A DNA stretch of 32,367 nt from NCBI GenBank assembly GCA_023137595.1, contig JAGLOZ010000043.1, positions 1-32,367 on the forward strand, given 5' to 3'. The notes beneath the pieces are model-generated. The model did no database searches, was not told the DNA's origin, and worked only from the letters and a program-made list of their open reading frames with translations. Below, in pieces: positions 1 through 32,367 of the stretch. Within the stretch, counting starts at the first letter, position 1. Each line of letters starts with the position of its first letter. The position numbers and the translations under genes were made by a program. Source of the DNA: Minisyncoccota bacterium (GTDB lineage: Bacteria; Patescibacteriota; Minisyncoccia; JAHIHE01; JAGLIN01).

Positions 1-181
1 CGCACACAAAGAGGCTATAATTGTTAAGAGTCTTTTTGAAAACTGGAATTTATTATTTGGGTTTTTACGAAGCTTTTCTTGTTCAAGCCAAGATCGTGAA
101 ACTCTAAAGGAATAAATTTTGAATAATTGGTTTTTCAGACAAGACTTAAAAAAACTTTGTGCTATTTATAAATTTCAAAAC

Positions 182-1114
182 ATGTTAAATAAAGAAGAGA
201 TAAATAAGATATTAAAAAAAGAAGATCTCAAAATTCTTAAAAGTTTGGGACAGAATTTTTTGATTGACAAAACGGTTCTTGATAAAATTGTTGAAGTTTC
301 TGATTTGAACAAGAAAGATGTTGTTTTTGAAATTGGTCCGGGATTTGGAACTTTAACGGAAGAGCTTTCAAAGAAGTGCGGGAAAGTCGTTGCAATTGAG
401 AAAGACAGAAAATTGGCGGAATTGCTGAAAAGTCGCTGGCTCCATAGTCCCGATAGGGTTGTGGAGCCTTTTGTGCAAAACGGCTCCACAGCCCTAAAAG
501 GACTATGGAGCCAGCGCGTAAAAAATACTGTGGTTATAAATGATGACATTCTAAGAGTTGATCTAAATGAATTTATAAACAATTATTCTTCTGACGGAAA
601 ATATAAACTTGTTTCCAATATTCCCTATTACATAACCTCGCCCATAATAAAGCTGTTTCTAGAAAGCGATGTTAAGCCGGAGCTTATAGTTTTGCTTGTG
701 CAAAAAGAGGTTGCAGAAAGAATTTGCGCTAAACCCGGAAAGCTAAGTATTCTTGCTCTTAGCGTGCAAGTTTATGGCGAGCCGGAAATAGCTGGTTTTG
801 TTGATAGATCCTCATTTTATCCTGAACCGAAAGTTGATTCAGCGATTTTGAAAATAAAAAATATCAGTAGAGACGCGATTATGGGTAAAGACGCGATAAA
901 TCGCGTTTCTACGAAAGATTTATTTAGAATTATAAAAATAGGCTTTTCATCAAAACGTAAGAAATTAGCAAATAATCTTTCCGCGGGCTTGCATATCAGC
1001 AGAACGCAGAGTGAGGAGCTCCTTTCGGAAGCGGGAATAAGTTCAAACGCTCGCGCGCAGGAATTAGGATTGGAAGATTGGAGGAAGCTGACGGAAATGA
1101 TTTTGCGCAGTTAG
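182..1114 (+). CDS. rsmA: 16S rRNA (adenine1518/1519-N6)-dimethyltransferase RsmA/KsgA, carrying two in-frame palindromic insertions
   Basis: LKSLGQNFLID, FEIGPGFGTLTEELS, VVAIEKD, SNIPYYITSPI and GFSSKRKKLANNL are RsmA motifs. The ATG at 182 is a better start than the TTG at 119 used by the ORF track. Confidence 0.95.
   Translation: MLNKEEINKILKKEDLKILKSLGQNFLIDKTVLDKIVEVSDLNKKDVVFEIGPGFGTLTEELSKKCGKVVAIEKDRKLAELLKSRWLHSPDRVVEPFVQNGSTALKGLWSQRVKNTVVINDDILRVDLNEFINNYSSDGKYKLVSNIPYYITSPIIKLFLESDVKPELIVLLVQKEVAERICAKPGKLSILALSVQVYGEPEIAGFVDRSSFYPEPKVDSAILKIKNISRDAIMGKDAINRVSTKDLFRIIKIGFSSKRKKLANNLSAGLHISRTQSEELLSEAGISSNARAQELGLEDWRKLTEMILRS
434..516. repeat. 83-bp palindromic element inside rsmA
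   Basis: cgctggctccatagtcc (434-450) is perfectly complementary to ggactatggagccagcg (500-516); inner arms tagggttgtggagcc / ggctccacagcccta pair almost completely. Confidence 0.93.
867..912. repeat. GTAGAGACGCGATT-type palindromic element inside rsmA
   Basis: gtagagacgcgatt (867-880) vs aatcgcgtttctac (899-912), one mismatch; inner acgcgat-aa-atcgcgt palindrome. Confidence 0.85.
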
Positions 1115-1134
1115 AGACGCGATTTATCGCGTCT
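1115..1134. repeat. GACGCGAT-type palindrome directly after the rsmA stop codon
   Basis: agacgcgat-tt-atcgcgtct, perfect arms, same family as 867-912. Confidence 0.85.
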
Positions 1135-1156
1135 TGAATGCGGGATAAATCATTTT

Positions 1157-1199
1157 GTAGAAACTACACGCTTTTAGACGCGATAAATCGTGTTTCTAC
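1157..1199. repeat. Third GACGCGAT-type element, degenerate
   Basis: gtagaaac...agacgcgataaatcgtgtttctac; ends gtagaaac/gtttctac are complementary. Confidence 0.75.
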
Positions 1200-1246
1200 G
1201 GATGAAATAGAAATAGAATTTAAGGACGAGAAACTATGAAATGGGG

Positions 1247-1275
1247 TTGACAAACTCTGTTTTTTTGTGTAGAAT
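1247..1275 (+). promoter_or_regulatory. Sigma70-like promoter upstream of the 1485 gene
   Basis: TTGACA (1247-1252), 17-bp spacer, TAGAAT (1270-1275). Confidence 0.6.
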
Positions 1276-1484
1276 TTAGAGTTCTAATGATGAGAAATTC
1301 TGCCTAAAAAGAATCGTCATTAGTTGGGATTCATTCATCTTATTCATTTTAGGGCAAACGGATGAGTTCGCCGGTAATTCGGCAATTGTATTGATCATTG
1401 ACAACTAAATAGTTTGTCGCAGTGAAATATTTGAACTGAGACAGGCAAGAAATAAAAATAAAAATAAACGGAGAGTGAACAATT

Positions 1485-2831
1485 ATGGAAGGAAGAAATA
1501 AAGATTTTTTTAGCAGAGACACTTCCTCAACGGCGAGGGAGAAAGAGGTTAAGGGAAGGAGAGATAGAAGCAGTGCAAGCGGTTTAGAAGAAAATTCGTC
1601 ATTGGAATTATCTTCAAAAATTAAAAATTTTATTCTGATTGCTGGATTTTGCTTGCTTTTCTGTCTAATGTTTTTTGTGAGTATGCCAGTTTTTAAATGG
1701 GTTATATTTGCGGTGCTAGCTTTGTACATTTTATCTGGTGATAGCGCAAAAGAAGTTATAACAAAATTAGAAACAATGGGAAGTCACAAAGGGAAACTTA
1801 ATATTTTGGAACAAGCCATTTTGTTTACAAATTTTATTGGAATACTTCTTGGACTTAAGATTTCAAGATTCGCAACCTCTTTGTTCGCGATTTTGTTTCT
1901 AATAATGGCGGGTATAACAGGAAAGGTTATAGGTTTGATATTGTTGGCAATATTTTTAGTCAGTCTGGCTTTGGCTATTTGGATATATCTCAAAAAAAAT
2001 ATTGTAACAATAAAAGCTGGTGATAAAGGTCCTGTCGAAGTTGGGTTGCTAAGAGTAATGAAGAAAAGGATTCCCGTTGTTTTTGGGGAAGGCGATGCAT
2101 TGACATTTCCTCCATTTATAACTATTGATCCAATTGATGTAAGTGGAAGAACATTAGACATTGATCCAGTTGAAATAATTTCAAAAGACGGAGTTACTGG
2201 GATTTTTAAAAATGTATCTGCAATATGGTCTCCGGATGATGATCCGTTTGAATTGATGAATTTTATAAATTTCAATGGTGAAATAAATATTCATGATGCA
2301 TTGGAGGACTTGATTCCGAGTCTTCTTGCGGATTTTGCCAAATTATGTGAAATGGAGGCATTGCGGATTACTTCATCGGCTGATATAGAAAGATTTGTCT
2401 TGAGCAAATTAACGGGAGTAAAAAAAGACTTGATAGAAGCCGAGAAAAGGAAACCGGGCAATCAAAGGGGAATTCCTGTCGTTGATCTTTTTGGAGCTTT
2501 AATTAAAAAGATAACAACAGGAAAATTAGAGCCCTCTAAAGAATATCTGGAGGCTATAGAAAGAGCAGCAGAAGAAATTCCACAGAGGAGAGAACAGAAG
2601 TTTGATATGGAAACTTTGCGAATTTTGATAAACACGGTAAAAGGAAGATCAGAAGACGCTGAAGTTCCTGATAATGAAATTGATTCTCTGATGACAGTTC
2701 TTAAGGTTTATGAAAAAAGTCCAGAAGACCTGGGAACGCAAGTTCTGCATGCAAGAATAGCAAATATATTTGAACCGCAGTTTGTTGAAAAAATGGTAGA
2801 CAAACTAATAAGCAGCTTATCAAAGCGGTGA
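1485..2831 (+). CDS. Membrane protein of unknown function, N-terminal TM helices and a large soluble C-terminal domain
   Basis: 448-aa ORF, ggag-like ribosome site upstream, hydrophobic segments near the N-terminus. Confidence 0.8.
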   Translation: MEGRNKDFFSRDTSSTAREKEVKGRRDRSSASGLEENSSLELSSKIKNFILIAGFCLLFCLMFFVSMPVFKWVIFAVLALYILSGDSAKEVITKLETMGSHKGKLNILEQAILFTNFIGILLGLKISRFATSLFAILFLIMAGITGKVIGLILLAIFLVSLALAIWIYLKKNIVTIKAGDKGPVEVGLLRVMKKRIPVVFGEGDALTFPPFITIDPIDVSGRTLDIDPVEIISKDGVTGIFKNVSAIWSPDDDPFELMNFINFNGEINIHDALEDLIPSLLADFAKLCEMEALRITSSADIERFVLSKLTGVKKDLIEAEKRKPGNQRGIPVVDLFGALIKKITTGKLEPSKEYLEAIERAAEEIPQRREQKFDMETLRILINTVKGRSEDAEVPDNEIDSLMTVLKVYEKSPEDLGTQVLHARIANIFEPQFVEKMVDKLISSLSKR

Positions 2832-3475
2832 TCAAATTGGATGTCATCGTAAAGATACTTGTTGGCCTGCTTGCCGGACTTGTCTTTCTTTTGTTTTGGG
2901 CATTAGGAGGAGTTAATCTTGGCGGATGGACAATTGTAATTTTTTTAGCGATATTTTTGCTTGCAATTGCTTATTTCTTCATAAAGAACGGAATTAGCCT
3001 TTACTGGGTGGCGGGGATAATCGTTCTTATTCTGGTCATTGGTCTTTTTTCTGGTTTTATTAAAACCGATCTTTGGGACAGTAAGGAAGAGGGCAAAGTA
3101 ATCGGACAAGATCTTTTCATAATTTCTTATTCCGAAGGCGATGCCAAGCGCCACAGAGGACTAGACGGAGTGAAAATTGAAGGAGGGGAAAAGCCAAGTT
3201 ATTCTCGGCTTGTCATTTACAGAGACTCATATTCCAAAATCTCTTTTGACTACAAGGGAGATCCAGAGGCATATTTTAATGTGAGCGTCTGGGAATTGGA
3301 TTCACATCCGAATGATGTGTATGAGTATGGAGCTGTGAATTTTTCAGCCGAAAAAGAATATGTGGAAACACACAATCAAGGAGGAAACAATAAGAAAATA
3401 GGTATAATAATAGAAATGTTCGTGCCTTCGGGTGCGACAGCTGAGATAAAGAATTTCAAAGTGGTGAGCGCGTAG
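2828..3475 (+). CDS. Membrane protein of unknown function, coupled to the upstream gene
   Basis: 215-aa ORF with GTG start in a GTGA overlap with the upstream stop; N-terminal hydrophobic helices. Confidence 0.75.
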   Translation: MIKLDVIVKILVGLLAGLVFLLFWALGGVNLGGWTIVIFLAIFLLAIAYFFIKNGISLYWVAGIIVLILVIGLFSGFIKTDLWDSKEEGKVIGQDLFIISYSEGDAKRHRGLDGVKIEGGEKPSYSRLVIYRDSYSKISFDYKGDPEAYFNVSVWELDSHPNDVYEYGAVNFSAEKEYVETHNQGGNNKKIGIIIEMFVPSGATAEIKNFKVVSA

Positions 3476-3495
3476 AAATGTGCTCGCCTTTTTTT
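3463..3495 (+). terminator. Rho-independent terminator overlapping the stop codon
   Basis: ggtgagc...gctcgcc stem followed by ttttttt. Confidence 0.7.
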
Positions 3496-3531
3496 ATTTG
3501 GTTGATGATAAATAAATTATACCCGCGCCCA

Positions 3532-3558
3532 TAGAGACGCAGCACTGCTGCGTCTCTA
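3532..3558. repeat. TAGAGACGCAGCA palindrome
   Basis: tagagacgcagca-c-tgctgcgtctcta, perfect 13-bp arms. Confidence 0.88.
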
Positions 3559-3736
3559 CGCGAATGAGGATATTCAAATTTAACGGTTTGGCGTGAATTC
3601 GAGCTGAAGTCCTTGCTCCATTTATTTATTTTGCCTTTGTTTCGTTTTGTGATATAATAAAGTCAAAATCAGCGGTTTTTGGGCGATCAAAAATCTGTTG
3701 ATAATTTGGTTTTATTTTTACTTTTTTCAAAAAAAT

Positions 3737-6700
3737 ATGAGCGAGAAATTTAAAAGTTTTATAAATAATTTTTCAAAGTTTTTTCAAAGAAATAAAAAGT
3801 TTAGCAAGAGATCTTTTCTTGTGATCGCGACCGTTGTTTTTTTTGTCGCTGTGAGCGTGAGCGTGCCTGTTCATCAGGCGCATGCAGGCTTGGGGGCAGA
3901 TGCAATTGCTAAAGGATTTGAAATTTTCATAGAAAAAGCATCAGAAGGCGGCGAGATTCTTTTGAATATTATATACGCAGTTTTGTTTCTTATCTTAAAT
4001 CTTTTTCTTGACTTGTCCATTATTTTGGTCAAATTTGGGGCTTGGCTGATTGACGCTGTTACGGAGCCAGTGTTGTATGTTGGTAATCCCACAGCCGTTC
4101 CTCCTATTCCGGGAGTTTTGACATCTTCAACCGTTGATATCGGATGGAAAACGGTCAGAGATGTATGCAACATTTTCTATTTATTTTTCCTGCTTATTAT
4201 AGCGTTTGGCACAATATTGCGAAGCAGCACTTTCAACGCAAAAAATCTTCTTCCCAAACTTGTAATTTCGCTGTTTTTGATAAATTTTAGCGCTGTGATC
4301 GCGAAACTTGTCATTGATTTTGGACAAGTTTTTATGTATGAGATAATGAGTTGGATGGGTTCCTTCACAGCGGGAGCAGGAAGCCTGACTTCAATTGTAG
4401 ACCAATTTAGCGATCAGCTTAACAACTTTGGATCAAAGCCTTCTTTTGAAAAAGTTGTACAGGTAACTTTTGCTCTGGTGTATTCTTTGATCCTAGGGTT
4501 TGTATACATCATGCTAGCGATGTTTCTTCTTGTTCGTTTGGTCGCGTTCGTGCTTTTGATAATTCTTTCTCCCATCGCGTTTTTGAGCATAGTGCTTCCT
4601 TCAATGGCAAAATATACAAGCAGATGGTGGAGCGAGCTGATAAAATATACTATTTTCGGGCCTATATTTTGGTTTTTTATTTATTTGTCCGCGACGATGG
4701 CAAATGAACTGATCACTAATTATGCGCCGGACATGACGACCGCAGTCGGTTTTGGTATAATTGAAACTATTGTGGTTTTGATCTTTCCGCATATGATCGC
4801 GCTTATAATGCTCTTGGCTGTTATTCCTGTAACTCAAGAGCTTGGAATGGCTGGTTCCAACAAGATCATCGGGGGAGCCGGTGGAATTGGAAAAGTTGCC
4901 ATGGGAACATACGCGGGAGTTAAATTGGCCGGAGGATTGGGAAGAAGGGCGGGAGGAGAAGTTTCAAAAAGATCTGACACTGTTTCTAAAAAAGTTGAGG
5001 GGACAAAGCAATGGGGTTATGATAAAATGGGTAAAATTCCCGGTATGCAGGGAGCTGCCTTAAAAGGCAAGGCGGGAATTGAAAAGAGACGAGAAGACAG
5101 GCTCAAAAAGATGGAAATGGATTTTGGAGATCTCAAGAGCATAGACTTGAAGCTGCTTAAAGGCAAGGCAGATAGCAAATTGGGAACTACGGATGACAAG
5201 GCCTTGCTTCTGAAAGCCGCCGCGGCGCAGGGCAAGCTGGGTGATCCAATGTATGAAGACTATATGAAGGGCGCGGAATCATCTATGAGCGAGAAAGAAC
5301 TTAATGAAATTACTGACAAAAATTTGAATATGGCATTGCAAACAAGTAGCGGAGAAGAAAGAATGAAGGAAATGGAAAGCGGTGATGATGGTGTAAATAA
5401 ATTGTCAAAAGAAGCGAAACAAAGGATAAAAGATAAAGGGAATACGAAGGAAGCTTACCAAGAAGAATATTTGCGAGAAAGAATGGCTGATATCGTGAAA
5501 GATGGAAAAGCGCATGAAGTTCAGGATCTTGATAACGAAATGTCGGCTAAGGTCTGGCATGAAAGCCAGGACAGCGACCAGAGAAAATCCAGCTTCAGTA
5601 GGATGAACAAAGAAGATAGAGAAAAATTGTCTGATGGATATCTTAAAAACATACAAGACATTAAAGGAAGCGATGAACAGCAATCGGCAATTAGACAAGA
5701 CAATAAGGAATTTAGCTCCAATGCCGCCAAGCTCGGCAAAGGACTGGAAGAATCATTCGCTTGGGGTGGAGATAGAGCAGGAGAAGAAATTAAAGAAGCA
5801 TTTAGTGATTTCAGTCATAAAGATGTTGCTAAAATGTCTTCGGGCGATCTTGATAAATATGGACATAATGCTACTAAAAATCAAATTACAGGACTTGAAA
5901 AGGCAGGCGAATATAAAACAGTAAGAAAGATCAGAGAGTCCAAGAGAATAAATGACCCCGAAGGATTTGATCGAGATAGTAATAGACCCACAAATCCAAC
6001 AGATGGAGAGTCGGGTGGAGAATCAGGCGGTGGGTCAGGTGGAGCGTCGGGTGGAGCGTCAAGCGGAAAATCAGGTAAGGATAAAAACAATTACGATCAT
6101 TCATATGGTTTTGCTTCTAGCAAACCTAAGCAGTCTATTTCAGAAAATAAACCAGTTTTAGGCCAGAGCGTGCTAGAGAATCAAGGGACCGTTGAAGCAT
6201 TACAAAAATTAGCGAAAAAAGAAGGTTTTGAGGAAGGGATAGATGTTTCTGAAGAGAATCATGGGATTAGCGTGGGCTCTGCTGGATTCTCAGGAAGTTC
6301 ATCATCAGGAGACAGCGAAGGAAAAATGGACAAAGTTCACTTCAGCCCAAATGTTATTGAGAACACAAAAGAATTATTTGAGACTGATCAGGAATTTGGT
6401 GAAAAAGGAATGGAGAGACTTATAAAACATGAAAAAATGCATACGGAGGGACCAGCTTTAGAAATGATAGAAAAAGAAGAAAAAGAATTAGAAAAATATT
6501 CTAAGCAAGAAGGGGTTTCTCCTAAAGATATTAAAAAGAAAAAAAAGGAGCTTCATGAAAAATATCACGAAGGAGGAGAAAGTGGCGCTGGCGGTGAAAT
6601 GCACGCGCAAGTTCAATTGGCAAATGAAGTTTATGAAGATAAGGAAAAATTTATAAAAGATGAGGCTACGACGCATGTTACGGCTGATGCTGTTTATGAA

Positions 6701-7576
6701 GGAATGGATAAGATAGGTAAAATAAAATATGGTTCTGAAAATCCAGGCTTACATAGAACTCATTCTGCTTTTATTGATGATAAAGTTAAAGATGAAATTA
6801 CCGAACGAATGGAGGAAATGCGTCAAAGTTTGGTGGCGAAGCATAAAGCGAAAAAGGACGCAGAAGCGGGAGGTGATGAGACGAGTGTTGGGGGCATGGA
6901 TGATTTTATGACAGGGTCAGGGAAAGGTAATGCGGAAGCTAAAACAGAGCCACAAAGCAAAAGAACAAAAGCCAAAAAAGCGATAGATTCATATAAAGGG
7001 TATGCAAGAACTACTTCTCCAGGAAATGTAAAGAAAAAAGTTGTAGATACATATAATGAAAAAATGCCACCCGTGGAAGCTGCGATGGGTAAAGCAGAAA
7101 TAGCGGGATTAGATCTTGTTGGCAAGTTTAGACCAACAGTAAGAGCGGCCAATAAGGTTGTTATTCCTATACTTGATGAAGGAGTAAAGGCAAATGAAGA
7201 AAAAATGGCTGGAGCGAAAATTTCCAATAAAGAAATGAGAGAGCGAATGGCTAAAAGACTGAAAACAGAAGTAAAATCAACTGTGTCAAAAAATGCTGGT
7301 GAGGGTGCAAAGGCAGCCGGTGATGGAGCTGGCGCGGCGCTGAAAGAATTTGGGAAGAAAAAGAGAGGAAAAGTGGGAGCTGCTGCGACGGTGGTTGGTA
7401 CGCTTGTGGAAAATAAAAAATTTCAAGAAATAGCTTCTGAAGAAGCGAAGAAATGGGCGGATCAAGAGGAAAGAAAAGAACGGACTGCCAATAAGCAATC
7501 TGATATAAAACCAAGCGCAAAACCAAAGGCAGGAACAACAAAAACACCGCCTACAAAACCTAAAAGTAACAAGTAA
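3737..7576 (+). CDS. VirB6/TrbL-like T4SS membrane protein with a very long hydrophilic C-terminal region
   Basis: Signal-like N-terminus (PVHQAHAG), multiple TM helices, position in a cluster with PrgI- and VirB4-like genes. Likely start is ATG at 3737 (MSEKFKSF) rather than 3698. Confidence 0.75.
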   Translation: MSEKFKSFINNFSKFFQRNKKFSKRSFLVIATVVFFVAVSVSVPVHQAHAGLGADAIAKGFEIFIEKASEGGEILLNIIYAVLFLILNLFLDLSIILVKFGAWLIDAVTEPVLYVGNPTAVPPIPGVLTSSTVDIGWKTVRDVCNIFYLFFLLIIAFGTILRSSTFNAKNLLPKLVISLFLINFSAVIAKLVIDFGQVFMYEIMSWMGSFTAGAGSLTSIVDQFSDQLNNFGSKPSFEKVVQVTFALVYSLILGFVYIMLAMFLLVRLVAFVLLIILSPIAFLSIVLPSMAKYTSRWWSELIKYTIFGPIFWFFIYLSATMANELITNYAPDMTTAVGFGIIETIVVLIFPHMIALIMLLAVIPVTQELGMAGSNKIIGGAGGIGKVAMGTYAGVKLAGGLGRRAGGEVSKRSDTVSKKVEGTKQWGYDKMGKIPGMQGAALKGKAGIEKRREDRLKKMEMDFGDLKSIDLKLLKGKADSKLGTTDDKALLLKAAAAQGKLGDPMYEDYMKGAESSMSEKELNEITDKNLNMALQTSSGEERMKEMESGDDGVNKLSKEAKQRIKDKGNTKEAYQEEYLRERMADIVKDGKAHEVQDLDNEMSAKVWHESQDSDQRKSSFSRMNKEDREKLSDGYLKNIQDIKGSDEQQSAIRQDNKEFSSNAAKLGKGLEESFAWGGDRAGEEIKEAFSDFSHKDVAKMSSGDLDKYGHNATKNQITGLEKAGEYKTVRKIRESKRINDPEGFDRDSNRPTNPTDGESGGESGGGSGGASGGASSGKSGKDKNNYDHSYGFASSKPKQSISENKPVLGQSVLENQGTVEALQKLAKKEGFEEGIDVSEENHGISVGSAGFSGSSSSGDSEGKMDKVHFSPNVIENTKELFETDQEFGEKGMERLIKHEKMHTEGPALEMIEKEEKELEKYSKQEGVSPKDIKKKKKELHEKYHEGGESGAGGEMHAQVQLANEVYEDKEKFIKDEATTHVTADAVYEGMDKIGKIKYGSENPGLHRTHSAFIDDKVKDEITERMEEMRQSLVAKHKAKKDAEAGGDETSVGGMDDFMTGSGKGNAEAKTEPQSKRTKAKKAIDSYKGYARTTSPGNVKKKVVDTYNEKMPPVEAAMGKAEIAGLDLVGKFRPTVRAANKVVIPILDEGVKANEEKMAGAKISNKEMRERMAKRLKTEVKSTVSKNAGEGAKAAGDGAGAALKEFGKKKRGKVGAAATVVGTLVENKKFQEIASEEAKKWADQEERKERTANKQSDIKPSAKPKAGTTKTPPTKPKSNK

Positions 7577-7837
7577 CTTCAAGACCGTTTCAAAATTGAC
7601 GATGTAAAAAAGAGATTTGATAGATTTAAGGCAAGTAATGAGAGCGCGAATGATATTAATATAGGAATAAAATAAGATTAAATCGCGCAGGAACTTGATA
7701 GTTCTAATAAAATGAAATAAACTGGATCCCAGACATTTTTTCTGAAGTTTATGCCGATGAAAATCAGCGTTATCTCTTCAGAAAAAATTCTAGGACGACA
7801 AAAAGCGAGGAAATTCTTAATTTAACAAAATTATAAT
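7577..7837 (+). other. Coding-like remnant sequence between the VirB6-like gene and the next ORF
   Basis: In frame after the TAA: LQDRFKIDDVKKRFDRFKASNESANDINIGIK*; further on NEINWIPDIFSEVYADENQRYLFRKNSRTTKSEEILNLTKL* without a start codon. Confidence 0.4.
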
Positions 7838-8623
7838 ATGCGAATAGAAATTTTAGATAAAATTAGAAAAAACGCTCCTGAATTTGTGTGGGATGGTCTA
7901 AGTGAGGATTATGCAACGGATGCGATAATTAAAATCAGAGAAACTTATAAATTTGAACAAAGACATGTTGATATGATGACTGATATTATCGGACTGTTGG
8001 CTCTAAAAGAAATAAATCTGGAACAAGCAAAAGATAACATTCAGAGCAAGTTTGAACTTGACGAAAGATCTGCCAAAGAAGTTTCTTTGATAATTCTTAC
8101 CGAGATATTTTATCCCATCAAAGACTACTTTCCCGGGATTGAAGACGAAATTTTGAAGCTGGGCGGAAAAATTCCAAAGGAAAAGCCGAAGAAGCTGACG
8201 GAACAGCTTTTGAAGAGAGAGGAAGAAATGGAAAAGATGAAGGAGCGGGAAGAAGAGGAAAAGAGAGAAAGAATGGCGGATACGATTATTTCGAAGCCGA
8301 TTGAAGAGCTTGTGAAAGAGTTTCCTGTTGTCGGAGAATATCAGATCGGGAGCCAGAAAGCGATAGAGCTGAAAAGCATGCCGGTTCCAATGAAGCCGCT
8401 CATAAAATTTTGGCTGAAAGATTACAAGGAAAAAATGGGATATTATCAGCATTCCAATCTTGAACGCGTTCAATATGTATATCGCGACAAAAATACGAAA
8501 AACATGAACGAAGAAGAGAGAAGGCAATTGAATTTAATCCTGAAATCTGTAGACGAGGGAATTCCACTTCCCTATTCCACAAGGATGAAGAAGATAGATT
8601 TTTCGAAAACAAATGAGGAATAA
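7838..8623 (+). CDS. Hypothetical soluble protein of the T4SS-like cluster
   Basis: 261-aa ORF with charged coiled-coil segment, co-directional between VirB6-like and PrgI-like genes. Confidence 0.75.
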   Translation: MRIEILDKIRKNAPEFVWDGLSEDYATDAIIKIRETYKFEQRHVDMMTDIIGLLALKEINLEQAKDNIQSKFELDERSAKEVSLIILTEIFYPIKDYFPGIEDEILKLGGKIPKEKPKKLTEQLLKREEEMEKMKEREEEEKRERMADTIISKPIEELVKEFPVVGEYQIGSQKAIELKSMPVPMKPLIKFWLKDYKEKMGYYQHSNLERVQYVYRDKNTKNMNEEERRQLNLILKSVDEGIPLPYSTRMKKIDFSKTNEE

Positions 8624-8690
8624 ATATTTTAATTTGGTGCTTTAATAATAAGATTCCTAAAACTTGCAGCAAGTAAGTTTAAAAATTAAA

Positions 8691-8730
8691 AATTTAATCA
8701 TTATTTATAAAATTACAAAATTTAAAAATT
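8691..8730. repeat. AT-rich repeat copy upstream of the PrgI-like gene
   Basis: aatttaatcattatttataaaattacaaaatttaaaaatt closely matches 10571-10613. Confidence 0.6.
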
Positions 8731-8735
8731 AATCC

Positions 8736-9179
8736 ATGCAATACTCTGTTCCACAATTTTTAGACGTAGAAGATAAAGTAGTCGGTCCGTTTACGGGCAA
8801 GCAGGCGCTTTTTATGATCATTGGATTCGGGGTTTTGCTCATCTCGTTTACTTTTTTCCGCATTTCCTTTTTTATTGTTATTGCTATCCCTACGATAATA
8901 CTTACTCTGGCTTTTGCTTTTTGGAAGCCAAAAGGATTTACAGTTTCAAGATGGATGACAAATATAATAAATTATTATACCACTCCGCATTTTTATGTTT
9001 GGAGAAGAGAGCCTGATTCAAAAATGTTTAAGCAAACTCAAAGAAAACAATCGTCTAAAGAGGTTCAAGCAATTCCGATATCAAAAAACAGAATAAAGGA
9101 ATTGGCATGGCTGCTTGATACGAGTACTTCCGTTAGCATGTCGTATGAAGCAAAAGCAAGACCAAAGGAGAAAATATAA
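8736..9179 (+). CDS. PrgI family T4SS protein
   Basis: 147 aa: MQYSVPQFLDVEDKVVGPFTGKQALFMIIGFGVLL, two TM helices, then FWKPKGFTVSRWM; position next to TraC/VirB4 genes. Confidence 0.8.
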   Translation: MQYSVPQFLDVEDKVVGPFTGKQALFMIIGFGVLLISFTFFRISFFIVIAIPTIILTLAFAFWKPKGFTVSRWMTNIINYYTTPHFYVWRREPDSKMFKQTQRKQSSKEVQAIPISKNRIKELAWLLDTSTSVSMSYEAKARPKEKI

Positions 9180-9222
9180 TTCTATTGTTCCATTGCTATA
9201 TTGTTCTATTGTTAATATTGCC
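9180..9222. repeat. Left arm of ATTGTTA-unit inverted repeat flanking the four-helix-bundle gene
   Basis: ttctattgttccattgctatattgttctattgttaatattgcc resembles the reverse complement of 9597-9647. Confidence 0.75.
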
Positions 9223-9227
9223 AGAAT

Positions 9228-9605
9228 ATGGAAAAGAAATTTTTAAAACTAAATGATTTAGACGCATATAAAATATCTTTTCATCTGTCAAATTATATTT
9301 GGGATATAATAATAAATTGGGACTATTTTGCGAAAGATACCGTTGGCAAACAATTCGTAAGATCAATTGATTCAATTTCAGCCAATATTGCCGAAGGATT
9401 TGGAAGATATAACAAAAAGGATAAAATAAAATTCTACAGATATAGCTTTGGTTCATTAAAGGAATCTTTAGATTGGAATGAAAAAGCAAAAATTAGAAAA
9501 CTTCTCACAGAAGAACAATACAATCATATTTTAGAAGAATTACAAAGATTACCCAAAGAGCTTAACTGGCTCATAAAATTCACTAACGAAAAATTAACAA
9601 TATAG
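9228..9605 (+). CDS. Four-helix-bundle protein, S23 / 23S rRNA intervening-sequence protein-like
   Basis: 125 aa: LDAYKISFHLSNYIW, KQFVRSIDSISANIAEGFGRYNKKDKIKFYRYSFGSLKES is characteristic of this family. Confidence 0.88.
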   Translation: MEKKFLKLNDLDAYKISFHLSNYIWDIIINWDYFAKDTVGKQFVRSIDSISANIAEGFGRYNKKDKIKFYRYSFGSLKESLDWNEKAKIRKLLTEEQYNHILEELQRLPKELNWLIKFTNEKLTI

Positions 9606-9647
9606 CGATAGAACAATACAACAATTTAACAATATAACAATAGAATT
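9597..9647. repeat. Right arm of ATTGTTA-unit inverted repeat flanking the four-helix-bundle gene
   Basis: acaatatagcgatagaacaatacaacaatttaacaatataacaatagaatt; outer end aatag/ctatt complementary to the left arm. Confidence 0.75.
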
Positions 9648-9648
9648 T

Positions 9649-10320
9649 ATGTCCACTCCGGAAAAACAAAATAAAAAAGGTCTAAGCACTCAAAAGTATC
9701 TTGAAATTGCTGAGATAAAAGACGGCATTGTCCTTATGAAAAATGGAAGCATGAAGGCTGTCTTAATGGTTTCGTCAATAAATTTTGCTCTCAAGTCTAT
9801 AGACGAGCAAGACGCTATAATTTATCATTATCAAAGTTTTCTGAATTCTCTTGATTTTACAATACAAATAGTGATAAACTCAAGGCAATTAAACCTTGAT
9901 AATTATTTGCAAGTTTTGAAAGAACAGGAGAAAAAGCAGAGGAATGAGCTTCTTCGCATGCAAACTTCAAGTTATATAGAATATATTCAGGGATTGGTCA
10001 AAATGGCTAATATTGTAAGCAAGACATTCTATATCGTTGTTCCGTTCTCAGCATCAGACGCGAAAGGAGGAGCTTTATTGGCTTTAAAGGGAAAGATAAA
10101 AACTTCAAACTTAATTTCAAGTCGAGCGACTTTTGAAAAGTATAAGGACCAGTTATTTCAAAGGGTAGATCACGTAATAGAAAATTTATCCGGAACCGGG
10201 CTCCGAATGACGATGCTTAACACGCAAGAATTAATTGAACTCTATTATAGCTTGTATAATCCTGAAATTTCTGAGAAGAAAGGACTTGCGGATATGGCCG
10301 ATCTTGATTTGGCTAGATAA
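9649..10320 (+). CDS. TraC N-terminal-like T4SS protein
   Basis: 223 aa: KYLEIAEIKDGIVLMKNGSMKAVLMVSSINFALKS, position between PrgI- and VirB4-like genes. Confidence 0.65.
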   Translation: MSTPEKQNKKGLSTQKYLEIAEIKDGIVLMKNGSMKAVLMVSSINFALKSIDEQDAIIYHYQSFLNSLDFTIQIVINSRQLNLDNYLQVLKEQEKKQRNELLRMQTSSYIEYIQGLVKMANIVSKTFYIVVPFSASDAKGGALLALKGKIKTSNLISSRATFEKYKDQLFQRVDHVIENLSGTGLRMTMLNTQELIELYYSLYNPEISEKKGLADMADLDLAR

Positions 10321-10370
10321 GATGTAATTTCCAATTCTCAATTTCCAATTACTGAATTTCCAAACGCTAT

Positions 10371-10555
10371 TGTCATTGCGAGAAATGAAACGGAGCGATA
10401 GCGAAGTGAAATGATACCGCACCAAGCACGGCACAAGCTCCGCAATCCCGAGATTAGTATCGTATAATATTATATTACGGTTTAATGTTCGTAGTTTCGG
10501 GATTGCTGCGTTGGCTTTTCTCTCACTTCACTTGTTCAGCCTCCTCGCAATGACA
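10371..10555. repeat. ~185-bp MITE-like element, copy 1
   Basis: TGTCATTGCGAG (10371-10382) and CTCGCAATGACA (10544-10555) are perfect 12-bp terminal inverted repeats; second copy in inverted orientation at 27829-28016. Confidence 0.88.
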
Positions 10556-10570
10556 ATTTGAAAATTGAAG

Positions 10571-10613
10571 ATTTAATCATTATTTACAAAATTTAAAAAT
10601 TTAAAAATTATAA
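10571..10613. repeat. AT-rich repeat copy upstream of virB4
   Basis: atttaatcattatttacaaaatttaaaaatttaaaaattataaa, near-match to 8691-8730. Confidence 0.6.
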
Positions 10614-10616
10614 AAT

Positions 10617-12452
10617 ATGTCTTTCTTGAACAAACTATCATCAAAAAAAAGCAAAACAGTAAAGTCGCAAGGGTCTTCTGAAAAAGCGACTCTTTTGGAG
10701 TCTGAAAAAATATACCAAAAAGGACTTGCAACTGTAAAAGATATTATCGCTCCTGCCGCTTTTAAAATTGAAAGCGACCATATAATGATCAACAAAAAAC
10801 TTGCTTCCATCGTGTTTGTATATGCTTATCCGAGATTTCTTCAGACAAATTGGTTTTCTCCAATTATAAATCTTGATACTACTTTTGATGTTGCTATGTT
10901 TATCCATCCGCAAAATACCGCTGAAATATTAAAAACTCTTCGTAGAACTGTTACGCAGATTCAGTCGCAAATGTCAATGAACGAAGAAAAGGGAATAGTT
11001 CGAGATCCGATTCTGGAAACTGCGTATCAGGATATAGAAGGGCTTAGAGATGATCTTCAACAGGGTATTGAGCATTTCTTCCAATTTGGTCTTTACATAA
11101 CAATATACGCGGATACAAAAGAACAACTAAAGAAAATTGAAACTCAAATAGAATCAACTTTGGAGGCAAAGCTTATTTATATGAAACCTGCCATTATGCA
11201 AATGGAAGAAGGCTTCAATTCAACATTGCCGCTTGGAAGCGATAAATTGATGATAGGCAATAATATGAATACTTCTCCACTGTCAACTACATTTCCTTTT
11301 GTTTCAAGCGATCTAACCTCTAACCAAGGAATATTGTATGGAATTAACAGGCATAATAATAGTTTGATCTTATTTGATAGATTTTCAATGGAAAACGCGA
11401 ATATGGTTATTTTTGCCAAATCTGGCGCTGGAAAAAGTTATGCCGTAAAACTTGAAATTCTGAGAAGCTTGATGATGGAAGCCGATGTTATAGTCGTTGA
11501 TCCTGAAGATGAATATAGGCATCTTTGCGAAACAGTTGGAGGATCTTTTATGAGAATTGCCCTGTCTTCAAAACATCATATAAATCCTTTTGATCTGCCG
11601 ACAGCGATTGGAGATGAAACGGCGGCTGATGTTTTGCGAAAAGCAATCGCTGATATCGCGGGGCTTATCAAAGTTATGCTTGGAAAGATCTCTGCTGATG
11701 AAGATTCTATTTTGGACAAAGCAATCGCGGAAACTTATGCTATCAAAGACATAACTCCTGAAGCTGATTTTACCGATCTTGAACCTCCTGTAATGGGTGA
11801 TTTGCAGACGGTGCTGGAAAATATGAAGGGAGCAGAAAGTCTTTCTACCAGAATCAAAAAATATACCGAAGGGACATTTGCCGGATTTTTAAATCATAAA
11901 ACGAATATCAGCATTGATACCGGAATGGTTGTTTTTAATATCCGCGATATGGAAGAAGAATTGCGTCCAGTGGCCATGTATCTGGTTCTGCATTATATTT
12001 GGACATTGATAAGGTCAAAAATGAAAAAAAGAGTAATGGTTGTTGATGAGGCGTGGGTTATGATGCAACATGAAGACGCGGCTTCTTTCCTTTTCGGCAT
12101 CGCGAAAAGATGCAGGAAATATTTTTTAGGCTTGACTACGATCACTCAGGATGTAACTGATTTTATGACTTCAAAATATGGCAAGCCGATCGTTACAAAT
12201 TCATCAATTCAGCTCTTGCTCAAACAGTCTACGGCGGCTATCAAGGTCATAGTTGATACATTTTATCTTACTGATGAAGAGAAATTCTTGCTTCTAGAAA
12301 GCAATATCGGAGAAGGAATTTTCTTTGCCGGTTCAAAGCGCGCCGCGATAAGAATCGTCGCATCTTACTCCGAAGATCAAATTATAACTTCTGATCCGGA
12401 ACAGCTTCTTGAGATCAAAAAAGCAAAAGAAGAGATCAAAGAGATGGCATAG
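10617..12452 (+). CDS. virB4: VirB4/TraC-family T4SS ATPase
   Basis: Walker A FAKSGAGKSYAVK, Walker B KKRVMVVDEAWVMM, SDLTSNQGILYGINRHN, ITQDVTDFM. Confidence 0.93.
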   Translation: MSFLNKLSSKKSKTVKSQGSSEKATLLESEKIYQKGLATVKDIIAPAAFKIESDHIMINKKLASIVFVYAYPRFLQTNWFSPIINLDTTFDVAMFIHPQNTAEILKTLRRTVTQIQSQMSMNEEKGIVRDPILETAYQDIEGLRDDLQQGIEHFFQFGLYITIYADTKEQLKKIETQIESTLEAKLIYMKPAIMQMEEGFNSTLPLGSDKLMIGNNMNTSPLSTTFPFVSSDLTSNQGILYGINRHNNSLILFDRFSMENANMVIFAKSGAGKSYAVKLEILRSLMMEADVIVVDPEDEYRHLCETVGGSFMRIALSSKHHINPFDLPTAIGDETAADVLRKAIADIAGLIKVMLGKISADEDSILDKAIAETYAIKDITPEADFTDLEPPVMGDLQTVLENMKGAESLSTRIKKYTEGTFAGFLNHKTNISIDTGMVVFNIRDMEEELRPVAMYLVLHYIWTLIRSKMKKRVMVVDEAWVMMQHEDAASFLFGIAKRCRKYFLGLTTITQDVTDFMTSKYGKPIVTNSSIQLLLKQSTAAIKVIVDTFYLTDEEKFLLLESNIGEGIFFAGSKRAAIRIVASYSEDQIITSDPEQLLEIKKAKEEIKEMA

Positions 12453-12483
12453 GGATTAGAATCTTGAACTTTTTTAAATCCCA

Positions 12484-12636
12484 TCCTTTTAAAGGAGGGG
12501 CAGGGGGTGGTTATTGAAGTCTCGTAGAACTGTAATCTAAAATAAAAAATTTGAAAGATTCTTCTAATTTTTATTTTATATTATAACTCTGTTCGCATTC
12601 AAAAACCCCCTCTAACTCCCCCCTGTCAAGGGGAGA
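12484..12636. repeat. G-rich/C-rich inverted-repeat element after virB4
   Basis: ggaggggcagggggtggtt near the left end vs aaaaaccccctctaactcccccc near the right end, imperfect inverted arms. Confidence 0.55.
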
Positions 12637-12663
12637 ATAAAATGTGCATAAGCCTATTTATAT

Positions 12664-13695
12664 ATGAATTCTGATTTTAGAAAAACCGGAAACAGTAAAA
12701 ATGGAGCCGTGAATTCTTCGCAATCTTCATCTTTTCAAGATGTGCCGGAAGAAACGATCAAACAGATAAAAGATAAAATAGAAAAAAAATTAGGACCAGA
12801 TCTGAAAGAAAAAATTGAAAGCGGAATTGAAAAAGAAGTTGGAGAAAAGGGAGCAAACGAAATATTGCCAGCGCGAGAGAGCAGAGGAGAACAGACGGAT
12901 AGAATTAGGGAAGAAGCGAAAAGTGAAGCAGAAAAAAATAAATACACAAAGAGTGATCCTCTTTCTAAAAATTTAAGAAGACCGGAAGAGAGCAGAAATT
13001 CATCAATTGATTCAGAGAAAAGCAGAAACTTATCAATTGATAGCAAGAGGCAAAAAAAAATAGACAAACATACGGAAGAAGCGAAACGCGAGGCGCAAAA
13101 AGAAATAAAAAAAGCGTCAAAGCAAGTTAAAAGCGTTAAAGCTAAAATAGCGCTTAGGATAGCGGGAGATCATTTTGACAAGATCGCCCTTGCTATAGCT
13201 CAGAAGATGTCAAAAGAAGCAAACAGAGGAGGTCTCCATTCCGTAATGCCGATAGCGATTACTTATTTTATTGCTATTGGTAAAGATATACTTGATGTTT
13301 TTATTAATCTTCTTGATCTTACGGGGATTGGCGTTGTTGTAGTGATTGTGGTAACGGCTATTATCGGTGGAATTTTCGCTATAATATTGGCTGTATTCTG
13401 GATATCGATCGGAGGAGAGTGGAAAGGCGGAATTCTAAAAAAGAAGTTTCTGAAGATGATACTTAAAAGATATGGCTTGAGGATCGTTGTTGTGGTCATT
13501 ATCGGAGATTCTGTCGCGGTATTTAATATACTTCCGTTGATGCTTATTTTCAATATTTGGGCTCATTTTGATTTTGTAAAAGATGTGAGAAAATCAAAAG
13601 TTAAATTCAAGAGTTTTATGGAGGAATATGCAAGTAAAAAAAGAATAAATAAATCTATCGCTAAAAGGTATATATCAAAAATTCAGCAAGAATAG
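12664..13695 (+). CDS. Membrane protein of the T4SS-like cluster, unknown function
   Basis: 343 aa with charged N-terminal half and several hydrophobic segments in the C-terminal half. Confidence 0.75.
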   Translation: MNSDFRKTGNSKNGAVNSSQSSSFQDVPEETIKQIKDKIEKKLGPDLKEKIESGIEKEVGEKGANEILPARESRGEQTDRIREEAKSEAEKNKYTKSDPLSKNLRRPEESRNSSIDSEKSRNLSIDSKRQKKIDKHTEEAKREAQKEIKKASKQVKSVKAKIALRIAGDHFDKIALAIAQKMSKEANRGGLHSVMPIAITYFIAIGKDILDVFINLLDLTGIGVVVVIVVTAIIGGIFAIILAVFWISIGGEWKGGILKKKFLKMILKRYGLRIVVVVIIGDSVAVFNILPLMLIFNIWAHFDFVKDVRKSKVKFKSFMEEYASKKRINKSIAKRYISKIQQE

Positions 13696-13726
13696 TTTCA
13701 AATAATTTAAAATTAATTTAAATAAT

Positions 13727-14965
13727 ATGAACACAAAAAAAATAGCCGTTATGGCAAGTTTTATTACGGCATTGGCTTACGCGGATTTTGTTAGCGCCGC
13801 GAACTGGACTCCTTTAGTCAGAATTCCCGGTCTTCCCGCTACGGGACATGTGGATCTTTCTATGTATCTGGTTGGATTATATAATTTTCTGCTCAGCATC
13901 GTGGGAATTGTAGCGGTTATGATGCTGATTATAGGAGGAATGAGATATATAACCGCCGCCGGGAATGCCGCCGCGATAAGCGACGCGAAGGACATAGTTT
14001 CTAACGCAATAATCGGGTTGCTTCTCGCTCTTCTTTCCTGGGTTTTCATTGCCACCATAAATCCGGATGTGCTTTATATAAAGCAGCCCGGATCCGGTTT
14101 TAATACTACTGATGTTCACGGATCTTGCCATAAGTCCTTTGATCCCATAGCCGGCACTTGTATTTGTATAGATGGTGTTCCCGCTGTCAATGTCGCTCTC
14201 GGTTACCCTCCATATCCAGACCCTATGGCTTGCAATGATGATTGTTATGACCTGGATCATTGTATATTGCCTGATCCCCACCCTTGCATAGCGCCAGGAT
14301 CCCCGAATGATTTCACGGACCTGACTTTTTTAAAGGAAAGTACTTACAATAAAAGATGTAAGTGCATAGACAGCAGCGGCCCCGACGACTATGTTGAGCC
14401 AGATTGGGCGGCAATTGATGCCATGCCCGGAACACAAACTTGCAATGACGTTTGCAGCGACCCGGCGCTTGCCGTGGATGTTAAATATCATGGGATTTCT
14501 TTTGACATAACAATAGGAGAAACTCTTATTGTAAATGAAGATTCTGTGTCGGTAACTGATCAAGCTCTTCATAGCGGAAATGATATATATTTTGATCTTA
14601 CAAACGTGAAAGATTGCAAAAATGATTTAGTTGGCAGAGCAGTTCTATTTGAAAATGGGCAAATTGATCCTGGTATAGCTTTATGGTTTGCAATAGATAG
14701 GTGTTGTGAAAAAGCTACTGCTTGTGGAGGTTGGGCATCTCTTTGCTCGGCTGGAAATATAGCCCTAGGAATAAGTGATTTTTGTAATAATGTAACTCTT
14801 GTTGAAAATCCATTATTCAAAGAAAATCCTGATAAGGTTTATTATATTCGTAAATATTCGTATGCGGCACCAGGTCCATATACTATTTGGGTAGGGATAA
14901 CATCTGATGGGCTGGCTGGTTGCCGAGAGGATCAATTTCTTTTAGATATAGAAATTTTGCCGTAA
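13727..14965 (+). CDS. VirB2/TrbC-like pilin N-terminus with a large Cys-rich C-terminal ectodomain
   Basis: Signal peptide, two TM helices (IVGIVAVMMLIIGGMRYITAAGN; AIIGLLLALLSWVFIATINPDVL), then a long region rich in cysteines. Confidence 0.75.
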   Translation: MNTKKIAVMASFITALAYADFVSAANWTPLVRIPGLPATGHVDLSMYLVGLYNFLLSIVGIVAVMMLIIGGMRYITAAGNAAAISDAKDIVSNAIIGLLLALLSWVFIATINPDVLYIKQPGSGFNTTDVHGSCHKSFDPIAGTCICIDGVPAVNVALGYPPYPDPMACNDDCYDLDHCILPDPHPCIAPGSPNDFTDLTFLKESTYNKRCKCIDSSGPDDYVEPDWAAIDAMPGTQTCNDVCSDPALAVDVKYHGISFDITIGETLIVNEDSVSVTDQALHSGNDIYFDLTNVKDCKNDLVGRAVLFENGQIDPGIALWFAIDRCCEKATACGGWASLCSAGNIALGISDFCNNVTLVENPLFKENPDKVYYIRKYSYAAPGPYTIWVGITSDGLAGCREDQFLLDIEILP

Positions 14966-15008
14966 AAAAAGAGGAATGCGTAAACATTCCTAACTAATTA
15001 TTTTTTTT
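14964..15008. terminator. Bidirectional terminator between convergent genes
   Basis: A-tract, aggaatg-cgtaaa-cattcct stem (14972-14991), T-tract. Confidence 0.7.
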
Positions 15009-15694
15009 GCGCCGATCACGATGTCGACTCTTTTCATTTCATCTCTTGAAAAAAATTGCGCAAACGATTCTTCGTATAAGATCATTTCTATGTTAATTTT
15101 TTTCCCTGGCGGAATGCTGATTCTGGTTTCTTTAACCGATTCCCCATTAAAAAATGCTTCAAGAGTCATTCCTGAATCATCTTCCTTTAGGAACAAAACG
15201 CCTTTTATTTCATTAATGACTACAGTGTAATCAGTGCAAACACAAAAGGTCATTTTATCTGTTCCAACTCTCCTCACATTTGAGATATAAAAAGAAGTTC
15301 TGTCTTCGTCGCTGCTAAGCTTGGCAGATGAGGGTATTGATACGCTAATACCATCAACAAAAACTGTTTCTCCTGCTTTTATCGTTATGCCTTCGTTGTC
15401 ATTTATGTTTGACACTCCCGACTCAATTGCGGTCTTTCCTAGATATACTTCGGTGATCACTTCCGTCTCTTTGTTATTCTCGGTCCCAGTATTAGTACTA
15501 TTTTCAACCAGCTGATTCAATTTGCTTTCACTGCCATCACTGGTATGTTCAATAGTGTCAACAATATTGTCAGTGGTAGCACCGCTGTTATTCGCAAATG
15601 ATCCTGCCACATAAACTATCATCGCAATAAAAACCACTATTCCGATAATTTTTATCAATGTCCAGCTGTCTTGTCCTTTTCCATATTCACTCAT
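14990..15694 (-). CDS. Single-TM protein of unknown function
   Basis: 234-aa ORF; N-terminal TM (LIKIIGIVVFIAMIVYVAG). Confidence 0.75.
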   Translation of the reverse strand: MSEYGKGQDSWTLIKIIGIVVFIAMIVYVAGSFANNSGATTDNIVDTIEHTSDGSESKLNQLVENSTNTGTENNKETEVITEVYLGKTAIESGVSNINDNEGITIKAGETVFVDGISVSIPSSAKLSSDEDRTSFYISNVRRVGTDKMTFCVCTDYTVVINEIKGVLFLKEDDSGMTLEAFFNGESVKETRISIPPGKKINIEMILYEESFAQFFSRDEMKRVDIVIGAKKIIS

Positions 15695-15755
15695 TCGTGT
15701 TCAACTCCTTTTCGTTTATTCCACCTCCTACGCGTCATTATTCTTCGCGTTATTC

Positions 15756-15817
15756 GTTGCTTTAGGTGGTTTTTGTCGGCTATTTTTGTAATAGTCTTCA
15801 AAAATCACCTAAGCAAC
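15756..15817 (-). promoter_or_regulatory. Long imperfect hairpin upstream of the 15694 minus-strand gene
   Basis: gttgctttaggtggtttttg vs caaaaatcacctaagcaac: about 18 pairs with one bulge and one mismatch. Confidence 0.5.
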
Positions 15818-16068
15818 GTTTTTATTTTTTCAAAAGAACAATTTTGCTAAAAGATTTAATAGGCATATAGCCTACCCCCTTCCTTATCCAAGAGCCTGTC
15901 CTGAATTTATTTTAGGAAGAGGCAGGGGCTTTGAAAATAAAAAAAAACTATCATTATTCTCTTCCCCATCTTCCTCTTTTTTATACTTTCATTATATACT
16001 ATCACAATAAAACAGTCTAGCACACTGGAAAGATTTGTCAAGACTGATCAGCGCTTCAGATAATTTTG

Positions 16069-16158
16069 TGGCGGAAGGGGCGGGATTCGAACCCGCGGTC
16101 CCGTTGCCGGGACACTGCTTTTCGAGAGCAGCACTTTCAACCGCTCAGTCACCCTTCC
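16069..16158 (-). tRNA. tRNA-Ser(CGA), CCA encoded
   Basis: Minus strand GGAAGGGTGACTGAGCGGTTGAAAGTGCTGCTCTCGAAAAGCAG...GGTTCGAATCCCGCCCCTTCCGCCA; anticodon loop CTCGAAA; long variable arm. Confidence 0.96.
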
Positions 16159-16213
16159 AATGTTGTTTTTTGAAAATTTGAAAAGAGCAAAGATATGCCT
16201 TTTTTTCTATGCA

Positions 16214-16314
16214 GGCTGTCTAATAACTATGCTGGGTAGATTAAATCCCTCGCTTTAATCTCTCTCCTAAGCTCAATGAAATTTGAGCGAGGGCTTAAAT
16301 TTACCTAGACAGCC
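16214..16314. repeat. GGTAGATTAAA-CCCTCGCTT family element, copy 1
   Basis: Perfect 9-bp terminal inverted repeats ggctgtcta/tagacagcc, internal agattaaatccctcgctttaa / gagcgagggcttaaattt arms. Confidence 0.8.
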
Positions 16315-16497
16315 CGTATGGAGAATGTGGCAAAGGTGAACGATCTTTTTGGCATCCCATTCAGCCAGTCTAAAACTTAGGGACCGTTCATAAATAACCG
16401 AATTATTCTGTGCGGGATGTGATGATGTAAAAAATCTTGTAAAAAGGTTCCACAGTCCGTGCGGGAAGACTATGAAACCAATGAAGGTGTAAAACAT
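16273..16497 (-). CDS. Possible small ORF of unknown function; its 3' end runs into the 16214-16314 repeat
   Basis: 74-aa ORF, 6 nt after the 16504-16656 stop; no family recognised. Confidence 0.3.
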   Translation of the reverse strand: MFYTFIGFIVFPHGLWNLFTRFFTSSHPAQNNSVIYERSLSFRLAEWDAKKIVHLCHILHTGCLGKFKPSLKFH

Positions 16498-16503
16498 AAT
16501 TCT

Positions 16504-16656
16504 CTATTCTATTTGATCTACGGTTGAGCTTTCATTCTGGATTTGATCTTGTTCTTTTTCTAGCTTTTTTTCTAAACCCTTGAAATATGTTGCCAACAAT
16601 ATGGCTCCAAGAAGAAGCAAAAAACATATTATTGGGAAAATTCTACTCTTTTTCAT
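16504..16656 (-). CDS. 50-aa single-TM small protein, not in ORF track
   Basis: Hand translation: MKKSRIFPIICFLLLLGAILLATYFKGLEKKLEKEQDQIQNESSTVDQIE*. Confidence 0.6.
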   Translation of the reverse strand: MKKSRIFPIICFLLLLGAILLATYFKGLEKKLEKEQDQIQNESSTVDQIE

Positions 16657-16726
16657 ATTTATTAAATTACTAAATTGTTATATTGTTATTTTTGTAGATA
16701 TTATCTACAATTTATTGAAAAAAGCT

Positions 16727-16933
16727 TGTCATTCTAGGCTTGTTTCAGAATTTTCGTTCTTTTTAGATTAATCAAACCCATAAATCACAAAACTTTAGTT
16801 TAAATTGAAAATATAACAACTGTCTTGTCTGTAGAAAGCTAATTGCATTTGCGCTGTAAATGAAAGTATGGTTTTGAATAGTACAAATTAAAATTTAAAA
16901 TGACAAAGCTTCTGAACCAAGTTCAGAATGACA
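16727..16933. repeat. TGTCATTCT...TTTCAGAA family element, copy 1
   Basis: tgtcattctaggcttgtttcagaa at the left end vs ttctgaaccaagttcagaatgaca at the right end. Confidence 0.7.
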
Positions 16934-17035
16934 CTGCTCTGTTAACAAATCAGGTAAGATATATGATGATAACAAAGTAATGTCGATATTCTTTGTTGAA
17001 TTATTACAAAGAGGATAAATGTGTAAAATTCAATT

Positions 17036-19162
17036 TTATTCATCCGAAGTCATCAAATCAACCATCAAAAAGACGCTGTCTTTTGAGGTCGCAAAAACTA
17101 AAATGTCATTATAAATAAAATAATCCAAAGCGGTTTCTTTGTCTATCAAGCTAATATATTTTATCTTAACATCTTTATAATATGTTTCTGACAGAGGGAC
17201 GAAAACATCTTCAAAATTTTTATCATCTATGAACAATGGCTTTAAAACCGAAGTCATTTTTTTATTTTTTGTTCTCTCTTGTTCCCACGATTCCATTATT
17301 GCAGACATAGAATCTGCATCGCTTGTTTTTACGGCTAATCCGTATCTAAGCGAATTTTTGCCGGTTTGAAATATAAATAAATTATAATTATTTGTAGATA
17401 TTTCTAAAAAGTTTTTTGGAAGATGGTTTACACCTTCTCCAATATCTATTATGCCGATAGTATTAAGAGCTTCTTCCAGTGATAATATATTTTTTTCCGT
17501 GTCGTTGTCAATTATAATTAACTTTATGATTTTTATATTCGCGTCAGAACTAAAAATTTCTTCTGCCTTTATCTTTAACCAAGCATCATTTCCCTTTAAG
17601 TTGTTTTTTTCAATAATTATCTTTTTTTCCAGATTCATAAATTTTTCAAGTTCTTTTCCTGAAGTGTCAACCGGTATTCGTATGACCGGCGGTTCTGGCG
17701 GGAAAAGAAGTGTTACGGCATAAAAAGATCCAACTATCAATGCGATTAAAGTTAAAGAAACGAGAATAATTCTTTTCCATGGCAAGGAAAACAATTTTAT
17801 GTGATATTTTTGTATTATACTCTTTTTTAATTTTTTGTATTCATCTTCTTTCGTAATAATCTTTTTCTGTTTTTTTATTTTTGTGGCATCCTTCAACTCT
17901 TCCAACTCATCTTTTTCTTCTTTTAGTTTTATTCTCTTTGAAACGGAACTATAGTACTTTTGTTTTCCGTGTATTAATCTTTCGTTAGGTGGTGTGTAGC
18001 TTCTGTCATAGTAAGCTTTTTTTGATAGACTTTCTTTTTGAGATACTTCTTTTTGTTCTGCATTTTTATTATCTCGCAGCACTCCCGATCGACTGGCGAA
18101 TTCTTTTGTCTTGCTGTGATCATTAACCTTAATGTCAGAAATTTTCTTTTTACTGCTAAGCGCGTTGATTTTTTCTGAATCGCTGGGTTTTTTTAACTTT
18201 TCTGAAATATTTTTCCAAAAAGAATTTTTCGGTTTTTTTGATGAAAGAGCTGGGGCGGTTATTTCTTCTTTTTCAACTTGTTCTTTTTCAATCTGTTTTT
18301 CTACGATTTGATCTTGTTGAATATTTTGTTCAGGTTCCTGAGCCAAGGGTATCGTTTTTTCGCTTGCTATATTTTCTTCTTTTTCAACTTGTTCTTTTTC
18401 AATCTGTTTTTCTACGATTTGATCTTGTTGAATATTTTGTTCAGGTTCCTGAGCCAAGGGTATCGTTTTTTCGCTTGCTATATTTTCTTCTTTCGCTTTT
18501 TCTAGATCTTTAATTTTATTTTCTGGTTTTTTTTCAACGCTGGGCTCCGGTTTTGAAATTCTGTATATTAGCCTTTTTAATTTATCTATATCGCCTGTAT
18601 TCTTATCATCAACTTCTTTTTCTGCCGGCTCGTCTACAGTTTCTTTTGATATATCCTCTTTTTTTGTTTCGGGTACACTTTTGTTTTCATCGGCAAGTTC
18701 ATCAACTATCGCTGTTTCTTCTGTTATAATATCCTTTTTTTCTGCTTGCGGTATAGTTGCTATTTCTTCTTCTTTTTCCGTCCTGCCTTCACTATCTGAG
18801 TCTTTGTCTGTCTCATTTGATATTCTTTTTATAAGTTCTTTCAGTTGGTCGTCTTGACCGCTGGTTGGTTTGATCAAAGGCGCATTGGAAGAGGTGTCGC
18901 TGAGAGGTTCCAGAACCGGCTTTTCTTTTATTTCCGGTTGTTTGTCGTCTGACCTTGCCGGCTGTTGTTGCATATCAGAACGAACAACCTGTGAAGGATC
19001 AGGATTTATGGGTTGAGTTGAGTTTAATTGAGCAGATGGTTGCTGTATTTTTTTTGCGTCAACTTCAATTGCCGGCTTTTGTTGTTTATCTTGCTTTGTT
19101 GAATTGTTTTTTATATCCTTAAGGTCGTCCTGCATTGTTCTTATTTTTGCGCCATTTTTCAT
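17036..19162 (-). CDS. Large single-TM protein with low-complexity N-terminal region and C-terminal ectodomain, unknown function
   Basis: 708-aa ORF; TM IILVSLTLIALIVGSFYAVTLLF; acidic/lysine-rich N-terminal region. Confidence 0.8.
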   Translation of the reverse strand: MKNGAKIRTMQDDLKDIKNNSTKQDKQQKPAIEVDAKKIQQPSAQLNSTQPINPDPSQVVRSDMQQQPARSDDKQPEIKEKPVLEPLSDTSSNAPLIKPTSGQDDQLKELIKRISNETDKDSDSEGRTEKEEEIATIPQAEKKDIITEETAIVDELADENKSVPETKKEDISKETVDEPAEKEVDDKNTGDIDKLKRLIYRISKPEPSVEKKPENKIKDLEKAKEENIASEKTIPLAQEPEQNIQQDQIVEKQIEKEQVEKEENIASEKTIPLAQEPEQNIQQDQIVEKQIEKEQVEKEEITAPALSSKKPKNSFWKNISEKLKKPSDSEKINALSSKKKISDIKVNDHSKTKEFASRSGVLRDNKNAEQKEVSQKESLSKKAYYDRSYTPPNERLIHGKQKYYSSVSKRIKLKEEKDELEELKDATKIKKQKKIITKEDEYKKLKKSIIQKYHIKLFSLPWKRIILVSLTLIALIVGSFYAVTLLFPPEPPVIRIPVDTSGKELEKFMNLEKKIIIEKNNLKGNDAWLKIKAEEIFSSDANIKIIKLIIIDNDTEKNILSLEEALNTIGIIDIGEGVNHLPKNFLEISTNNYNLFIFQTGKNSLRYGLAVKTSDADSMSAIMESWEQERTKNKKMTSVLKPLFIDDKNFEDVFVPLSETYYKDVKIKYISLIDKETALDYFIYNDILVFATSKDSVFLMVDLMTSDE
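18265..18486. repeat. Perfect 111-bp tandem duplication, two copies plus partial third start
   Basis: 18265-18375 and 18376-18486 read as identical; 37-aa unit EENIASEKTIPLAQEPEQNIQQDQIVEKQIEKEQVEK twice. Confidence 0.93.
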
Positions 19163-19203
19163 AAGTGTTATATTAAGGGTTTTTGTGTTTTGAATTATAA
19201 AAT

Positions 19204-19293
19204 TAGGACTCCCTCATTTTAATCTTTTGCCCAAGCTATTTCAAGTTCAAGCGAGGGCTTTAACTTACTCAATATATAATTTAGGCATTGTCT
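19204..19293. repeat. CCCTC/GCGAGGGCTT family element, degenerate copy 2
   Basis: ctccctcattttaatc ... gttcaagcgagggctttaacttac resembles 16214-16314. Confidence 0.5.
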
Positions 19294-19699
19294 CAAAATA
19301 ACATTTACAAGTTCGTTCAATTTTGCTCTAGATTGATTTGAAAAAAATTGAAAGATATTGTTATGTATTGAAAGTTTTTTAAGTCAAGATAGAGTGAAGA
19401 TGAAATGAAATTGTGAAGGTTGCTTTGAAGCGGTGCCTTGGGCGAGGAAGTCCTAAAAATAATATTTTTATGATCAGGTCCTTGGTCTGTAATTATTTGG
19501 TCACAGGCAACAAGGCCATTGGCGGTAAGAATGGTCATAGGTCTTAAGCTATAAGTTTCTTAAGACCTGTGACTTATGGACAATGACTGGTCCTATTGCC
19601 AAACCTCGTTACCAGTGACTTTAGTCATATACGTTAAAACTTGAGCTCCGGTGAGTTTTATAATCACAACTTTTTATATTTTATAATCCAAAGCAAGTC

Positions 19700-21799
19700 T
19701 TAAACTCCTTTATGTGTCAAGTTGATTCTTCCTTGGGAATCTATTTCTTTCACTTTAACAGCAATTACATCTCCTATTTTGACAATATCTTCAACTTTTT
19801 CAACGCGAGTTGGCGCAAGCTCGGAAATATGAACAAGTCCGTCTTGACCAGGAAGAATTTCAACAAAAGCGCCAAAATCCATAATCTTTACTACTTTACC
19901 TTGAAAAATTTCTCCCGCGACAACTTCTCTGGTCAGATTCTTGATCCATTCCTCGGCTTTGGCAGCCGCTTTGGAATCTTTGGAAGTGATCATTACCAGT
20001 CCATCATCCTCAATATCTATTGCCACGCCGGTTTCGGCGATGATCTCGTTGATCATTTTTCCGCCCGGACCGATCACATCTTTTATCTTTTCAGGATCAA
20101 TTCTCAGCGTAGTAATTCGCGGTGCATATTTGGAAAGGTCTTCTCTTGAAGAGCTGATAGTTCTGTTCATTTCTTCTATAATGTGGAGGCGCGCTTGTCT
20201 AGCCGCTTCAAATGCCTCTTTCAGAATCTCAAGAGTAGCGCCTTTGATCTTCACATCCATTTGGATCGCCGTAATTCCTTTTTCCGTGCCCGCCACTTTA
20301 AGATCCATATCCCCGTAATGGTCTTCATATCCCTGAATATCAGTAAGAACTTTGTAATTATTATTTTCATCAGTCATTAATCCCATCGCAATTCCCGCTA
20401 CCGCTCTTGGAATAGGAACTCCGCTATCCATCAAGGCCAGACTGCTTCCGCAAACGCTTGCCATAGAAGAAGATCCATTAGAGGAGAGAACTTCCGAAAC
20501 TAGCCTGATCGTGTATGGAAATTTTTCTTTGTCCGGCATAAATGACTCCAGAGCTTTTTCCGCCAGATTACCGTGTCCGATATCGCGGCGGCTTGGGCCT
20601 CTCATTGGTTTTACTTCGCCAACTGAAAATCCGGGAAAAGTATAGTGGTGCATAAATCGCTTGACCCCGTCCTCTTCCATACTGTCGAGCAACTGTTCAT
20701 CGCCCGGAGACCCTAAAGTCAAAACGGACAGAACCTGAGTCTCGCCGCGGTTAAAGAGGCCGGAACCGTGAGTTCTTGGCAAAATTCCGACTTCCGCTGA
20801 AATACTTCTGACCTCGTCCAATCTTCTGCCGTCGGGACGGCGATCTTCTTTGAGAATCCCCTGATGAACAATTTTATCAATTTCTTCATCCATTATTATT
20901 CCAATAACTTGGAAATATTTTCCACTCTCAATATCTTTTTCAGAATACTTTTCTTTAAGATAATTTTTCAAAGATTCTTCCAATTCGTCTTTTTTGCTGG
21001 CTTTCTTTTTTTTATCACATTCGTAAATTACCGAAGGAAGCTTGTCGTTTATGAATTCTTTAATTGATCTTTCCACTTCTTCAGGAGCTTCTATCAAAAT
21101 AGGCTTGGTCTTCGGCTGTTCTAGCTCTTTGATAATAATTTTTTGAAAATCAACAAGTTCTTCAATACATTTCTGGCTTAATTTTATTCCGTCAATGATC
21201 TCTTCTTCTATTGTTTCCTTACCTTCTCCTTCGATCATATTAATCTTGTCTCCGGTCCCGGCAACGATTAGGTCAACATCCGCCTTTTCTTCTTCTTCGT
21301 AAGTGGCGTTGATCATTAGTTTATCTCCGATCTTGGCTATCGTAGCTACTCCCACGGGACCATCCCATGGTATATCGGAAATTCCCAGAGCTACAGAAGC
21401 TCCAACAATCGCGCAAATTAACGGATCATTTTGCTGGTCAACCGAGAGAACAGTGATCACCATCTGAATATCATTTCTCATTCTGCTTGGAAAAAGAGGA
21501 CGAATGATCCGGTCGATCACCCGGCCCGTTACGACCGCTTTGTCGGTCGGTCGTCCGTCTCTTTTGATAAATCGGCTTCCCTTAATCTTTCCGGCGGCAT
21601 AAACTCTTTCTTCATAGTCAACCATTAAAGGAAAATAATTGATTCCTTCTCTGGCCTTGCCGCTCATAGTTGCCGTAGCGAGAACCATCGTATCGCCATA
21701 TTTGACCGTAACGGAGCCATTAGCCTGACCCGCTAGTCTGCCAGCTTCAACGATCAATTCCCTCCCCGCAAACTCTTTCTTAAAATTTTTCACTTCCAT
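19700..21799 (-). CDS. pnp: Polyribonucleotide nucleotidyltransferase (PNPase)
   Basis: RPHs core, KH (DPEKIKDVIGPGGKMINEIIAETGVAIDIEDDG) and S1 (GEIFQGKVVKIMDFGAFVEILPGQDGLVHISEL) domains. Confidence 0.98.
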   Translation of the reverse strand: MEVKNFKKEFAGRELIVEAGRLAGQANGSVTVKYGDTMVLATATMSGKAREGINYFPLMVDYEERVYAAGKIKGSRFIKRDGRPTDKAVVTGRVIDRIIRPLFPSRMRNDIQMVITVLSVDQQNDPLICAIVGASVALGISDIPWDGPVGVATIAKIGDKLMINATYEEEEKADVDLIVAGTGDKINMIEGEGKETIEEEIIDGIKLSQKCIEELVDFQKIIIKELEQPKTKPILIEAPEEVERSIKEFINDKLPSVIYECDKKKKASKKDELEESLKNYLKEKYSEKDIESGKYFQVIGIIMDEEIDKIVHQGILKEDRRPDGRRLDEVRSISAEVGILPRTHGSGLFNRGETQVLSVLTLGSPGDEQLLDSMEEDGVKRFMHHYTFPGFSVGEVKPMRGPSRRDIGHGNLAEKALESFMPDKEKFPYTIRLVSEVLSSNGSSSMASVCGSSLALMDSGVPIPRAVAGIAMGLMTDENNNYKVLTDIQGYEDHYGDMDLKVAGTEKGITAIQMDVKIKGATLEILKEAFEAARQARLHIIEEMNRTISSSREDLSKYAPRITTLRIDPEKIKDVIGPGGKMINEIIAETGVAIDIEDDGLVMITSKDSKAAAKAEEWIKNLTREVVAGEIFQGKVVKIMDFGAFVEILPGQDGLVHISELAPTRVEKVEDIVKIGDVIAVKVKEIDSQGRINLTHKGV

Positions 21800-21815
21800 T
21801 TTTTTATACCTTTCT

Positions 21816-21891
21816 TTTACTGACCTGCAAACTCTAGATCATATTGTTTCTAAAAACAATATTTTAATCTAACTGTTTATAGGCCAGTAAA
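21816..21891 (-). promoter_or_regulatory. Structured leader immediately upstream of pnp
   Basis: Outer arms tttactgacctgcaaac / gtttataggccagtaaa enclose a perfect hairpin atattgttt-ctaa-aaacaatat (21841-21862). Confidence 0.65.
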
Positions 21892-22128
21892 TTTTTAATT
21901 AGTTTATTATTTAAATTTGGTTGTTTTAATATCCCTTATATTTTCTAATCAACAATCTTTAGATTATTAGAATTTAAATTACTCTGTTGTCATTCTCACG
22001 GAGGCGGGAATCCAGTTTATCTTAATAAACAATACTTTTCATAAAAATTTATTAAGTATAAAAAACTGAAATAATCTATTTGTTTGGTGATTAGGGATTG
22101 GTTAGTTAAATTAAGTTAGTTAAATCTT

Positions 22129-22773
22129 TTATCTCATTTCCAATAAATCAGATTCCTCAGTCATATCCTCCAAAGAACTTTTATCATAAAAAGGTTTTAT
22201 TATTTTATATATTTTATGTTCCAACGAGTTTCTCTCCCAAAAATATTTTTCTAGTTTACCATTTTTAAATTCCTGTTTCGGCATTGGCACAAAAGATTTG
22301 TTTGGTTCTATTTGTATAAAATATACTTGATGAATTTTAGTTCCACCAATCAGTAATGATACATTATATTTACGCCCTTTCTTTGCGTCTAAGTCAAAAG
22401 AAAATGGTTTCATCCATGGTTCAGCAAAAACTTTTAATTGTTGTTCGGTTTCAATTTGAAAGGAGCTATCTTTTTTATAAATCCATGCTTCTTTTCCATC
22501 AATGAGCTTTCTTTCCCAGTCCAACGGATTGCTTACATATTTTTCGAAAGTTTCAATACTGTTATTATTTTCTGTAGAATTATTATAAACAATCTTATCG
22601 CCAGTCACCACATCACCATTCATATCTCTATTTACTTTAATGGTTGGTGCTGATTTTTCATTTTCTTTTTTCTTAAAAAATAAATTCTCAATGAAACGAA
22701 CAATCAAATTAATAACCAATCCAGATAATATTAAAGATAATATTGGGATTAATGCAACTATTTCTTCGGGCAT
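22129..22773 (-). CDS. Hypothetical protein with N-terminal TM helix
   Basis: 214-aa ORF; ALIPILSLILSGLVINLIVRF. Confidence 0.7.
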   Translation of the reverse strand: MPEEIVALIPILSLILSGLVINLIVRFIENLFFKKKENEKSAPTIKVNRDMNGDVVTGDKIVYNNSTENNNSIETFEKYVSNPLDWERKLIDGKEAWIYKKDSSFQIETEQQLKVFAEPWMKPFSFDLDAKKGRKYNVSLLIGGTKIHQVYFIQIEPNKSFVPMPKQEFKNGKLEKYFWERNSLEHKIYKIIKPFYDKSSLEDMTEESDLLEMR

Positions 22774-22915
22774 ATTTTTTCACTAAAGATTTAGTTTGCT
22801 TAAAACCGAAATAGAATACTATTGCATGAACAAATTGGTGAAAGTTTTAAGACAAATAACAAGCTCCATATAAATTACCAACAGTAGCGTGAAATATCGT
22901 TTATCCTGCTTTCTC

Positions 22916-22944
22916 GTTGCAGTCCCCTATCGGGAGACTGCAAC
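22916..22944. repeat. Palindrome with TCCCGATAGGG core
   Basis: gttgcagtc...gactgcaac perfect 9-bp arms; reverse strand contains TCCCGATAGGG, also present at 447-457 in the rsmA element. Confidence 0.75.
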
Positions 22945-23068
22945 TTGGCGGTAATATTTTTAAAAACAATTTCATTAAAACTTCTTTTTGACTTTCGTCA
23001 GGATTCCAAAATGATTTTTGTTATTCTCACGAAAGTTTTAAAAAGCTAAAAACCTACAACCTAAAAAG

Positions 23069-23242
23069 CTATTTTTTTTCCTCCTCCTTTACCTCATACT
23101 CCACATTTTCCACATATTTTTTCTTTCCTAATTTTTTTCTACCAGCTACTTTATCGTAAATATAAGCAACAATAGCCAAAAAAGCCGCCTTTTTAACCTT
23201 TTTCTTCTTGATGTTTATTTTTTCTTTTAATTTTGAGAACAT
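23069..23242 (-). CDS. 57-aa basic small protein, not in ORF track
   Basis: Hand translation: MFSKLKEKINIKKKKVKKAAFLAIVAYIYDKVAGRKKLGKKKYVENVEYEVKEEEKK*. Confidence 0.55.
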   Translation of the reverse strand: MFSKLKEKINIKKKKVKKAAFLAIVAYIYDKVAGRKKLGKKKYVENVEYEVKEEEKK

Positions 23243-23253
23243 ATAAAATATAA

Positions 23254-23331
23254 ATTGTTAAATTGTTCTATTGCTAAACTGCTAAACTGTTTTTAATAAT
23301 AACAATATAGCAATGTAACAATGTAACAATT
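23254..23331. repeat. Solo ATTGTTA-unit inverted repeat without a gene
   Basis: aaattgttaaattgttctattgcta ... caatatagcaatgtaacaatgtaacaattt, same unit vocabulary as 9180-9222/9597-9647. Confidence 0.7.
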
Positions 23332-23392
23332 TTGTTCTTAAATTCACTTAACTGATGTATAAAGTTTATTCAAGAAATTACAATCTAAAAAA

Positions 23393-23944
23393 CTATTTGA
23401 TTAGAAACCTCTTTTTGTCTTTGCTCAGATCTGTAAATTCATCTGCTACTTCGATCAGTTTTGCGGAAGTGCTTTCTCCGAAAGCGACAGTTTCTACTCG
23501 GCATCCCTTGTTTATTTTCAAATATTCAACCAAAGGCTCATAGTCTCCATCTCCTGACACGATAACGATCACATCAAGCTTGTCTGCCAGTTTTATCGTG
23601 TCAACTGCAAGTCCCACGTCCCAGTCCGCTTTTTTTTGTCCGCCTGCGAATATCTGAAGGTCTTTTTCTTTTATCTCAAATCCAAGCTTTTCCATTGCTC
23701 CAAAAAATGATTTCTCTTCTCCGCTTTCAGTTTTGATGACATAAGTTATTGCTCTGATCAAAACCCTGTCGGACACCGCGACATTAAGCACTTCCTTGAA
23801 GTTCACTCTTGCCTGATAGAGATTTCTGGCGCTGTGATACATGTTCTGAGCATCAACAAAAATACCGATTCTTTGATCTTTGTGCTTGAGGCTTTTGCGT
23901 TCAAATGGAATCTCACCGCTACTTTTTTTTGTCTTCTTTAGCAT
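23393..23944 (-). CDS. NYN-domain (LabA/DUF88-like) putative nuclease
   Basis: RIGIFVDAQNMYHSARNLYQ, DWDVGLAVDTIKLADKLDVIVIVSGDGDYEPLVEYL. Confidence 0.88.
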   Translation of the reverse strand: MLKKTKKSSGEIPFERKSLKHKDQRIGIFVDAQNMYHSARNLYQARVNFKEVLNVAVSDRVLIRAITYVIKTESGEEKSFFGAMEKLGFEIKEKDLQIFAGGQKKADWDVGLAVDTIKLADKLDVIVIVSGDGDYEPLVEYLKINKGCRVETVAFGESTSAKLIEVADEFTDLSKDKKRFLIK

Positions 23945-24209
23945 CTTCTTTGTCTTTAGTTGATAAGCTTTTGGCCGCTTTTAATTTCAACGATCGGACA
24001 ATTTTTGCGAATCTTTCTTCATCGCGGCCTTGAATATCTTTGAGGAGTTTTTTTCTTTTAGCTACCATTTGCAGAAGTCCTCTTCTTGAGTGGTTGTCTT
24101 TTTTATTTGTTTTTAAATGCTCTGTAAGCTCTTTTATTCTTTCTGTAAGAATTGCGATCTGCACTTCGGAAGATCCGGTGTCGTCTTTATGCGCTCCATA
24201 TGTTTTCAT
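23919..24209 (-). CDS. rpsO: 30S ribosomal protein S15
   Basis: HKDDTGSSEVQIAILTERIKELTEHLKTNKKDNHSRRGLLQMVAKRKKLL. Start taken at MKTYGAHK; ORF track extends to 24239. Confidence 0.97.
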   Translation of the reverse strand: MKTYGAHKDDTGSSEVQIAILTERIKELTEHLKTNKKDNHSRRGLLQMVAKRKKLLKDIQGRDEERFAKIVRSLKLKAAKSLSTKDKEDAKEDKKK

Positions 24210-24363
24210 TATTTTACCTTTTTTATCTTTTTTTATCATCTTTTTGGTTATTATTATATTAAATTAATTATATTGTTGTATAGAAAATTTTTAATTTTTA
24301 AATTTTGTAATTTTATAAATAAATCCTAATGACTAAATTTTTAATTACGAGATACGAAGCATC

Positions 24364-24499
24364 TGTCATGCTGAACTTGTTTCAGCATCTTTAAGCTGCT
24401 ACGTCTAATTTGTATTTAATTCAATAAGCTAAAAGTCGGTGGTTGATGGACTAATCCAGTGAAATATCCTGCAGATTCTGAAACAAGCCCAGAATGACA
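24364..24499. repeat. TGTCAT...TTTCAG family element, copy 2
   Basis: tgtcatgctgaacttgtttcagcatct left end vs agattctgaaacaagcccagaatgaca right end. Confidence 0.75.
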
Positions 24500-24680
24500 C
24501 CATTCTGCCAACAAATTAGTAAACATCTACAGGAATAACAAGGCGCTATTTTTCAGAAATTATATAAAATATAATAGCACAAAAAAGTCAAATAGACAAG
24601 CGGCGTATTATGTCGTAAAATGAAGTTATATCGCTCTATTGTTCTGTCGCTATATTGTTAAAACTATCAAAATAAAAAAC

Positions 24681-24812
24681 CTTAGAGCAAGGCTTAAATA
24701 CTTGAAAATATGGATACGAGAGAGCCTTGCTTCCGTTCTTTTTGAGAAGAAGACCCTCAAGACCGTCCAGCACTTACTTTCTAAGTGCTAAGGGGATGAT
24801 GTGGACGGTAAT
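24681..24812 (+). ncRNA. Candidate structured leader RNA upstream of the xer gene
   Basis: Three perfect helices: agcaaggct (24686-24694)/agccttgct (24723-24731); ttgag/ctcaa; accgtcc (24762-24768)/ggacggt (24803-24809) enclosing agcactta/taagtgct. Confidence 0.5.
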
Positions 24813-24837
24813 AAAATACTAGCCTAATAACTAAAAT

Positions 24838-25779
24838 ATGTCAATAGATAAGATAAAAAACTTGAAAACCGAATTTCTTGAGTATCTGGAGATCGAAAAG
24901 AATAGATCTCAGCTGACGATCAGAAATTATGATCATTATTTGGATCGGTTTTTGGATTGGGCGATGGTAAGAAGTCCGGAAGATATAACAAGCGATTTAG
25001 TGAGAAAATTTAGATTATATCTCAATAGGTATAAGGACGATAAAGGCAGAAATTTGAAAAAAGTAACGCAGGATTATTATGTGATCGCTCTGCGAGGGTT
25101 TTTGAAATATTTAGCGAAACAAGACATTAAAACATTGGCAAGCGAGAAGGTGGAGCTTGGCAAAAGCGAAGATAGAGAAGTTGAATTTTTGGAATTAGAG
25201 GAAGTGCAAAGGCTTGTTTCTGCTGCTCGTGGAAACAAGATCTCTGATTTGCGCGACAGAGCGACTCTGGAGCTGCTTTTTTCAACAGGACTTCGCGTCT
25301 CAGAATTGTCTAGTCTTGACAGAGACAGTATTAATTTTAAAAGCGGTGAATTTTCTATTCGGGGAAAAGGAGGGAAAATACGCCTTGTTTTCATTTCCGA
25401 TTCAGCAAAAAATGCTATAATAAATTATATCAAAAAAAGAAAGGATATTGATCCAGCGTTGTTTGTTAATATAAAAAAGATCAAAAGCGGAAAAAAAATA
25501 GTAGGAAACGAAAAACCTTGTTCTTTACGATTAACGCCAAGAAGTATTCAAAGAATTGTCAAAAAATATGCTATAAAGGCCGGAATTGTAAAAAAAGTAA
25601 CTCCACACACGTTGCGTCATAGTTTTGCTACTGACTTGCTCCAGAATGGAGCCGATATTCGCTCCGTGCAATCAATGCTTGGACATTCCAGCATAACAAC
25701 AACCCAAATATATACACACATAACAAATCGTCATTTAAAAGATATACATAAAAAGTTTCATTCAAAAGAGAATAAATAA
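24838..25779 (+). CDS. Tyrosine recombinase, XerC/XerD-like
   Basis: SAM-like N-terminal domain; LLFSTGLRVSELSSL, TPHTLRHSFATDLLQNGADIRSVQSMLGHSSITTTQIYTHI. Confidence 0.95.
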   Translation: MSIDKIKNLKTEFLEYLEIEKNRSQLTIRNYDHYLDRFLDWAMVRSPEDITSDLVRKFRLYLNRYKDDKGRNLKKVTQDYYVIALRGFLKYLAKQDIKTLASEKVELGKSEDREVEFLELEEVQRLVSAARGNKISDLRDRATLELLFSTGLRVSELSSLDRDSINFKSGEFSIRGKGGKIRLVFISDSAKNAIINYIKKRKDIDPALFVNIKKIKSGKKIVGNEKPCSLRLTPRSIQRIVKKYAIKAGIVKKVTPHTLRHSFATDLLQNGADIRSVQSMLGHSSITTTQIYTHITNRHLKDIHKKFHSKENK

Positions 25780-25843
25780 TAAATAGTATATAGTATTAAG
25801 TATTTAGTATTAAGAAAAAAATTAAAAAAGATACAAGGACACA

Positions 25844-25970
25844 AGAAACAAAAACCAAAAAATAACCAAACATCAAAACACAATAACCAAACTTCCGAGA
25901 ATTTGATTGTTGATCATTGAAATTTTTTTGGTTATTGTATTGTTAGTTATTGAGATTTAGTTAGAAATTA
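25844..25970. repeat. AATAACCAAA-unit inverted repeat downstream of xer
   Basis: aaaaaataaccaaacatcaaaacacaataaccaaac vs ttttttggttattgtattgttagttattgag. Confidence 0.6.
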
Positions 25971-26160
25971 GAGCAATCAAACTAAATAGAAATTTTATAT
26001 AATATTTGAATGTTAGTATGCTAAAATGATTTGAGCTATTGATTTTTTGTGATAATTAGTCTATACTTTTGTAGTATATTATAGATGAATTACGGGCTTA
26101 AGAATAAATTAGATATTGTTAGTTATTGGTTGTTAGTTATCGGTTATTAGTTTTTAACAC

Positions 26161-26240
26161 GCAGGCGTGGCGGAATTGGCATACGCGCACGGCTTAGGAC
26201 CGTGTTCTTCGGAGTGTGGGTTCGACTCCCACCGCCTGCA
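26161..26240 (+). tRNA. tRNA-Leu(UAG), CCA not encoded
   Basis: GCAGGCG...CGCCTGC acceptor stem, anticodon arm CACGG-CTTAGGA-CCGTG, T arm GTGGGTTCGACTCCCAC. Confidence 0.95.
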
Positions 26241-26313
26241 CAGAGTCATTTTAACATACTAACATTTTAACATTTTAACAAACACTTCAGATGTCTAAAT
26301 ATGTTAAAATGTT

Positions 26314-26437
26314 AGAGTCTGTTCAAAAACTCTATCTGGTAGATTCAAACCCTCGCTTGAACCGTTTAGATGAGCTATTTCTGGCGCGAGAAAGGGCCCG
26401 CACCTACCCGAAAATAAACTTTTTAAACAGGTTCTTA
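26314..26437. repeat. GGTAGATT-AAACCCTCGCTT family element, copy 3
   Basis: ggtagattcaaaccctcgcttgaa as in copy 1; ends gagtctgttcaaaa / ttttaaacaggttct roughly complementary. Confidence 0.6.
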
Positions 26438-26439
26438 GT

Positions 26440-27777
26440 ATGTTAAAATGTTTATATGTTTACATGAATTACCCAAATTATCGAAAACTGGAAGAATTTA
26501 TCAGTGTGATGATAATTATACTTTCCGGTTTCATCGTGACGGCTTTTTTTAAAATAAATCATGGCTGGACTTTCGCAAGTCTTGACGAAATGATTTGGCA
26601 TTATAGATCAAGTGTTTTTTGGGACAAGTTCTTAAGTTTTGATTTTTCAGGACTCATTCAATCGGCTCAGCCCGGGATAATGGTCTATTGGTTCACTGGT
26701 TTTATGATGAGGTTCATAGATTTTGATTTTAATGATGTTAACAGGCGTATCGCGGAGAAAGAGGCCGAGGGACTTGATTTCAATAGCGCTATAAATGCTA
26801 ATAATATAGCTGTATATGAAGTTTATGAGACTATAAGTTTTGCTTTTAATGTCCCGCTATTCTTGCTCATAACAGTTTTTTTTATATCCTTTTATTTTCT
26901 TTTGAAAAAATTGGGATTTAACAGAATTATTGCCTCTTTTTCTTTGTTGTTTCTTGTAACAAACATGTTCTTGCACTACTGGATCACTCCAAGTGACAAG
27001 ATGTTGAATATTTTTATAACCCTGAGTTTTTTATCAATTCTCGTTCATCTAACCGGGAAAGTCGATAAAAAATATTTAGTTTTATCGGCCGTTTTTGGAG
27101 CTTGGGCGGTACTTTCTAAATTATCCGCGCTGTTTATTCTGCCGTTTTATCTTTTTGTTCTTGTCTATTATAAATGGCCGCTTAGCAAAAAGAAAATAAA
27201 ATTAATATTTAAAGATTATTTTGTTTGGATATTTATATTTATTCTTACGAGTGTTATTTTTCTTCCGTCAATAATTACAAACCCCGAAGATGTCTATGGC
27301 TTGTTTTTCAGCTCAGAAAATATTTTTGAAGAAAATTATAACGCGGGAAGCTATGTTTCAAGAGTTGTATTTGATTACACGAAGCTGTTTTCTTTTATGG
27401 TTATTGGGTGCATGGCGCAATTTTCAATTTTGTCTTTGGTGGCGTATTTTTTTCTAAAATTTAATAAAAAATATAAAAATGTATTTAAAGATCTTCCTCA
27501 AAGGCATATCAAGGCAATAGGCGCTTATATAATATTGTTTGCTGTTATGGTTACTTTGATCAGCAAGAATCATGACATTAGATTGATGTCCCCTGTCTTT
27601 GTAATGTTAAATGTTATTTCAGCGATCGGACTATATGGAGCAGTTGAAGTTTTAGCGAAAGAAAGCGAGGTAAATGCTAAACTCAAATACTTTTTTTATG
27701 TAGCTATCTTTTTTATTACAATAATATTTCAAATATCGTATATTATATTTATCGCGCAACAAAACCTATTAGCGTAA
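26440..27777 (+). CDS. Polytopic membrane protein, GT-C (PMT/GT39-like) glycosyltransferase candidate
   Basis: Many TM helices; N-terminal FASLDEMIWHYRSSVFW, AQPGIMVYWFTGF. Probable start is the ATG at 26464. Confidence 0.65.
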   Translation: MLKCLYVYMNYPNYRKLEEFISVMIIILSGFIVTAFFKINHGWTFASLDEMIWHYRSSVFWDKFLSFDFSGLIQSAQPGIMVYWFTGFMMRFIDFDFNDVNRRIAEKEAEGLDFNSAINANNIAVYEVYETISFAFNVPLFLLITVFFISFYFLLKKLGFNRIIASFSLLFLVTNMFLHYWITPSDKMLNIFITLSFLSILVHLTGKVDKKYLVLSAVFGAWAVLSKLSALFILPFYLFVLVYYKWPLSKKKIKLIFKDYFVWIFIFILTSVIFLPSIITNPEDVYGLFFSSENIFEENYNAGSYVSRVVFDYTKLFSFMVIGCMAQFSILSLVAYFFLKFNKKYKNVFKDLPQRHIKAIGAYIILFAVMVTLISKNHDIRLMSPVFVMLNVISAIGLYGAVEVLAKESEVNAKLKYFFYVAIFFITIIFQISYIIFIAQQNLLA

Positions 27778-27828
27778 GTTTTCGCGTGTGTTTTGATAGA
27801 TATATATTATGTTATTGTATTGTTACAT

Positions 27829-28016
27829 TGTTATTGCGAGGAAGCTGAACGAACAAAGTGAGAGAAAAGCTGACCTATTCGGCTATCGCTCAAGGCAGGC
27901 TCCGGTAATCCCGAAGCTAGATTCGTATAGCGTTATATTATAGTTATGCCGCGCGTAGTTACGGGATTGTTTCGTTACTCACTACGCTACCACTTCATTC
28001 ATTTCTTGTAATGACA
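27829..28016. repeat. ~185-bp MITE-like element, copy 2, inverted relative to copy 1
   Basis: tgttattgcgaggaagctgaac...gtgagagaaaagc...aatcccgaagcta...ttgtaatgaca matches the reverse complement of 10371-10555. Confidence 0.82.
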
Positions 28017-28043
28017 GGTTTTAGTATGTTAAAATGAATTTCT

Positions 28044-29336
28044 ATGAATATATCAATTTTTGGCACAGGATATGTAGGGCTTGTTACGGGAGTTTGTTTT
28101 TCTGAGCTTGGAAACAAAGTTGTTTGTTATGATATAGACGAAGAAAAAATAGAAAAGTTGAAAGAAGGTAGAATTCCCTTTTTTGAGCCTGAATTGGAAA
28201 ATTTAGTTAAAAAAAACATAAAAAAGAAAAGAATCTCTTTCACGCTAAGTCCGGAAAAAGCGGTTTTGAATAAAAAAGCGATATTTATAGCAGTCAGCAC
28301 TCCTCAGAAAAAAAACGGAGAAGCTAATTTGTCGCATATCAGGAAAGCCGCAAAAGAGATTGGAAAGAGTCTCAAGGGATACGCGATTATAATTAATAAA
28401 AGCACTGTTCCTGTTGGAACCGGATGTTTAGTTAGAAATATAATAAAAAAAGAATATAAGGGAGATTTTGACATAGCTTCAAATCCGGAATTTTTAAGAG
28501 AAGGAAGCGCGGTGTTTGATTTTATGAATCCGGAAAGAATTGTTGTTGGAACAGATTCCTTAAGATCAAAAGAGATGATAAAAGATCTTTACGAGCCGTT
28601 TTGTTGTCCTGTTGTGAATACGAAAATTGAAACTGCTGAAATGATAAAGTATGCGAGTAACGCGTTTTTGGCGACAAAAATATCTTTTATCAATGAAATT
28701 GCGAATGTTTGTGAAAGAGTCGGAGCAAATGTTGATGAAGTTGCTTATGCTATGGGATTGGATTCCAGGATAGGAAATAAATTTTTAGACGCTGGTATTG
28801 GATATGGAGGAAGCTGTTTTCCAAAAGATGTTCGAGCGCTTCATAATATCGCTTTGGATAATAATTATAAATTTAAGCTTTTGAGAGCCGTCGTCAAGGT
28901 TAATAATGATCAAAGACTGTCGTTGGTAGAAAAAACGGAGAAGTTACTGGGCAATTTAAAAAACAAAAAAATATGTGTTTGGGGGCTTTCTTTCAAGCCC
29001 AATACGGACGATACAAGAGATTCAGCGGCAATTGACATCATTAAGTTATTTGAAAAAAAAGGAGGCAAGGTAAATGCTTATGATCCAAAAACTGATAATG
29101 GAAAACTTCAACGAGATAATAAATTTAAGACCGTAAGTTTTTGTTCAGATCAATATGACGCGCTTAAAAATTGCCAGGTATTGATAATAGCTACAGAATG
29201 GGACGAATTTAAAAATGCGAATTTGAAAAGAATAAAAAATCTTCTGCAAGAACCAAATATTGTTGACGGAAGAAATATTTTTGATTTGAAAAAAATGAAA
29301 AAGATGGGATTTAATTACCTGAGTGTGGGACGATAG
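28044..29336 (+). CDS. UDP-glucose/GDP-mannose dehydrogenase family protein, UDP-glucose 6-dehydrogenase
   Basis: MNISIFGTGYVGLVTGVCFSELGNKVVCYDID, STVPVGTG, NPEFLREGSAVFDFMNPERIVVG, GIGYGGSCFPKDVRAL. Confidence 0.95.
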   Translation: MNISIFGTGYVGLVTGVCFSELGNKVVCYDIDEEKIEKLKEGRIPFFEPELENLVKKNIKKKRISFTLSPEKAVLNKKAIFIAVSTPQKKNGEANLSHIRKAAKEIGKSLKGYAIIINKSTVPVGTGCLVRNIIKKEYKGDFDIASNPEFLREGSAVFDFMNPERIVVGTDSLRSKEMIKDLYEPFCCPVVNTKIETAEMIKYASNAFLATKISFINEIANVCERVGANVDEVAYAMGLDSRIGNKFLDAGIGYGGSCFPKDVRALHNIALDNNYKFKLLRAVVKVNNDQRLSLVEKTEKLLGNLKNKKICVWGLSFKPNTDDTRDSAAIDIIKLFEKKGGKVNAYDPKTDNGKLQRDNKFKTVSFCSDQYDALKNCQVLIIATEWDEFKNANLKRIKNLLQEPNIVDGRNIFDLKKMKKMGFNYLSVGR

Positions 29337-29371
29337 CAATTTAAGGCATAGGAATTTCAATTCTCTCGCCT

Positions 29372-29414
29372 TGTCAGGGTGTAGGAACGAGGTATTGCCT
29401 CGTTCCTACTGACA
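29372..29414. repeat. TGTCAG/GTAGGAACGAGG palindrome
   Basis: tgtcag-ggt-gtaggaacgagg-tattg-cctcgttccta-ctgaca. Confidence 0.85.
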
Positions 29415-29436
29415 CTTAATAAACGGCGATGATACT

Positions 29437-29465
29437 GTAGAGACGCAGCTGTGCTGCGTCTCTAC
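29437..29465. repeat. GTAGAGACGCAGC palindrome, second copy
   Basis: gtagagacgcagc-tgt-gctgcgtctctac, perfect 13-bp arms; matches 3532-3558. Confidence 0.9.
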
Positions 29466-29505
29466 AATGCGCGCGCATGTGTTCGTAAAACTTAATTTAT
29501 TCAAT

Positions 29506-30453
29506 ATGAATCATAAAAAAGAAATATCTGTAGTCGTTCCGGCTTATAATGAAGCTGAAAATCTGCCATTATTACGTGATGAGATAGCTCGTGCTATGAA
29601 AAATATTACTGGTGATTATGAAATAATAATCGTAAATGACGGAAGCAGCGACAAAACACAGGAAGTTATTGAGAAGTTATTTCAGGACGACCATGATCAT
29701 ATTAAAGGCATTCAATTCAGGTCTAATTTTGGGAAAGCTTCAGCGCTAAAGGCTGGTTTTAGCGAAGCGCGCGGGAAAATTATTTTTACAATGGATGCTG
29801 ACCTTCAAGACGATCCAAAAGAAATTCCGCGTTTTATCGTAAAAATAAACGAGGGATATGACCTTGTTTCCGGCTGGAAGCAAAATCGTAAAGATTCGTT
29901 TGTAAAAAACACCAGTTCAAAATTTTTTAATTTTATCACTTCCTTGTTTTCCAGAGTCCAGCTTCATGATTTTAACTGCGGTTTTAAGGCATACAAAAGC
30001 GAAGTTGCCAAAGGCTTGGATCTATATGGGCAGCTTCATAGATATATTCCTGTTATAGCTAGAAATCAAGGATATAAGATAGCTGAGATCCCTATTCATC
30101 ACAGAAAAAGAAAGTTTGGAAGATCTAAATATGGTCCTGCAAGGTTTCTCAATGGTTTTCTTGATCTGCTTACAGTTATGATGCTGACAAAATATTTCAA
30201 AAGGCCGGCTCATTTTTTCGGAGGATTGGGTTCCGTGGCTTTGGCAATGGGTTTTTTCATAGGATTATATATTACTTATTTAAGATTGTTCACTGGATCC
30301 ATTCAAAGTCGTCTGCCTCTTTTTATCGCTGGAATTCTTCTTATAATGGTTGGTGTTCAGCTTATATCTCTGGGGTTGATCGGGGAAATGTTTGTTAAAA
30401 ACTATGCCAAAGAGGATGAATCGTTGAAGATCAAGAAAATTATTAAAAACTGA
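29506..30453 (+). CDS. Glycosyltransferase family 2 (DPM1/ArnC-like) with C-terminal TM helices
   Basis: ISVVVPAYNEAENLPLL, IIVNDGSSDKT, TMDADLQDDPKEIP. ATG at 29506 preferred because the ORF-track start at 29467 abuts the palindrome. Confidence 0.92.
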   Translation: MNHKKEISVVVPAYNEAENLPLLRDEIARAMKNITGDYEIIIVNDGSSDKTQEVIEKLFQDDHDHIKGIQFRSNFGKASALKAGFSEARGKIIFTMDADLQDDPKEIPRFIVKINEGYDLVSGWKQNRKDSFVKNTSSKFFNFITSLFSRVQLHDFNCGFKAYKSEVAKGLDLYGQLHRYIPVIARNQGYKIAEIPIHHRKRKFGRSKYGPARFLNGFLDLLTVMMLTKYFKRPAHFFGGLGSVALAMGFFIGLYITYLRLFTGSIQSRLPLFIAGILLIMVGVQLISLGLIGEMFVKNYAKEDESLKIKKIIKN

Positions 30454-30457
30454 TATT

Positions 30458-31627
30458 ATGAAAGTTTGTTTTTTTGGAACATACGAAAAGAATTATCCCT
30501 CAAATCGTATAATAATAAAAGGATTAAAGAAAAATGGCATAGACATTGTTGAGTGCCATATTTCTTTGTGGGAAAAATATAGAAATAAGCATGGCAATTT
30601 TCTGAAACTATCTTCTATGTTCAAGCTGGCTGTCGGCTTGGTATCTGCTTACGCAAGGCTTTGTCTGATGTTTTTTTCTAAATGCAAAAATGTTGATGTG
30701 ATCGTTATCGGATATATCGGACAGTTGGATATTTTTTTTCTTAAAGCACTATTATTATTCAAAAAAAACAAACCTAAAATATTATTTGCTCCTCTTGTGT
30801 CTCTCTATGATACGGCAATTGCTGACAGAGGCCTTTCTGGTAAGAATAACTTGTTTGCTAAACTTCTATTCTATATTGATAAATCTTCTTTTAAAATGGC
30901 TGATCTGATCATTTTTGATACAAATGAGCATATAAATTATATAAGCAATTTATTTAATTTAAATAAAAGAAAATTTAAGAGAGTTTGGGTCGGAGCCGAT
31001 GAAGATGTTTTTTATCCAATGGAAATTAAATCATTGAAGGGAAATTTCAGAAATAATAAATTTCAAATTTTGTTTATCGGAAAATATATTCCTCTTCATG
31101 GGCTTGAATATATAATAAAGGCCGCGAAGCTTTTGGAGGATGAGGACGAAAATATCAGGATCAAGATGGTCGGAAACGGCCAGCTTTATAAAAAAATGAC
31201 TGACTTAAGCGAAAAACTGGGAATTAAAAACGTTGATTTTGTTGAGTGGATAGAGTATAATGACTTAGTGAAGGAGATCAATAAAGCTGATGTAATTTTA
31301 GGAATTTTTGGAGGTACGGATAAATCGTCAAGAGTTATTCCGAACAAGGTCTTTCAGGCAATTGCTTGCAGGAAAACTGTTATAACCGGAAATTCTTCCG
31401 CAATACAAGAACTATTTACAGACAAAGAAAATATATTGCTTTGCGGGAATAGAGATCCAGAATCATTAAAAAACGCGATTTTGGAAATAAAGAGAGACAA
31501 CGACTTAAGAAATAAAATAGCCAAAAACAGTTATTCTCTTTTTCAAAAAGATTTTAGTTCTGAAAAAATAGGAAGAATAGTCTCAGATATAATTATTGAT
31601 TTGAAAGTAATAACTGAAAGGCAATGA
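30458..31627 (+). CDS. Glycosyltransferase family 1 / GT-B type
   Basis: FQILFIGKYIPLHGLEYIIKAAKLL, IKMVGNGQLYKKM, VIPNKVFQAIACRKTVITG. Confidence 0.85.
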   Translation: MKVCFFGTYEKNYPSNRIIIKGLKKNGIDIVECHISLWEKYRNKHGNFLKLSSMFKLAVGLVSAYARLCLMFFSKCKNVDVIVIGYIGQLDIFFLKALLLFKKNKPKILFAPLVSLYDTAIADRGLSGKNNLFAKLLFYIDKSSFKMADLIIFDTNEHINYISNLFNLNKRKFKRVWVGADEDVFYPMEIKSLKGNFRNNKFQILFIGKYIPLHGLEYIIKAAKLLEDEDENIRIKMVGNGQLYKKMTDLSEKLGIKNVDFVEWIEYNDLVKEINKADVILGIFGGTDKSSRVIPNKVFQAIACRKTVITGNSSAIQELFTDKENILLCGNRDPESLKNAILEIKRDNDLRNKIAKNSYSLFQKDFSSEKIGRIVSDIIIDLKVITERQ

Positions 31628-31647
31628 CAGGCAAATAAAACATAACA

Positions 31648-32367
31648 ATGAAAAAACTAAATATATGCTATTTAACTCAACAGTATGGTAATTTTGTAAG
31701 CGGAGTTGGAACTTATTCTACAAACTTAATAAATTCAGCTGTAGAGCAAGGGCACAAAGTTTCTGTTATATGTCCAAAGGAGAAAAAAAGGGAATTTGAC
31801 AGTCCGATCGTTAAATTGATAGAAGTGAAAAGAAAAAAATGGGATCCGTCCCATGGAAATTGGTTTACATTATCCTTCCAGTTCTCTCTTGAGTTAAAAA
31901 AGCTGATAAGAAAGAGAAAAATTGATATTATTCATTTTACTGATGCCAGAGAATGTTTTTTTTGTAATTTTTTAGGAAAAAATAAAAACATTTTAACCAT
32001 AGGGACAATGCATGATTATATTTTTGCGGAAGCTGATCATAATCCGTTCTTTTATAAAAAATTATATAATGACTGGATAAAAAGATATGCTTATTATAAC
32101 AGCGTTAAAGTTTTAGAAAAAAGATGTCTAAAAAAATTAGATTTTATAATTTGTGTTTCTAGTTTCGTGAAAGAAAAGCTTGTTAGTTGTTACAAAATAA
32201 AAGAAAAAAACACTGCAGTTGTTTATAACGGGATTAATTTCGCAACTGACGGATCGGGAAACAAAAAGAAGGAAAGAGCTATTTTGATAATAGGAAACAA
32301 TTTGCAGAGAAAAGGAATTATAACTTTGTTTAAAGCATTTCTTTTGATAAAAGAAAAATATTCTGAT
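31648..32367 (+). CDS. Glycosyltransferase family 4/1-like, truncated by window end, not in ORF track
   Basis: MKKLNICYLTQQYGNFVSGVGTYSTNLINSAVEQGHKVSVICP...VVYNGINF...; open to the last base. Confidence 0.85.
   Translation, partial: MKKLNICYLTQQYGNFVSGVGTYSTNLINSAVEQGHKVSVICPKEKKREFDSPIVKLIEVKRKKWDPSHGNWFTLSFQFSLELKKLIRKRKIDIIHFTDARECFFCNFLGKNKNILTIGTMHDYIFAEADHNPFFYKKLYNDWIKRYAYYNSVKVLEKRCLKKLDFIICVSSFVKEKLVSCYKIKEKNTAVVYNGINFATDGSGNKKKERAILIIGNNLQRKGIITLFKAFLLIKEKYSD

What the first reader, a model, noticed from the sequence alone, without database searches (positions are those of the whole stretch)
434..516. Palindromic element in frame inside rsmA, encoding nearly the same peptide on both strands
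An 83-bp near-perfect palindrome sits between VVAIEKDRKLAELLK and NTVVINDDIL, where RsmA proteins normally have a short link. It adds about 30 residues (SRWLHSPDRVVEPFVQNGSTALKGLWSQRVK) without breaking the frame. The minus-strand ORF across it reads TRWLHSPFRAVEPFCTKGSTTLSGLWSQRL, so insertion in either orientation would give almost the same tolerated peptide. Established parallel: Rickettsia palindromic elements also insert in frame in coding genes. The mobility mechanism here is inference.
Basis: partly seen in the sequence, partly recalled or inferred. Interest (0 to 1): 0.8.

Follow-up and report, generated by a model that had tools for sequence, protein, structure and literature searches.

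The report
Hairpin mobile DNA inside rsmA protein
The odd 83-base palindrome in this bacterium's rsmA gene is one copy of a small transposase-linked mobile hairpin (a REPIN) that, in this group of tiny bacteria, repeatedly lands inside housekeeping genes without breaking them, adding a floppy loop to the protein.

Summary
Confirmed, and larger than reported. Window 434-516 is two inverted copies of a ~44-bp REP unit (13-bp stem, 97.9% of cells paired, strong covariation), a head-to-head REP dimer (REPIN-like). The host is a 1.1-Mb Patescibacteria-like MAG with ~50 copies; 11 of 14 genomes in its family plus one genome of another family carry the repeat (12 of 286 in the class). Every close homologue (58% identity or more) of the Y1/HUH transposase at C75 has the unit beside it; two lie in this genome. 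Distant homologues (44% or less) have none. The rsmA element is in frame. AlphaFold2 makes it a disordered loop (pLDDT 40-52) between a helix and a strand of an otherwise confident RsmA (mean 90). Relatives have an empty loop or different, unrelated palindromes in the same loop; the same holds for MiaA. In a sample of 94 copies chosen by score alone, 33 (35%) are read through in frame inside long ORFs, mostly conserved genes (MurB, MurD, MurF, MurG, PheT, IleRS, RecG, MiaA, MiaB, YbeY). Several frames are used, so the peptide is not what is selected. It works like Rickettsia palindromic elements but is built as a RAYT-REP system. Transposition itself is inferred. New variant of a known kind.

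The parts
182..1114 (+). rsmA (16S rRNA adenine dimethyltransferase), likely ATG start at 182 (frame open from TTG 119); the only rsmA found in the genome
   Evidence: PF00398 E 6.7e-49; whole-genome protein search
434..516 (.). REPIN-like element: two REP units in inverted, head-to-head orientation, read in frame as ...SRWLHSPDRVVEPFVQNGSTALKGLWSQR...
428..478 (+). left REP unit as bounded by the covariance model (head CGCT 434-437, stem 438-468, tail to TGCA)
   Evidence: model R1 hit, 67.5 bits, E 2.1e-18
473..522 (-). right REP unit, inverted
   Evidence: model R1 hit, 66.1 bits, E 6.0e-18
857..913 (+). second, unrelated palindromic repeat (ACGCGATAAATCGCGT core at 891-906) also in frame in rsmA; about 8 residues longer than relatives; pLDDT about 55
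16437..16489 (-). another, degenerate copy of the same REP unit, between ORFs
   Evidence: model R1 hit, 34.9 bits, E 1.5e-7; ORF list

Best explanation
The segment is a REPIN: two inverted copies of a REP unit (head YGNT; 13-bp hairpin with a conserved T-G wobble and bulged T; tail TGCAA). The units are recognised by a Y1/HUH tyrosine transposase of the RAYT type, whose own gene is bordered by the same unit in inverted orientation; the REPIN is its non-autonomous derivative. A copy landed in rsmA in the loop between the helix after the SAM-binding strand and the next strand, at a length and phase that kept the frame. It survives because it is translated as an unstructured surface loop that leaves the methyltransferase core alone. 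Shown: repeat family, secondary structure under covariation, RAYT association, in-frame location, empty sites, many other in-frame insertions. Inferred: RAYT catalyses the movement, insertion goes through single-stranded DNA, the decorated protein is active, and essential genes show in-frame copies because other insertions are lost.
For: Palindrome and fold. Repeat family: 50 hits at E<=1e-3 in the own genome, 4 to 57 in the other carrier genomes, 12 of 286 genomes of the class at E<=1e-6. Covariation: 97.9% of cells paired, 141 double changes against 37.5 in shuffles; head G 98%, tail TGC 87-100%. RAYT: C75 transposase at L035:8779-9324 has REPs in inverted orientation on both sides; all close homologues (58% identity or more) in G000, G016, G009, G001, G012 and G007 have REP hits next to the gene, none of seven loci of distant homologues (44% identity or less) does. 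HUH and Tyr motifs are present. Empty sites: RsmA loop short in G002, G003, G005, G006, G007, G008, G010, G016. Other palindromes in the same loop: G004 and G009 (z about -8), G011 decayed, G001 weak; the G009 palindrome is itself dispersed. MiaA shows the same pattern. In-frame copies elsewhere. Structure.
Against: No transposition was observed. The canonical GTRG head of REPs is absent (YGNT instead). Carriers G004, G008 and G011 have many copies but no close RAYT in their bins. Exact element boundaries and target site are not defined: 83 bp is not a multiple of three, and the net gain against relatives is about 81 bp. Nothing shows that the decorated RsmA is made or active. My test for frame-breaking insertions had little power.
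Confidence: 0.85

Rival explanations
1. A Rickettsia-type palindromic element (RPE) family by descent, mobile by an unknown route, with the RAYT neighbourhood incidental.
For: Same behaviour: in-frame, tolerated, exposed loops (PMC3767692, PMC2229807).
Against: All close RAYT loci are bordered by the unit and none of the distant ones; the unit is confined to 12 of 286 genomes of this class. Sequence homology to RPEs was not tested.
Confidence: 0.05
2. The insert is a functional domain or loop of RsmA in this lineage, selected for its protein function.
For: It is kept in frame, and sister genomes also have long inserts at this place.
Against: The inserts in sister genomes are different palindromes with unrelated peptides, and eight relatives have none; AF2 gives pLDDT 40-52; the same DNA unit occurs in unrelated proteins and between genes.
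Confidence: 0.04
3. The long RNA hairpin is kept as a regulatory element of the rsmA mRNA (stability, translation pausing).
For: Very stable fold (-67.7 kcal/mol) with covariation.
Against: Covariation is shared by copies in all contexts, so it reflects selection on the mobile unit; relatives lack it in rsmA.
Confidence: 0.03
4. Assembly or binning artefact.
For: The genome is a fragmented MAG (104 contigs, 94.5% complete).
Against: The same element lies in frame in other genes of many other assembled genomes; it is short enough to lie within a single read.
Confidence: 0.02

Closest known systems
REPINs / REP doublets with RAYT transposases (Pseudomonas, Stenotrophomonas, E. coli; PMC3116915, PMC2817692)
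   Same: Short hairpin unit, inverted doublets, dispersed copies, transposase gene bordered by two inverted units, HUH+Tyr transposase.
   Different: Head is YGNT, not GTRG; most copies here are single units; about a third lie in frame inside genes, whereas REPINs are described as extragenic; host is Patescibacteria-like, which the searched papers do not report.
Intragenic GTAG and CGTC REPs (Opitutus terrae, Thioalkalivibrio, Rickettsia conorii; Di Nocera et al. 2013, PMC3733652)
   Same: REP units and dimers inside ORFs adding 20-30 residues, in housekeeping genes; RAYT genes flanked by GTAG repeats.
   Different: Most copies there are intergenic; different sequence and tag; here the same loops are filled by several unrelated palindromes in sister genomes.
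Rickettsia palindromic elements RPE-1 to RPE-7 (Ogata et al.; reviewed in PMC2229807, PMC3767692)
   Same: In-frame, tolerated, in conserved enzymes, solvent-exposed loops, shared sites between orthologues.
   Different: RPEs are 100-150 bp, and to my knowledge without an identified transposase; here the unit borders RAYT genes. No sequence relation was tested.
IS200/IS605 transposases (TnpA, Y1)
   Same: HUH motif and catalytic Tyr; hairpin ends.
   Different: Dispersed REP units and RAYT-like organisation; boundaries and target tetranucleotide not defined.

Membership tests
REPIN / REP doublet | short palindromic unit present in many copies | tested here: met
   50 hits in own genome at E<=1e-3; 13-bp stem with covariation
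REPIN / REP doublet | units arranged as inverted doublets forming one hairpin | tested here: met
   434-516 itself; 39 of 102 sampled elements are +- pairs, the rest mostly singlets
REPIN / REP doublet | cognate RAYT gene flanked by two inverted units | tested here: met
   C75, G016:C63, G009:C85, G001:C61, G012:C34, G007:C43 on both sides; C48 and G009:C86, both near contig ends, on the upstream side
REPIN / REP doublet | GTRG tetranucleotide head | tested here: not met
   head is YGNT (G 98%, T 79%)
REPIN / REP doublet | extragenic location | tested here: not met
   33 of 94 score-selected elements lie in long ORFs; 31 of 37 ORFs scanned have a Pfam match
RAYT / Y1 transposase | Y1_Tnp domain with HUH and catalytic Tyr | tested here: met
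   PF01797 over cut-off for C75 and C48; NHLHL/NHIHC and YIHNN motifs
RAYT / Y1 transposase | cleaves the cognate REP in vitro | not testable with these tools
   needs biochemistry
Rickettsia palindromic element | in-frame insertion into conserved genes, exposed loop | tested here: met
   (loop position modelled for RsmA only)
Rickettsia palindromic element | sequence homology to an RPE class | not tested
   RPE sequences were not compared; the class search covers only this host class

The most novel reading that the evidence does not exclude
In this Patescibacteria lineage several RAYT/REP families act as protein-loop inserters: the same exposed loops of housekeeping enzymes (RsmA, MiaA and others) are occupied again and again, independently, by unrelated palindromic elements whose units stay open in most reading frames, so a large part of the elements lives as translated sequence, and the transposases or their targets favour such sites.
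Probability: 0.35. Interest if true: 0.8.

Novelty: new variant of a known kind. Interest (0 to 1): 0.66.

Why it matters
REPs are by name extragenic; here about a third of a sampled RAYT-linked family is read through in frame, in peptidoglycan, tRNA and translation genes of very small genomes. It joins two literatures, REPIN/RAYT systems and protein-coding palindromes of Rickettsia, and gives a transposase to test for how coding palindromes spread. Sister genomes with empty, differently filled and decayed loops form a natural experiment on how proteins tolerate and lose such inserts, and on whether insertion is targeted or only filtered by selection.

Tried and rejected
Rfam on the window gave only two tRNAs. 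The 91-bp element has no match in the plasmid collection. The idea that one peptide is the tolerated unit was rejected: at least four readings of the unit occur in genes. A search for frame-broken copies by homology across the fetched loci found nothing but had little power. Literature searches for REP/RAYT in Patescibacteria gave no report; only open-licence papers are held.

Full report
Observation. The palindrome is real and far from chance. It lies inside a complete rsmA, which reads through it without a stop.

What it is. A search of the own genome with 91 bp gave 56 matches in many contigs, most of them to one arm. The arms are copies of a ~44-bp unit, TCGCTGGCTCCATAGTCCCGATAGGGCTGTGGAGCCTTTTTGCA, that forms its own hairpin. 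434-516 is two such units head to head. A covariance model of the unit finds 50 copies in the own genome at E<=1e-3 and the same family in 11 of 14 genomes of its family and in one genome of another family of the order (G006 and G017 have only weak hits), and in no other of 286 genomes of the class at E<=1e-6. Across 148 distinct copies the stem is 97.9% paired with 141 double changes against 37.5 by shuffling. Conserved features are a head YGNT, a T-G wobble, a bulged T and a tail TGCAA.

The transposase. The own genome has five Y1_Tnp matches. The one at C75 (L035:8779-9324) has the unit upstream and, inverted, downstream; the one at C48 has it upstream and runs to a contig end. In relatives, every close homologue of the C75 protein (58% identity or more) has REP hits beside the gene, and none of seven loci with distant homologues does. 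The close homologues carry the HUH motif and, where complete, a tyrosine motif of the YIHNN type (the G012 copy has an internal stop and the G007 copies are broken or cut by a contig end). Other Y1 genes of this genome lie next to other palindromes, so several such systems may coexist.

The rsmA loop. Relatives of the family and order have a short loop (G002, G003, G005, G006, G007, G008, G010, G016), or other inserts (G001, G004, G009, G011). The inserts of G004 and G009 are palindromes of unrelated sequence (z about -8), that of G011 looks like a decayed version of G009's, that of G001 is weakly structured. The G009 palindrome is itself dispersed in genus g5 genomes, and one copy sits in frame in a Y1 transposase gene of G004. 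AlphaFold2 (43 sequences) gives mean pLDDT 90.2; residues 90-102 are below 50, between helix 76-87 and strand 116-120. A second palindromic repeat at 857-913 is also in frame and also falls in a low-confidence stretch.

Not only rsmA. In the own genome the unit is in frame in a MurF-like ligase, a glycosyltransferase, MiaA, MurG and a long protein with lamin-tail-like repeats (the names of these own-genome proteins are from my reading of their sequences, not a profile scan). In relatives, 94 elements chosen by score alone include 33 inside long ORFs; 11 of those are dimers. Of 37 ORFs scanned, 31 have Pfam matches: MurB, MurD, MurF, MurG, FemAB, BacA, PheT, IleRS, RecG, PGI, MiaA, MiaB, YbeY, MFS, Wzy, abhydrolases and others (in some, such as the NlpC/P60 and cyclophilin proteins, the element lies beside the domain and not within it). 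Several sites look shared between genera (MurF, MurG, MiaA, PheT) or within one genus (MurD). In MiaA the same loop holds REP units in two genomes, other palindromic inserts in several and little or nothing in others.

Mechanism. Shown: repeat family, structure, transposase association, in-frame position, empty sites. Inferred: RAYT moves the REPIN through single-stranded DNA, and in-frame insertions in exposed loops are the survivors. The unit is open in five of six frames, which makes survival easier whatever the frame.

Compared with what is known. Intragenic REP dimers in frame are reported for Opitutus, Thioalkalivibrio and Rickettsia conorii (PMC3733652), and RPEs are the classic coding palindromes. 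New here are the host group, the high intragenic share of a RAYT-linked family, and repeated filling of the same loops by unrelated palindromes. The GTRG head is missing and the copies are not strictly extragenic, so I call it REPIN-like in function and organisation and do not file it as a canonical REP. The host's placement in Patescibacteria rests on genome size and on the company of its RsmA relatives, not on a tree.

Limits.

Noticed in passing
window 857-913; also 1112-1134, 1176-1198: A second palindromic repeat (GACGCGATAAATCGCGTTTCTACG) in frame in rsmA, with intergenic copies next to the gene and elsewhere in the genome.
   Followed up: partly
window 3532-3558, 29381-29409, 29436-29466: Further perfect palindromes with GTAG-like ends (TGTAGAGACGCAGC/GCTGCGTCTCTACA, GTAGGAACGAGG/CCTCGTTCCTAC), between ORFs.
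   Followed up: no
L038 (C65), L036 (C10), L039 (C35): Other Y1 transposase genes of the same genome lie next to other palindromes (AAGGACTGTCC, GAAACCTGGTTTC, GTAGGGACAGGTTTGAAACCTGTCCCTAC), suggesting several RAYT-REP families side by side.
   Followed up: partly
L288 (G004:C41:2324-2954): A Y1 transposase gene that itself carries an unrelated palindrome in frame (NEGDIRECRLRGGDYEEF); a related palindrome fills the rsmA loop of G009.
   Followed up: partly
L252 (G004:C40): A REP dimer in frame inside an ORF with an intein splicing domain.
   Followed up: no

Follow-up and report, generated by a model that had tools for sequence, protein, structure and literature searches.

A four-helix-bundle gene between inverted octamer arrays in a patescibacterial secretion operon is likely to be one copy of a compact mobile element

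The gene, its arms and the surrounding operon

Our analysis of a window of 32,367 nucleotides (contig JAGLOZ010000043.1 of the Minisyncoccota assembly GCA_023137595.1, called the focal genome below) concerns a unit of about 470 bp at positions 9180-9647, in the gap between prgI and the N-terminal virB4 ORF (virB4N), that consists of a four-helix-bundle gene and flanking inverted arrays of ATTGTTnn/AACAATnn units. The features of the window that bear on it are the following.

8736-9179, plus strand: prgI-family gene, the upstream host (PF12666, E=2.3e-9), with an orthologue 5' of the junction in 11 relatives
9180-9215, plus strand: left arm, four ATTGTTnn/ATTGCTnn units at 8-nt spacing (arm-to-arm score reached by 0 of 5000 shuffles)
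9228-9605, plus strand: four-helix-bundle gene, 125 aa (PF05635 23S_rRNA_IVP, E=3.5e-23; TIGR02436, E=4.4e-23)
9592-9647, plus strand: right arm, about six AACAATnn units, inverted relative to the left arm (sequence and shuffle test)
9649-10320, plus strand: VirB4-like N-terminal ORF, the downstream host (N-terminal matches to NF045975/NF045971), kept in 12 of 14 genomes of the family
10617-12452, plus strand: VirB4/TraC-type ATPase of the same operon (NF045971, E=1.5e-108)
23254-23330, no strand assigned: gene-less pair of ATTGTT/AACAAT units in inverted orientation (ATTGTTaaATTGTTctATTGCT ... AACAATatAGCAATgtAACAATgtAACAAT) between two minus-strand ORFs (from sequence)
24625-24661, minus strand: single degenerate array of ATTGTT-type units (from sequence)

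The first-pass annotation had described an S23/IVP-like gene that interrupts a secretion operon and is bracketed by arms of degenerate inverted units, and each part of this description held. The reading frame is intact, and in the profile search its product scores 82.3 bits against PF05635 and 81.6 against TIGR02436, above the curated cut-offs of 33.8 and 24, respectively; the gene lies between prgI and the VirB4-type N-terminal ORF, with the ATPase proper beyond. The stop codon of prgI directly adjoins the left arm, which reads ATTGTTcc ATTGCTat ATTGTTct ATTGTT, while the right arm begins within the final codons of the gene (AAATTAACAATATAG, from 9592) and ends 1 nt 5' of the next start codon. 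Aligned in inverted orientation, positions 9178-9213 and 9612-9647 pair at 31 of 36 positions (86%), and the arm-to-arm local-alignment score of 23.5 is also reached by none of 1229 placements of the same geometry elsewhere in the window. A profile search of the element returned PF05635 as its sole match and no recognised transposase or recombinase, and a promoter scan of the focal region gave 6 matches against 5.6 in shuffles, i.e. no excess. Two other repeats were seen in the window: the gap between the two VirB4 ORFs (10321-10616) holds an imperfect palindrome of a separate repeat family, with ends CATTGCGAG...CTCGCAATGAC, and in a 708-aa ORF on the minus strand (17036-19162) about 38 residues are duplicated in tandem, almost perfectly (EENIASEKTIPLAQEPEQNIQQDQIVEKQIEKEQVEK).

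Filled, empty and decayed versions of the same gaps

The prgI-virB4N junction was located in 12 genomes of the same family, the focal genome included, and empty PrgI-side junctions were looked for among them. The gap is nearly empty in two relatives (30 bp in G012 and 37 bp in G007), and others hold different elements or remnants: two genomes of genus g3 carry a different PF05635 gene with arms of the TCCAAATT/AATTTGGA type, G009 has a PF05635 gene with an internal deletion and AGTATC/AATACT-type arms, and G008 and G006 retain leftovers of the 3' end of the focal element. The pilB-pilC gap is short in the focal genome (5 nt), in G003 (9 nt) and in G012 (about 23 nt); it contains a GAATTA-type element in G002, and a frameshifted element of the focal ATTGTT type in G004, a congener of G003 as well as of G002; G001 has a deletion derivative there, with TTTTAACA arms. 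The arrays are absent from the empty gaps.

A second copy of the focal element is present in the focal genome, and a focal-like element lies at an unrelated locus in G014, a member of another GTDB family, with DNA identities of 89% in the gene, 65-75% in the arms and 40-46% in the flanks. Because the PNPase proteins of the focal genome and G014 are also 78% identical, this copy is not by itself proof of recent transfer; as a matter of sequence comparison, it is evidence that the element has moved between sites. One site is thus found in filled and empty versions and the same unit at unrelated sites, as is generally asked of a mobile element. At the level of aligned genomes, these gaps, empty or holding unrelated elements in relatives, show gene and arms to be one transferable unit, and 9180-9647 is very likely to be a mobile unit of this kind.

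In plasmid gaps, empty versions are 90-97% identical to the filled ones. The filled site on Trichormus plasmid C reads AAAAAGTAA-element-GTAATTAAC, and its 97%-identical empty counterparts read AAAAAGTAATTAAC. Comparison of L386 with L395 and L404 gives a target duplication of GTAA or GTAAT (4-5 nt), the sole clear case; for the pairs L384, L389, L390, L407 and L408, insertion or loss is proven with no clean duplication. The TTAG and TCTA duplications read at L389 and L408 dissolved on closer reading and were rejected, because these letters are also present in the element ends or because the empty relative has diverged too far.

Arms, proteins and loose arrays across the PF05635 family

The arrangement of a gene between inverted arrays is general across PF05635. 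For 148 class PF05635 loci, the left flank was scored against the reverse complement of the right flank, with swapped flanks as the null. The median score was 17.8, against 8.5 for swapped flanks, and 120 of the 148 loci (82%) lay above the swapped 95th percentile while 18% had no detectable arm pair, percentages that hold for well-scoring members since the loci chosen were those ranked highest by domain score. The same threshold was passed by 4% of 402 control ORFs taken from 20 unselected 20-kb stretches, and the top control ORF of 80-180 aa is itself recognisably of the S23 type. Of 242 arms, 214 had their best lag at 7 (mostly) or 8; in the background windows, where the distribution was flat, this was so for 45 of 239. 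Outside the Patescibacteria, 35 of 47 loci pass in a named sample of GTDB genomes (Bacillota, Bacteroidota, Proteobacteria, Planctomycetes and others), with a lag of 7 in 51 and of 8 in 17 of their 70 arms, and the elements on cyanobacterial plasmids have textbook heptamer arms (AGGGTGT, AGTAGGG, ACAGGGA, AGCTAAA). Phages gave no S23 match. L091 and L218 are PF05635 elements within 16S rRNA genes, near the 5' end, with arms of the AGCTGAAA and AACAATT types, respectively. The suggestion of the first-pass annotation that the segment is a transferable gene plus arms is supported: neither of the conditions that it named as refuting, a lack of empty sites and a lack of such arms around further members of the family, holds. 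Its link to rRNA intervening sequences is upheld by these two sampled copies with arms of the same kind.

Members of the family were also seen in some unusual settings. On plasmid-borne CRISPR loci, the cas6-cas4 gap holds PF05635 elements with differing arms in Anabaena sp. 90 (type I-D) and in Pseudanabaena galeata (L388, L393). One element (L171, G036:C18:2266-2580) seemingly lies in sense within a Hint/intein-like coding sequence, surrounded by long AGGAGCT-type heptamer arrays. In two families of the order, tRNA genes have an element with ATAACTTATAAC-type arms between them (L015 and L081), which suggests a subfamily with a tRNA-operon niche.

Arm similarity was compared between pairs of loci with non-homologous flanks, binned by protein identity. 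The share of pairs with similar arms was 82% above a protein identity of 0.8, 48% at 0.7-0.8, 16% at 0.6-0.7, 6% at 0.5-0.6 and about 0-1% below 0.5. The closer two proteins at unrelated sites are, the more alike their arms, so the arms travel with the gene. Judged from sequence, such co-diversification would be expected from recognition of the arms by the protein or from mere joint travel of the two; on the strength of it we lean towards the view that the four-helix-bundle protein recognises its own arms.

To our knowledge, S23/IVP proteins have been assigned no function, although structures have been solved. The AlphaFold2 model of the focal protein (pLDDT 95) retrieved 2GSC (TM 0.85), 2RLD (0.74) and then the Avd protein of diversity-generating retroelements (DGR). 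DGR Avd is a pentamer. The closest hit, 2GSC, is a homopentamer (PMC4990558). Arms mostly have 3-5 units, the numbers dropping after 5, and these counts fit a pentamer; because the solved relatives are pentameric and arm units fall off after 5, a ring in which each subunit contacts one unit is an appealing, though hypothetical, arrangement. In 157 sequences, mostly from arm-bearing loci, residues Q42, R45, S49, N53, E56, G57, S76 and E79 are 91-99% conserved. Within helix limits taken from the predicted structure, Q42, R45, S49, N53 and E56 lie on helix 33-58, and their spacing suggests that they share one face of it; S76 and E79 lie on helix 63-89. The conserved polar residues are absent from the three DGR-type Avds that could be aligned, and the DGR-type Avds tested have no convincing arms, the one that scores just above the threshold (13.0) being without period-7 units.

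Heptameric repeats are over-represented in bacterial genomes and have gone unexplained for decades. The ATTGTT/AACAAT arm units of the focal element also occur away from the four-helix-bundle gene, often just 5' of start codons: a pattern of three AACAATNN units, with at most 2 mismatches, has 146 matches in the 1.1-Mb focal genome, among them inverted pairs that enclose a short core and no gene. The pair at 23254-23330 is a candidate non-autonomous derivative. Gene-less pairs elsewhere in the focal genome resemble it in having a TATGCATAGCA-like core. Across 36 genomes, the median density of period-7/8 arrays was 0, 5 and 15 per 100 kb in those with 0, 1-5 and at least 6 PF05635 copies, respectively (Spearman rho 0.46, p=0.004, against rho 0.01 for other periods), a coarse measure, taken on arbitrary stretches of 16-100 kb per genome and with a statistic that takes no account of phylogeny; shuffled sequence contained no such arrays. 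These observations suggest that PF05635 elements are one source of the unexplained bacterial heptamer repeats. A possible link to the published heptamer families is drawn from the rise of array density with copy number and from the heptamer arms on cyanobacterial plasmids; arrays of TAACTGA, GGGAATC and known cyanobacterial heptamers were not found in the PF05635 loci examined.

Insertion, alternative explanations and known systems

The explanation that we consider best overall, and likely, is that 9180-9647 is one copy of a compact mobile element. Such an element would consist of tandem 7-8-nt units, a promoter-poor S23/PF05635 gene and the same units inverted, and would enter an operon gap in sense, so that expression of its gene would depend on transcription of the operon. 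A ring-like pentamer, as in the solved relatives, may recognise the element's own arm units, 3-5 per arm, and so bring the ends together. Insertion would probably proceed by cutting and joining of DNA with a short target duplication; the DNA would be cut by a nuclease of the host or by the protein itself, through an unrecognised site (Q42, R45, S49, N53, E56 and E79, all near-invariant). Arms that pair in the transcript could be processed by RNase III, as in rRNA intervening sequences, which would limit harm to the host, and the gene-less palindromes would be non-autonomous derivatives. That the four-helix-bundle protein is itself the enzyme we regard as doubtful. The boldest form of the proposal is equally tentative and, as it stands, improbable: a class of minimal elements spread throughout bacteria and so far undescribed, whose heptamer arms would be read by a four-helix-bundle pentamer without any transposase, would be the source of both heptamer repeats and rRNA intervening sequences, and the protein, through the same six residues, would be a new mobility enzyme.

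The protein might instead be a passenger, i.e. cargo or a regulator, with a separate movement enzyme encoded elsewhere. PF05635 has no known nuclease motif, and genes of the PF13366 family (PDDEXK_3, GxxExxY) also lie between inverted unit arms, with 18 of 25 loci above the swapped 95th percentile (L354-L383), so that a PF13366-related nuclease would be one example of such an enzyme. PF13366 was, however, not found in the focal genome, where PF05635 arms and gene-less palindromes are plentiful; it is a different protein with different, looser units (ACGAAT-type, 8-10 nt apart), and the arms co-diversify with the four-helix-bundle protein itself. We therefore find this alternative unlikely, and the PF13366 loci may possibly be a sister class of elements with a nuclease-like gene.

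A second alternative is an element that acts at the RNA level, inserting as RNA or cDNA via a reverse transcriptase in trans, with a relative of DGR Avd and with arms that serve as an RNase III stem. It would account for the strong sense bias in co-directional gaps, where 124 copies are in sense and 6 antisense (the both-sense share of random genes is 207 of 402), at least 4 of the 6 antisense calls being sense on inspection (between tRNAs, in a 16S gene, before a pilin-like gene and inside a Hint-type gene). It also gains from the sense copies inside 16S rRNA and between tRNAs, from the fold common to Avd, from the predicted fold of the focal transcript, in which the arms are paired (z=-3.7), and from the fact that RNase III cuts the Coxiella intervening sequence at its heptamers (PMC4990558); the focal genome carries an RNase III gene. 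Reverse transcriptase (PF00078), however, has no match in the focal genome (94.5% complete) and is found in only 7 of 18 genomes of the order, so that no general association is seen. Sense-only insertion as a universal rule is likewise ruled out, by two antisense cases on cyanobacterial plasmids, and arm mismatches show no excess of G-U-compatible (224) over A-C (282) changes, in a test confounded by A-richness and A-rich leaders. The cleanest empty site, moreover, hints at a short target duplication. Because of the missing G-U bias, the focal genome without reverse transcriptase and the antisense cyanobacterial insertions, we favour insertion at the DNA level, which is the probable course, together with selection for operon expression, and consider the RNA-level alternative quite unlikely.

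It is also conceivable that the arrays came first, as slippage products or translation leaders, and that four-helix-bundle genes merely lie within them. The units are indeed common in the genome without the gene, often directly 5' of start codons, and a role as translational signal has been proposed for the TAACTGA heptamers (PMC4679880). Against this, empty gaps have no arrays, at unrelated loci the arm motif changes with the protein subfamily, the two arms of a locus match each other far better than swapped flanks do and array density tracks PF05635 copy number, which makes this order of events very unlikely. Finally, a host-useful secretion-operon gene, whether regulator or chaperone, retained at the locus is scarcely credible despite its sense orientation and intact frame, since relatives have the same junction without the gene, with a decayed gene or with other subfamilies, and since the family also occurs in pil operons, rRNA and tRNA arrays; as a general explanation, a host gene or domesticated secretion component is refuted by the empty and replaced sites.

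In the mobile-element reading, one small protein family is accompanied by repeat arms of its own in different phyla, and loose arrays are predictably denser where it has more copies; the design that recurs around it could explain unexplained short repeats across bacterial genomes. If this is true, S23 proteins would gain a function, the reading of arms, rRNA intervening sequences would be one target niche of a general element, and the heptamer question would become directly testable in culturable cyanobacteria and Flavobacteria.

Several known systems share features with the element. REP/RAYT and IS/MITE systems likewise combine an autonomous gene with gene-less palindromes that have matching ends, and the focal element has inverted arms, while in the family a 4-5-nt duplication is seen in one clean plasmid pair, the other pairs being ambiguous; the focal element differs from these systems in having no transposase domain and in its ends, which are tandem 7-8-mers that vary with the protein subfamily. 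DGR Avd (4DWL, 8UB7) has the same fold as the focal protein, whereas the DGR-type copies tested have neither the Q-R-S-N-E..E signature nor convincing arms, and there is no DGR at the focal locus. The published heptamer families (cyanobacterial, TAACTGA of Beggiatoaceae and GGGAATC of Xanthomonas) resemble the arms in being intergenic tandem 7-mers near starts, frequently in inverted pairs. Published accounts describe bacterial heptamer arrays without a source (PMC4679880, PMC4692102), with 70 inverted pairs of arrays in X. campestris (PMC4692102) and a scattered distribution of the TAACTGA heptamers that is held to be horizontal (PMC4679880); the passages searched draw no link to PF05635. The open-access literature, subscription journals being beyond reach, yielded no paper that joins intervening sequences, S23 and heptamers or that reports PF05635 elements in operon gaps.

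The closest parallel is with rRNA intervening sequences. That of Coxiella burnetii has tandem GACAGAT heptamers 5' of its ORF and a 28-bp terminal stem and is excised by RNase III (PMC4990558), and rRNA insertions with 23S_rRNA_IVP ORFs have been catalogued in CPR bacteria (PMC11270868). The intervening sequences of Coxiella burnetii, Leptospira and CPR are like the focal element in size (about 430-470 nt), in their PF05635 ORF and in terminal inverted repeats that can form a stem; in the focal element, too, these repeats form a stem with the ORF in the loop. The focal element lies outside any rRNA gene, in an operon gap between protein genes, and its arms are tandem 8-mers. Classic rRNA intervening sequences are the rRNA-inserted members of this class of elements.
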